49,356 nt of DNA, taken from the NCBI GenBank assembly GCA_017527155.1, contig JAFXQI010000033.1, forward strand, positions 1 through 49,356, written 5' to 3'. Source of the DNA: Kiritimatiellia bacterium. GTDB taxonomy: Bacteria; Verrucomicrobiota; Kiritimatiellia; CAIQIC01; Lenti-01. The notes below the pieces were generated by a model. That model ran no database searches. It was not told the origin of the DNA and worked only from the letters and a program-made list of their open reading frames with translations. Shown here piece after piece: positions 1 to 49,356 of this stretch. Made by a program: the position numbers and the translations under genes. The stretch's first letter is position 1. Each line of letters begins with the position of its first letter.

Positions 1-132
1 CTCCACGGGGAGGGACGCGCTTCTGCGCGTCCGCGCCGGAAAAGGGGCGCCACAATGGGCGGCGGCCACGCTGTTTCTGGAACCGCGGTTTCGCAAGTTG
101 CGCCGGAGAAGGCGCCGGGAGCCGGTTCCCCG
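1..132. other. Noncoding left edge with a strong hairpin
   Basis: No gene is supported here. The stretch lies downstream of the lipoprotein gene that ends at 133. It contains a perfect 8-bp inverted repeat (GGACGCGC at 13-20, GCGCGTCC at 25-32) with a 4-base loop. There is no T-run on either side, so it is not a convincing intrinsic terminator, although its position after an operon would fit a 3'-end hairpin. Confidence 0.4.
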
Positions 133-921
133 TCAGCGCGTGGCCGGGAGCCACGGTCCCAGCAGCTCCCCGAGGGTGCCATCGCGGATCCACTCCTCCA
201 GCACCCGGTTCGCGGCTTCGCGGAGGGTGGGGACGGAGGGCTGGAAGGCCCAGGCGAGATCGGTGCGGTCCACCAGGGCCGGGACCATCCCCAGCCGGGC
301 CGGATCGCGGCGGGCGAGGTCCCAGAGGAGGGGCGCCTCGCCGAGGAAGAGGTCGATGCTGCCGCCGCGCAGGGCGTCGAGGGCGTCGGCGGACGTGTCG
401 AAGGCACGGAGGCGGGCGCGCGGGAGGTAGCGTCCGGCCCAGACTTCGGCTCGGGAGCCGCCCAGGACGCCGACGGAACCGTCTGCGGCCTGGAGGTCGG
501 GGGCCGTCGGATAGCGCGCGGCTTCCCCGGCGCGCGCGAGGGCACCGATGCCGCTCGCGAGGTAGGGGCGCGCGAAGTCCAGCGCCGCCCGGCGCTCGGG
601 CGTCACCGCGAGACCGGCCATCGCGATGTCGATTTCGCCGCGGCGGATCGCGCCTTCGAGGTCGCCTTCCGAATAGGCGCGCCATTCGAGGCGGCGGTCG
701 AGGCGGTCGGCGAGGGCCCGGCCCATGTCGGCTTCGGCCCCGCACCATTCGCCGTCGCGCACGAACGCCAGCGGCGCGGCGTCGGCCACGGTGCCGGCGC
801 GCAGGACGGGGCGCGGGTCGGCCGCGCAGAACCCGTCGCCGGGGCGCGGTCCGAGGCACCCGGCGGCGAAGAGCATCGCGGCGGCCCCCAGAACCCTCCC
901 GGCGGCGGCAATCCGGCTCAC
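133..921 (-). CDS. Family 3 extracellular solute-binding lipoprotein
   Basis: A 262-residue periplasmic-binding-protein type 2 protein of the amino-acid-binding (SBP_bac_3) kind. The first 22 residues form a lipoprotein signal ending in LFAAGC, so Cys22 would carry the lipid anchor. The family signature is the first lobe with E-A-D-M-G and I-D-I-A-M-A-G, followed by the typical V-T-P-E-R run and the second lobe's VGVLGGS segment. I chose the GTG start at 921 because it overlaps the adenosine deaminase stop as GTGA and reads straight into the signal peptide. No permease or ATPase gene is beside it, so it may act with a transporter encoded elsewhere or as a ligand sensor. Its ligand cannot be read from sequence; cotranscription with a deaminase of purine nucleosides is suggestive only. 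Confidence 0.85.
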   Translation of the reverse strand: MSRIAAAGRVLGAAAMLFAAGCLGPRPGDGFCAADPRPVLRAGTVADAAPLAFVRDGEWCGAEADMGRALADRLDRRLEWRAYSEGDLEGAIRRGEIDIAMAGLAVTPERRAALDFARPYLASGIGALARAGEAARYPTAPDLQAADGSVGVLGGSRAEVWAGRYLPRARLRAFDTSADALDALRGGSIDLFLGEAPLLWDLARRDPARLGMVPALVDRTDLAWAFQPSVPTLREAANRVLEEWIRDGTLGELLGPWLPATR

Positions 922-2141
922 TCTTGGGCGAGGCAGGTCTTTTCGAGCGCCTCGTAGCGGTTGATGACCTGGCGGACGAGGGCACGCTTCTCGTTGTAGG
1001 GTCCGGGATAGAAGGAGCCCTTGAAGCCGGCGAGGATGAGGTTCTTGAGGCGCGCGGGCGTGACGGGCAGGTTGTCGCAGACCAGCTGGAGTTCGTCGGT
1101 GACGGTCGTGCGCGAGACGAGCCGGTTGTCGGTGCAGATGCTGACGGAAAGGTTGGCCTCGAGCATCTTGCGGAGCGGGTGTTCGGCGACGCTCTTGAGC
1201 GCGGGCAGGGTCTGGAGGTTGCTCGTGGGGCAGACTTCGAGGGTGATGCGGCGCGAGGCGATGTAGTCGGCCAGGCGCGCGACGTAGTAGTCCGGGTCGG
1301 CGATGCCCGGGTCCTTGATCATGCCGGACGCGAACAGGTGCGTGCCGTGCCCGATGCGGTCGGCGTAGCACTTGGTGATGGCCTGGAAGATCGATTCGGG
1401 GCCGTACGCTTCGCCCGCGTGCACCGTCTTGCGCAGGAAGTGCCGGTGCGCGTACTGGTACGCCGCCTGGTGGTCCACCGCCGGGAAGCCCGCCTCGGCG
1501 CCCGCCAGGTCGAAGCCCACCACCGGCGTGCCGCGCGTCTCGACGATGTGCGCCGCCGCGCGCGCCAGTTCGAGCGATGCCAGCGACATGATCTCGCGCG
1601 GCGTGGCCTGCGGGAGGATGTCGAACAGCTGCGCGTAGTACGGCGAGAAGTGGCGGTTGAAGAAGCGCATCGCGCAGACGATGATGCCGTAGTTGAAGGG
1701 GATGTCGGCGCCGCTCCTGACGGCTTCCGTCGCGTTGTGCTCCTTCTGCGCGCGGGCGAGACCGCGGTTGACGCACTCGATGACTTCCTCCATCGGGAAG
1801 CCCGGCCGGATGTGCTGCTGCGGGGCGTAGCGGACTTCGATGTAGCGGACGTTCTCGGCGATGTTGTCCTGCGCCAGTTCGTAGGCGACGCGTTCGAGGT
1901 TCTCGGGCGTCTGCAGGACCGCGCACGTCAGGCCGAAGCCCTTGAGGTAGTCGGGGAGGTCGGCGTATTTCTCCTTGAAGACGAGTTCCTTGAGGCCTTC
2001 CTCCGTCTCGGACGGCAATGGCACCCCGCCGGCCTTCGCCAGCTCGATGAGGGTGGACAGCCGGAGCGAGCCGTCCAGATGGAGGTGGAGATCGGTCTTC
2101 GGGATTTTCTCGAGGAACTGGCGGGTGATCTTGGCGGCCAT
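918..2141 (-). CDS. add: Adenosine deaminase family protein
   Basis: A 407-residue metal-dependent hydrolase of the adenosine/AMP deaminase superfamily, expected to convert adenosine to inosine in the cytoplasm for purine salvage. Visible motifs in order: zinc ligands H19-L-H21 in TDLHLHLDGS, the HAGE box with H241, RIGHGTH near 265, and the C-terminal zinc Asp at D338. In the last motif the usual D-D-P is replaced by D-N-R, a variant I associate with one bacterial branch of the family, so the substrate could differ from adenosine. The ATG at 2141 is preceded by AGGAG at good spacing; longer upstream readings lack a ribosome site. It overlaps the downstream lipoprotein gene by 4 bases, indicating translational coupling. 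Confidence 0.9.
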   Translation of the reverse strand: MAAKITRQFLEKIPKTDLHLHLDGSLRLSTLIELAKAGGVPLPSETEEGLKELVFKEKYADLPDYLKGFGLTCAVLQTPENLERVAYELAQDNIAENVRYIEVRYAPQQHIRPGFPMEEVIECVNRGLARAQKEHNATEAVRSGADIPFNYGIIVCAMRFFNRHFSPYYAQLFDILPQATPREIMSLASLELARAAAHIVETRGTPVVGFDLAGAEAGFPAVDHQAAYQYAHRHFLRKTVHAGEAYGPESIFQAITKCYADRIGHGTHLFASGMIKDPGIADPDYYVARLADYIASRRITLEVCPTSNLQTLPALKSVAEHPLRKMLEANLSVSICTDNRLVSRTTVTDELQLVCDNLPVTPARLKNLILAGFKGSFYPGPYNEKRALVRQVINRYEALEKTCLAQE

Positions 2142-2467
2142 GGCATTCTCCTGCGGTTGGTTGTCGGACGGTCTCGCGCCGGGAAGCGCTCCCGGCTTTT
2201 CCGCCATTCTGGCATCCGCGCCGCTCCGTGGGAAGCCCCGTATGGGGCCTCGTGCAAAAACGTTTTCACGACGGGGCGCGGCCTGGCCCGGCGGAGGGAG
2301 TTTCCGGCGAGGCAGGGCCGTGCCACCCGGTGCGTTCATGGGAAGTGGATATGGGGAAAAACTGAAGGAAATCAAGTTGTTTTCCTTGATCTCGCGAATG
2401 GTTTCCGCGGGCGTCGGGGCGGCCTTGCGGGAGGGGTTCCGCCCGTGCTACGATGGGAGGCCGCGCG
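2142..2467. other. Divergent intergenic region between add and priA
   Basis: This 326-bp region holds the divergent 5' ends of the adenosine deaminase gene (minus) and priA (plus). About 125 bp next to add are GC-rich without a clear signal. The AT-richer centre, 2335-2400, carries the conserved element listed separately. No additional ORF is supported. Confidence 0.6.
2335..2400 (+). repeat. Conserved intergenic element, copy upstream of priA
   Basis: Read on plus, this segment starts TTCATGGG and ends GTTTTCCTTGAT then CTCGCGAATGG, about 70 bases before the priA start. A closely similar stretch on the minus strand (43674-43740) lies about 65 bases before the der start, and partial copies occur near 4811-4868 and 17096-17131. 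It contains the dyad GGAAA ... TTTCC and the inverted pair ATCAAG ... CTTGAT. It could be a promoter or regulator site, or a small dispersed repeat. Confidence 0.5.
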
Positions 2468-4771
2468 ATGAAAGACCCCGATACGCCATCCCTGTTCCCC
2501 GAACCGGCCGCCCCCCCGCCGGAGGCCGTCGCGGCGCCCCCCGGCACCCCCACCGTCGCGCGCGTCATCACGGGCCTCTCCCTCGACCGCGAATTCGATT
2601 ACCGCATCCCGCCCGACCTCCTCGGACGCCTCCGCGTCGGCCACGCCGTGCGCATCCCGTTCGGCCACAGGCGGATGGAGGGGTTCGTCACGGCCCTCGC
2701 CGACCACACCGACTACCCGGCCGCCCTCAAGCCCATCGAAGCCATCACGCGCCCCGATCCGCTCTTCGACGACACCATGCTCCGCCTCGCCCGCTGGATG
2801 GGCCACTACTACGCGGCGCCCTTCGAGGCCGCCATCGCCGCCATCCTGCCCGCCGCCGTACGCCACGCCGGGGCCGACTTCCGCCGCCTCCTCTCCGCCA
2901 CCCGCGTACCCGGCGCCGGGCCGACCCCCGACGAAGAAACCGCCCTACGCCGCCGCTCCCCCAAGGCCGCCGCCGCCTGGGACGCCCTGCGCGACGGCGC
3001 CACCCTGACCGCCGCCGACCTCGCCCGCGGCACCGGCGTCTCCCTCGACGCCCTCCGCCGCCTCGCCGCGCGCGGATGGATCACCCTCGCCAAGGCGCCG
3101 GCCCTGCGCAATCCCGCCGACCGCCTCGAAATCCTCCCCACCACGCCGCCGCCCCTCACCGACGAACAAACCGCCGCCCTCGCCGCGATGGCCGAGGAAA
3201 TGGCCTCGCCGACCCCCGGCGTCACCCTCCTCCACGGCGTCACCGGCTCCGGCAAGACCGAAGTGTACCTCGCCGCCATCCAGATGGCCCTCGACGCCGG
3301 CAAGGGCGCCATCGCCCTCGTCCCCGAAATCTCCCTGACCCCCCAGACCATGGAACGCTTCCGCGGGCGCTTCGGCGACACGGTTGCGGTCCTGCACAGC
3401 CAGCTCTCCGACGGCGAACGCCACGACGAATGGCAGCGCATCGCGTCCGGCAAGGCCCGCGTGGCGCTCGGGGCCCGGTCGGCCCTCTTCGCGCCCATCC
3501 GCCCCCTCGGCCTCCTCGTGGTCGACGAGGAACACGAGCCCGCCTACAAGCAGGACGAGACCCCCCACTACCACGCCCGCGACGTCGCCGTCATGCGCGG
3601 CGCCCTCGAACACTGCCCCGTGCTGCTCGGCTCCGCGACCCCGTCCCTCGAATCCTACCGCAACGCCCGCGCCGGCAAATACCGCCTCGTCCGCCTGACC
3701 AAGCGCATCGACCGGGCCGTCATGCCCGACATCCGCGTCGTGGACATGCGTCTCGAAGGCGAAAAAAAGTCCGGCCAGGGCCGCCCCCTCCTCGCCGCCG
3801 AACTCGTCGAAGCCGTGCGCGCCCGGCTCGCGCGCGGCGAGCAGTCCATCCTCTTCCTGAACCGCCGCGGCTTCTCCACCGCCGTCACCTGCCCCGACTG
3901 CGGACGCGAGGAAACCTGCCCCGACTGCTCCGTCCACATGACCTACCACCGCTCCGGCGACTTCCTCCTCTGCCACGTCTGCGGCGCCCGGCGCCCCGCC
4001 CCCTCCAAGTGCCCCGACTGCGGATCGCCCGGCATCAAGCGCACCGGCACCGGCACCCAGCGCATCGAGTCCGTCGCGCAGGCCCTCTTCCCGCGCGCCC
4101 GCATCGCCCGGATGGATTCCGACACCACCCGCGCCAAGGACGCCCACCAGCGCATCCTCGGCACTTTCCGGCGCGGCGACATCGACATCCTCATCGGCAC
4201 CCAGATGATCGCCAAGGGCCTCGACTTCCCCAACGTCACCCTCGTGGGCGTCATCAACGCCGACGCCTCGCTGCAGATCCCCGACTTCCGCGCCGCCGAA
4301 CGCACCTTCCAGCTCCTCACCCAGGTCGCGGGCCGGGCGGGCCGCGGCGACGTGCCGGGCGAAGTCTTCTTCCAGACCTTCTCCCCGTTCAACCCGGCCC
4401 TCCAGTGCGCGTGCCATGCCGACATGGACACCTTCTACGACCAGGAAATCCTCATGCGCGAGCTGATGAAGTACCCGCCCTTCACCCGCATGACCACGGT
4501 CCTCCTCAAGGGCCCCGACGCCTCGGCCGTGGACGCCGCCGCGCAGACCGTCGCCACCCGCCTCCGCGCCATGCTCCCGCCGGCGGTGGACCTCAAGGGT
4601 CCCGCCCCCGCCCCCCTGGCCAAGGCCAAAGGCCAGACCCGCGTCCACCTTCTCCTCTTCGCCCCCGCCGCCCGCGACTACCTCCCCGCCCTCCGCGCCC
4701 TCCAGGCCCGCCCCCACCTCCCCCGCGACGTCACCCTCACCATCGACGTCGACGCCCACTCCCTCATGTAG
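2468..4771 (+). CDS. priA: Primosomal replication restart helicase PriA
   Basis: A 767-residue superfamily 2 helicase that reloads the replisome at collapsed forks. In order: N-terminal 3'-DNA-binding domain (DREFDYRIP, RVGHAVRIPFG), a winged-helix region, Walker A GVTGSGKTE at about 257, DEEH box starting at D353, then the zinc-binding insert with four CxxC pairs (CPDC, CPDC, CHVC, CPDC, about 475-520). Helicase motifs IGTQMIAKGLDFPNVT and QVAGRAGRG follow. The length is normal for PriA. I chose the ATG at 2468 because GGGAGG lies 7 bases before it; an in-frame ATG at 2453 overlaps that ribosome site. It is a single gene divergent from add. Confidence 0.97.
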   Translation: MKDPDTPSLFPEPAAPPPEAVAAPPGTPTVARVITGLSLDREFDYRIPPDLLGRLRVGHAVRIPFGHRRMEGFVTALADHTDYPAALKPIEAITRPDPLFDDTMLRLARWMGHYYAAPFEAAIAAILPAAVRHAGADFRRLLSATRVPGAGPTPDEETALRRRSPKAAAAWDALRDGATLTAADLARGTGVSLDALRRLAARGWITLAKAPALRNPADRLEILPTTPPPLTDEQTAALAAMAEEMASPTPGVTLLHGVTGSGKTEVYLAAIQMALDAGKGAIALVPEISLTPQTMERFRGRFGDTVAVLHSQLSDGERHDEWQRIASGKARVALGARSALFAPIRPLGLLVVDEEHEPAYKQDETPHYHARDVAVMRGALEHCPVLLGSATPSLESYRNARAGKYRLVRLTKRIDRAVMPDIRVVDMRLEGEKKSGQGRPLLAAELVEAVRARLARGEQSILFLNRRGFSTAVTCPDCGREETCPDCSVHMTYHRSGDFLLCHVCGARRPAPSKCPDCGSPGIKRTGTGTQRIESVAQALFPRARIARMDSDTTRAKDAHQRILGTFRRGDIDILIGTQMIAKGLDFPNVTLVGVINADASLQIPDFRAAERTFQLLTQVAGRAGRGDVPGEVFFQTFSPFNPALQCACHADMDTFYDQEILMRELMKYPPFTRMTTVLLKGPDASAVDAAAQTVATRLRAMLPPAVDLKGPAPAPLAKAKGQTRVHLLLFAPAARDYLPALRALQARPHLPRDVTLTIDVDAHSLM

Positions 4772-4867
4772 CCCGCCCTCCCCCCGCCCTTCCCCGTTCC
4801 CGACCCACTTTTGGAAACACGAAAAAACCTGACGTTTCACCCATTTTTCCCCCATCCTCCCATCCAT

Positions 4868-4893
4868 GAAAAAGCCCCTCCGGCTGGAGGGGC
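4868..4893 (-). terminator. Intrinsic terminator of the rrf2 gene
   Basis: On the minus strand, a perfect 8-bp stem (GCCCCTCC / GGAGGGGC) with loop AGCC is followed directly by a TTTTT run, 20 bases after the regulator's stop codon. It has the form of a rho-independent terminator. It sits between the convergent ends of priA and the regulator gene. Confidence 0.85.
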
Positions 4894-4913
4894 GCGAGCA
4901 GGGCGGGAGCCGG

Positions 4914-5375
4914 TCAGATGCAGTAATCCGGCTCGGCGGGAGTCGGTGGCGGCGTGGGCGGGGCGAAGCGGCGTTCGTCGCGGGCGACGGCGGCGAGGGT
5001 GGTGGAGCGGAGGGCGGAGGCGAGGGCGGCGTCGGCGGCGCCCCATGCGCGTTCGGCGGCGCAGCGGCCGTGGCGCGGGCAGGAGCCGGGATGTTCCAGG
5101 CAGGGGACCAGCGCGAGAGGGCCGTCCAGGGCTTCGGCGATGTCGAGAAGGGTGATTTTTTCTGGGAGTTTGGCCAGGACGAGGCCGCCTTTCGCCCCGC
5201 GTTCGCTCTCGACGAAGCCGGCGCGGCGGAGGGGGACGGCGATGCGGCTGATGAATTTTTCGGAGATGCCCTGCGAGGCGGCGATCTCCTTGATGGGACG
5301 CGGGGCGCCGCCGCCGCGGACGGCGAGATCGACGAGGATGCGCAGGGCGTAGCGGACTTGGGCGGTGATTTTCAT
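4914..5375 (-). CDS. Rrf2/IscR-family transcriptional regulator
   Basis: A 153-residue Rrf2 protein with an N-terminal winged helix (KITAQVRYALRILVDLA, then the recognition region SQGISEKFISRIAVPLRRAGFV and the wing ERGAKGGL). A Cys cluster in the dimerisation half has spacing C-x6-C-x5-C, close to the C-x5-C-x5-C that binds the [2Fe-2S] cluster in IscR, so redox, iron or sulfur sensing is plausible. It is divergent from cysK, and the intergenic region has two matching dyads, so its role is probably control of cysteine synthesis (CymR-like function with IscR-like cysteines). The ATG at 5375 has GAGGA before it. The C-terminal tail is rich in Pro and ends with an odd YCI. Confidence 0.88.
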   Translation of the reverse strand: MKITAQVRYALRILVDLAVRGGGAPRPIKEIAASQGISEKFISRIAVPLRRAGFVESERGAKGGLVLAKLPEKITLLDIAEALDGPLALVPCLEHPGSCPRHGRCAAERAWGAADAALASALRSTTLAAVARDERRFAPPTPPPTPAEPDYCI

Positions 5376-5422
5376 TCGGTTTTCCTCTCGGAAACGATCC
5401 TGCCCCCGGCGTCCGAAAAAAG

Positions 5423-5439
5423 CAACCGAAAAAGTTGTG
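5423..5439 (+). promoter_or_regulatory. Upstream operator of cysK (candidate Rrf2 site)
   Basis: The inverted repeat CAACCGAAAAAGTTG lies just upstream of the cysK -35 box. It shares the pattern CAACCGAA-R-A-R-GTTGT with the downstream operator at 5489-5505. The pair flanks the promoter, which fits cooperative repression by the divergently encoded Rrf2 protein. Binding is inferred. Confidence 0.7.
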
Positions 5440-5448
5440 ATTTTGTTG

Positions 5449-5477
5449 TTGACAGGCGCGCCGCCCTCGCGTAGAGT
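5449..5477 (+). promoter_or_regulatory. Sigma-70 type promoter of cysK
   Basis: A perfect -35 TTGACA at 5449-5454 and a -10 TAGAGT at 5472-5477 are separated by 17 bases. The predicted start site, about 5484, is next to the second operator. It is one of the clearest promoter matches in the window. Confidence 0.8.
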
Positions 5478-5488
5478 CCGCGCCATTC

Positions 5489-5505
5489 ACAACCGAAGAG
5501 GTTGT
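5489..5505 (+). promoter_or_regulatory. Downstream operator of cysK (candidate Rrf2 site)
   Basis: The perfect dyad ACAACC-GAAGA-GGTTGT lies at the expected transcription start, 12 bases after the -10. It is the better of two matching sites; a protein bound here would block initiation. The regulator gene next door is the obvious candidate. Confidence 0.75.
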
Positions 5506-5546
5506 ATAACCAATGTAAAAACACCGAAAACCAAAAGGAAAACAAC

Positions 5547-6476
5547 ATGCCGAACATCCACGAAAAGATTACCGAACTGGTCGGGAACACGCCGCTCGTC
5601 CGCATCCGCAACCTGAACAAGGGCGCGGCGGAAGTGGTCGCCAAGGTGGAGTATTTCAATCCGGGCGGGTCGGTCAAGGACCGCATCGCGCTGGCGATGG
5701 TCGAGGCGGCGGAGGCGTCCGGCGCGCTCAAGCCGGGCGGGACGCTGATCGAGCCGACGAGCGGCAACACGGGCGTCGGTCTGGCGCTGGTCGCGGCGGT
5801 CAAGGGCTACCACCTGATCCTGACGATGCCGGACACGATGAGCGTCGAGCGCCGCAAGCTCGCCGCCGCGTACGGCGCGGAGCTGGTCCTCACCCCCGGC
5901 AAGGACGGCATGAAGGGTGCCATCGCCAAGGCCGAGGAGCTGCACGCGGCGACGCCGAACTCGCTCATCCCGCAGCAGTTCGAGAACGCGGCCAACCCCG
6001 AGCGCCACTACCGCACCACCGGCCAGGAAATCCTGCGCGACACGGACGGGCAGGTGGACGTCTTCGTGGCGGGCGTCGGGACGGGCGGCACGCTGAGCGG
6101 CGTCGGCAAGGCCATCAAGGAGGCGAATCCGGCGGCCAAGGTGTTCGCGGTGGAGCCCGACACCTCGCCCGTCCTGTCGCAGGGCCACGCCGGGCCGCAC
6201 AAGATCCAGGGCATCGGCGCCGGGTTCGTGCCGAAGACGCTCGACACGTCCATCTACGACGGCGTCATCCCGGTATCCGCCGAAGACGCCGGCGCGACCG
6301 CCCGCGCCGCCGCGAAGGAGGAAGGCCTGCTTGTCGGCATCTCCTCCGGCGCCGCCCTCCACGCCGCGCTCGAACTGGCCAAGAAGCCCGAGTTCGCCGG
6401 CAAGCGCATCGTCGTGCTCCTCCCCGACACCGGCGAGCGCTACCTCTCCACCTGGCTGTTCGACACCGCCGGCTGA
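5547..6476 (+). CDS. cysK: Cysteine synthase (O-acetylserine sulfhydrylase)
   Basis: A 309-residue PLP enzyme that makes L-cysteine from O-acetylserine and sulfide. Visible: N-terminal [12 protein letters not shown] Schiff-base lysine K44 in NPGGSVKDR, the substrate loop TSGNTG, the phosphate loop [12 protein letters not shown], and C-terminal GISSGAA with [12 protein letters not shown], which is the CysK rather than cystathionine beta-synthase ending. The ATG at 5547 has AAAAGGA about 9 bases before it, and upstream in-frame codons overlap the operator region. It is first in a run with metY and PLP salvage. Regulation by the Rrf2 protein through the flanking operators is inferred. Confidence 0.96.
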
Positions 6477-6492
6477 GCCAACCGCAGGGCGG

Positions 6493-6542
6493 TTGCAATC
6501 GACTGCAATCGATTGCAATCGACTGCAATCGACTGCAATCGA
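6493..6542. repeat. Five-copy 10-bp tandem repeat between cysK and metY
   Basis: Five exact-length units of YTGCAATCGA run head to tail. The unit equals about one helical turn, so each copy faces the same side of the DNA. Units 2-3 create the perfect palindrome TGCAATCGATTGCA at 6504-6517. It lies 33 bases before the metY start, in the leader or intercistronic RNA. It could be a regulator array or a simple slippage repeat. Confidence 0.85.
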
Positions 6543-6575
6543 AAACAAAACCACCCCCCAAATAAGGAAAACCCC

Positions 6576-7862
6576 ATGAGCTTCCACATCGAAACCCTGG
6601 CGATCCACGCCGGACAGAACCCCCACGGCGATCCCGCGACGCTGGCGCGCGCCGTCCCCGTCTACCGCACCACGGCGTACAACTTCCGCGACAGCAAGCA
6701 CGGCGCGGACCTCTTCGCGCTGCGCGAGCTGGGCAACATCTACGCGCGGCTGATGAACCCGACGAACGACGTCCTGGCGGCGCGCCTCGCCGCGCTCGAA
6801 GGCGGCGCCACGGCGCAGACCCTCGCCAGCGGAACGGCGGCGATCTTCTTCACCGTCACGAACATCGCGCGCGCCGGGGACGAGATCGTCGCCGCCGACA
6901 ACCTGTATGGCGGGACCTTCAGCCAGTTCGACGCCATCCTGCCGAACGCGGGCATCAAGGTGAACTTCACGCCCGTCAACGACTTCGCGGCCGTCGAAGC
7001 GGCGATCAACGGAAAGACGCGCCTGCTCTTCGTCGAAGCCGTCGGCAACCCGGCGCTCGACATCGCGGACCTCGACGGCTACGCCGCCATCGCGAAAAAA
7101 CACCACCTGCCGCTCGTCGTCGACGCCACCTTCACCCCGCCGCCCCTCCTCCGCGCCATCGACCACGGCGCCGACCTCGTCATCCACTCCCTTTCCAAGT
7201 GGATCGGTGGCCACGGCGCGGGCATCGGCGGCGTGGTGGTGGACGCCGGGAAATTCGACTGGACCGACCCGAAGTTCGCCCTCTACAACGAACCCGACGG
7301 CGGCTACCACGGCCTGCGCTTCGCCCACGACCTGCCCGACCCGCTCAAGCCGGTGGCGTTCTCCCTGCGGCTGCTGACCGTCGGCATCCGCAACCAGGGG
7401 CCGACGCTGGCGCCGGACGCGGCGTGGATCTTCCTGCAGGGCGTCGAATCGCTGCCGCTGCGCATCGCGCGCCACAGCGAGAACGCGCTGGCCGTCGCGA
7501 AGTACCTCGAAAAGCACCCCAAGGTCGCGTGGGTCAAGTACCCCTCGCTCTCCCAACCCGACCTCGCCGCCAAGTACCTTCCCAACGGGGCCGGCGGAAT
7601 GGTCGTCTTCGGCATCAAGGGCGGCAGCAAGGAAGCGCGCGCCTTCGCGGACGCCCTCAACGGCGAAATCTTCTCGCTGCTCGCGAACGTCGGCGACGCC
7701 AAGTCCCTCGTCATCCACCCCGCCTCGACGACGCACTCCCAGCTCTCCGACGAAGACCTCCGCAAGGGCGGCGTCCTCCCCGAACTCATCCGCCTCTCCA
7801 TCGGCCTCGAGCACATCGACGACATCACCTCCGAACTCGACCGCGCCTTCGCCGCGATCTGA
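6576..7862 (+). CDS. metY: O-acetylhomoserine sulfhydrylase
   Basis: A 428-residue Cys/Met metabolism PLP enzyme, expected to form homocysteine from O-acetylhomoserine and sulfide in the direct sulfhydrylation route to methionine. Signs: N-terminal ETLAIHAGQ, the TTAYNFRDS and LFALRELGNIYARLMNPT blocks, PLP lysine K208 in HSLSKWIGGHG, and C-terminal SVGLEH-like IRLSIGLEHIDDI. At 428 residues it matches the long MetY/MET17 type rather than the roughly 390-residue MetB/MetC type. The ATG at 6576 follows ATAAGGA. It is cotranscribed with cysK or separately controlled through the repeat array between them. Confidence 0.94.
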   Translation: MSFHIETLAIHAGQNPHGDPATLARAVPVYRTTAYNFRDSKHGADLFALRELGNIYARLMNPTNDVLAARLAALEGGATAQTLASGTAAIFFTVTNIARAGDEIVAADNLYGGTFSQFDAILPNAGIKVNFTPVNDFAAVEAAINGKTRLLFVEAVGNPALDIADLDGYAAIAKKHHLPLVVDATFTPPPLLRAIDHGADLVIHSLSKWIGGHGAGIGGVVVDAGKFDWTDPKFALYNEPDGGYHGLRFAHDLPDPLKPVAFSLRLLTVGIRNQGPTLAPDAAWIFLQGVESLPLRIARHSENALAVAKYLEKHPKVAWVKYPSLSQPDLAAKYLPNGAGGMVVFGIKGGSKEARAFADALNGEIFSLLANVGDAKSLVIHPASTTHSQLSDEDLRKGGVLPELIRLSIGLEHIDDITSELDRAFAAI

Positions 7863-7879
7863 CGTCCACGGAAAACATG

Positions 7880-7915
7880 GGGGCTGGATTTCCGTACTCC
7901 GGCGTTTCCAGCCCC
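7880..7915 (+). terminator. Hairpin after metY, possible terminator
   Basis: GGGGCTGGA pairs with TCCAGCCCC (9 bp), with an 18-base loop. A short GTTT follows rather than a full T-run, so termination would be weak. It separates the cysK-metY pair from the next operon. Confidence 0.5.
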
Positions 7916-8110
7916 GTTTGAAACCTCCTGTCACCCCAACAGAAAGGAATCATCATGGTCAAACGATGTACACCTCGAATGTGCCACCCCGACAACGACC
8001 CTTCCGGCTGAACCGGCGGACCAACAACAAAACAATATCAAAGCATCATCCCGGCCGGTTCGGCTTTCTGGAACCAATCAAACCCATTCCAACAAGAAAG
8101 ACCGACCATC

Positions 8111-8471
8111 ATGAAACACCATCCTTTCCACTGCGATTTCCACCTTTCTCCTTGCCGTGGCGCCAGCCTTCGCGGGCGTCCAGGCGTCGGACGAGGTGGT
8201 GAACGGCGTCGTCGGCCACGGCGACTACGGTTTCGGCTGGTTCGGCAACGTGGACTTGATACCGGTTTCGTGGCTCGCGGTCGGCGCGGAATACAAAAGC
8301 GGCCTCGACGCGGACAAGGTGCGCAACCACGACTACTACGATCTGCACGCGGCCTGGTTCGCCACGCCTTCGCTGACGTTCGTCGCGGCCTACGTGGACA
8401 CGGGCGGCAAGAACGGTTCGCGCCTCGGCGTGGGCGAGGGCTTCGTCCTTTCCGCGCAATACCAGTTCTAG
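8111..8471 (+). pseudogene. Frameshifted, internally deleted DUF3034 outer-membrane protein remnant
   Basis: The ATG at 8111 is out of frame with what follows. Shifting by one base gives a proper signal peptide (ILSTAISTFLLAVAPAFAG) running into a DUF3034-like C-terminal piece (SWLAVGAEYKSG, LTFVAAYVDTGGKN, then the terminal aromatic strand SAQYQF). The start would be restored by two extra A residues after ATGAAA, so the lesion is probably in that A-run. Only about 95 mature residues are present, against nearly 300 in family members, so most of the beta-barrel is missing as well. Two defects together make a functional porin-like protein unlikely. The 248 bp before it (7863-8110) carry the hairpin above and an 18-codon reading frame at 7955-8011 with a good ribosome site (AAAGGA) but no recognisable product. 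Confidence 0.65.
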
Positions 8472-8535
8472 CCCGTCCCGCCCGCGCGGCGCCTCTCCCC
8501 GCGCCGTGCGGGCGGCTTTCCAAGACCCCCAAGCA

Positions 8536-9453
8536 ATGAAACTCACCCTCGAACGCGCCCGCGAAATGCTCGGGGAAACCACCGACGCCCCGAAGCGGCT
8601 TCTGACCATCCAGGACATTTCGTGCGTTGGCCAGTGTTCGGCCACGGTGGCGTTGCCGGTCGTTTCGGCGTGCGGTGTGGAGTGCGCGGTGCTGCCGAGC
8701 GCCGTGCTGTCCAACCACACGGGCGGCTTCCCGTCGTGGACGTTCCGCGACCTGACGGACGAGATGCCGCGCATCGAAGCCGAGTGGCGCAGGCAGGGCA
8801 TCCGCTTCGACGCGTTCTACACGGGCTACGTCTGCCCGCAGCAAATCGGGCCGATTCTCTCGATCCTGTCGTCGTGCGCCGCGCCGGGAGCGTTGCGCTT
8901 CGTGGACCCGGCGATGGCCGACAACGGCAAGCTCTACGTGGGCTTCGGCCCGGACTTTCCCGCGCAGATGGCGCGCCTCTGCGCCGGGGCGGACTATCTC
9001 CTGCCGAACCTCACCGAAGCGGCGCTGCTGCTCGGCCGGGAGCCCGTGCTGGAGGGCTACGGCCGCGCGTTCGTCGAGGAAACGGTCGCGGGGCTGCACG
9101 CACTCGGCGCAAAGAACGTCGTCCTCACGGGCGTCTCGTTCAATTCGGTGCAACTCGGCACTGCGGTTTCCGACGGCGAAACCCTCCGCTACGACTTCAA
9201 CCCGCGCCTCCCGCGCAACGTCCACGGCACGGGCGACCTCTTCGCGGCGGTCTTCGCGGGGGCCGTCCTGCGCGGCCGCGACGCTCTCGGCGCGGCCGCG
9301 CTCGCGGCGGACGTCGTCTGCGCCGCCATCGAGACCACGCCGGAATCCCACTGGTACGGCGTCGCCTTCGAGCGCGCGATCCCGCTGCTCGTCTCCCGGC
9401 TGGAAGGAGCCCACGCCGCCGGAAACGCAAGCGCAACCACCCGCACCCCCTGA
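8536..9453 (+). CDS. Pyridoxal/pyridoxamine kinase
   Basis: A 305-residue PfkB/ribokinase-superfamily vitamin B6 kinase that makes PLP (or PMP) from pyridoxal/pyridoxamine and ATP. Motifs: N-terminal IQDISCVGQCS, the lid region SNHTGGFPSWTF, YTGYVCPQQI, and HGTGDLFAAVFAG with catalytic D234. It resembles the PdxY-like pyridoxamine kinase branch. The ATG at 8536 is internal to a longer open frame, and the earlier in-frame codon lacks a good ribosome site. It is the first gene of a tight run (12-base gap to gshA) and follows two PLP enzymes, so cofactor supply for cysteine and homocysteine synthesis is a natural role. Confidence 0.88.
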   Translation: MKLTLERAREMLGETTDAPKRLLTIQDISCVGQCSATVALPVVSACGVECAVLPSAVLSNHTGGFPSWTFRDLTDEMPRIEAEWRRQGIRFDAFYTGYVCPQQIGPILSILSSCAAPGALRFVDPAMADNGKLYVGFGPDFPAQMARLCAGADYLLPNLTEAALLLGREPVLEGYGRAFVEETVAGLHALGAKNVVLTGVSFNSVQLGTAVSDGETLRYDFNPRLPRNVHGTGDLFAAVFAGAVLRGRDALGAAALAADVVCAAIETTPESHWYGVAFERAIPLLVSRLEGAHAAGNASATTRTP

Positions 9454-9465
9454 CCCGCCGCCGCC

Positions 9466-10770
9466 ATGCTCCACCTTGAATCGAAAGCCGTACGCGACGC
9501 CCTCTGGTCCGCCCGCTTCGGGCTGGAGCGCGAGGCGTTGCGGGTGACGCCGGAGGGGCGGATGGCCCGCACGCCGCACCCGTTCCCGGCGGATGACCCG
9601 CGCATCGTGCGCGACTTCTGCGAAAACCAGCCCGAAATCAACACGGGCGTCCACGACACGCCCGCCGCCGCCGTCGCGGAGCTGGAATCGATCGACGCCG
9701 CCCTCCGCGCCACCCTCGCCGCGCGCCCCGCTCCGGAGCGCCTGTGGCTCTACTCGAACCCGCCACCCCTCGCGGACGGGGACGACGTGCCCATCGCGCG
9801 CTTTGACGGCCCCCGCGCCGGGAAAACCGCCTACCGCGAACACCTCGCCGCCCGCTACGGCCGCCGCAAGATGGCCTTCTGCGGCGTCCACGTCAACGTC
9901 TCCTTCGGCCCGTCGCTGCTGGCCGCCGACTTCGCGGCCGCGGGCGGCGCCGGCGACCTCCGCCGCCACGCCGACGCGCTCTACTGCGAACTCGCCGCAC
10001 GCGCCGCCGAAGCCGCCTGGCTCCTGGTCGCGCTCATGTCGGCCAGCCCGGTGGCGGACGCTTCGCTGCTGGGGGGCGGGGGCGGCGGCGGGGGGCTGTT
10101 CGCGGGGTTTTCGTCCTTCCGCTGCTCGGAGCTGGGCTACTGGAACGACTTCGTGCCGGTCTTCGACTACACCGACGCCCCGTCCTGGGCGCGCAGCGTC
10201 GCCCGCCACGCCGAAGCGGGCCTCATCGCGGCCCCCAGCGAACTGTATTATCCCGTCCGCCTCAAGCCGCGCGGACCCAACGAGCCCGGGGCGCTGGCGG
10301 AGGGCGGCGTGGACCGCATCGAACTGCGGATGTTCGACCTGGACCCCTTCGCGACGGCGGGCGTGGACGCGCGGGACGTGGCCTTTGCGCACCTCCTGCT
10401 CCTGCGGCTGGCGGCGTTGCCGCGCGCGGCGCATCCGGCCCGCGCGCAGGTCGCCGCCGTCCGCAACGCCAAGGCCGCGGCCCGCCACGACCTGCGCTCG
10501 GCGACCATCCTGCATCCCGACGGCCGCGCCGAGCCGGTGCGCGACGCCGCCCGCCGCGCCCTCGACGGCCTGGCCGCCTTCCTCTCCCCCCTCGCCCCGC
10601 CGCCCGCCGTCGCCGACGCCCTCGACTTCCAGCGCGCCAAGCTCGAAACCCCCGGCGCGCGCCGCGCCGAACGCGTCCTCGCCGCCCTCTCCGGCCGCGA
10701 TTACCCTTCCGCCGTCCTCGCCCTCCCCGCCGCCGCCGCGGTGCCCGTCCCGGAGGCCGCCCGTGTGTGA
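9466..10770 (+). CDS. gshA: Glutamate-cysteine ligase
   Basis: A 434-residue gamma-glutamylcysteine synthetase similar to the N-terminal module of bifunctional GshAB. Visible: FGLEREALRVTPEGRMA at the start, DFCENQPEINTGVHDT, FCGVHVNVSF, and RCSELGYWNDF. The protein stops without an ATP-grasp glutathione synthetase domain, so the product would be gamma-glutamylcysteine unless GshB is elsewhere. A run of eight glycines near 205 is unusual. It overlaps the next gene (amidotransferase) by 8 bases. A second, unrelated-type ligase is found at 21883, so the organism may make gamma-glutamyl thiols in two ways. Confidence 0.88.
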   Translation: MLHLESKAVRDALWSARFGLEREALRVTPEGRMARTPHPFPADDPRIVRDFCENQPEINTGVHDTPAAAVAELESIDAALRATLAARPAPERLWLYSNPPPLADGDDVPIARFDGPRAGKTAYREHLAARYGRRKMAFCGVHVNVSFGPSLLAADFAAAGGAGDLRRHADALYCELAARAAEAAWLLVALMSASPVADASLLGGGGGGGGLFAGFSSFRCSELGYWNDFVPVFDYTDAPSWARSVARHAEAGLIAAPSELYYPVRLKPRGPNEPGALAEGGVDRIELRMFDLDPFATAGVDARDVAFAHLLLLRLAALPRAAHPARAQVAAVRNAKAAARHDLRSATILHPDGRAEPVRDAARRALDGLAAFLSPLAPPPAVADALDFQRAKLETPGARRAERVLAALSGRDYPSAVLALPAAAAVPVPEAARV

Positions 10771-11542
10771 ACTCTTCGGCATCTCCTCCGCGCGCCCCGT
10801 GCGCCTCAACGCCCTGCTGCGCGAGTTCTACTCCCACAGCGGCGAGCACCCCGACGGCTGGGGCCTGGCGACCTTCCACGACGGCATCCCGTCCATCGAG
10901 AAGGAGCCCGTCCGCGCCACCCGCAGCCCCTACCTCGCCGCGCGCCTGACCGAACCCGTCGAAGCCGCGGACGCCATCGCGCACATCCGCAAGGCGACCG
11001 TCGGCGCGATGGACCGCGTCAACTGCCATCCCTTCGTCGGGCGCGACAACCGCGGGCGCGTCTGGACGCTGGCCCACAACGGCACCATCTTCCGCGGCGA
11101 CGCCCTGGGCCCCTACTTCGCCGTGCAGGAAGGCCGTACCGACTCCGAGCGCATCCTCCTGCACCTGCTTTCCCGCGCGGACGCCCGCCAGGACGCCCTC
11201 GGCCGCCCCCTCACGGCCGAAGAACGCTTCGCCGAGTTCGCCGTCCTCTGCCGCGACCTCTCCCCCGGCAACAAGCTCAACCTGCTCGCATACGACGGCG
11301 AACAGCTCTTCGCCCACGCCAACGCCGCCGGACTCCTCCACATCCGCGAGGCCGACGGCGCCGCGCTGCTCTCCACCCGCCCCCTCGCCGCGGCGGGCGA
11401 CGGCTGGCAACCGCTGCCCCTCTGCACGCCGTTGGCCTGGCGCGGCGGCGTCCGCGCCTTTGCCGCCCCCGCCCACCGCGCCGAATACGTCGCGGCCCCG
11501 GACGACTTCCACCTCTTCTTCACCGAATACGCCGCCCTCTGA
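10763..11542 (+). CDS. Class II glutamine amidotransferase (YafJ/EgtC/Dug3 type)
   Basis: A 259-residue Ntn-hydrolase. The GTG at 10763 is the right start because it places the nucleophile Cys at position 2 (M-C-E-L-F-G), which must become the N-terminal residue. Other marks: HPDGWGLA, AHIRKAT, NCHPFVG, LAHNGTI and the TDSERILLHLL helix. There is no synthase domain, so it works as a stand-alone hydrolase, as in EgtC (ergothioneine) and Dug3 (glutathione breakdown), both of which cleave gamma-glutamyl bonds. Translation overlaps gshA by 8 bases, which supports a gamma-glutamyl thiol substrate. egtB and egtD are not here, so ergothioneine synthesis is not indicated. The substrate is inference. 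Confidence 0.85.
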   Translation: MCELFGISSARPVRLNALLREFYSHSGEHPDGWGLATFHDGIPSIEKEPVRATRSPYLAARLTEPVEAADAIAHIRKATVGAMDRVNCHPFVGRDNRGRVWTLAHNGTIFRGDALGPYFAVQEGRTDSERILLHLLSRADARQDALGRPLTAEERFAEFAVLCRDLSPGNKLNLLAYDGEQLFAHANAAGLLHIREADGAALLSTRPLAAAGDGWQPLPLCTPLAWRGGVRAFAAPAHRAEYVAAPDDFHLFFTEYAAL

Positions 11543-11561
11543 CCCCGAAAGGACCCGCCCC

Positions 11562-14500
11562 GTGAAACGTATCTTCACCGTCACCGGAATGAGCTGCGCC
11601 GCCTGTTCGGCGCGGGTGGAAAAAGCCGTGCGGGGCGTGCCCGGCGTGGAGGATTGCGCGGTGTCGCTGCTGACGAACGAGATGTCCGTGGAAGGGCCCG
11701 CCGACGACGCGGCGGTCGTCGCCGCCGTCGAGGCCGCCGGATATGGCGCCGCCCCCGCCGGGCCCGCCGCCCCCACCCCCCGCGGAGATGGGGAGGGGGA
11801 CGCCCGATCCGTGTCGAACCGGGCCGAAACCCGCGCGCTCCGCATCCGCCTGGCGTCGTCGCTGGCCCTCCTCGGCGTGCTGATGTACGCGACGATGGGG
11901 CACATGATGCTCGGCTGGCCGCTGCCGGCGTGGTTCACGCAACCCGAACCCAACCATGTCGCGATGGGTCTCGCCCAACTGCTGCTCTCCGGCGCGGTGC
12001 TGGCGCTCAACGGCCGCTTCTTCGCGTCCGGCCTGCGCGGCCTTTTGCGCGGCGCGCCGAACATGGACACCCTCGTCGCCCTCGGGGCCGGCGCGGCCTG
12101 GGCCTGGAGCGTGGCGGTCCTCTTCCTGATGACCCGCGCGCAGGTCCTCGGCGGCACGGCGGCGGCGGAAGCGTGGATGGGGCAGTACTACTTCGAAAGC
12201 GCCGCCATGATTGTCACGCTCATCACCGTCGGCAAGCTCCTCGAAGCCCGCGCCAAGGGCCGCACCACCGACGCCCTCGCCGCGCTCCTGCGCCTCGCGC
12301 CCAAAACGGCGACCGTCCTGCGCGGCGGCCGCGAAGAGACCATCCCCGCCGCGCAGGTCCGCATCGGCGACCTCTTCCTCGTGCGCCCAGGCGAGAACGT
12401 GCCCGTGGACGGCGTGGTCGAGGAGGGCGAAAGCGCCGTGGACGAGTCCGCCCTCACCGGCGAAAGCGTGCCCGTGGACAAGGCTCCCGGCGCGTCCGTC
12501 TCCGCCGCCACGGCGAACCGCTCCGGCTTCCTCCGCTGCCGCGCGGTGCGCGTGGGCGAAGACACGACCCTCGCGCAAATCGTCCGCCTCATGCGCGACG
12601 CCGCCGCCAGCAAGGCCCCCATCGCGCGCCTCGCCGACCGCGTCTCGGCGGTGTTTGTTCCGGCGGTGCTGTTGCTCGCCCTCGCCGCGCTGGGCGCGTG
12701 GCTGGCCCTCGGCGCGGCGCCGGGCGTTGCCGTCGCCCGCGCCGTCGCCGTGCTGGTCGTCAGCTGCCCCTGCGCGCTGGGACTGGCGACGCCGGTGGCC
12801 ATCATGGTCGGCTGCGGCGTCGGCGCGCGGCGCGGGATCCTCTTCAAAACCGCCGCCGCCCTGGAAGCCGCGGGCCGCGTCCGCACCGTCGTCCTCGACA
12901 AGACCGGAACCCTCACCACCGGACGCCCGCGCGTCACCGCCGCAATCCCCGCCGCCGCCGGGGGGGAAGCGGCCCTGATCGCCTTCGCCGCCGCCCTCGA
13001 ACGCGGCAGCGAACACCCACTGGCCAAGGCCGTCGTCCGCGCGGCGGAAGAAGGCGGGGCGGACCGTCCCGGCGAACCGCGGGCCGAAGCCTTCCGCGCG
13101 CTCCCCGGATGCGGCGTCGAAGCCCGAATCGGCGGCGCGGACGCCTTTGGCGGCAGCGTCGAAGCGGCCGCCGCGCGCGGCATCGTCCTCCCGCCCGCCC
13201 TGCGCGCCGCCGCCGAAGACGCCGCCGCCCGGGGCGCCACGCCCCTCGTGTTCGCGCGGGGCGGCGCCGCGCTCGGCGTCATCGCCGTCGCGGACTCGCC
13301 CAAGCCCGACGCCGCCTCCGCCGTCGCCGACCTCCGCGCCATGGGCCTGCGCGTGCTGCTCCTCACCGGCGACAACGAACGTACCGCCCGCGCGGTCGCG
13401 GCCGAAGCGGGCATCGACGAAGTCGTCGCCGGCGTCCTCCCCGATGGCAAGCACCGCGTCGTGGCCGACCTCAAGCGCGGGAGCCGCGTCGCGATGGTCG
13501 GCGACGGCGTCAACGACGCTCCCGCCCTGGCCGCCGCCGACCTGGGCCTCGCCATCGGCGCCGGTACCGACGTCGCCATCGACGCCGCCGGGGCGGTCCT
13601 CGTCCACGGCCGCCTCGCCGACGTCGCGGCCGCCCTGCGCCTCGGGCGCGCCACCCTGCGGAACATCCGCGAAAACCTCTTCTGGGCCTTCCTCTACAAC
13701 GTCCTGCTCATCCCCCTCGCCGCGGGCGTCTTCGCGCCGCTCTTCGGCTGGAAGATGCACCCCGACCTGGCCGCCCTCGCCATGAGCCTTTCCAGCATCT
13801 GCGTATGCGCCAACGCCCTGCACCTCAACTTCGCCCGCCTCGGCGCGCCCGCCGCCGCCCCGGTTGCGGCCCCGGCCGCAACGCCGCCGCCTTCCGCCGC
13901 CGGACGCATCCTCGACGTGCGGGGCATGATGTGCGGCCACTGCGAAGCCCGCGTGCGTGCGGCCCTCGAAGCCGTCCCCGGCGTCGCCTCCGCCACCGCC
14001 GACCACGCCCGCGGACGCGCCGTCGTCCGTCTTTCCGCCCCCGTGGACGACGCCACCCTCGCCGCCGCCGTCGAAAAAGCCGGCTACGCCGCCGCGCCCG
14101 CCCCGGCGCGCCCCGCCGCGGCATCCGCCATCCTCCCCCTCGCCGTCCTCGCCCTCGCCGCGGCGGCGGGCGTGGCCATCCTCCGCGCCACGGGCGGCGA
14201 CGTGTCTCGCTGCTTCCCGGCGCCGGGCGCCCCGGCCACCCTGGGCGCCCTCTTCCTCGCCGGACTCCTCTGCAGCCTCCACTGCGCCGGAATGTGCGGC
14301 GCCCTCCTCCTCGGCGCCGTCGCCCCGCGCGGCGCCCCCGGCAAAACCCCGCCGAGGGGACGCACCTGGGCGGCCGCCCTCCTCTACAACGCCGCGCGCA
14401 TCCTCTCCTACGCCGCCGTCGGCGCGCTCGCCGGTTCCCTCGGCGCCGCGCTTGCCCCCGGACCCGCCATCCGCGGCGCCGTCCAGCTCGCGGCCGGACT

Positions 14501-15398
14501 GGCCATGCTGCTGGCCGCCTTGCGCATGGCCGGACTCCTCCGCATCCGCCTCCCGGCCTTCCGCCTTCCGGCCCTGCGCCTGCCAAGCCGCCTCGTACCG
14601 TCCGCCCCGGCCGCCCGCGCCGCCCTCCTCGGCCTCGCGACGGGCCTCATGCCCTGCGGCCCCCTCCAGGCCATGCAACTGTGGGCCCTCGGCAGCGGCG
14701 GCGCCGTGCGCGGGGCGCTGGGGATGTTGGCCTTCGGGCTCGGCACCGCGCCGCTCCTCTTCGCCGTGGGGGCCGCCGCCGGAGTCCTGGCCAAGCGGCG
14801 CGTCCTTCTCGCCCGCCTCGCCGCCGCGGTCATGGCGGCGCTGGCCCTCGGCATGGTCCTGCGCGGCCTCCGCGAATGGGACATCGACCCTCTCCCCGGC
14901 GTCGCCGAATTCGACTGCTGTAAACAACTTCCTGCCCCCGAAGCCGCCCCCCCGCCGGAGCCCCCCGCGCCTCCGGCACCTCCCGCCGAACCCTACCTCG
15001 ACCTCTCCCCCGACCCCGGCGGCCATGTCGCCATTCCCCTCGACCGCATCACCGGCTGCGTCCTCCACGTCAACGTCCCCGCCCCGTCCCCCGGCCTTCC
15101 CGCCGTCCAGCTCATCGCCCTGCGCGACGCCGCCGGACGCCCCCGCATCGCCTTCAACACCTGCCAGGCCTGCTCCCCGTCCCCGCGCGCCTGGTTCGCC
15201 CAGCGGCCCGACGGACACCTCGTCTGCCAGAACTGCGGCAACCGTTTCCCGCCCGAAGCCGTCGGCGCCGCCGCCCGCGGCTGCAACCCCATTCCCGTCC
15301 CCGGCGTCCGCGAAACCCCCGACGCCCTCCTCGTCCCCGCCGCCTCCCTCGACCCCGTCCGTCCCGCCTTCGCCGCCTGGGACGGCCCCCGCCGATGA
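11562..15398 (+). CDS. Copper P1B-ATPase fused to HMA, TauE/SafE-like and DUF2318 domains
   Basis: A 1278-residue multidomain membrane protein. In order: HMA metal-binding domain (GMSCAAC, 9-15); P1B-type ATPase core with membrane CPC (402-404), phosphorylated D446 in DKTGT, TGDN and GDGVNDAPA; a second HMA domain (GMMCGHC, 788-794); a six-helix TauE/SafE-like membrane domain with SLHCAGMCG near 905-913 and GLMPCGPLQ; a Pro-rich linker; and a C-terminal DUF2318 with CQAC (1201-1204), CQNC (1222-1225) and GCNPIP. The ATPase would export Cu(I); DUF2318 and the SafE-like part are linked in other bacteria to metal delivery. The GTG at 11562 follows GAAAGGA and leads directly into the HMA fold. 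It is last in the thiol operon, 19 bases after the amidotransferase. No stop or frameshift splits the fusion. Confidence 0.92.
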   Translation: MKRIFTVTGMSCAACSARVEKAVRGVPGVEDCAVSLLTNEMSVEGPADDAAVVAAVEAAGYGAAPAGPAAPTPRGDGEGDARSVSNRAETRALRIRLASSLALLGVLMYATMGHMMLGWPLPAWFTQPEPNHVAMGLAQLLLSGAVLALNGRFFASGLRGLLRGAPNMDTLVALGAGAAWAWSVAVLFLMTRAQVLGGTAAAEAWMGQYYFESAAMIVTLITVGKLLEARAKGRTTDALAALLRLAPKTATVLRGGREETIPAAQVRIGDLFLVRPGENVPVDGVVEEGESAVDESALTGESVPVDKAPGASVSAATANRSGFLRCRAVRVGEDTTLAQIVRLMRDAAASKAPIARLADRVSAVFVPAVLLLALAALGAWLALGAAPGVAVARAVAVLVVSCPCALGLATPVAIMVGCGVGARRGILFKTAAALEAAGRVRTVVLDKTGTLTTGRPRVTAAIPAAAGGEAALIAFAAALERGSEHPLAKAVVRAAEEGGADRPGEPRAEAFRALPGCGVEARIGGADAFGGSVEAAAARGIVLPPALRAAAEDAAARGATPLVFARGGAALGVIAVADSPKPDAASAVADLRAMGLRVLLLTGDNERTARAVAAEAGIDEVVAGVLPDGKHRVVADLKRGSRVAMVGDGVNDAPALAAADLGLAIGAGTDVAIDAAGAVLVHGRLADVAAALRLGRATLRNIRENLFWAFLYNVLLIPLAAGVFAPLFGWKMHPDLAALAMSLSSICVCANALHLNFARLGAPAAAPVAAPAATPPPSAAGRILDVRGMMCGHCEARVRAALEAVPGVASATADHARGRAVVRLSAPVDDATLAAAVEKAGYAAAPAPARPAAASAILPLAVLALAAAAGVAILRATGGDVSRCFPAPGAPATLGALFLAGLLCSLHCAGMCGALLLGAVAPRGAPGKTPPRGRTWAAALLYNAARILSYAAVGALAGSLGAALAPGPAIRGAVQLAAGLAMLLAALRMAGLLRIRLPAFRLPALRLPSRLVPSAPAARAALLGLATGLMPCGPLQAMQLWALGSGGAVRGALGMLAFGLGTAPLLFAVGAAAGVLAKRRVLLARLAAAVMAALALGMVLRGLREWDIDPLPGVAEFDCCKQLPAPEAAPPPEPPAPPAPPAEPYLDLSPDPGGHVAIPLDRITGCVLHVNVPAPSPGLPAVQLIALRDAAGRPRIAFNTCQACSPSPRAWFAQRPDGHLVCQNCGNRFPPEAVGAAARGCNPIPVPGVRETPDALLVPAASLDPVRPAFAAWDGPRR

Positions 15399-15730
15399 CG
15401 AGTGGCGAGTGACAAGTTTGCGGTGCGCCCTACGGGCGGACAATTGCGGGAGGGATGCGGGAGGGGAGAATCTACAAGAACATCCCGAACCCCGCTTCGC
15501 GGACTGGAACGGCTTGGCGAGAGCTGGAACCGGCATTGAAAACCATGAAAACCACTCCGCGGACATGGAAACGAGGGAGGGATGCGGATGGAATTCCGGA
15601 GCGCGGGTGACCCGCCCGCACTTCTGCAGGAGGAAGCTGATTTTCATTCCAACATTTCATTCGACATTTTCACTTGCAAACTATGCTTGAATCATCCACA
15701 ATCTATTGCAATTGAAAAGGAAGAATCATC
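15399..15730. other. Intergenic region with a composite repeat upstream of fic
   Basis: No gene is supported in these 332 bases. The left two thirds are copy A of the dispersed repeat (next entry). The right 90 bases turn AT-rich and carry the ribosome site AAAAGGAAG of the Fic gene; the promoter of fic is probably here, but I cannot name a clear -35/-10 pair. Confidence 0.6.
15450..15620 (+). repeat. Dispersed intergenic repeat, copy A (two modules)
   Basis: A module with hairpin core CCGCTTCGCGG (15492-15502), preceded by ATGCGGGAGG and CTACAAGAA, is followed about 50 bases later by a second, weaker module (CATGAAAACC, then CTCCGCGGAC at 15554-15563). A GC hairpin GCGGGTGACCCGCCCGC follows at about 15603. 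The two-module order matches 34680-34790 read on the minus strand, and the first module matches 21488-21556 (minus). Confidence 0.75.
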
Positions 15731-16924
15731 ATGGACATTCTACAGAACGAGCTGCAAACCCATCCGCAAATCTGTTTCCGCCAGCGGTGGGAACTCACGC
15801 CGGATGTCCACTTCATGCTCGGCCAGGGCGCGGCCATCGTCCGCTCGCTGATGTATCTGCCCCTCTCGCCCGAAATCCGCGAGCAGATGCTCCGCGTGTC
15901 GCTGGTCAAGGGGGCCATGTCCACCACGGCCATCGAGGGCAACACCCTTTCGGAAGAAGAAGTCGCGGCCATCCAGCGCGGCGATGCCGACATCCCCCCC
16001 AGCCGCAAGTACCAGGAGCGGGAAGTCAAGAACGTCCTCGACGCCCTGAACGCCGTGCGGGAGGACGTGGTCGGGAACCGCCTGGCCCCTCCCGTCACCT
16101 CCGAACTGGTCCGCGCCCTCCATGCACAGATCGGCAAGGACCTCGGCCCGGAATTCCAGGCCGTCCCCGGCCAGTTTCGCCCGCACGAGGTCACCGTCGG
16201 TGCCTACCGCCCGCCGGACCACCGCGCCCTGCCCGCGATGATGGACCGCCTGTGCGCATGGCTCCGCGACTTCTTCGCGTTCGCCCCGGACGCCCCCCGC
16301 GATTTCCGCGCGACGGTCGTGGAAGCCATCGTCGCCCACGTCTATCTCGTCTGGATCCATCCCTTCGGGGACGGGAACGGGCGCACCGCCCGCCTGCTGG
16401 AGTTCTTCATCCTGCTCCGGGGCGGCTTCCCGGACATCTGCTCCCACATCCTCTCCAACCACTACAACTCGACCCGCCCGGAGTACTACCGGCACCTTGC
16501 GGAAGCCGGACGCACCGGCGACCTCTCGGGCTTCATCGCCTATGCCGTCACCGGCCTCCTCGACGGCCTCGACGCGCCCCTGAGCGCCGCGCAGCGCCAG
16601 CAAATCCGCTATTGCTGGCAGTCGCACGTCTCAAGCACGCTGGCTGCCTCGAAGCTGGCGGCGAAGCCGGTGGCCCGCCTCCGCGCCTTCCTGGAATCGC
16701 TCGATCCCTTCGCCGCCTTCAAGCCCCGCACCCTCCTGCAGACCTCCCCCAAGGCCGCCTTCCTCTACGCCCGCCTTTCCTCCGCGACCCTCGTCCGCGA
16801 CCTCGACTACCTGGTCGGCGCCCGGCTCCTCGAAAAACGCCCCGACGATTCATACGCGCCGAATCTCTCTGCCATCGTGCCGCGCCTCCCCGCGGCCCAT
16901 GCCATCCGCCCCGCAGCCGGATAA
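15731..16924 (+). CDS. Fic/DOC family protein (class II, self-inhibited)
   Basis: A 397-residue Fic protein, expected to transfer AMP (or another nucleotide part) to target hydroxyls. The catalytic loop HPFGDGNGRTAR begins at H210. An N-terminal inhibitory helix is visible as T65-x3-E69-G70 in TTAIEGN, which makes it a class II enzyme whose Glu blocks productive ATP binding. The C-terminal 110 residues look like a winged helix (TSPKAAFLYARLSSATLVRDLDYL), common in this Fic group and possibly autoregulatory. It stands alone with its own ribosome site (AAAAGGAAG). No antitoxin gene is adjacent, consistent with built-in inhibition. The target is unknown. Confidence 0.9.
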   Translation: MDILQNELQTHPQICFRQRWELTPDVHFMLGQGAAIVRSLMYLPLSPEIREQMLRVSLVKGAMSTTAIEGNTLSEEEVAAIQRGDADIPPSRKYQEREVKNVLDALNAVREDVVGNRLAPPVTSELVRALHAQIGKDLGPEFQAVPGQFRPHEVTVGAYRPPDHRALPAMMDRLCAWLRDFFAFAPDAPRDFRATVVEAIVAHVYLVWIHPFGDGNGRTARLLEFFILLRGGFPDICSHILSNHYNSTRPEYYRHLAEAGRTGDLSGFIAYAVTGLLDGLDAPLSAAQRQQIRYCWQSHVSSTLAASKLAAKPVARLRAFLESLDPFAAFKPRTLLQTSPKAAFLYARLSSATLVRDLDYLVGARLLEKRPDDSYAPNLSAIVPRLPAAHAIRPAAG

Positions 16925-17232
16925 CCCTCTGGGGGCGCGCCCCCCCCGCCCTCCTTCCTTCGCTCTTCTTCCTTCAACCTTGCCCCCGCAGACCGCCCCT
17001 CCCTTCCTCCTCTCTCCTCCCGCCTTCCTCCCTCTTTCGTTGCGCCACCCGGCCCGCACGCTTGTTTCCCCCTTTGTTTTCAAGGTGAATCACACTCCGG
17101 CCGCGATAAAACACCTATCTTTTCCATGAAATCCAGTGATATCGACCTTTCCCGAAAAACCAGTTGACGCCCGGTGCGCACTCCCGTAAGTTGCCAACCA
17201 AAGAAAGATTGCACCCCGAAGGGGCCTCCAGG
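16925..17232. other. Intergenic region with promoter, no intact gene
   Basis: A 308-base region. The left half is pyrimidine-rich low-complexity DNA without ORF support. At 17096-17131, read on minus, it holds a shortened version of the conserved element (TTTCATGGA ... GTTTTATCGCGG). The right end has the promoter and ribosome site that serve the truncated reading frame starting at 17233. Confidence 0.5.
17164..17192 (+). promoter_or_regulatory. Promoter of the truncated secreted gene
   Basis: A -35 TTGACG (17164-17169) and a -10 TAAGTT (17187-17192) are separated by exactly 17 bases. It lies 40 bases before the ATG of the signal-peptide remnant. Confidence 0.6.
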
Positions 17233-17451
17233 ATGTCACTCAAATTGAAACCTTTCTTGACCGCCGCGCTGCTTGTGGCCGCCGGTGTGGGGCCCGCGCG
17301 GGCCTCAAAGAGGCCCCCAAAAGGGGTCTGGCCCCTTTCCCCAGCTTGCCGTTCGCGGTACGTCTGGCTTCACCCGCGTTTCCCAGCAGCCGCAACCAGC
17401 CAGTCCCGGAGGACGGCGGCGTGGTTGCGGACGGGGTCGCGGGCGGCGTAG
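17233..17451 (+). pseudogene. Signal-peptide remnant of a lost secreted gene
   Basis: The frame opens with a textbook signal peptide (MSLKLKPFLTAALLVAAGVG, then PARA for cleavage) and a promoter upstream. After about 26 codons the sequence becomes arginine-rich, low-information translation of the antisense strand of the DUF488 gene, so the mature protein is gone. The join is at two overlapping hairpins (17301-17338). A gene whose body was deleted is the simplest reading. Confidence 0.55.
17320..17338 (-). terminator. Terminator-like hairpin after the DUF488 gene
   Basis: On minus, AAAGGGG-CCAGA-CCCCTTT followed by further T gives a 7-bp stem with a T-tail, 32 bases after the DUF488 stop. A second hairpin (GGCCTC-AAA-GAGGCC, 17301-17315) lies right behind it. 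It probably ends the hcp operon. Confidence 0.65.
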
Positions 17452-17750
17452 AGGAGGCAGACGCCGCCGTCGCGGAGCGCGTCCTCGACATCGCGGGCGA
17501 GGGTTGCCGCCGCCGGGTTGGCGGCGAGTTCGGCGCGGTAACGGCGGGAGAACTCGCCGAAACGCGCCGGATCGTGCCCGAACCACGTGCGCAGGGCGGG
17601 CGTGGGGGCGACATCCTTCTCCCACCGGTCGCCCGGACGGAGGATGTCCTTGCGGATGCCGCGCGGCCAGAGCCGGTCGACGAGGATGCGCCGCGCGGCG
17701 GGCGGCGCATCCCCGGCGTCGTAGACGCGGCGGAGCAGGATTCCGTGCAT
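17370..17750 (-). CDS. DUF488 (YeaO-like) protein
   Basis: A 126-residue protein with the DUF488 signature: RRVYD near the start, RILVDRLWPRGIRKD, W-x-KD-x-APT, LRTWFGHDP and the RYRAEL helix, then CLLYAARDPVRNHAAVL. The family's biochemical role is not established. It starts 7 bases after the hcp stop, so it is the last gene of the hcp operon. An alternative start at 17783 would overlap hcp by 26 bases and lacks a better ribosome site. Confidence 0.85.
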   Translation of the reverse strand: MHGILLRRVYDAGDAPPAARRILVDRLWPRGIRKDILRPGDRWEKDVAPTPALRTWFGHDPARFGEFSRRYRAELAANPAAATLARDVEDALRDGGVCLLYAARDPVRNHAAVLRDWLVAAAGKRG

Positions 17751-17757
17751 CGGCGGC

Positions 17758-19341
17758 CTATCCGACGAGGGCCTTGATGTCATCGTCCACGGTGCCGATG
17801 CCGGCGATGCCGAAGTTTTCGACGAGGACCTTGGCGACGTTCGGGGAGAGGAACGCGGGGAGGGTCGGCCCGAGGTGGATGTTCTTCACGCCGAGGTGCA
17901 GGAGCGCGAGGAGCACGATGACGGCCTTCTGCTCGTACCACGCGATGTTGAACGCGAGCGGCAGTTGGTTGATGTCGTCGAGGCCGAAGGCTTCCTTGAG
18001 CTTGAGGGCGATGAGCGCGAGCGAGTAGGAGTCGTTGCACTGCCCGGCGTCGAGGACGCGCGGAATGCCGCCGATGTCGCCCAGTCCGAGCTTGTTGTAT
18101 TTGTACTTGGCGCAGCCGGCCGTCAGGATCACGACGTCGCCCGGGAGCTTCTTCGCGAACTCCGCGTAGTATTCGCGGGTGCGCTGGCGGCCGTCGCATC
18201 CGGCCATGACGACGAATTTGCGGATGGCGCCGCTCTTGACGGCTTCCACGACCTTGTCCGCGAGCGCGAACACCTGTTCGTGGGCGAAGCCGCCGACGAT
18301 CTTGCCGGTCTCGATTTGGGTGGGCGGCGGACAGGTTTTCGCCTGCGCGATCAGCGCGGAAAAATCCTTCGTCTCGCCGCAACCGCCCGGGACGTGGCGG
18401 CATCCGGGGAAGCCCGCCGCGCCGGTCGTCCAGAGACGGTCCTTGTAGGAGGCGGCGGGCGGCACGACGCAGTTGGTGGTCATGAGGATCGGGCCGTTGA
18501 ACTTCTCGAACTCCTCCTTCTGCTTCCACCAGGCGTTGCCGTAGTTGCCGGCGAAGTGCGCATACTTCTTGAACGCCGGGTAGTAGTGGGCCGGAAGCAT
18601 CTCGGAGTGCGTGTAGACGTCCACGCCCGTGCCGGTCGTCTGCTCCAGCAGCATCTCCAGGTCGCGGAGGTCGTGGCCGGAAACCAGGATGCCCGGATTG
18701 CCGCGCACGCCGATGTCCACCTCCGTGATTTCCGGATTTCCGTAGGCGTCCGTGTTCGCCTTGTCGAGGAGCGCCATGCCCGCGACGCCGTACTTGCCGG
18801 TTTCGAGCGCGAGCGCGACGAGGCCGTCCACGCCCAGCGAATCGTCGAGCGTCGCCGCCAGCGCGCGCTGGATGAAGGCATCGACCTCTTCGTCGTCCTG
18901 CATAAGCGCGTTTGCGTGCTTGGAGTAGGCGGCGAGCCCCTTGAGGCCGTATGTCACCAGCTCGCGCAGGGAGCGGATGTCCTCGTCCGCGGTCGCGAGA
19001 ACTCCGATGTGGTCCTTTGCTCCCATTGCGTCGTTCGGGGCCAATTCCAGCCGCACGGCCTTGGTCTTTTCGATGGCGGCCCGGATGGCGTCCGCGTCGA
19101 AATTCGCGTTCGTGATGGTCATGAAGAGATTGACCGTCACGAGATGGTTCACGTCCCTGCCGACGGGTTTTCCGGCGGCGCGCAGCGCGGTCGTGGCGGC
19201 GGCGAGACGCTTGGTCTCGAATACCAGCCCGTCCTGCAACGCGGCGACGTCCGCCGTCTTGCCGCACACTCCGCAGATCGTGCAGCCCTTGTTCCCCGCC
19301 GTCTCCTGGCACTGGAAGCAAAACATTTTCGGTTCGTTCAT
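17758..19341 (-). CDS. hcp: Hybrid cluster protein (hydroxylamine/NO reductase)
   Basis: A 527-residue hybrid-cluster protein. It reduces hydroxylamine to ammonia in vitro and is regarded as an NO reductase in cells facing nitrosative stress. The N-terminal cluster ligands are C8, C11, C20 and C26 (C-x2-C-x8-C-x5-C), with an extra C23. Hybrid-cluster ligand regions are visible: [41 protein letters not shown], and AGQCNDSYS. The ATG at 19341 follows CAGGAG and overlaps the ferredoxin stop as ATGA. The neighbouring ferredoxin is the likely electron donor, and the divergent HcpR-like gene the likely regulator. Confidence 0.96.
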
Positions 19342-19550
19342 GGTTGTTCTCCTGTTTGTGTTTTTGAAATCTGGCTTATTGCGCGCACGGGGCATCCCTC
19401 GATGGCCTGTTCCACCGACTCGCCGTTTGCGTCGGTCGTGTCGGCCACGGCCTCCGCCTTGCCGTCCGCGTTCATTGCGAACACGTCGGGCGCAACGCTG
19501 GTGCACAGGCCGCAGCCGATGCACAGTTCCTGATCCACATGCGCTCTCAT
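19338..19550 (-). CDS. Single-cluster ferredoxin
   Basis: A 70-residue [4Fe-4S] ferredoxin of the small monocluster type: C-IG-C-GL-C near residues 10-16 and a distant C-P in EGCPVRAI, with the acidic helix DVFAMNADG between them. It overlaps hcp by 4 bases and has the strong ribosome site GGAAGGAG. In sulfate reducers a comparable gene (frdX) is paired with hcp under HcpR control, so electron delivery to Hcp is the likely role. Confidence 0.92.
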
Positions 19551-19774
19551 TTCCTGCTCCTTCCGCCTGTCAATCCAATGTCAGCAACAAAGCCATCTTG
19601 AACGGCTTTTCGGCGCGGACCCAGTGTGGCGAACGCGAAGTTCTCACCCGCCTTGATGGTGTGTTCCTTGCCCTCGTAGCCAATCACGCCCTCGCCGTCG
19701 AGCGCGAAGACCAGCGCCTCGCCCGGCGCGTTCTCCGCCGCTATCGAGAAAACCTCTCCTTTCCGTTCGTTCAT
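19547..19774 (-). CDS. Small cupin protein with an apparent 1-base frameshift
   Basis: The open frame encodes 75 residues: the cupin strand [16 protein letters not shown], then [14 protein letters not shown]. After this the frame loses family character. One base less in the CCACAC stretch near 19624-19629 would read [18 protein letters not shown] and a stop at 19570, which is the normal cupin ending. The repaired gene would end just before the ferredoxin ribosome site, a better operon layout than the 4-base overlap seen now. Either an assembly error or a real recent lesion explains it. The start at 19774 has AAGGAGAGG. It may bind a small ligand or metal; its function within the hcp operon is unknown. 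Confidence 0.7.
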
Positions 19775-19784
19775 GGCCTCTCCT

Positions 19785-20567
19785 TCACGATTCGAGGATG
19801 CGCCCGTCGAGCGAGATCGTCACCACCTGCCACGGGATGAACTTGCCGCTGGCCTGCAACGCCTTCTTCGCGGCCATTTCGAGCCCCCCGCAGCACGGGA
19901 CTTCCATGCGGACGATCGTCACCGACCGGATGTCGTTCGCGCGGATGATCTCCGCCAGCTTCTCCGAGTAGTCCACGGGGTCGAGCTTGGGACAGCCGAC
20001 GATTGTCACCTTTCCGCGCATGAAATCGCGGTGGAACGTGGCGTATGCGTAGGCCGTGCAGTCGGCGGCGATCAGCAGTTTCGCGCCCTCGAAGAACGGC
20101 GCCGTCGCCGGGACGAGCCGTATCTGGCACGGCCACTGGGCGAGCTGCGACGGCTCCCCCGCGCCGCCCGCGGGGGACGGCGCCCCGCCCGCCGCCGCGG
20201 AAGCCGCGCGGTCGAACGTGCGCATTGCCTTGCCCGGGCATCCGCCGGGCGGCGGCATGTGCCGAGTGGATGGGGAAGGAGATTGGGCAGGGCTTGGTTC
20301 AGCCATGGCAGGTACGATTCCTTTCAACTTTTCAACTTTCAACTTTTCAACCGCCTCGGCGTCGTAGGCCGCCGCTTCGCGCTCTACGATCCGTATCGCC
20401 CCGGCCGGGCATTCCGGCAGGCAGTCGCCCATGCCGTCGCAGTAGTCGTCCTTGACGAGCCGCGCCTTGCCGTCCACGATGGCGATCGCGCCCTCGTGGC
20501 AGGCGTTCGCGCAAAGCCCGCAACCGTTGCATTTCCCTTCGTCGATTTCGACAATCTTGCGCTTCAT
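19785..20567 (-). CDS. Two-cluster ferredoxin-like protein with C-terminal Cys domain
   Basis: A 260-residue protein. The N-terminal 60 residues bind two [4Fe-4S] clusters (C-NG-C-GL-C-ANA-C, then C-DGMGD-C-LPE-CP). A low-complexity linker follows containing the duplicated VEKLK motif, then a domain of about 140 residues with WPCQIRLVP, LIAADCTAYAYA, IVGCPKLD and VEVPCCGGLE. I recognise this as a family often found beside hcp in anaerobes, but its reaction is not established; electron transfer or cluster sensing is plausible. The ATG at 20567 follows AGGAGG. It is first in the hcp operon and divergent from the Crp/Fnr gene. The linker duplication comes from 7-8-bp TTTTCAAC-type repeats at 20322-20352. 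Confidence 0.82.
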   Translation of the reverse strand: MKRKIVEIDEGKCNGCGLCANACHEGAIAIVDGKARLVKDDYCDGMGDCLPECPAGAIRIVEREAAAYDAEAVEKLKVEKLKGIVPAMAEPSPAQSPSPSTRHMPPPGGCPGKAMRTFDRAASAAAGGAPSPAGGAGEPSQLAQWPCQIRLVPATAPFFEGAKLLIAADCTAYAYATFHRDFMRGKVTIVGCPKLDPVDYSEKLAEIIRANDIRSVTIVRMEVPCCGGLEMAAKKALQASGKFIPWQVVTISLDGRILES

Positions 20568-20627
20568 GTTTTTGCCTCCTGTTTCCTGTTGACGGCGCCT
20601 GTCATAGCAAAGCCGCCTGGCGGAATC

Positions 20628-20643
20628 TGTTGGCGTGACAACA
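20628..20643. promoter_or_regulatory. Candidate HcpR operator
   Basis: TGTTG-GCGTGA-CAACA is a perfect inverted repeat with 5-bp arms and a 6-bp spacer, the geometry expected for Crp/Fnr-family sites. It lies 27 bases before the regulator's ATG and 61 bases before the first gene of the hcp operon, so it could control both. A second dyad with CATTT and AATG arms around CCGG adjoins it at 20642-20655. Confidence 0.65.
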
Positions 20644-20669
20644 TTTTCCGGAAATGCCACACTGCCCCC

Positions 20670-21344
20670 ATGCAACGCGAAACCACAATCCTCGCGGCCA
20701 TCGCCAAACGTTCGCCGCTCTTCGACGGCATCGGCCCCGACAACCTCTCCGCCCTCTTTGCCTGCCTCGGGGCGCGGCGCGTGCGCCTGGCGAAGGGCGA
20801 GCTCCTCATGCGCACCGGCGCAAAGACCGACCGCTTCGGCGTCGTCCTCTCCGGCGCGCTGGCCGTCTCCACCTACGACGAGAACGGCCGGCGCACCCTG
20901 ATCAATCTCGTCCGCGCGCCCGAATGCGTTGCCGCCGCGCAGGCGTTTTCGGGCGCGGCCGCGATGGCCGTCTACGTCGAGGCGGACGAAGAAAGCGAAG
21001 TCCTGCTTCTCCAGGCCGCCCGCGTCGTCACGCCGTGCGGAAACGCCTGCGCCTTCCACACCCGGCTCGTCCGCAACATCATGCGCACGCTCGCCGCGAA
21101 GACCCTTGAACTGAACCGCAAGATCAACATCCTCTCCCGCCGCTCCACCGCGAGCCGCCTCATGGCCTACCTCCACGCCGTCGCGCAGGAAAAGGGCGCC
21201 CGCGAGTTCGACATCCCCTTCGACCGCCAGGGCCTTGCCGACTACCTCTGCACCGAGCGCAGCGCCCTCTCCGCCGAAATCGGCCGCCTCGCCAGGGCCG
21301 GAATCCTCACGTCGCGCAAAAACCATTTCGCTCTCCGCCCGTAA
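20670..21344 (+). CDS. Crp/Fnr-family regulator, HcpR-like
   Basis: A 224-residue Crp/Fnr protein: beta-roll sensor domain (about 20-120), long dimer helix, and a C-terminal helix-turn-helix with recognition region DRQGLADYLCTERSALSAEIGRL. It lacks the N-terminal Cys quartet of Fnr, so it does not sense oxygen through such a cluster. HcpR proteins are Crp/Fnr members that activate hcp and its ferredoxin under nitrite/NO stress in several anaerobes, some with haem; divergence from the hcp operon makes this the best assignment. The ATG at 20670 is the first codon giving a normal N-terminus; the frame is open far upstream. Confidence 0.85.
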   Translation: MQRETTILAAIAKRSPLFDGIGPDNLSALFACLGARRVRLAKGELLMRTGAKTDRFGVVLSGALAVSTYDENGRRTLINLVRAPECVAAAQAFSGAAAMAVYVEADEESEVLLLQAARVVTPCGNACAFHTRLVRNIMRTLAAKTLELNRKINILSRRSTASRLMAYLHAVAQEKGAREFDIPFDRQGLADYLCTERSALSAEIGRLARAGILTSRKNHFALRP

Positions 21345-21487
21345 CCCCGCCCGCCGAACGGAAAAAGAACGGGATTGTCCGGTTGTCCATACCCCGCCCG
21401 TCCCGACGTCTCCGACGGTAAGAAATATGGGGACAGACCCTATAAAAGAACATCTGTTTTCCAATCATCTCCGCAGTCGACCCGCCC

Positions 21488-21556
21488 GCGTCCCGACAGC
21501 TATCCAAGTCCGCGCAGCGGCATTCGAGATATTCTTGTAGCATCCCTCCTCCCGCA
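21488..21556 (-). repeat. Dispersed intergenic repeat, copy B
   Basis: On minus it reads ATGCGGGAGGAGGGATGCTA, then CAAGAATATCTCGAATG, then CCGCTGCGCGGACTTGG. It matches copy A at 15456-15515 at about three of four positions, including the CTACAAGAA box and the hairpin core (21510-21520). Confidence 0.75.
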
Positions 21557-21667
21557 TTCCTCCCACGCCCCTCCCGCCCCCCGCCGTTGCGTTCTTTGCG
21601 TCAACCCCTTTGCGTTCTTTGCGTTTTCCCCTTGCGCTTCCCTTGCCCTCCCCTTTCGCCGAAAATT

Positions 21668-21717
21668 TTTTCCAATCATTGGAAAATGCGCGAAAAATTT
21701 TTCCAATCATTGGAAAA
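21668..21717. repeat. Two 19-bp palindromes, 31-bp spacing
   Basis: Two identical copies of TTTTCCAATCATTGGAAAA at 21668-21686 and 21699-21717. The centre-to-centre distance is 31 bp, near three helical turns. The same palindrome family appears at 24088-24189 and 49173-49213. Confidence 0.9.
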
Positions 21718-21882
21718 CCGGCCTTTTCCCGGCGAGCCAGCAGATTGTGCAGGGGGCAAGCTGAAAATGCAACCAAAGCGGTCGAATAAATTGTTTGCAG
21801 TCAGTTTCAAATCGTGATAGAAGCGTATGGAATTTCACGACCAAAATGATTGTCTATATCTCTTCCCCTCCCACGGAATCCA

Positions 21883-23334
21883 ATGGAACAGCCCGTACAA
21901 ACGCCCCCCGCCGACCCATCCGCCGCCCTCCGCGCCGCCATCGAGGCGCGCTTCTTCGCCCCGCTCGACCGGCCCCGCACCCGCCGCGCGGGCGTCGAAC
22001 TCGAACTGCCGATCTACAACCTCGCCCCCGGCGAACCCAACGACTTCGACTCCATACACGCCGCCGTCGCCGACTTCCTCGCCCGCTTCCCCTTCCCCGA
22101 GACCGCCCTCGACGACGCCGGCGCCCTCTACCGCGCCCGCGACCCCGCCACGGGCGACGAACTCTCCTTCGACTGCTCCTACAACACCCTCGAACTCTCC
22201 TTCGGCCCGGACGAAAGCCTCCTCGCGACCCGGGCGCGCTTCCGGCGCTACTACCCGGCGCTGCAGGCGGCGCTCGGCGCGCGCGGCCACGCCCTCACCG
22301 GGATGGGGATCAACCCGCGTTGGCGCGAGAACGTCGCCGAGCCAATCCGGAACGGCCGCTACCGGATGCTCCTGCACCATCTCAAGAGCTACGCCAAGTA
22401 CGGCGGCGCGCCGCGGTTCCACGACCACCCCGACTTCGGCCTCTTCTCTTGCGCCTCCCAGGTGCAGCTCGACGTCGACGAGGCGACCGTGACCGGCGCC
22501 ATCAACGCCTTCAACGCCCTGGAGCCGTTCAAGGCGGTGTTGCTGGCCAACTCCCCGTTCGACTTCGGCCCCGCGGGCGGCGGCTGGTTCCTTTGCGGGC
22601 GCGACCGCCTCTGGAGCCGCAGCCTCCACGGACACAACCCGCACAACTGCGGAATGTACGGCGTCGCCCTCCGCTCCCTCGCGGACCTGGCCGGCTACCT
22701 CGAAACCACGAGCGTCTACTGCGCCGAGCGCGGCGGCAAATACCTCAACTTCGCCCCCCTGCCGCTGCGCGAATACGTCCGGCGCGACCGCATCGAGGCC
22801 GAATGCTGGGATCCCGCCGCCGGCACCCACCGCCCGTACTCCTTTGCGCCCTCGCCCTCCGACGTCGCGTGGCTGCGCCCCTTCAAGTTCGAGGACCTCA
22901 CCGCGCGCGGCACCCTCGAATTCCGGTCCGTCTGCGCACAGCCCGTGCGCGACGCCTTCGCGCCCGCCGCCCTCCACGCCGGCCTCATGGAAGAACTCAC
23001 CGCTCTCGCGGCCCTGCTCGCCGCCGACACCGCCCTCTACGGCCACGGCTTCGGCCCCGCCGAACTGCGCGAACTCCTCGCTCGCCGCGTCCGCCCCGCA
23101 TTCTTCGACCCCGGCGCCCTGCGCGCCCGGCTGCACCGCATCCTCGACCTCGCCGAACGCGGCCTCGCCCGCCGCGCCTTCGGTGAAGCCCCGCTCCTCG
23201 CCCCCCTCCGCGCCCGGGCCGACACCCTCTCCAACCCCGCCCTCGACCAACTCCGCCGCCTCGAAGTCGGCGAACCCCTTGATTCCGTCGCCGCCGACTA
23301 CGCCGCCCTCCCCGAGGACGGGGAAAACGCATGA
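21883..23334 (+). CDS. GCS2-type glutamate-cysteine ligase family protein
   Basis: A 483-residue ATP-dependent carboxylate-amine ligase of the GCS2 (plant/EgtA) group, distinct from the GshAB-type ligase at 9466. Motifs: GVELELPIYN near residue 35, SFDCSYNTLELSFGPDE, LTGMGINPRW, HHLKSYAKYGG, SCASQVQLDV, FKAVLLANSPF, and FKFEDLTARGTLEFRSVC. The expected product is gamma-glutamylcysteine or a related gamma-glutamyl amide; the family also holds ligases with other amines, so the acceptor is uncertain. The ATG at 21883 has only a weak ribosome site. It is followed after 111 bases by the HD-domain gene. Confidence 0.85.
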   Translation: MEQPVQTPPADPSAALRAAIEARFFAPLDRPRTRRAGVELELPIYNLAPGEPNDFDSIHAAVADFLARFPFPETALDDAGALYRARDPATGDELSFDCSYNTLELSFGPDESLLATRARFRRYYPALQAALGARGHALTGMGINPRWRENVAEPIRNGRYRMLLHHLKSYAKYGGAPRFHDHPDFGLFSCASQVQLDVDEATVTGAINAFNALEPFKAVLLANSPFDFGPAGGGWFLCGRDRLWSRSLHGHNPHNCGMYGVALRSLADLAGYLETTSVYCAERGGKYLNFAPLPLREYVRRDRIEAECWDPAAGTHRPYSFAPSPSDVAWLRPFKFEDLTARGTLEFRSVCAQPVRDAFAPAALHAGLMEELTALAALLAADTALYGHGFGPAELRELLARRVRPAFFDPGALRARLHRILDLAERGLARRAFGEAPLLAPLRARADTLSNPALDQLRRLEVGEPLDSVAADYAALPEDGENA

Positions 23335-23398
23335 CCACACCCCGAAAGCAACCCGCCTGACCCCCCACTTTCCCCCCAATCATCCAACCATCCAACCA

Positions 23399-23445
23399 TT
23401 CAACTTTTCAACTTTTCAACCTTTCAACCTTTCAACCTTTCAACC
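23399..23445. repeat. 8-bp tandem repeat at the start of the HD gene
   Basis: Five and a half units of CAACYTTT run directly up to the ATG at 23446, with related ATCCAACC units before them. They replace any recognisable ribosome site. The same CAACTTTT-type unit occurs inside a coding linker at 20322-20352. Copy-number change would alter the leader without touching the protein. Confidence 0.85.
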
Positions 23446-24006
23446 ATGCGAACCACCCACCTCACCCGCGACGCCGCCTGGACCCTCCTGACGCGCTACA
23501 ACCGGGACACCTTCCACCTCCACCACGCCGAAACCGTCGAACGGACCATGCGCCACTTCGCCCGCGAACTCGGTTTCGCCGACGAAGAAGACTACTGGGG
23601 CATCGTCGGCCTCCTCCACGACATCGACTTCGAGCAATGGCCCTCCGAGCACTGCATCAAGAGCCAGACCCTCCTGCGCGAACACGGCGTCGAAGAGAGC
23701 GTCAACCGCGCCGTCGCCTCCCACGGCTGGGGCATCTGCACCGACATCGCGCCCGAGCACCCCATGGAAAAAATCCTCTACGCCACCGACGAACTCACCG
23801 GCCTTCTGGGCGCGGTCGTCCTCATGTACCCCTCCAAGAGCGCCCGCGACCTCAACCTCAAGAGCGTGAAAAAGAAGTACAAGGACAAGCGCTTCGCCGC
23901 CGGCTGCTCCCGCGACGTCATCCAGCGCGGCGCCGACCTCCTCGGCTGGCCCCTCGACGACCTCCTCTCCCGCACCATCGCCGCCTACCAATCCTTCGCA
24001 CCCTGA
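23446..24006 (+). CDS. HD-domain hydrolase
   Basis: A 186-residue HD-superfamily protein. The metal ligands include the H-H of HLHH near 24-27 and the H58-D59 pair in GLLHDIDFE, with further His in PSEHC and ASHGWG. It belongs to the small predicted-hydrolase group of HD proteins (YedJ/COG2316-like); probable activity is phosphohydrolase on a nucleotide, substrate unknown. It has no ribosome site, since the tandem repeat occupies that position, so translation may be coupled or weak. Confidence 0.82.
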   Translation: MRTTHLTRDAAWTLLTRYNRDTFHLHHAETVERTMRHFARELGFADEEDYWGIVGLLHDIDFEQWPSEHCIKSQTLLREHGVEESVNRAVASHGWGICTDIAPEHPMEKILYATDELTGLLGAVVLMYPSKSARDLNLKSVKKKYKDKRFAAGCSRDVIQRGADLLGWPLDDLLSRTIAAYQSFAP

Positions 24007-24087
24007 CGCACCCTGCCGGTGGAGGGGGCCCGCCCGCCTCCGCGCCCGCCCCCTGCACAATCCGCTGGCCCGCCGGCCATCCCCGGG

Positions 24088-24189
24088 TTTTCCAACGATT
24101 GGAAAATATTTTTCCAATGGTTGGAAAAAATGACCCGAATTTTCCAATGATTGGAAAAATTTTTCGCCCGTTTTCCAACGATTGGAAAA
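24088..24189. repeat. Four 19-bp palindromes with phased spacing
   Basis: Copies of TTTTCCAAN-N-RTTGGAAAA at 24088-24106, 24110-24128, 24140-24158 and 24171-24189. Only the central three bases vary (CGA, TGG, TGA, CGA). Distances are 22, 30 and 31 bp, close to two or three helical turns. A protein binding array is possible. Confidence 0.9.
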
Positions 24190-24332
24190 AATTTCCGGCC
24201 CATTTTCAGGAAACCAAAAGAACAAAATGGTCAACAAAACAACCGGCGGACAAAACCGTCAGACAATTCCGACAATTCCCGACAATTGTTTGAGGAGACA
24301 ACTTGGACAACTTGGGACAACTCTTTCAAGGT

Positions 24333-24356
24333 GCCGGGCGGACAACTCCGCCCGGC
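24333..24356. other. Perfect 10-bp GC hairpin
   Basis: GCCGGGCGGA pairs with TCCGCCCGGC around the loop CAAC. There is no T-run, so it is not a standard terminator for either convergent gene. It could be a 3'-end RNA structure or part of a mosaic repeat. Confidence 0.7.
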
Positions 24357-24508
24357 GGCAGGGAGCGAATGGGATTGCGGGAGGGAAGAAAACGACAAAC
24401 AGGATAAAGAGGACAAGATTGTGGGAGGAAAACGGGAGGAATTCCAGCCATAAAGGACACAAAGAGAGAGCGGAAAACAAGCGAAAGAACCACCCACATC
24501 TGGGAGGT

Positions 24509-24524
24509 GCGACTTTCCAGTCGC
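24509..24524. repeat. Hairpin repeat GGTGCGRCT ... AGYCGCGCC, copy 1
   Basis: GCGACT-TTCC-AGTCGC inside GGAGGTGCGACTTTCCAGTC. The second copy at 34558-34572 has a compensating change (GCGGCT-TGC-AGCCGC), so the stem is kept while the bases differ. Confidence 0.65.
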
Positions 24525-24607
24525 GCCCCAACGGCTGGAGCGCGGGAGGGATGCGTGAGGGGAATACCCGCCCTCTCCTCGGGGGTTGCGGGAATGGACG
24601 GGGAGGG

Positions 24608-26608
24608 TTACTCCACGGGGCGCACTTCCACCGTGAAGAAACGGTAGGCGGAGCGGTCGTCGAGGTCCGTCACGTCGGTCCAGTCGGGGTCGGTCAGGGC
24701 TTTCTTGGCCAGCACGCGGTAGTCGCGGTCGCTTTCCAGGTCGGGGGTCCAGGTCACTTCGGGGGTGCCGCCGGGGAAGCGGAGGCCGGTCAGGAGGACG
24801 GAATCGGCGTCGGTCGGGTCGGTCCCGGCGAGGTATTCCTGCGCGGCGGTGAGGCCGTCGCCGTCCACGTCGAGGGCGGCGGCGGTCTCGTTGCTCATGC
24901 CGGCATCGACTAGGCCAAGGTCGGCCAGCCAGGAGAGCGGGACGTCTTCGTCGGTGACGGTGGGGTTCCACGTCACCTGGTCCACCCAGCCGCAGTCTTC
25001 GGTGGGGGTTTCGTCGAACCAGTCCTTCGAATAGGTCCACGCCAGCGTGTGGATGCCGGCGCCGCGGACCTTGACGCCGACTTCGGCCCAGTCGCGCTCG
25101 CCGTCTATGCTGTCCACCAGGCGCCCGTCCAGGTAGAAGGACAGGCGGTCCCAGCCGGTCCCGTCGGGGTCGTCCTCGCAGGAGACTTTCCACCAGAACC
25201 CGAGCCAGCCCTCGCCATCGACGGTGGTTTCCATGCGGGTGCTTTGTTCGAGGCCGACGGCGCCGCTGCGCGCAGCGTGCTCGCCGTCGTGGGCGGGGGC
25301 GTCGACGACCTTCCACGGGTGCTCGGCATCGGTCGCGACGGTCCACAGGGGCTGGTCGATGGCCTCGGCCAGGGTGAGCAGGCGCACGAGCCGCGCCGAG
25401 GCGGTGGCGCTGCGGATCATGCCGGCCTTGAACGCCTTGGCCTTGACGGTGGTGGTGTCGAAGACGTTGAACGAGCCCGCGTACGGGATTCCGCCCTCGG
25501 TCGGCTCGCTGCCGTCGAGGGTGTAGAGGATGCGCGCGCCGGCCGTCGGGCAATCCATGACCACGCGCTGGGACGTGCCCTCGAACGTGGTCCCGTCGGC
25601 CGGGCGGATGCCCGGCGCCGCCACCTGTTCCATGCCCTCCTGCGTGACGGTGATGTCCCGGAACGCCCCGCCCCGCGAGAGCTGCACGCGCACGGTCGCC
25701 GCGCGGGCCGAGGTGTTTTCGTTGGCGTCCGCGGAGATGGCGAGCTCGCCGTCCCCTTCGCCGCCGGCGGACCCGAGGCGGAGCCAGTCCGCCCCGGCGG
25801 CGGCGGACCAGGCGGTGTTCGCGGAGACGGCCACCCTGTACGTCCCGCCCGTCGGCGCGGCTGCCACGGACATCGGCTCCACACCCACCGAATACGGCGT
25901 CCATTTCGCGTAGAGGGCCGTCACGCGCGCATTGACGCGGGTCGAAGGGAAGACCCGCGCCCCGTCGCCGCCGGGCTTGGTGAACCAGCCACCGAAGATG
26001 GCGGCCTCGTCCTCCGGCTCCGGCAGCGCCCCGTACGTTTCCCCGGCGCTGTAGGTGCGCTTGGGCAGGTCCGTCCCGCCGCCCACGAACGAGACCCCGA
26101 TGAGGTCGCCGACCACCTCGTCCTCCAGCCACCATTCCACGGCGCCGGGCAGCGTATCGCCGCCATCCAGGTTCGTGTCCCCGCCGACCGAGTCGTCGGC
26201 CGCGTCCGCGAGATAGGCCCCCCTGGCCACCACGTCCCCGCCCTCCTCCACGACGATGCGCGCCCCCTCGGTGAACTTCACCACCGCCCCGCGTTCCAGC
26301 GTGAGCACCGCCCCTTCGCCCACCACCACGTCGTCGCGTACCACGTGCACCCGGTCCGCGCCCCACATTTCGTCCGAATCCACGCGTCCGCCGGCCACGT
26401 CCGGCCCGTTCAGGACGCACACCTCCGCCGCGCCGCCGCCGGATTCCAGCGTCGTCCAGCCATCCGGGAGCGCCGTGGTGTCCCACTGGCGCAGCGCGCT
26501 GCCGTCGGCCTCGCCGACCCATTCCACGCCGGTCCCGACGCGCCTGCCGGAGCACGGGCGGACCGCCCTCCATCTATCCGCCTCCCTCCCCCGATCCTTC
26601 CTCTCCAT
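24608..26608 (-). CDS. Surface protein with InlB, BACON and calcium-motif domains, 5' end missing
   Basis: A 666-residue reading frame made of secreted-protein modules: a segment with RQWDTTALPDGWTTL and VLTLERGAVVKFTEGA, an InlB-like unit (FGGWFTKPGGDGA ... ALYAKW, about 200-230), a BACON-type domain (GGTYRVAVSANTAWSA), a chitobiase-C-like unit (ARILYTLDGSEPTEGG), a lectin-like sandwich (TLAWTYSKDWFDE), and a calcium motif DVDGDGLTAAQEYLAGTDPT. Such strings occur in very large exported proteins of gut PVC bacteria. The first 35 residues have no signal peptide and look like random translation, so the gene probably lost its 5' part; recognisable sequence starts near 26540. Likely nonfunctional or never exported. 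Confidence 0.7.
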   Translation of the reverse strand: MERKDRGREADRWRAVRPCSGRRVGTGVEWVGEADGSALRQWDTTALPDGWTTLESGGGAAEVCVLNGPDVAGGRVDSDEMWGADRVHVVRDDVVVGEGAVLTLERGAVVKFTEGARIVVEEGGDVVARGAYLADAADDSVGGDTNLDGGDTLPGAVEWWLEDEVVGDLIGVSFVGGGTDLPKRTYSAGETYGALPEPEDEAAIFGGWFTKPGGDGARVFPSTRVNARVTALYAKWTPYSVGVEPMSVAAAPTGGTYRVAVSANTAWSAAAGADWLRLGSAGGEGDGELAISADANENTSARAATVRVQLSRGGAFRDITVTQEGMEQVAAPGIRPADGTTFEGTSQRVVMDCPTAGARILYTLDGSEPTEGGIPYAGSFNVFDTTTVKAKAFKAGMIRSATASARLVRLLTLAEAIDQPLWTVATDAEHPWKVVDAPAHDGEHAARSGAVGLEQSTRMETTVDGEGWLGFWWKVSCEDDPDGTGWDRLSFYLDGRLVDSIDGERDWAEVGVKVRGAGIHTLAWTYSKDWFDETPTEDCGWVDQVTWNPTVTDEDVPLSWLADLGLVDAGMSNETAAALDVDGDGLTAAQEYLAGTDPTDADSVLLTGLRFPGGTPEVTWTPDLESDRDYRVLAKKALTDPDWTDVTDLDDRSAYRFFTVEVRPVE

Positions 26609-26703
26609 CCGGACTCACCAAGGGCGGAAATCCAAGATTCAACTTGCGATTTACGCCCATCATGGCTATTGTCCCCACATCCACTCCAAGAGAGGAACAG
26701 GCC

Positions 26704-27855
26704 ATGATTCCGAGAAAAATCGAAAATTCCTTGCGGGAAGCCCTCGACGAGTATCCCGTCGTCACCATTTTCGGCCCACGGCAGTCGGGCAAGACGACCT
26801 TGGCCAAGTCCTGTTGCCCGGGATTCGGGTACGTGAACCTCGAAGAGCAGGAAGAAAGCGAACTGGCGGCCGCCGACCCCAAGGCCTTCTTTCTCCGCCA
26901 CCCCGCGCCGGTCGTGCTCGACGAAATCCAGCGCGTTCCCTCCCTCGTATCCCAAATCCAGGTCGCGGTCGATGCCGACAGGGCCCGCTGCGGACGCTTC
27001 GTCCTGACGGGTTCGCACCAGACGGCGTTGGCCGAAGCCGTCGACGAATCGCTGGCCGGAAGGACCGCCATCCTGGAACTCCTGCCGCTCTCCCTCGACG
27101 AACTGGGCGACGGGAAGCGCGCGGCCACCGACGAACTGCTCTTCAGGGGCTTCATGCCCGAACTCCACGCCGCGCGGAAGAATCCCGCCCGCTACTACCG
27201 CAACTACCTCCGCACCTACGTCGAACGCGACGTCCGCCGCCTCGTCAACGTCCGCGACCTGATTCTCTTCGAGCGTTTCGTCGCGCTGCTGGCCGGACGC
27301 ATTGGGCAGACCGTGAACTTTTCCTCCCTTGCCGGCGAAACGGGCGTGAGCTCCGCGACCGTTTCCTCCTGGCTGTCCGTCCTCGAAGCCTCGTTCCTCG
27401 TCTACCGCCTGAAGCCCTGGTTCTCCAACGTCTCCAAGCGCTTCGTCAAATCCCCCAAGATCTACTTCGCCGAAACCGGCCTCGCGGCCCATCTTCTCGG
27501 CATCCGCACCCCGGCCCAGCTGGCGACCCACCCCCTGCGGGGAGCCCTCTTCGAGAACATGTGCGTGATGGATGTCCGCAAACGCTTCCTCAACGCCGGC
27601 GAGGACGCCCCCATCTCCTTCCTCCGCACGGAAAAGGGGTTCGAAATCGACCTGCTGATCCACGAGGCGTCCGGAATCCGCCCCGTCGAAATCAAGTCCG
27701 CCATGACCTTCAACCGCAACCTCGTGCGCAATCTCGAAGCCTTCGCGCGCGAAGAACCCGCTGCATCCTCCCCCGTGCTCCTCTACGACGGCTCGCCCAT
27801 TCCTTCTTTCGGCAACCGGAACGTCTCCGTCCTGAACTTCCGCGACTGGACCTGA
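26704..27855 (+). CDS. AAA_14/DUF4143 ATPase
   Basis: A 383-residue ATPase with Walker A GPRQSGKT (24-31), Walker B VVLDEIQ near 80-87 and sensor LTGSH, then a DUF4143 C-terminal half with TGLAAHLLGI and a PD-(D/E)XK-like signature (FEIDLLI ... PVEIKS). Proteins of this family are abundant and often in variable regions; they are not well characterised. The ATG at 26704 follows AGAGGA. A possible promoter has TTGCGA and TATTGT with a 17-base spacer (26644-26672). It is a single gene, divergent from the truncated surface gene. Confidence 0.9.
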   Translation: MIPRKIENSLREALDEYPVVTIFGPRQSGKTTLAKSCCPGFGYVNLEEQEESELAAADPKAFFLRHPAPVVLDEIQRVPSLVSQIQVAVDADRARCGRFVLTGSHQTALAEAVDESLAGRTAILELLPLSLDELGDGKRAATDELLFRGFMPELHAARKNPARYYRNYLRTYVERDVRRLVNVRDLILFERFVALLAGRIGQTVNFSSLAGETGVSSATVSSWLSVLEASFLVYRLKPWFSNVSKRFVKSPKIYFAETGLAAHLLGIRTPAQLATHPLRGALFENMCVMDVRKRFLNAGEDAPISFLRTEKGFEIDLLIHEASGIRPVEIKSAMTFNRNLVRNLEAFAREEPAASSPVLLYDGSPIPSFGNRNVSVLNFRDWT

Positions 27856-27950
27856 CCGCATTCCCCGCCGCCCCTCCTTGTACTCCCCTCCCGCCTTCTC
27901 TCCCGCGCAATCCACCGCACTTCTTCCTTCATACTTCATACTTCTTACTT

Positions 27951-27972
27951 GCGGCGGCCCCCCGTCCGCCGC
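27951..27972. terminator. Hairpin between convergent genes
   Basis: GCGGCGG pairs with CCGCCGC around an 8-base loop, midway between the ATPase stop (27855) and the end of the large secreted gene (28042). There is no T-run, so this is a tentative bidirectional 3' hairpin. Confidence 0.4.
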
Positions 27973-28041
27973 CATTGGCTTCCCTGCCACTCGCATCGCT
28001 CGCACCTCGCGGGTCACGGACATATTCCTCTCTCTTCCCTT

Positions 28042-29571
28042 TCACAACCCGCACGGAGCCGCCAGACGGAAGCCGCGATCCCAAAGTGCTCCCGGCAATG
28101 GAATTCCGGAATCCCGATAGGACGCAGTACACTTGCCGGAGCCAGCACTCCAGTAATAACTTCCACCGCGCAACACGCGCTCGGATCCCTGAGACGCTCC
28201 CACAGGATTCATCTCCCCGTCCGCCAAGTCGCCTTTCCAGTCCAGACACCATTCCCACACGTTCCCGTGCATGTCGTAGAGTCCCCATGCGTTCGGCAAA
28301 TAGCTACCCACCGTTGTATGGTTGCTGCTGTAGCCCCCCTTGCCGTCGGATTGGTTGCCGGAATAGCGTCCCAGCTTCTTCAAATCCTCCTCCGTGCTTC
28401 CCCCGTTGTTGTAATTACTCGTCGTTCCTGCTCTGCATGCATATTCCCACTGCGCCTCCGTCGGCAGGTCGAATGAGAGACCGGTCCGGGCCCGAATCCG
28501 CCCCATGAACGAATCCATCGATACTATCGATGAAACCGGCCAGTTGGTATTGCCCCGGATGTCCATCCATGACACCTCCTCCACCGGCCGCATGTCCCCC
28601 TCATACTCCGCCGGATTGCTCCCCGTCACCAGCTCGTACTGCTTCTGCGTCACCTCGAACACCCCCATGTAATACGGCTTCGTCAGGGTCGTCTCGTAGC
28701 TCCCGCCCATCATGAACGTCCCCGGCTCGATCCGCCGCAGCACCAGCTTCGTCGTCTTGTACTCGTCCGTGTTGAACCCGCCCGCGGGTTCCCCGTCCAT
28801 GTACTCCACCGGCCACGTTGCCGCGTCCGGCCCGCCCGAGAGGTCCACAACCAGATACTTCGCCTTCACCGCCGCAGATCCGTATTCATAGCACCCGATA
28901 TCCACCGTCCCGTTCGCGATGCGCGCGTTGCCCGCAAGGTCTGTGGCGGTTGTGACATAGGCATTGTCTCCGGCGTCGATGCAGGGGGAGCCTGACGCAA
29001 GGCGGTAATCGCCGTTGGCAGCATCTACAAAGCCGGGGTCATTGGTGTAGCATGAGGTCATCGCGGTTGGCGTTCCTCCATCAGAAGAATCGCAAACAAG
29101 CTCCCCAGAATCACAAATATTTCCATAAACGATGCAATTATTCAGAAGGGAACAACCCACAATGCCGCCAGAGCGTGCATGGTTTCCGACGATGGTGCAA
29201 TTGACGTTTGTGCTGGCATACATGGCAGCGCCAGCCGATCGCCCGCCTGTATTGTATGCGTAATTTCCAGACAGCAAACAGTTTTCGGCATGTGACCAAA
29301 ACAGTGCCCCTCCATCGTCGCGAGAGTAGTTGTCCACAAAAATGCATTCGAAGGCGTATCCACGGGCCAATCCTCCACCTCCCAGAGCGGAACAGTTCCG
29401 AATTTGGCAATGTTCCAATCTTGCCCCCCAAACTCCACCTCCATCTCCTCCATAGCCACTCCATGAACCGTTCACACGGCAATCTCGGATTATGCAGTTC
29501 CGAATTGTACCAAAGCGAATACCTGCCCCTCCCGCCCCCTCCCAGCTGATATACAGGTATCCATCAGACAC
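28042..29571 (-). CDS. 3' part of the split secreted protein: beta-helix and SUMF1 domains
   Basis: The open frame encodes 509 residues. Residues 10-230 are a right-handed beta-helix of the polymorphic-outer-membrane/choice-of-anchor-Q kind (repeated NCII, NCLLSGN, NCTIVGN, then AGDNAY and DIGCYEYG). From about 240 on is a formylglycine-generating-enzyme-like (SUMF1) domain: FMMGGSYE, EVTQKQYELVTG, RPVEEVSW, LPTEAQWEYACRAGT, WGLYDMHGNVWEWCLD, VLRGGSYYW, DRGFRLA. One of the two catalytic Cys of true FGE is replaced by Trp, so the domain is probably not a sulfatase activator. The apparent GTG start lies inside the beta-helix and lacks a ribosome site: this is the continuation of the upstream frame, joined by restoring one T at 29574-29577. 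GC content is clearly lower than in the neighbours. Confidence 0.82.
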   Translation of the reverse strand: MSDGYLYISWEGAGGAGIRFGTIRNCIIRDCRVNGSWSGYGGDGGGVWGARLEHCQIRNCSALGGGGLARGYAFECIFVDNYSRDDGGALFWSHAENCLLSGNYAYNTGGRSAGAAMYASTNVNCTIVGNHARSGGIVGCSLLNNCIVYGNICDSGELVCDSSDGGTPTAMTSCYTNDPGFVDAANGDYRLASGSPCIDAGDNAYVTTATDLAGNARIANGTVDIGCYEYGSAAVKAKYLVVDLSGGPDAATWPVEYMDGEPAGGFNTDEYKTTKLVLRRIEPGTFMMGGSYETTLTKPYYMGVFEVTQKQYELVTGSNPAEYEGDMRPVEEVSWMDIRGNTNWPVSSIVSMDSFMGRIRARTGLSFDLPTEAQWEYACRAGTTSNYNNGGSTEEDLKKLGRYSGNQSDGKGGYSSNHTTVGSYLPNAWGLYDMHGNVWEWCLDWKGDLADGEMNPVGASQGSERVLRGGSYYWSAGSGKCTASYRDSGIPLPGALWDRGFRLAAPCGL

Positions 29572-32500
29572 CGAAAACCATCCAGAATCGTTGCTTGGTC
29601 TCCCTCCTTTTCACCAAGGAGCGCACATTGAGACGTCCCGTTGCCACTGATGACCGTGCTTTCCGCTCCGTTCAGCGAACGGATGGTAATGCCCTTGTTG
29701 GCCGTCACAATCGGCGCATACGTCCCGTCCGCAACCAGAATCGTCTCCCCCTCCGACGACGCGTCAATCGCCGCTTGAATCGTCTTCTTCGCTGTCGCCC
29801 AGCTGCGGCCGTCGTTGGAGTCGTTGCCGGATGAAGCAGAAACGTACCAGTCGCCCGTGCTGGGCGGCACACCACTCGCCCATGACAATTCAATTTCGTA
29901 CCACACTGCCCCAGACCAAGAATCGTTGAACTTGACCGTTGTTGTGTAGTCGTTTTTCGAGCTTGGTCCTTCCACCAAAGTTACGGGTTGGCGACAGGTA
30001 ATTGCCGTCAGGGAGACGGTCACCTCATCCGAGAATGGAATGCCGGTTTCTCCCAACGGCAACTCATATACATCTGATGTCACTCCTGCTTCCACCCACG
30101 TGCTTCCGCCCGGATCATAGCTCCAAACAGGATACCACACTTGCCCGTTGATAAAGGTTGCTTCATTTCCGTTCCCGTCCGCATGGTGGCCAGGCAACAC
30201 GTTGCTGATGTGCTCAAACCAAATGGCATTGCCGCGGATTTTTATATAATCCGCTCCATCAATAAACGTTCGAATTCTCAAAGTCGGAGGCCCCGGTTCC
30301 ACCGGCTCGCTCGGCACCGCGTTCAGCGTCACGCTGACGCGGCTGGCGTGGAAGTCGGGGTAATCGGCGCCGAGGTTCCAGGAGAGGCGGCGCTTGCCGG
30401 GTTCGACGGTGGCGCCACGCGCGCCGTCGCCGGCGAGGGTCGAGGCGACGAGGGCGGCCTTGTGGTCGCGGTCGTAGCCGGAGAGGGTGACCTTGGCGAC
30501 GGTGCCGGTGGGGGCGGTTTCGAGCGTGTAATCGACGTCCACCCATCCGTTCCAGGGCCAGCGGGCGTGGGCTTCGACATCCTTGACGGTGGCGGTCTTG
30601 ACGATGGGGGCGACGAGTGCGACCTCCAGCGAGCCTTCGACGGTGGAGCCGTCGATGAAGCGGGCGGTGACAACGATGGTGCGGTCTTCTTCGAGCTTGC
30701 CGACCGTGAGCAATCCGTCGGAGCCGATGGTGGCGAAAGTGCCGCCGGACGCGATGGACCAGACGGGGACCACCGACGCGACGGCGCCGTTTTCGTAGCG
30801 GACCTTGGCGGTGTACGCCGCCGTGGATTCGGCGGCGACGCGGTCGGGGCCGAGGATGGTGAGGGCGACGGGCTTGGGCGAAATCTTCCGCAGCCCCACG
30901 GCGGGGCCGCCGAAGGCGCTGGCGGCGGTGCCCGTCTCGTCCACGGCGGCCTGGACGGTGTAGTAGTAGACGGTGCCGGCGGTCGCCGTCGTGTCGTCGA
31001 AGGCGAGGGCGGTCTGCCACGTGCCGAGGGCGGTTTTGGCGCCATCCGCGCTGTCGGCGCGCCAGACGCGGTAGAATTCCGCGCCTTCGCACGCCTTCCA
31101 GGAGACGGCGACCTTGTCGGCGTATGTGCCGTAGCTGGCGGAGACGCCGGTCGGGGCCGCGACCGGCCGCACCGCTTCCACCACCGCGCTGCCGGGCGCA
31201 CCGGCGCCGGCGGCGTTGGCGGCGCCGACGCGGTAGGCGTAGGCCACGCCCGGCGCGGCCGAGGCGTCGGTGTGTTCGGTCGCCGTCGTCGAGGCCACCA
31301 CGGCGGAATCTTCCCCGGGGCCCGATCGCCACAGCTGGTAGCTCGTCGCGTTGGCCACCGCGCTCCAGCGCAGGGCGATGCCGCGCTCCGTCGCGGAGAC
31401 GAGTTCAAGCGTTGCGGGGGCCGACGGCACGGCGGGGGTCACGGTGATGGTCAGGCGCCCGGTGCGGTTGGCCGTTCCGTCGGAATAGGCCGCCGAGAGC
31501 GTCACGGTGGTGTTCTCCCCCGCCACCGGGGCGGTGACCACCGCCTTGCCGTCCGAGACGGCGAGCGAGCCGCCCGAGAGGGTCCACTCCGGGGCGACCG
31601 TCGTGCGCGTGCCGTCGGTCGAGACGGCGGTGCAGGTGTAGGTTCCCCGGCCGCCCGAAACCAGCGAGACGGGGCCCGAAATCTCCAGGGCTTTCAGCGC
31701 CGGCGGGCCCGTCCGGAACCCTTCGTCCGGCACACCGAACGCGCTCTCGCGGGTGCCTTCGGCATCGACCGCCGCCGTCGCGTAGTAGAGATGGGGCATC
31801 CCGGCCTCTGCCGTGGTGTCCGCGTACTGGCACGCCGTCTGCCACGGGGAAACCGCCACGGGCTCGCCGTCCTCCCCGTCCGCGCGCCAGACGCGGTAGT
31901 GGGAGGCGCCCTCCGAGCGGTTCCACGCCACGTCCACGCGGTCGTCGCGCGTCCCGTCCGAGGCCGAGAGGTTCGCCGGGGCCGCCAGCGCGCGCCAGCC
32001 CCAGGCGCCGGGGCTGAAGGGGCTGCTGCCGGAGCCGTTCTTGGCCTTCACGAAATAGCGGTAATCCACGCCGGGGACCGCCGCCGTGTCCGCGTAGCGG
32101 GTCGCCGTCACCGTGCCGATGTACGCCGCGTTGCCCGAACTCTCCCGGGTTCCGCGGTACACCGCGTAGCCGGCCGCCCCCTCCGACGCCGTCCACGAGA
32201 GGCGCACGCAGCTCTCTTCCGTGCCCGCCGTCGCTTCCAGATCCGCCGGGGCCGCGGGGGCCGCCACCGTCACGAAGAAGCTCCACTCCGCCGTCTTCGA
32301 CACCCCGCCCTCCGAATACGACGCCCGCAGCTTCACCGTCCGCTGCTCGCCCGTCGCTTTCGCCGTCACCCGACCCGAGGAATCCACCGACGCCCACTTC
32401 CCGCCCTCGGCGATGCTCCAGCGCGGCGACACCGCTTTCGTGGAGCCGTCGCTGTAGGCCGCCGTGCAGGAGAAGACCGCCGAGCTGCCCGCCTTCAGGG

Positions 32501-34043
32501 AGTTCACCCCCTCGATCGAGAGCCCCGCGAGCGACCGCACCACCGCCGCCGACTTCACGTACGCCTTGCAGCAGAAATTCGCCGTGCTCGACACCCGCGC
32601 CGTGAAGTCGTCCCATTTGCTCCCGTTCGCGCTCAGGTAGCTCTCCCCTTCCTTCGCCGAGGCGGCGGCCGAGTAGCCCGCCACCGCGTATTCCACCGCC
32701 AGCGGGTACGCATAGCCCGGCGTCGTCAGCTGCACCACGACCGAGAACCGCTGCCCCGCCGACACCGCCGCGGGCGTCTCCAGCGGGACCGTCACGTAGC
32801 CCGCCGCGTCCACCGTCCCGCTCTGCTGCGCCGCCAGCGTCCCCGACCGCGGCGACCCCGCCCGGCAGCCCGTGTACACCATCAGCGTGTACGTCGTGCG
32901 CGGCGTCATCGCATAAAAGCCCGCGGCCGCCACCTTCGAGGCCTCCGCCGCCGTGAAGACGTTCGCGCCCCAGGCCGTCGGCCCGGCATAGCCGATGGCG
33001 CCGACCATCCCCAGCGGATCGTGCTGGTAGACCGCGTCGTAGTTGTCCGCCGCCTCCGTGCCCGAGAACGAATAAAGCGGCTTCCACGCGAACGACTCGT
33101 CATAGTAGGAAATGTGGAAATACCCGTCCTCGCCCCATCCGCTTCCCCAGCTGTTCCGCACGATGTACGCCCCGTCGCCCGGCGGCTCCGGCTTGAAATT
33201 CTTCCTGGAGTAGCCGTCGTCCCACCCCACCAGGTCCACCGCGTGGTTCGAGAGCCGGTAGGACGTGCCCGGATTGAAGTAATAGGCGGCCGTCTTCGCG
33301 TTGTAGTAGCTCCCCGCGTGGTAGTAGTCCGCCTGGAGCGCGCCCCACGACTTCAGCGCCTGCTTGATGCCGTCGTTGTCCAGATACGCCGTCTTGCCCG
33401 GAATCCACCGCACCCGCTGCACGTGCCGCACCGGCGTCCCCGCCACGCTCTTCCCCGGACGCGGATACGCATCATCGCTCTCCGCCACCGGCCCCGCCCA
33501 GCGAAGGAAATACCCCTCCGCCATCTGCGCGTTGCCGCCCGCCCCGAACCCCTGGCTCCACCCGTGCAGGTTCACCAGATGGTTCTCCGACAAATCCAGC
33601 TCCGTCCCCTCCGACTTCTTCACCCACGACTCCAGCGACCCCATCGCCGCGAACGCCCAGCAATTCCCGTAGGAGCCCTGGTCCCGCACCGCCGTCAGCG
33701 CCCCGGTCTCCCGCAAATCGTATGCCGGTTCCAGCACATCCCCGACACCCTGCGCCAGGTTGTCGTTGAGGTTCGACAGATACCCCATGTCCAGCACCGT
33801 CGGCACGAACCCGAAATCCATGTCCTCCCCGCCCGCCTCCCCGCGGGCCGCCGCCGCTCTCACCCCCCGCGGCCTGGCCGTCTCCGGCCCCTTCTTCCCC
33901 TCCGCCTCCTTCGCCGCCTGTTCCCGCTGCCACCGCGCGAACGCCGGATTCACCGGCGCCATCTGCTGCGCCCACACGCTCCCCGCCAGCGCCGCCATCA
34001 TCGCCGCCGCCAGCCAGCTCTTCATGTTCCGTCCGTTTTTCAT
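29490..34043 (-). CDS. 5' part of the split secreted protein: papain-family cysteine peptidase with Ig/Fn3 repeats
   Basis: The ATG at 34043 follows AAGGAGA and a signal peptide (SWLAAAMMAALAGSVWAQ). A C1 peptidase domain follows with catalytic C128 (GNCWAF), H267 (SNHAVDLVGWDDG) and N297 (RNSWGSGWGEDG), then a lectin-like domain common in bacterial C1 peptidases. Repeating Big/Ig-like (SLKAGSSAVFSC, VSGGRGTYTC) and Fn3-like units (LSWTASEGAAGYAVYRG and similar) fill about residues 490-1170. Next is the ARWPWNGWVDVDYTLE domain that usually precedes SUMF1 in these genomes, a low-GC insert, and the start of a beta-helix (WATAKKTIQAAIDA). The true frame is lost near 29574; the last about 28 codons of this frame are spurious. 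Without the lesion the product would be about 2,000 residues, secreted or surface-bound. Confidence 0.85.
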   Translation of the reverse strand: MKNGRNMKSWLAAAMMAALAGSVWAQQMAPVNPAFARWQREQAAKEAEGKKGPETARPRGVRAAAARGEAGGEDMDFGFVPTVLDMGYLSNLNDNLAQGVGDVLEPAYDLRETGALTAVRDQGSYGNCWAFAAMGSLESWVKKSEGTELDLSENHLVNLHGWSQGFGAGGNAQMAEGYFLRWAGPVAESDDAYPRPGKSVAGTPVRHVQRVRWIPGKTAYLDNDGIKQALKSWGALQADYYHAGSYYNAKTAAYYFNPGTSYRLSNHAVDLVGWDDGYSRKNFKPEPPGDGAYIVRNSWGSGWGEDGYFHISYYDESFAWKPLYSFSGTEAADNYDAVYQHDPLGMVGAIGYAGPTAWGANVFTAAEASKVAAAGFYAMTPRTTYTLMVYTGCRAGSPRSGTLAAQQSGTVDAAGYVTVPLETPAAVSAGQRFSVVVQLTTPGYAYPLAVEYAVAGYSAAASAKEGESYLSANGSKWDDFTARVSSTANFCCKAYVKSAAVVRSLAGLSIEGVNSLKAGSSAVFSCTAAYSDGSTKAVSPRWSIAEGGKWASVDSSGRVTAKATGEQRTVKLRASYSEGGVSKTAEWSFFVTVAAPAAPADLEATAGTEESCVRLSWTASEGAAGYAVYRGTRESSGNAAYIGTVTATRYADTAAVPGVDYRYFVKAKNGSGSSPFSPGAWGWRALAAPANLSASDGTRDDRVDVAWNRSEGASHYRVWRADGEDGEPVAVSPWQTACQYADTTAEAGMPHLYYATAAVDAEGTRESAFGVPDEGFRTGPPALKALEISGPVSLVSGGRGTYTCTAVSTDGTRTTVAPEWTLSGGSLAVSDGKAVVTAPVAGENTTVTLSAAYSDGTANRTGRLTITVTPAVPSAPATLELVSATERGIALRWSAVANATSYQLWRSGPGEDSAVVASTTATEHTDASAAPGVAYAYRVGAANAAGAGAPGSAVVEAVRPVAAPTGVSASYGTYADKVAVSWKACEGAEFYRVWRADSADGAKTALGTWQTALAFDDTTATAGTVYYYTVQAAVDETGTAASAFGGPAVGLRKISPKPVALTILGPDRVAAESTAAYTAKVRYENGAVASVVPVWSIASGGTFATIGSDGLLTVGKLEEDRTIVVTARFIDGSTVEGSLEVALVAPIVKTATVKDVEAHARWPWNGWVDVDYTLETAPTGTVAKVTLSGYDRDHKAALVASTLAGDGARGATVEPGKRRLSWNLGADYPDFHASRVSVTLNAVPSEPVEPGPPTLRIRTFIDGADYIKIRGNAIWFEHISNVLPGHHADGNGNEATFINGQVWYPVWSYDPGGSTWVEAGVTSDVYELPLGETGIPFSDEVTVSLTAITCRQPVTLVEGPSSKNDYTTTVKFNDSWSGAVWYEIELSWASGVPPSTGDWYVSASSGNDSNDGRSWATAKKTIQAAIDASSEGETILVADGTYAPIVTANKGITIRSLNGAESTVISGNGTSQCALLGEKEGDQATILDGFRCLMDTCISAGRGREGQVFALVQFGTA

Positions 34044-34116
34044 CGCGCGTCTCCTTGGCCCCGTCCGTTCCACGGAAACACTCCCTCGGGGCAGAAAGAA
34101 AGGCGTCTCCGTTCGC

Positions 34117-34226
34117 GACAAGCTGAGGCCGTGAGAATTGCCCACTCAAAACACGAAAGAAGCACGCCATAGGCGCGCCCTTTGCTTGTTTGTTTTGAGT
34201 TGAAATTTCTCACGTTTCAGCTTGTC
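34117..34226. repeat. Long imperfect inverted repeat upstream of the peptidase gene
   Basis: The left arm starts GACAAGCTGA, then CGTGAGAA and ACTCAAAACA. The right arm gives the same three blocks in the same order on the opposite strand (ends at 34226). The arms are about 38 bases, with three perfect blocks of 10, 8 and 10 bp. The loop contains CGCC-ATA-GGCG. It could form a 110-base RNA hairpin in the peptidase leader or be a small non-autonomous element. Confidence 0.75.
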
Positions 34227-34356
34227 AAAAACATCTTGCAAAAGATGCGTATTCAATTGTTCGCCACCCTCGGCCGCACTGCGGTCTCCGGCAACATTTT
34301 CACCCTACTCCCGCCCCCCCATCCCCGTCAATCCAATTTTGCATCACCTCCCGCCT

Positions 34357-34430
34357 TTCCCCCACACCGTTCGGGTCCGCGCAACGGCCATCGAGACAGC
34401 CATGTAGCTTCCCGCATCCCACCCGCTCCC
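34357..34430 (-). repeat. Dispersed intergenic repeat, copy C
   Basis: On minus: GGGATGCGGGAAGCTACA, TGTCTCGATGG, then CCGTTGCGCGGACCCGAACG. The core is at 34377-34387. It is the same layout as copies A and B with a shorter left spacer. Confidence 0.65.
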
Positions 34431-34679
34431 TTTGCGGCCATGGCGGACTTTGCGCGCGCCATTCGTCCTCCCACCATCCGCCAAGGCGCGGCAGGATGCC
34501 GACCCCCCGGAAGTGGCGCGGAACCTACTGAACAGGCAACGCATGGATTCCGGAGGTGCGGCTTGCAGCCGCGCCGCTGGATGCGAGATTACAGAAAACA
34601 TTGGCCTTTTCGCTTGTTGCCTCGTCCCTGCCCCCTCACGGGCGGGACGCCCGCGCCCCGACCGCACATCCGCTCTCCT

Positions 34680-34800
34680 CCCGCATTTCCGAGTCCGCGA
34701 AGCGGTTTTCATGTTTTTCAATGTTGATTCCACCCCCCCCAAGCCATTCGAGTCCGCGAAGCGGCATTCGAGACTTTTTTGTGGATTTCCTCCCCGCCCC
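34680..34800 (-). repeat. Dispersed intergenic repeat, copies D and E
   Basis: Two modules in tandem on minus. D has TCTCGAATGCCGCTTCGCGG (core 34754-34764) and E has CATGAAAACCGCTTCGCGGA (core 34695-34705). Their order, spacing and connecting sequence (CATTGAAAA, CATGAAAACC) match copy A at 15490-15565. Confidence 0.75.
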
Positions 34801-34903
34801 CCCAACCCTCTCCGGGGACGCGGGCGGCCCGCCCGTGATCGGGGCCGTTGTCCCGTCCTTCCTCCCCCTCCGAAACTCCTTGCACCTTGCCCCGCGCGGA
34901 TTC

Positions 34904-35311
34904 TCACCCCTCCCCGTCCGGCTCGAACAGCACCGACAGCCCCGGAATTCCCCCGAAATGCCGGTCCGCCGTCACCAGCGTCGCCGAAAGCTCCCATGCC
35001 TGCGCCGCAATCCAGACGTCGTTCGACGGAATCCGCCTCCCCGCCGCCGACAGCACCCGCCAAAGCCGCGCGTAACACTCCGCCGTCGCCGCGCCGATCG
35101 GCGCCTGCACCACGTTGGGGAGCGCGAGCACGGCGTCCAGTTTGGCGCGCCGTCTCGCATCCCGGCGGCTGTCGCCGAGTCCCGCGAGACATTCCCCCAG
35201 CACCACCGGCGAAACCACCAGGGCGTCGGCCCGCGCAAAGCGGACGGTTTCGTCGTAGACGCCGTTGATGAAGCGGATGATGACGTTCGAATCCGGGAGA
35301 AGCCGCGTCAT
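34904..35311 (-). CDS. vapC: PIN-domain toxin, VapC type
   Basis: A 135-residue PIN nuclease. The four acidic catalytic residues are in place: D7 (LLPDSNV), E40 (VLGECL), D98 (PSNDVWIA) and D116 (LVTADRHF). VapC toxins cut tRNA or rRNA and stop translation until bound by the partner antitoxin. It overlaps the antitoxin gene by 4 bases (ATGA), the usual arrangement. The ATG at 35311 is the first in frame that gives the family N-terminus. Confidence 0.92.
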   Translation of the reverse strand: MTRLLPDSNVIIRFINGVYDETVRFARADALVVSPVVLGECLAGLGDSRRDARRRAKLDAVLALPNVVQAPIGAATAECYARLWRVLSAAGRRIPSNDVWIAAQAWELSATLVTADRHFGGIPGLSVLFEPDGEG

Positions 35312-35583
35312 TTCCACATGTCCTCGTCGATTTGTTCGAAAGGTTCCAGGGTTTTGAGCCACTCTTCCCCGTCCTCCTTTGGAATGGAACCGAAAAACCG
35401 CCCCCACGCCTCGATTCTCGCCTGTTCGTCCGCCGTCGGAATGCGGAAAAACCGCCGGAGAATGTCCTTGGCGGCGGCATTCAGGCTCGTTTTCCCGCGG
35501 TCGGCGTAATCGCGGAGCGCCTTCGCGACCTCGGGGTCGAGTCCGTGGATGGTGAAATTGACGGGCAGCGTGGCGGTACTCAT
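35308..35583 (-). CDS. Antitoxin of the VapBC pair
   Basis: A 91-residue protein: N-terminal ribbon-helix-helix-like DNA-binding part (VNFTIHGLDPEVAKALRDYA, then KTSLNAAAKDIL) similar to FitA-type antitoxins, and an acidic C-terminal tail (EWLKTLEPFEQIDEDMW) that would fill the toxin's active site. The ATG at 35583 is preferred over 35589 because AAAGGA is correctly spaced only for the former. It is autoregulated, most likely through the dyad at 35597-35626. Confidence 0.87.
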   Translation of the reverse strand: MSTATLPVNFTIHGLDPEVAKALRDYADRGKTSLNAAAKDILRRFFRIPTADEQARIEAWGRFFGSIPKEDGEEWLKTLEPFEQIDEDMWK

Positions 35584-35596
35584 GTCCATTCCTTTC

Positions 35597-35643
35597 GTGG
35601 TTCAAGTTTTACCCATCTTGAACCACCCGCCTCTCCCTGTCAA
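35597..35643 (-). promoter_or_regulatory. Promoter and operator of the toxin-antitoxin pair
   Basis: A perfect 10-bp inverted repeat (GTGGTTCAAG / CTTGAACCAC, 35597-35626) with a 10-base spacer lies 14 bases before the antitoxin start. A -35 TTGACA (35643-35638) and a weak -10 CAAGAT (35620-35615) are 17 bases apart, and the -10 falls in the operator arm, so bound antitoxin would block RNA polymerase. Confidence 0.78.
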
Positions 35644-35718
35644 TCCCCGATCCTCCCGCCCCCGCCCATCCCGCCTCAGTACGGGGACAAGCCCCGGGGC
35701 GCCCCCGGGTCTGGAGGA

Positions 35719-36828
35719 TCAACCGCGGGCGCGGCGGAGGATTTCCCTGGCGGCGGCGGTGTCGCCGCCGAGAGGGAGGCGGGAAGGCGGGGGCGGAGCG
35801 GAGGCGAGGGCGTCGAGGGAGTGGGCGAGCTTGCCGGCGTAGAGGTCGGCGGCGGGGATGTGGACGTGGCGGAAACGGGTTTTTATGGCGCGTTCGAGGA
35901 CGGGGTATTCGGCGAAGTTTTCGCGGTCGGCGTAAATCAGCGGTTTGCCGTTGGCCGCGCAGTCGGCCAGGATGCCGAAGCCGGGCTTGCTCAGGACGGC
36001 GTCCACCGTCGCCACGATGTCGGAGAAGGGGAACTCGCCGCGGTCCACGGCGTGGATGTTCGGGATGCCCTGCCACTCCAACGGGCGGACGGTGAAGAAC
36101 TCGGTGTCGGCAATGGCGGCGACGCGGGCCAGGGCGTCGGGCGTCCAGTCGAGCGTGGTGAAGGAGAGGAGTATCCAGCGTCGGGCCGGGTCGGCACCGG
36201 TGCGGGCGGCGAGTTCGGCGCGGCGGGGGCGTCCGGGGCGCGCGGGCAGGGGGATGCCGATGCGCCGCGGAAAGGTGGCCGACATGTCGGGGGAGAGCGG
36301 GTACTGGAGGAGGACGTCGGCCGCGGCGTAGTCGGTGCGGAAGGCGTCCACGGCGGCTTGCCAGCGCGGGTCGGTTTCGGTGTAGGGCTCGTAGATCCAG
36401 TCCCAGGAGAAGTTGCCGATGGCGATGCGCGGCAGCCCGGCGCGCTCGGCAACGGCCAGCGGTATCGCCGGGATGTCGGCGACGACGGCGGAAGGGGCGG
36501 ATGCGCGGAGCCAGGCGGTTTCTTCGTCCACCAGGGCGGGACGGCGCGCGAGGAGGGCTTCGACTTTTCCGAGCGTGGCGGGGATGTCGGCTCGCACGGA
36601 GTCGAGCTGGACGAGGCCGACGTCGAAGGCGGCCCGCCGGAAGGCGAGGTCGCCGTCGGGAAAACCGCGCAGGCGGTCGCGCAGGAAGTCTTCGGGCAAT
36701 GCGGAAACGACGGTGAGCCGCACGCCGGGGCATTCGCGCCGCAACGCCTGCATGACGGCGGTGGAGCGTACCCCGTGGCCGTAGCCGTGGGCGGTGAGGT
36801 ACCAGACGATGCGGGGGGCGGTGGGCAT
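35719..36828 (-). CDS. Glycosyltransferase-like protein (GT-B fold)
   Basis: A 369-residue protein with the N-terminal nucleotide-sugar-enzyme signature YLTAHGYGHGVRS, as in MurG-like and arabinokinase-type N-terminal domains. DIPAIPLAVAERAGLPRIAI and the C-terminal donor loop SKPGFGILADCAANGKPLIY follow. It is likely a sugar transferase acting on an unknown acceptor. No helix suggests membrane insertion. No ribosome site is obvious before 36828. The rfbC gene two genes upstream hints at a shared cell-envelope sugar role but does not prove it. Confidence 0.75.
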   Translation of the reverse strand: MPTAPRIVWYLTAHGYGHGVRSTAVMQALRRECPGVRLTVVSALPEDFLRDRLRGFPDGDLAFRRAAFDVGLVQLDSVRADIPATLGKVEALLARRPALVDEETAWLRASAPSAVVADIPAIPLAVAERAGLPRIAIGNFSWDWIYEPYTETDPRWQAAVDAFRTDYAAADVLLQYPLSPDMSATFPRRIGIPLPARPGRPRRAELAARTGADPARRWILLSFTTLDWTPDALARVAAIADTEFFTVRPLEWQGIPNIHAVDRGEFPFSDIVATVDAVLSKPGFGILADCAANGKPLIYADRENFAEYPVLERAIKTRFRHVHIPAADLYAGKLAHSLDALASAPPPPSRLPLGGDTAAAREILRRARG

Positions 36829-36849
36829 GTTTTTCGGGGGGGGAAGGGC

Positions 36850-36897
36850 CTAGAAATCTAGATATCTAGATATCTAGAAACCTAGGTTCCTAGAACT
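36850..36897. repeat. CTAG array, exact 8-bp period
   Basis: CTAG occurs at 36850, 36858, 36866, 36874, 36882 and 36890, always 8 bases apart, with units CTAGAWAT, CTAGAAAC, CTAGGTTC and CTAGAACT. Several overlapping palindromes result. It fills the 84-bp gap between comM and the glycosyltransferase gene (both minus), in otherwise GC-rich DNA where CTAG is rare. Confidence 0.9.
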
Positions 36898-36912
36898 CTT
36901 GGAGCCGCCTCC

Positions 36913-38457
36913 TCACGACCAATACTGCCGGTCGAGCGACCGGTACTGGATGGCCTCGGCGACGTGTTCCTCGGCGATGTCGGCCCGGCCCTCCAGGTCG
37001 GCGATGGTACGGGCGACCTTGAGGATGCGGTCGTAGGCGCGGGCGCTGAGGTGGAGGTCGTCCATCGCGCTCTTGAGAAGCAGGTTGGCGCTTTCGCCGA
37101 GGCGGCAGTGGCGGGGGACGTCGCGGGCGCGCATCGCGGCGTTGCAGGTGGGGGCCGCGGGGTCGGAGCCGCCGCCGAAGCGCTCGCGCTGGCGTTCGCG
37201 GGAGGCGACGACGCGCGCGCGGATGGCGGCGGACGGCTCGCCCTTCTCCAGCGACGCGAGCTGGCGGTACTCCATGGCCGGGACTTCGACGTGCAGGTCG
37301 ATGCGGTCGAGGAGCGGGCCGGAAATCTTGTTGCGGTAGCGCTGCATCTGGAGGGGCGTGCAGCGGCAGGCTTTCTGGGGGTCTCCGTAGTGGCCGCACG
37401 GGCACGGGTTCATCGCCGCGACGAGCATGAACCGGCACGGGAACGTCACGGTCGCCGCCGCGCGCGAGACGGTCACCTTTCCGTCTTCCAGCGGCTGGCG
37501 CATGACTTCGAGGACATTGCGGTGGAACTCGGGCAGCTCGTCGAGAAAGAGCACGCCGTTGTGCGCGAGGCTCACTTCGCCGGGCACGGGATGGGCTCCA
37601 CCGCCGAGGAGCCCCGCGTCGGAAATCGTGTGGTGCGGTGCGCGGAAGGGGCGGCCCGACACCAGCGCGCGGTGGGCGGGGAGGACGCCGGCGATGCTGT
37701 GGATTTTGGTGGTTTCGAGCGCCTCTTCGAGGGTGAGCGGCGGCAGGATGGTCGGCACCCGCTTGGCGAGCATCGACTTGCCGGTGCCGGGAGGCCCGAC
37801 GAGCAGGATGTTGTGTCCGCCCGCAACGGCCACCTCGATGGCGCGGCGCGCGGTCTCCTGGCCCTTGACGTCGGCGTAGTCGTCGTCGTAGCGGGTGCCG
37901 CCGCCGAAGGCTTCCGCCATGTCCACGCGGAACGCGCCGATCTGCCGCTTCCCCTCCAGGAACTCGGCCGCCTCGCGCAACGTGCGCACGGGAATCGCCG
38001 CGAGTCCCGACACCACGGCCGCCTCTTCGACGTTCTCGGGCGGGACCAGGATGCCTTTCCGTCCCTCCGCGCGCGCCCGGAGCGCCATCGGCAGGACGCC
38101 GCGCACACGCCGGACCTCGCCGGAGAGCGCGAGTTCGCCCGTCACGCACCAGTCGGCCAGGCCCTGGGCCACCATCTGGTCCGACGAAGCGAGCATGCCG
38201 AGCGCGATGGGGAGGTCGAAGCTGGGGCCTTCCTTCTTGATGTCGGCCGGCGCGAGGTTGACGGTGGTGCGGGCCATCGGGGGGCGGAAGCCCGAGTTGA
38301 CGAGCGCGGTCCACACCCGCTCCGAGCTTTCCTTGACCGCCGCGTCGGGCAGCCCCACGACGACCACCTTGGGCTCGCCGTGCCCCGAATCGACCTCGAT
38401 TTCGACCTCGTAGGCGTCCACCCCGAAGACCGCCCCCGAGTACACCTTCGAGAGCAT
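36913..38457 (-). CDS. comM: ComM/YifB-family AAA+ helicase (Mg-chelatase-like)
   Basis: A 514-residue YifB/ComM protein. The N-terminal ChlI-like domain ([21 protein letters not shown]) is followed by an AAA+ core with Walker A GPPGTGKS near 220, [10 protein letters not shown], Walker [12 protein letters not shown], and the Cys region [12 protein letters not shown] ... CRC, then the C-terminal helical domain ([20 protein letters not shown]). In naturally transformable bacteria ComM is a branch-migration helicase that integrates incoming DNA; elsewhere the role is less clear. It begins 4 bases after the rfbC stop. Confidence 0.94.
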
Positions 38458-38461
38458 CGCG

Positions 38462-39040
38462 TCAGCCTTGGTACACGGGCAGGTTGGCTTCCGGCACGTC
38501 GGCGAGCGCGGGTGCGGCGAGGTCCTTGGGCGAAGTCAGCGCCGCGGTGGCCTCTTCCGCCGACCAGCGCCAGTCGATGCCGAGCGCGGGGTCGTTCCAG
38601 CGGATGCCGTACTCGTCGCCGGGCGTGTAGAAATTGTCGCACTTGTAGAAGAAGTCGGCCGACTCCGAAAGAACGCGGAACCCGTGCGCGAACCCGCGCG
38701 GGATGAAGAACTGCCGCCGGTTCTCCTCCGACAGCTCCACCGCGACGTGCCGACCGAACCACGGCGACCCGCGGCGGATGTCCACCGCCACGTCGAGCAC
38801 CCGACCGCGCAGGACGCTCACGAGCTTCGCCTGCGGATTTTTCAGCTGGTAGTGGAGGCCGCGGACCGTCCCCGCGCAAGAACGGGACATGTTGTCCTGC
38901 ACGAACGCCGCGTCCAGCCCCGCCGCCGCGTATTCGCGCGTCTGGTAGGTCTGCATGAAGAACCCGCGTTCATCCCCGAACACCGCCGGCGTGAACAGCC
39001 GTACACCCGGAATCGCCATCTCTTCGCATTTCAAGTTCAT
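38462..39040 (-). CDS. rfbC: dTDP-4-dehydrorhamnose 3,5-epimerase
   Basis: A 192-residue RmlC cupin-fold enzyme that makes dTDP-4-keto-L-rhamnose. Visible: [19 protein letters not shown], catalytic H63 in [29 protein letters not shown], and the C-terminal [14 protein letters not shown] with the active-site Tyr. rfbA, B and D are not in this window, so rhamnose synthesis depends on genes elsewhere. It heads a minus-strand run with comM. Confidence 0.95.
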
Positions 39041-39216
39041 GCGTTCTGTTTACCACACTCCCCCACCCCACCGCAAGCCCGGGGAGCGGATGGTGTTGTT
39101 CATGGCGTCGGAAGGGGGGTGTGGGACGGGGATTTCGAATGGTTTTTCCGTAATCCCAAATGGGTGGACGGGTGGGGCCGTTGACGGGGACGGGGTGGAT
39201 TATGTAGGGTTGGGGC

Positions 39217-40758
39217 ATGAAGATTCGATTGGTCCAATTCAATCCGGTGGCGGGGGATGTACGGCGCAATGCGGAGGGGATCGCGGCGGCGGCGCGCAAT
39301 GCGGCGGCGGCAGGGGTGGATGCCGTCGTGTTCCCGGAGGGGGTGCTGGGAGGTTTTCCGTTGGGCGATCTGGCGCGGCGGGACGCATTCCTGGAGGCCG
39401 TGCAGGCGGAGCTGGCGCGGCTGAAGGAGATGCTGCCGCCGGAGACGGTGGTGGTGTTCGGGACGCCGTTGCGGACGCAGGAAGGGAATCGGAATGCGGC
39501 GGTGGCGTACCGCGGCGGACAGGGGCCGGAGGTGATCTGCACGGAGCACGGGGCAGGAGGGTGCGGGGTGTTGAAGGTGGGTCAATCGCAATGGTGGGTG
39601 TGCCTGGACAGCACTCAGACACGGGACGGCAGCGACGTGGTCGTGAAGCTGGCCGCGCGGCCGTGGCTCCGCGGCGGGAAGGGGGGCATCGAAGCGGAAG
39701 CGGTCGCGGACGCGAAGAAGAACAAGGTCCCGGTGCTGTACGCGAACTTGTCGGGCGGGCAGGACGATCTCGTGTTCGGCGGCGACGTCGGGGCGGTGGG
39801 GGCGGACGGCACGGTACGGGCCCGGGGGACGCTCTTCGGCGAGGGGACGCTCGACGTGGAAATCGCGCCGGACGGCTCCGTGTCGGGGCCGATCGCGCCG
39901 GAACCGGACGAGCTGGAGGCCGTCTACACCGCGCTGCGGACCGGCATCCGCGACTACGCGCTCAAGAACCGTTTCCCCGGCGCGCTGATCGCGCTCTCGG
40001 GCGGCATCGACTCGGCGCTCGTCGCCGCGCTGGCCGTGGACGCGCTCGGTCCGGAGCGCGTGATGGGCGTGACGCTGCCCTCGACCGTCACGTCCTCCGA
40101 GACGCTGGACGACGCGCTGGAGCTGGCGCGGCGGCTGGGCATCCCGTGCCTGCGGATCCCGATCGCCCCGGCGGTGGAAGCCGTCACCGGGATGCTGGCG
40201 CCGGCGTTCGCGTCGGTGGACTGGGCGAAGCCGCTGCCGGGCACGCTGGTGGAGGAGAACCTGCAGGCGCGGGTGCGCGGCGTGGTCACGATGGCGCTCT
40301 CCAACCGCTACGGCCACCTCGTGCTCTCGACCGGCAACAAGAGCGAATCCTCGACCGGCTACGCCACCCTCTACGGCGACATGTGCGGCGGCTATGCCCC
40401 CATCAAGGACGTGCCCAAGACGCTCGTGTTCGCCCTGGCCCGCTGGCGCAACCGCCGCGGGGAGGTCATCCCGCCGAGCACCATCGAGCGTCCGCCCAGC
40501 GCGGAATTGCGGCCGGGACAGAAGGATACCGATTCGCTGCCGCCCTACGACGTGCTCGACCCCATCCTCGAGCGCTTCATGGCCGGCCGCGGGAGCGTGG
40601 CGGACCTCGTCGCGTCGGGCGTCCCCGAAGACACCGCCCGCCGCGTCGCCCGCCTGGTGGTCCGCAGCGAATACAAGCGCCGCCAGGCCGCCCCCGGCGT
40701 GACGCTGTCGCCCGATGCCTGGCGCATGCCCATCACCGACGGCTTCGGCGCCTGGTGA
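39217..40758 (+). CDS. nadE: NAD+ synthetase with a degenerate glutaminase domain
   Basis: A 513-residue two-domain NadE. The C-terminal synthetase is intact: P-loop SGGIDSALVAAL (S261-S266), PSTVTSSETLDDA, STGNKSESSTGYATLYGD, CGGYAPIKDVPK and KDTDSLPPYDVLD. The N-terminal nitrilase-type glutaminase keeps the Glu (FPEGVLGGFPLGDL), and a Cys is seen in WWVCLDS, but the usual Y-x-K-x-x-LP-x4-FDE segment with the catalytic Lys is absent. The protein is therefore shorter than typical (about 540-570). Ammonia-dependent NAD synthesis, or altered glutamine use, follows as inference. It is divergent from rfbC. Confidence 0.9.
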   Translation: MKIRLVQFNPVAGDVRRNAEGIAAAARNAAAAGVDAVVFPEGVLGGFPLGDLARRDAFLEAVQAELARLKEMLPPETVVVFGTPLRTQEGNRNAAVAYRGGQGPEVICTEHGAGGCGVLKVGQSQWWVCLDSTQTRDGSDVVVKLAARPWLRGGKGGIEAEAVADAKKNKVPVLYANLSGGQDDLVFGGDVGAVGADGTVRARGTLFGEGTLDVEIAPDGSVSGPIAPEPDELEAVYTALRTGIRDYALKNRFPGALIALSGGIDSALVAALAVDALGPERVMGVTLPSTVTSSETLDDALELARRLGIPCLRIPIAPAVEAVTGMLAPAFASVDWAKPLPGTLVEENLQARVRGVVTMALSNRYGHLVLSTGNKSESSTGYATLYGDMCGGYAPIKDVPKTLVFALARWRNRRGEVIPPSTIERPPSAELRPGQKDTDSLPPYDVLDPILERFMAGRGSVADLVASGVPEDTARRVARLVVRSEYKRRQAAPGVTLSPDAWRMPITDGFGAW

Positions 40759-40764
40759 GGCGCG

Positions 40765-42150
40765 TCAGATCATCTTGATCTTCTTCCACCGCCCGCGCCG
40801 GAAGCGGAGCCAGAAGCCGCCGGCGAAGACCAGGACGTAGAGCATCATCCAGATCCAGACCGGCAGCAGCGCCTTCCCGCCCGGCAGCGCGCGCAGCAGC
40901 CACCAGGTGCCCGGGATCCACGCGCCCCAGTTGAGGACGACGCTGTAGACCAGCACGAACCGCGTGTCGCCCGCCCCCTTCAGCGCGCCGTTCATCACGA
41001 TGTTCACGGCGTCGGCCATCCCCCACAGGCCCAGCAGCAGCAGCAGCCAGCGGCCCTTCTCGAAGAGGGCGGTGGCCGTCGCGGGATCGGCCCCCGCGGG
41101 CAGGAAGCACGAGACATAGAAACGCGGCGCGAGCAGGAACGTCGCGGCGACCGTCCCCATGTAGAGCCAGGAGAGGCCCATCGCGGAGCGGATGGATTTC
41201 TCGGCGGTGTCGGGGTCGCGCGCGCCCTGGTACTGGCCGACGAGGATCTCCGCCGCGATGCTCATCCCGAGCAGCGGCATGAACGCGACGTCGTTGATGC
41301 TGAACGCGATGCTGCTTGCCAGGAAATCCACCGCCGGGAGGCTCCCCGCCAGCAGCTGGAACGCGGCGAACGCCCCGATGTCCAGCACCGCGTGCAGGGC
41401 GTTGGGGAAGCCGAACCGGAACAGGGCCTTCTGGCCCGCCCCGTGCCAGCGCCAGGCGCGCGCGGTGCCGTAGGCGCGGCGGTTCGCCGGCGAGAGGTAG
41501 ATGGACAAAAACAACCCCGCCGCGACCGCCGACGAGATCCACGTGCTCCACGCCGCCCCCGCGATCCCCATGCGCGGGAAGCCCCACTTGCCGAAGATCA
41601 TCGCGTAGTTGAGCACGATGTTGACCGCGTTGGCGGCCAGGTTGACGAGCATCGGCGTGCGCGTGTCGCCGCGTCCCGAGAAGAACCCGGCGAGCGCCCC
41701 CTGCACGGCGTGGAACCCGCACGCGGAGAGCAAAATGCGGAAATACACCAGCTCGTGCTCCAGCAGGTCCGGCGGATGCCCCGCCGCCTTGAGCAGCGCG
41801 CCGCCGGCCGGTATCAGCGCCAGCGCGAGCGGCCACGTCAGCAGCGCCACCCACAGGCCCTGCGCCGTCGCGCGCGCGCATTCCTCGGGCCGCTCCGCGC
41901 CGTGGTACTGCGCCACGAACGTCCCCGCGTAGGCCGCCCACGACTGGAAGAACGTCGCCAGCGTGAACGCCAGGATCCCCGCCGAAATCGACGCCCCCAG
42001 CGACACCTCGTCGTAGTGCGACAGGAACACCCGGTCCGCGAACCGCATCAGCGTGAACGACGCCGTCGACACCACGATCGGCGCCGCGATCCGCCACACC
42101 TCCCGGTAGCCGCCCGGCACCGCCGGGGGCTTCTGTGGGGTGGCGGCCAC
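40765..42150 (-). CDS. MATE-family efflux transporter
   Basis: A 461-residue integral membrane protein with about 12 hydrophobic segments and MATE hallmarks: WRIAAPIVVSTASFTLMRFADRVFLS at the first helix, GFFSGRGDTRTPMLVN, VNIVLNYAMIFG, and in the second half MPLLGMSIAAEILVGQYQGARD and NGALKGAGDTRFVL. MATE proteins export drugs or metabolites using sodium or proton gradients; the substrate is unknown. The GTG start at 42150 directly follows the Der stop (TGAGTG), so translation is probably coupled. Confidence 0.9.
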   Translation of the reverse strand: MAATPQKPPAVPGGYREVWRIAAPIVVSTASFTLMRFADRVFLSHYDEVSLGASISAGILAFTLATFFQSWAAYAGTFVAQYHGAERPEECARATAQGLWVALLTWPLALALIPAGGALLKAAGHPPDLLEHELVYFRILLSACGFHAVQGALAGFFSGRGDTRTPMLVNLAANAVNIVLNYAMIFGKWGFPRMGIAGAAWSTWISSAVAAGLFLSIYLSPANRRAYGTARAWRWHGAGQKALFRFGFPNALHAVLDIGAFAAFQLLAGSLPAVDFLASSIAFSINDVAFMPLLGMSIAAEILVGQYQGARDPDTAEKSIRSAMGLSWLYMGTVAATFLLAPRFYVSCFLPAGADPATATALFEKGRWLLLLLGLWGMADAVNIVMNGALKGAGDTRFVLVYSVVLNWGAWIPGTWWLLRALPGGKALLPVWIWMMLYVLVFAGGFWLRFRRGRWKKIKMI

Positions 42151-43608
42151 TCAGGCCTCCGGGCTCTCCGGGGTGTCCGGCGCCTCCGGATTGTCCGGCG
42201 CCTCCGGCTTGGGCTTGCCGCCCGCGCCCGCGCCCTTGTCGTGGCTCGACCGGTACTTCAAGATCACCGGCACCCCCGCGAGCTCGAACGCATTGCGGAT
42301 CCGCCCCGTCAGGTACGTCTGGTACGACGGCGTGTTCAGCTCCGGCTTGTTCACGAAGAGCGTCACCCGCGGCGGCCGCGTCCCCGTCTGCGCCGCGTAG
42401 TAGAACTTCAGCTGCCGCCCGCCCTTCTGGACCGGCGGCAGCGTGTGGGCGAAGGCGTCGCGCAGCACCCGGTTCAGGACGCCCGTGGGCAGCTTCGTGT
42501 CCAGCCGCGACGCCAGCGCGTCGATCACCTCGAAACTGCGCCGCACGTGGTAGCCGCTCTTGGCCGACGCGAACACCACCGGGCAGTTCCCCAGAAAGAA
42601 CAACTCCTTCCGCAGCTGCTCCTCGTACTCCGCCGCGGGCACCTCCGTCCCGCGCGCCAGGTCCCACTTGTTGACCAGCACCACGCACGCCTTGTGCGCG
42701 TCGCGTATCTTCGCGGCGATCTTCTTCTCCTGGACCCCGGGCCCGCGCTCCGCGTCCAGCACCAGCACCACCAGGTCCGCCTCCTCGATGCCCCGCTCCG
42801 CGCGGAAGAGGCTGAACTTCTCCACCGAATCCTTCACCCGCCCCGCCTTGCGCATCCCGGCCGTGTCCACCAGCACGTAGCGCCGCGCGCCGCCCTCCGC
42901 CGATTCCAGCTCGAACGGCACCTCGATGCAGTCGCGCGTCGTGCCCGGCACGTCCGACACCACGAGCCGCTGCTGGCGCACCAGCCGGTTGATGTACGAC
43001 GACTTCCCCGCGTTCGGGCGCCCCACCACCACCACCCGCAGCGGACGCTCCCCCTCCGCCGCGGCGCCCCCCTCCGGCTCCTTCGGCAGATGCGGAAGCG
43101 CCATCTCCAGCAGCCCCTCGATGCCCCTCCCGTGCTCCGCCGACACCGCCGCGATCGGGTACCCCAGCACATGGAAATCCTCCGTCCGCTCGTCCAGCTC
43201 CGGCACGTCCGCCTTGTTGGCCGCGACGACCACCGGCCGGCCGCTGCGCCTGAGCAGGCGCGCCACCTCCACGTCCATCGGCTGGAGCCCCGCCTTGAGG
43301 TCCACGACGAGCACCACCGCCGCCGCGTCCTCGATGGCCACGCGCACCTGCGCCGCCGTGGCCGCCTGGAAGGCGTCCGACCCTTCCTTCGCGCCGTCCA
43401 TGAGCGCGAGACCGCCGGTGTCGATGACGCGAAACCGCTGACCGAGCCACTCCGCGGGCGCGACGAGCCGGTCGCGGGTGACGCCCTCCTCCGAGTGCAC
43501 GATGGCCATCCGCCGCCGGACCAGCCGGTTGAACAGCGCGGATTTCCCTACATTGGGCCGCCCCACGATCGCCAGCAGCCGCTCCCTGTTTGTCTTGATT
43601 TCTTCCAT
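42151..43608 (-). CDS. der: Ribosome biogenesis GTPase Der (EngA)
   Basis: A 485-residue double GTPase needed for 50S subunit maturation. First G domain: GRPNVGKS near 16, VTRDR, DTGG, NKAD. Second: GRPNAGKS near 198, TTRD, DTAG, NKWD. The KH-like C-terminal domain follows (FYYAAQTGTRPPRVTLFVNKPE, RSSHDKGAG). The tail is a low-complexity PEAPDNPEAPDTPESPEA, encoded by short GC repeats. It is upstream of the MATE gene with no gap. Confidence 0.96.
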   Translation of the reverse strand: MEEIKTNRERLLAIVGRPNVGKSALFNRLVRRRMAIVHSEEGVTRDRLVAPAEWLGQRFRVIDTGGLALMDGAKEGSDAFQAATAAQVRVAIEDAAAVVLVVDLKAGLQPMDVEVARLLRRSGRPVVVAANKADVPELDERTEDFHVLGYPIAAVSAEHGRGIEGLLEMALPHLPKEPEGGAAAEGERPLRVVVVGRPNAGKSSYINRLVRQQRLVVSDVPGTTRDCIEVPFELESAEGGARRYVLVDTAGMRKAGRVKDSVEKFSLFRAERGIEEADLVVLVLDAERGPGVQEKKIAAKIRDAHKACVVLVNKWDLARGTEVPAAEYEEQLRKELFFLGNCPVVFASAKSGYHVRRSFEVIDALASRLDTKLPTGVLNRVLRDAFAHTLPPVQKGGRQLKFYYAAQTGTRPPRVTLFVNKPELNTPSYQTYLTGRIRNAFELAGVPVILKYRSSHDKGAGAGGKPKPEAPDNPEAPDTPESPEA

Positions 43609-43673
43609 GGCCCCCCGATTCTCCCCGACCTCCCCCGAAAAAGCAAGCCCCGCCGCTCCCGCGCCCCGACCAC

Positions 43674-43740
43674 TCGCGATATCAAGGAAAACCCCTTTAT
43701 TTCCAGCCGGTTTTCTCCAGCTTTCCCTCCATGAATTTCC
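43674..43740 (-). repeat. Conserved intergenic element, copy upstream of der
   Basis: On the minus strand it reads ATTCATGGAGGG ... GTTTTCCTTGAT, then ATCGCGAGTGG, about 65 bases before the der start. It matches 2335-2400, which stands in the same orientation and distance relative to priA. The shared blocks are TTCATGG, GGAAAT, GTTTTCCTTGAT and TCGCGA. Confidence 0.55.
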
Positions 43741-43853
43741 AGGCCTCCCGCCCCCCGCAACCGGAGTGCCCCACCGCCCCTGAAACTTTTCCCGCTTGCC
43801 GTGCGACTGCTTTCCAATAACATTCCCCCCGTGAACCCCGAAAGGAGCCAGCC

Positions 43854-46800
43854 ATGACCTTCAAGCCCTTTGCCTCCGCCCTCCTCGCCCTCGCCGCCGC
43901 CATTCCCGCCGGCGCGCAGGACGAGCCCGCCGTGCGCCGTCCGCATCCCCTGCCGCCGCTGCCACCGCCCTCGATGCGCCTCGCCGACACCAACGCGACG
44001 CCGATGCAGACGCGCGAACTCTCCGTGGACGCCACCGTGCGCGGGCTGTACGCGACGGTCGAGACGACGCTCGTCTTCCACAACCCCAACGGGCGCATCC
44101 TCGAAGGCGAACTCGTCTTCCCGCTCCCCGACGGCGCCGCCGTCTGCGGCTACGCGCTGGACATCGACGGCCGCCTGATCGACGGCGTGGTGGTCCCCAA
44201 GGAGAAGGCGCGCGTAGCGTTCGAGACCGAGACGCGCCGCAACGTGGACCCGGGCCTCGTCGAGCACGTCAAGGGCAACCTCTACAAGACCCGCGTCTAT
44301 CCCCTCCCCGCCGGCGGCGACCGCACCGTCCGCCTCGCCTACACCACGCCCCTCGCCTTCGCCCCCGACGGCTCCGCCGCCCTCTCGCTCCCCATGCCGC
44401 GCACGCCGCTCGCGCGCCGCTCGGTCGCCATCGACGTCGTCCGCGCCGGCGAGACCCCGCCCGTGCTCGGCGGCCTCGGCGACGCCGCGTTCGCGCCCGT
44501 CGAATCCCGCTGGCACGTCGAAAAGTCCGAAGAGGACGTGACCCCGGCCGACGACCTCCTCGTCGCCCTCCCGGCCCTCCCCGCGCAGACCGCCGCGCTC
44601 GAAAAGGACGCCGACGGCGCCGTATGGTTCGCCCTCTCCGACCTCGTGCCCGCCGCCGCGGCCACCGCCTCCGCGACGGACGCCCCCGCCGCGCCCGCCG
44701 CCCGCACCGTCCTCTGGGACGCCTCCGCCTCGCGCGCGGACGCCGACCTCGAAAAAGAATACGCCCTCCTCGCCGCCCTCGGCGCCGCCGACCCCGCGCC
44801 CGCCTGGACGCTCATCGCCTTCCGCAACGAACCCGACCCCCCGCGCACCTTCGACACCGCCGAAGCCCTCATCGCCGCGCTGAAAGACATCCCCTATGAC
44901 GGTGGCACCGACTTCGCCCGCCTTGCCGCCGCCCTCCCCCCCGCGGCTGCCAACGGCACCGCGCCCGCCCTCCTCTTCACCGACGGCCTCGACACCCTCT
45001 CCGGCGCGCCCCTCGCCTTCGCCTCCGCCGCCGTAAAGCCGGTCGCCGTCGTCTCCCAGACCGAGGCCGACCGCGAATCCCTCCGCCAGGCCTGCGCCGG
45101 ACGCCTCCTCGACCTCCAGCTCCTGACCCCCGAGCAGGCCGTCGCCGCCCTGGCCGCCCCGGCGCGCACCGTCGCGGGCCTCGAAGGCACCGGCCTCGCG
45201 CAGGTACAAGGCATCGGCCAGCCCGCGTCCGGCATCGTGCGCATCCTCGGCCAGCTCACCGCGCCCGAGGCCGAAGTCCGCATCCGCTACTCCGACGGCG
45301 CCCTCTCCGCCCCCTACGCCCTCCGCGCCGCCGACGCCCGCGACGGCACCGTCCTCGCCACCGCCTGGGCCGCCTCCCGCGTACGGCAGCTCTCCCCGCG
45401 CGCCGACGACCACGCAGAAGAACTCCTCGCCCTCGGCCGCCGCCACGGACTCGTCTCCCCGGCCACCTCCCTCATCGTCCTCGACACCCTCGATCAGTGG
45501 GTCCGCCACGGCATCGAGCCCCCTGAAACCCTCCCCGAGATGCGCGCCGAATACAACCGCATCGTCCTCGCCAAGATCTCCCGCGACCCCGCCGACGCTC
45601 TCGAAGCCCACAAGACCCAGCTCGCCGCCCTCTGGAACGCCCGCGTCTCCTGGTGGAAAAACTACAAAAAAGACCTCCCCAAGAAACCCAAGGGCGAACC
45701 CTTCCTCCGCCGCATGCGCAACGCCCTCGTCGGCGACCGGATGCTCGCCCGCTCCGCCGGCGCCCCCGTCGACGGCATGGCCGCCCCCGAAGCCTTTGCC
45801 GGCGCCGCCGCCCCCGACGAAGAAATCGCCATGGAAATGGCCGAATCCGTCGCCTACGACATGCCCGCCCCCGCCGCCGCCCCCGCCGCCGCCCGCCAGC
45901 GCACCCCGTCCGCCTCCGCCAAGGCCTCCGGCACCCCCGCCGCCGCCCCGCGCGAGTCCGCCATCGCCATCAAACCCTGGTCCCCCGACACCCCCTACCT
46001 CAAGGCCATCCGCAAAGCCGCCCCCGACGCCGCCGACGCCGCCGCCCGCTACGCCGCCTACCTCGCCCAGCGCGCCGAGTGGTCCGCCTCGCCCGCCTTC
46101 TACCTCGACTGCGCCGACGCCTTCCTCAAGGACGGCCACGCCGCCTGCGGCATCCGCATCCTGACCAACCTCGCCGAACTGCGCATCGAAGACGTCCCCC
46201 TCCTGCGCGTCCTCGCCTGGCGCCTCCAGCAGGCGGGCGAACTCGACGCCGCCATCGTCCAGCTCCGCCGCATCGCCAAACTCCGCGCCGAAGAACCCCA
46301 ATCCTTCCGCGACCTCGCCCTCGCCCTCGCCGAGCGCGGCCGCCGCGACCGCACCCCCGCCGACATCCAGGAAGCCCTCGAACTCTTCCGGAAAGTCGCC
46401 TTCACCCCCTGGGCGCGCCACGCCGACTCCATCCCCCTCTTCGCCCTCGAAGAATTCAACGCCCTCGCCGCCTGGAGCAAATCCCAGACCTGGCCCGACG
46501 GCGCCGCCCCCGCCATCCCCGACATCCCCAAGGAATTCCGCCAGAACCTCGACACCGACCTGCGCATCGTCATGAGCTGGGACGCCGACGCCACCGACGT
46601 CGACCTCCACGTCGTCGAGCCCTCCGGCGAAGAAGCCTACTACGCCCACAACCGCACCAAGAAAGGCGGCCTCGTCTCCCGCGACATCACCGACGGCTAC
46701 GGCCCCGAAGAATACCTCATCAAGAAAGCCCTCGACGGCCCCTACGCCGTCAAAGCCCACTACTTCGGCAGCCACCAGCAGACCGTCACCGGCCCTGCGA

Positions 46801-47141
46801 CCGTCACCGCGACCGTCTTCACCGACTGGGGCCGCCCGACCCAGACCCAGCAAGTCCTGACCCTGCGCCTGGAGAAGACCAAAGACACCGTCGAAGTCGG
46901 CACCATCCGCTTCGGCAAACCATCCCCCACCGACCCGACCGCCCCAAACCCCTTCACGACCCTCCGCCCCGGCATGACCCGCGACGAAGTCGCCGCCGCC
47001 CTCTCCCCCCTCCTCCCCGACCCCGACGGCCTCTACCACCTCTCCTCCACCGCCTACCGCATCGAATACACCGAAGACGGCCACCTCCTCCGCGTCCTCT
47101 CCCTCCTCCCCTCCGGCGAACAAACCCTCCTCGTCCAGTAA
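43854..47141 (+). CDS. Secreted VIT/vWA protein with TPR and DUF2135 domains
   Basis: A 1095-residue exported protein. Signal peptide 1-21 (ALLALAAAIPAGAQ). VIT domain about 45-160 (LVFHNPNGRILEGELVFPLPDGA, KEKARVAFE). vWA-like domain with the MIDAS motif D289-A-S-A-S and LLFTDGLDTLSG. An Ala/Pro-rich stretch about 640-705, TPR-like helices about 745-840, DUF2135 about 900-1000 (VMSWDADATDVDLHVVEPSGEE), and a C-terminal BamE/SmpA-like LRPGMTRDEVAAAL segment. The function is unknown; such proteins often sit on the surface or in the periplasm and bind ligands through metal. Ribosome site AAAGGAG before 43854. Confidence 0.9.
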   Translation: MTFKPFASALLALAAAIPAGAQDEPAVRRPHPLPPLPPPSMRLADTNATPMQTRELSVDATVRGLYATVETTLVFHNPNGRILEGELVFPLPDGAAVCGYALDIDGRLIDGVVVPKEKARVAFETETRRNVDPGLVEHVKGNLYKTRVYPLPAGGDRTVRLAYTTPLAFAPDGSAALSLPMPRTPLARRSVAIDVVRAGETPPVLGGLGDAAFAPVESRWHVEKSEEDVTPADDLLVALPALPAQTAALEKDADGAVWFALSDLVPAAAATASATDAPAAPAARTVLWDASASRADADLEKEYALLAALGAADPAPAWTLIAFRNEPDPPRTFDTAEALIAALKDIPYDGGTDFARLAAALPPAAANGTAPALLFTDGLDTLSGAPLAFASAAVKPVAVVSQTEADRESLRQACAGRLLDLQLLTPEQAVAALAAPARTVAGLEGTGLAQVQGIGQPASGIVRILGQLTAPEAEVRIRYSDGALSAPYALRAADARDGTVLATAWAASRVRQLSPRADDHAEELLALGRRHGLVSPATSLIVLDTLDQWVRHGIEPPETLPEMRAEYNRIVLAKISRDPADALEAHKTQLAALWNARVSWWKNYKKDLPKKPKGEPFLRRMRNALVGDRMLARSAGAPVDGMAAPEAFAGAAAPDEEIAMEMAESVAYDMPAPAAAPAAARQRTPSASAKASGTPAAAPRESAIAIKPWSPDTPYLKAIRKAAPDAADAAARYAAYLAQRAEWSASPAFYLDCADAFLKDGHAACGIRILTNLAELRIEDVPLLRVLAWRLQQAGELDAAIVQLRRIAKLRAEEPQSFRDLALALAERGRRDRTPADIQEALELFRKVAFTPWARHADSIPLFALEEFNALAAWSKSQTWPDGAAPAIPDIPKEFRQNLDTDLRIVMSWDADATDVDLHVVEPSGEEAYYAHNRTKKGGLVSRDITDGYGPEEYLIKKALDGPYAVKAHYFGSHQQTVTGPATVTATVFTDWGRPTQTQQVLTLRLEKTKDTVEVGTIRFGKPSPTDPTAPNPFTTLRPGMTRDEVAAALSPLLPDPDGLYHLSSTAYRIEYTEDGHLLRVLSLLPSGEQTLLVQ

Positions 47142-47160
47142 CCCCCATCCCCCTCCTGAC

Positions 47161-47179
47161 GGCGGGCCGCCGGCCCGCC
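47161..47179. other. GC hairpin between the VIT gene and thiD
   Basis: GGCGGGCC pairs with GGCCCGCC around GCC (8-bp stem). It is followed by C-runs and then A-rich DNA holding the thiD ribosome site, not by T. It could slow read-through, but is not a typical terminator on plus. Confidence 0.4.
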
Positions 47180-47218
47180 GCCCCCTCCCCCCCCCAAAAA
47201 AAGAAAGGCTTCTCCCCC

Positions 47219-48067
47219 ATGTCCCCCATGCCCCCCCTCTCCTCCAAAACCTACCCCCGCGTCCTCAGCATCGCCGGCAGCGACTGCAGCGGCGGCGCTG
47301 GCATCCAGGCCGACATCAAGACCATCTCCGCCTGCGGCGCCTACGCCATGACCGCCGTCACCGCCGTCGTCGACGAAAACACCGTCGGCGTCACCGGCAT
47401 CTGGCCCGTGTCCCCCGACTTCGTGTGCGGCGAGATCCGCTCCTGCCTCGACGACATCGGCGCCGACGCCATCAAGATCGGCATGCTCGGCACCCCGGAC
47501 CTCGTCCGCGCCGTCGCCCGCCAGCTCGCCGATAGCGCCACCGGAATCCCCATCGTCCTCGACCCCGTCATGGTGGCCCAGAGCGGCGACCGCCTGGTCG
47601 GCGACGAAGCCGCGGCCGCCCTCGAGGATTCCCTGATCCCGATGGCCGCCGTCATCACCCCGAACCTCCCCGAAGCCTCCGCCCTGCTGGGACGCCCCAT
47701 CGCGCGCGCCGCCGACCTCGAACCCGCCGCCGAAGAACTCTGCCGCCGCTACGGCTGTGCCGCCGCCCTCATCAAGGGCGGCCACCTTGCCGAAGGCGAA
47801 GACAGCGACGACCTCCTCTACGAAGCCGCGACCGCCCGCTGCACCCCGTACCCCTCCGAACGCATCCCCACCATCAACAACCACGGCACCGGTTGCACCC
47901 TGTCCTCCGCCATCGCCGCCCACCTCGCCCTCGGCCATCCCCTTGCCGAAGCCGTCCGCCTGGCCAAGACCTACATCACGGAAGCCATCCGCGCCGGCGC
48001 CGCCTACCGCATCGGCAAGGGCCACGGCCCCGTCTGCCACTTCTGGAACTGGTGGGCCCGCCCCTGA
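47219..48067 (+). CDS. thiD: Hydroxymethylpyrimidine/phosphomethylpyrimidine kinase
   Basis: A 282-residue ribokinase-fold kinase that phosphorylates HMP and HMP-phosphate for thiamine synthesis. Signature blocks: VLSIAGSDCSGGAGIQADIKT, AVVDENTVGV, IKIGMLG, VLDPVMVAQSGD, ITPNLPEASALLG, IKGGH and HGTGCTLSSAIAAHLA. No ThiE is fused or adjacent. The ATG at 47219 follows AAAGG; a second ATG at 47228 is also possible. It is 77 bases after the VIT gene. Confidence 0.94.
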   Translation: MSPMPPLSSKTYPRVLSIAGSDCSGGAGIQADIKTISACGAYAMTAVTAVVDENTVGVTGIWPVSPDFVCGEIRSCLDDIGADAIKIGMLGTPDLVRAVARQLADSATGIPIVLDPVMVAQSGDRLVGDEAAAALEDSLIPMAAVITPNLPEASALLGRPIARAADLEPAAEELCRRYGCAAALIKGGHLAEGEDSDDLLYEAATARCTPYPSERIPTINNHGTGCTLSSAIAAHLALGHPLAEAVRLAKTYITEAIRAGAAYRIGKGHGPVCHFWNWWARP

Positions 48068-48126
48068 CGTCCGCACCGCTCCTCCACCGCCGCCCCCTTT
48101 CCGCTCAAGCAAACCCGGGTTGTTCC

Positions 48127-49146
48127 ATGCACAAGACGTTCTGGACGTGCGCGGCGCTGGCCGCGGCGATGGCGCTTCCGGCGGCCCCGGCGGCGGAAGG
48201 CGATGCGGAGCTCTCCGCCGAAACGTCGGAGGACGAATTCCGCTACGCCGGCGTTTTCCCCGACGGGGTCGGAACCGTCGCCTGCATTTCCCCCGCGTCG
48301 TATCCGGGGAATCCCAAGCACCGCCGGGGCGTGGAACTCCTGGAAAAAGCGGGGCTCGAGGTCAAGGTGTTGCCCCACGCCTTCGCCCGGCCGGAACCGG
48401 GGAAGAAATCCGCCCCGCTCGCGTACCGGCTGGAGGATTTCTACGCGGCATGGAACGACCCCGAGGTGGACATGATCGTCTGCATCCGCGGGGGCGGCGG
48501 CAGCGGGGAGCTGCTGGAGAACCTGGACTGGAGCCGGCTGGAAAAGCGCCCGGACCTGTACTTCCAGGGGTTCAGCGACATCACGCTGATTACCGGGGCG
48601 CTGCTGGCGAAGGGGTATGGCCATCCGGTCGCGGGCCCGATGGCGGGAGGCCTGCCGGGACTGCGGGCTCCCTACATCGCCGAAATGAAGGCGATGTACC
48701 ACGGGGAAGCGGTCGGCCCGTGCAAGGTGGAAACGCTCGTCGCCGGGAACTTTTCCGGGTTCCCGCTCACGGGGCACCTGAAGCGCCTGGTCACGCTCGC
48801 CAAGTCGGATTACCGCCCCGACGTCCGCGGACGGGTGGTTTTCATCGAGAGTGTGCGCTCCACGCCGGAAGGGATCCGGGAGCAGCTGCGGACGCTGGTC
48901 GAGCGCAAGTTCTTCGATGGCGCGGCGGGGGTGGTCTTCTGCCAATTCGTCAAGTGCGGCGAGAAGGAGGAGGTCGATGCCGTGCTGCGGGAGATGGCGC
49001 CGGAACTCGGCGTCCCGGTCTGCCGCGGATTCCCCTTCGGCCACTCGTCGCGGTGCGCGACCATCGACTTCCGCCGCCGGGTGGTGGTGGAGGACGGGAT
49101 GCTGACCTTCCCGCCAACCGCCCCATCCTCCCCCCGACTCCCGTAA
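48127..49146 (+). CDS. LD-carboxypeptidase (peptidase S66)
   Basis: A 339-residue exported S66 peptidase expected to cut the D-Ala from tetrapeptide stems during murein recycling. Signal peptide 1-22. ACISPAS opens the fold, the CIRGGGGSGELLENLD segment follows, and the catalytic triad is S150 (GFSDIT), E241 (FIESV) and H306 (FPFGHSS). Cytoplasmic LdcA lacks a signal peptide, so a periplasmic form is unusual but seen in other phyla. It has no strong ribosome site. Confidence 0.88.
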   Translation: MHKTFWTCAALAAAMALPAAPAAEGDAELSAETSEDEFRYAGVFPDGVGTVACISPASYPGNPKHRRGVELLEKAGLEVKVLPHAFARPEPGKKSAPLAYRLEDFYAAWNDPEVDMIVCIRGGGGSGELLENLDWSRLEKRPDLYFQGFSDITLITGALLAKGYGHPVAGPMAGGLPGLRAPYIAEMKAMYHGEAVGPCKVETLVAGNFSGFPLTGHLKRLVTLAKSDYRPDVRGRVVFIESVRSTPEGIREQLRTLVERKFFDGAAGVVFCQFVKCGEKEEVDAVLREMAPELGVPVCRGFPFGHSSRCATIDFRRRVVVEDGMLTFPPTAPSSPRLP

Positions 49147-49172
49147 ACTCCCCCGTTCCGCGGGCAATCCGG

Positions 49173-49213
49173 TTTTCCAACCATTGGAAAAATATTTTCC
49201 AATCATTGGAAAA
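49173..49213. repeat. Two 19-bp palindromes, 22-bp spacing
   Basis: TTTTCCAACCATTGGAAAA at 49173-49191 and TTTTCCAATCATTGGAAAA at 49195-49213, 22 bp apart centre to centre, in the convergent gap after the LD-carboxypeptidase gene. Confidence 0.9.
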
Positions 49214-49265
49214 CCTTCGTTCTTCGGGGATTTTAGTGGAACAGGAGGGATAGGGAGGGCAGGAG

Positions 49266-49356
49266 TCAGGCGGGGGCGGCACCTACGCGGACGAGGTCGG
49301 GCATCATGTCCAGCTTGCCGCAGTGGAAGAGGATGGACGTGCGCAGGTTCTTGAAG
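49266..49356 (-). CDS. C-terminal end of an unknown protein, cut by window edge
   Basis: On minus, an open frame enters from the right edge and ends at the TGA at 49268-49266. It reads FKNLRTSILFHCGKLD, then MMPDLVRVGAAPA. The codon use is like coding DNA of the region, but 29 residues are too few to name the family. Confidence 0.5.
   Translation of the reverse strand, partial: FKNLRTSILFHCGKLDMMPDLVRVGAAPA

Follow-up and report, generated by a model that had tools for sequence, protein, structure and literature searches.

What is the 110-base inverted repeat at positions 34117 to 34226, in the leader of a giant peptidase gene? The window, i.e., the whole stretch of DNA analyzed here, comprises 49,356 nucleotides from a Kiritimatiellia bacterium (contig JAFXQI010000033.1), and an earlier note on it had proposed that the repeat might be either an RNA switch-like hairpin or a MITE with 38-base inverted ends. 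The evidence presented below strongly supports the conclusion that 34117-34226 is the rod (helices P1 to P4) of a class of structured cis-regulatory leader RNAs that lies outside Rfam, and we think it probable, on balance, that leaders of this class work as four-segment attenuators.

The arms of the repeat were located as described previously, with three blocks in register, mismatches between them, and agreeing coordinates, and 74 nt separate the end of the rod from the ATG at 34043, the distance to the peptidase start that had been given. The mismatches form internal loops only, and an apical hairpin (34156-34183) extends the fold beyond the three paired blocks. On the minus strand, which is that of the gene, the sequence from 34110 to 34232 folded at -60.3 kcal/mol versus -31.6 +/- 3.4 kcal/mol for dinucleotide shuffles (z = -8.5; 0/200 shuffles), whereas the plus strand of the same inverted repeat gave a weaker fold (z = -6.1). 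The rod consists of P1 (10 bp), an AA/GCC loop, P2 (8 bp), an AUUUCA/GGGCAA loop, P3 (10 bp), and the apical hairpin P4. The element exceeds the stretch first noted, as it also includes a hairpin on the 5' side (34232-34247) and a segment on the 3' side (34093-34116). Features of the window copy are listed in Table 1.

Table 1. Positions of leader features and of the downstream gene in the window
Feature	Positions	Strand	Remarks
GACAAGCTGA block	34117-34126	+	Pairs with 34217-34226
CGTGAGAA block	34130-34137	+	Pairs with 34207-34214
ACTCAAAACA block	34144-34153	+	Pairs with 34191-34200
Possible promoter: TTGACG (34331-34326), 18 nt, TAGGGT (34307-34302)	34302-34331	-	By eye; weak
5' hairpin P0 (CATCTT/AAGATG), within segment-1 region	34232-34247	-	Model helix 1; two-sided changes at 6/6 pairs in 96 sequences
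Segment 1, GUUUUUGA	34225-34232	-	Complements segment 2 (UCAAAAC, 34192-34198)
P1 5' strand, GACAAGCUGA	34217-34226	-	Covariation tests
AA of AA/GCC internal loop, invariant	34215-34216	-	AA required by anchor search
P2 5' strand, CGUGAGAA	34207-34214	-	Covariation tests
Conserved internal loop AUUUCA	34201-34206	-	Faces GGGCAA (34138-34143); alignments
Segment 2: P3 5' strand (34191-34200) and apical P4 5' strand (34172-34183)	34172-34200	-	Fold, covariation
Segment 3: P4 3' strand, GGCGUGCUUCUUU (34156-34168), and P3 3' strand (34144-34153)	34144-34168	-	Fold, covariation
P2 3' strand, UUCUCACG	34130-34137	-	Covariation tests
GCC of AA/GCC internal loop, invariant	34127-34129	-	GCC in 189/192 distinct copies; CC required by anchor search
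P1 3' strand, UCAGCUUGUC	34117-34126	-	Covariation tests
Segment 4, GCGAACGGAGACGCC	34102-34116	-	Complements segment 3
U-rich tract, UUUCUUUCU, terminator-like	34093-34101	-	After segment 4
Shine-Dalgarno region, AAGGAGACGCGCG	34044-34056	-	Before ATG (34043-34041); kept in other family copies
Downstream gene: 1,517-aa papain-family peptidase (Peptidase_C1) with Lectin_like and fn3 domains	29490-34043	-	Pfam

Two further features were seen on the minus strand of the window copy. Between 34160 and 34180, the apical hairpin P4 is followed by CUUUC, a combination that is itself terminator-like and a possible earlier stop site. Between 34060 and 34116, there is a further conserved GGCCC...GGGCC pairing around a U-rich stretch and before the Shine-Dalgarno region, and in the window's family this pairing could be part of an H-type pseudoknot. 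A consensus promoter scan of the window leader gave no site above threshold; other copies of the window's family retain TTGACG and a TAAGC-like box.

A blastn search with the window element detected eight copies: three within the window's genome, four in a second species of its genus, and one in a different genus. The closest other copies in the window's own genome were 70 to 77% identical over part of the element. A covariance model built from these eight copies (R1) matched in 81 of the 288 genomes of the window's class, with a maximum of 18 copies in one genome. An exact core pattern occurred in at least 117 stretches of public genomes, which belonged to Kiritimatiellae/Verrucomicrobia MAGs and to Bacteroidota; the latter included, among the pattern matches listed, Prevotella, Pedobacter, Sphingobacterium, Niabella, Larkinella, Dyadobacter, and Chitinophaga. 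A second model, built from both groups (R2), matched all 17 genomes of a set taken from the listed Bacteroidota pattern matches (one to eight copies each), 24 of 296 genomes sampled from Bacteroidota, and 49 of 288 genomes of the window's phylum, nine of them assigned to the same phylum only, i.e., outside the class. In the window's genome, a Kiritimatiellae MAG, R2 marked 19 sites; one was an antisense echo of the window copy, which leaves about 18 divergent copies. E values of both models are rough, and the many genomes with no match speak against indiscriminate models. The exact core pattern was absent from viral contigs, and blastn searches with one copy each as the query gave no match in plasmid and phage records. 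Some genomes carry paired copies 1 to 4 kb apart (G090:C4:117175 and 118313; G035:C8:9501 and 13068), so some neighboring genes each have their own leader. The element of locus L179, from a record titled Lentisphaeraceae, looks identical to that of L026 from a Kiritimatiellae genome, and the MAG label or the binning of the former may be wrong.

The copies differ in a manner expected of a conserved RNA structure. In the alignment of the eight blastn copies, loops and flanks were common to all and stems varied with compensation, and 33 cells were changed on both sides versus 14.4 in shuffles. In a 96-sequence alignment, which was fitted to the model and includes four antisense rows, 92.5% of cells were paired versus 61.3% when shuffled, two-sided changes occurred at 45 of 46 pairs, and the covariation score was 0.630 versus 0.154 for shuffles and at most 0.083 in slid registers. 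Dispensing with a fitted alignment, we also anchored copies on the first loop's AA and CC and maximized pairing. Among 97 distinct Kiritimatiellae copies, 15 of the 17 P1 and P2 positions then paired in 92 to 100% of copies; the exceptions were the outermost P1 pair (51%) and the innermost P2 pair (84%). Most positions showed three or four Watson-Crick types. The anchor search has a mild bias, which cannot produce such counts of pair types. Across the alignments, the internal loops AA/GCC and AUUUCA/GGGC were near-invariant. The earlier note had named the joint absence of covariation in relatives and of a second copy in the genome as telling against its reading. Covariation among homologous leaders is overwhelming by both the fitted and the alignment-free approach, and second copies were found, about 18 in the window's genome.

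Nearly every readable copy is followed by a coding start on the same strand. In the window's genome, this start mostly lies 47 to 60 nt past the element, and most of the encoded proteins are secreted; among them are lipoproteins, proteins with BspA-like repeats, and another protein with an N terminus similar to that of the window's peptidase. Pfam searches with 133 downstream proteins, whose open reading frames were chosen mechanically, with some wrong calls expected in GC-rich DNA, identified EcoRI-type methylases in 11 of the 133, along with MmeI, D12, C5, and other DNA methylases and ResIII. Glycosyltransferases, acyltransferases, FrhB, GtrA, BspA leucine-rich repeats, PEP-CTERM, and TonB plug domains were also present; this tally is a description rather than a test of enrichment. 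EcoRI-type adenine methylase genes with the leader occur in both phyla (L024, L029, L035, L041, L116, L121, L207, L227, L241, L258, L261, and others), which suggests that the leader and this methylase travel together.

Upstream of the leaders, promoter-like motifs were enriched. In Kiritimatiellae, TGCTAT was found 60 to 75 nt upstream of the AA loop, with 19 copies in the 70-to-74 bin versus 0.0 in shuffles, and the Bacteroidota-type motif TAnnTTTG occurred 78 times versus 10.1 in shuffles among the pattern matches listed, which are rich in Bacteroidota. These enrichments are as expected of a transcribed leader with its own promoter. Copies of one subgroup of the window's genome, G000 (L265, L266, L268, L269, and L052), have a stretch resembling GAACTGAAACAATCGTA(A)GTCC upstream; the genes after them encode mostly secreted and partly BspA-like repeat proteins.

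Two complementarities within the leader would compete with the rod. In nearly all copies, segment 3, on the 3' strand of the apical hairpin, and segment 4, at the end of the leader, are complementary over about 18 to 20 pairs. Over all copies, the 3:4 duplex of a leader's own segments had an energy of -25.6 kcal/mol versus -18.2 kcal/mol when segments were swapped between copies. The difference held within families (-26.3 versus -20.6, -26.4 versus -18.6, and -23.5 versus -19.2 kcal/mol; ranges, -23.5 to -26.4 for own and -18.1 to -20.6 for swapped segments), with permutations as good in 0 of 5,000 cases in families f12, f32, and f1 and in 10 of 5,000 in f37, the smallest family. The pattern matches listed gave -24.9 kcal/mol (own) versus -17.3 kcal/mol (swapped; 0/3,000), and the window copy gave -21.0 kcal/mol. 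Directly after the 3:4 helix, a U-tract (at least 4 U's in 8 nt) was present in 165 of 192 copies. The second complementarity is that of segment 1, located 5' of P1, to segment 2, on the 5' side of P3/P4. No permutation among 3,000 matched the own 1:2 pairing in f12, f32, f1, or the pattern matches listed; the test failed in f37, in which 2,729 of 3,000 permutations were equally good, and in the window copy the 1:2 duplex is weak (-11.4 kcal/mol). Among control pairings of regions, five of six were not significant, the sixth being that of segment 1 with the 3' arm in f12 (1/1,000). With both complementarities, the leader is able to form either 2:3, i.e., the rod, or 1:2 plus 3:4.

Several properties bear on how the second form could arise. 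In model values, the median energy advantage of the rod is 11 to 12 kcal/mol, and in the window copy it amounts to 20 kcal/mol (-64.4 versus -43.9 kcal/mol). Since the rod is more stable, the form with 1:2 and 3:4 would be cotranscriptional, and an OFF state in the window copy needs kinetic trapping; by the order of the segments, 1:2 is made before the rod during transcription. At about 50 nt, the loop of the 3:4 hairpin would be a long one by the standards of intrinsic terminators. Because segments 2 and 4 are similar, a common constraint could account for part of the 3:4 signal. Among segment 3 bases that are unpaired in the rod, 82% pair in the 3:4 helix with the leader's own segment 4 versus 72% with swapped segments, a difference that is not decisive.

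A four-segment attenuator would use these pairings as follows. The leader would be transcribed from its own promoter. In the ON state, segments 2 and 3 would pair and, with P1 and P2, build the long rod, which would act as an antiterminator; segment 4, purine rich, ending in the U-tract, and sometimes containing a Shine-Dalgarno sequence, would be left free, and transcription and translation would proceed. In the OFF state, segment 1, the first to leave the polymerase, would capture segment 2, and segment 3 would then pair with segment 4 to give a terminator-like helix followed by the U-tract, which would also hide the ribosome-binding site where the start codon adjoins. The most likely role of the near-invariant AA/GCC and AUUUCA/GGGC loops is that of a receptor for a small molecule or a protein that would stabilize the rod and so turn the gene on. 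We infer that the alternative structures form in the cell, that 3:4 terminates, that the ON and OFF states are assigned as given here, and that a ligand exists. The proposal of an RNA switch-like hairpin is thus borne out as regards a structured cis-acting leader RNA, given the covariation, the fixed place and strand, and the alternative pairings, and its switching part has the conditional standing of these steps.

A different use of the same segments would be translational. Segment 3 would serve as an anti-Shine-Dalgarno sequence over segment 4, with a protein bound to the rod setting access and with no termination. As such a switch would have it, some Kiritimatiellae copies have their ATG 7 to 10 nt past segment 4; GGGAG or AAGGA in that segment is the Shine-Dalgarno sequence and complements the C/U-rich strand of segment 3. 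In most copies, however, the start codon lies 40 to 145 nt further on and has its own Shine-Dalgarno sequence, yet these copies keep both the 3:4 pairing and the U-tract, and we consider a purely translational switch or protein-bound leader unlikely.

The rod might instead bind to RNA polymerase or to a polymerase-associated factor and carry the enzyme past terminators within long operons for surface proteins, polysaccharides, or restriction-modification, in the manner of put, EAR, and ops/LoaP leaders. EAR, JUMPstart, and LoaP serve genes like those downstream of the present element, and the 3' end of many copies, GGGAGCGTGCTTTTTATG, which we take to resemble ops, was also counted in favor of such processive antitermination. 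A one-state RNA, however, needs neither the 1:2 nor the 3:4 complementarity, the copy-rich genomes mostly encode a single NusG-family protein, with no RfaH- or LoaP-type partner evident, and neither the JUMPstart nor the EAR family of Rfam was matched; we therefore regard this reading as improbable. It is still more doubtful that the element is a free-standing small RNA that merely overlaps leaders. A long, stable rod with a 3' U-tract does resemble a terminated small RNA, but a same-strand coding start follows nearly all readable copies, and the presence of 10 to 18 copies in a genome, upstream of unrelated genes, suggests action in cis. Finally, a DNA element such as a MITE, a REP/ERIC-like repeat, or a recombination site would be palindromic and multicopy, as this one is with its roughly 18 copies in the window's genome, but the MITE proposal and its relatives can be dismissed with little hesitation, given that the copies are not near-identical and have structure rather than sequence in common, that their stems covary with compensation, that place, strand, and orientation relative to the gene are constant, that promoters of the type of the host lineage lie upstream, and that neither the exact pattern in viral contigs nor blastn of one copy each in plasmid and phage records gave a match.

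Candidate partners of the attenuator were sought among the proteins of carriers. c-di-GMP was rejected as a general ligand, as none of 14 RNA-rich genomes encodes GGDEF (PF00990). An RfaH-, LoaP-, or UpxY-type partner is disfavored by the single PF02357 protein in the copy-rich G000, G001, f12, and g72 genomes; many f32 carriers encode two. RRM proteins were present in 32 of 32 genomes tested, which is uninformative as to an RRM-protein partner. As a tendency, the Kiritimatiellae richest in copies have one NusG and no GGDEF, whereas copy-poor relatives often have two NusGs and several GGDEFs, a pattern that may simply reflect a host-associated lifestyle. Some RNA-poor genomes counted as negative proved positive with a broader model (G004, G013, G019, and G065), and we claim no general inverse rule.

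Searches of Rfam 15 at the gathering threshold gave no match in the window; among 19 loci drawn from both phyla, the only matches were an FMN riboswitch and a tRNA that lay elsewhere in the loci. Even at E values up to 5, nothing relevant matched the window leader. The motif is not described in the open papers searched, among them the main texts of structured-RNA surveys. "New" here means not found in Rfam 15 or in these papers.

A single RNA class with near-invariant loops thus precedes DNA-methylase/restriction, polysaccharide, and surface-protein genes in both Bacteroidota and Kiritimatiellae, with up to 18 copies per genome, and many of its carriers are gut or rumen bacteria. We tentatively raise the possibility of a new class of riboswitch or antitermination RNA, spanning two phyla, whose loops might sense a signal common to the control of envelope, polysaccharide, and restriction-modification genes (e.g., phage or envelope stress) and which might switch a regulon genome-wide. 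If the leader is an attenuator controlled by a ligand or a protein, its genes would constitute an undescribed regulon, and what the RNA senses is a directly testable question, made practicable by the cultured carriers Niabella, Pedobacter, Sphingobacterium, and Larkinella.

Among known systems, candidate structured RNAs from the human microbiome (PMC8040213) are similar in that they occur in Bacteroidetes, are palindromic, and in some cases lie near phage or surface genes; the main text of that survey has no motif of this description, and an unnamed entry in its supplements is possible. Terminator/antiterminator riboswitches have in common with the present leaders a conserved receptor-like core, an expression platform with covarying, mutually exclusive helices, and many copies per genome, but the core here, a rod interrupted by the loops AA/GCC and AUUUCA/GGGC, belongs to no Rfam family at the gathering threshold, and the ligand is putative. 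JUMPstart/ops elements with RfaH, LoaP leaders, and EAR (epsC, RF01735) likewise occupy the leaders of polysaccharide and surface genes, and many of our copies end in GGNAGCGTGCTTTTT, an ops-like sequence. In contrast with those systems, most copy-rich genomes lack an extra NusG, the fold and the partners differ, and there is no Rfam match. Four-segment attenuators of the trp type resemble these leaders in their 1:2, 2:3, and 3:4 pairings, the last of which is followed by a U-tract. No consistent small open reading frame that might encode a trp-type leader peptide was seen by eye in the leaders of either phylum. Unlike the trp-type attenuators, the leader RNA class precedes unrelated genes rather than one biosynthetic operon, and its antiterminator rod carries conserved internal loops.
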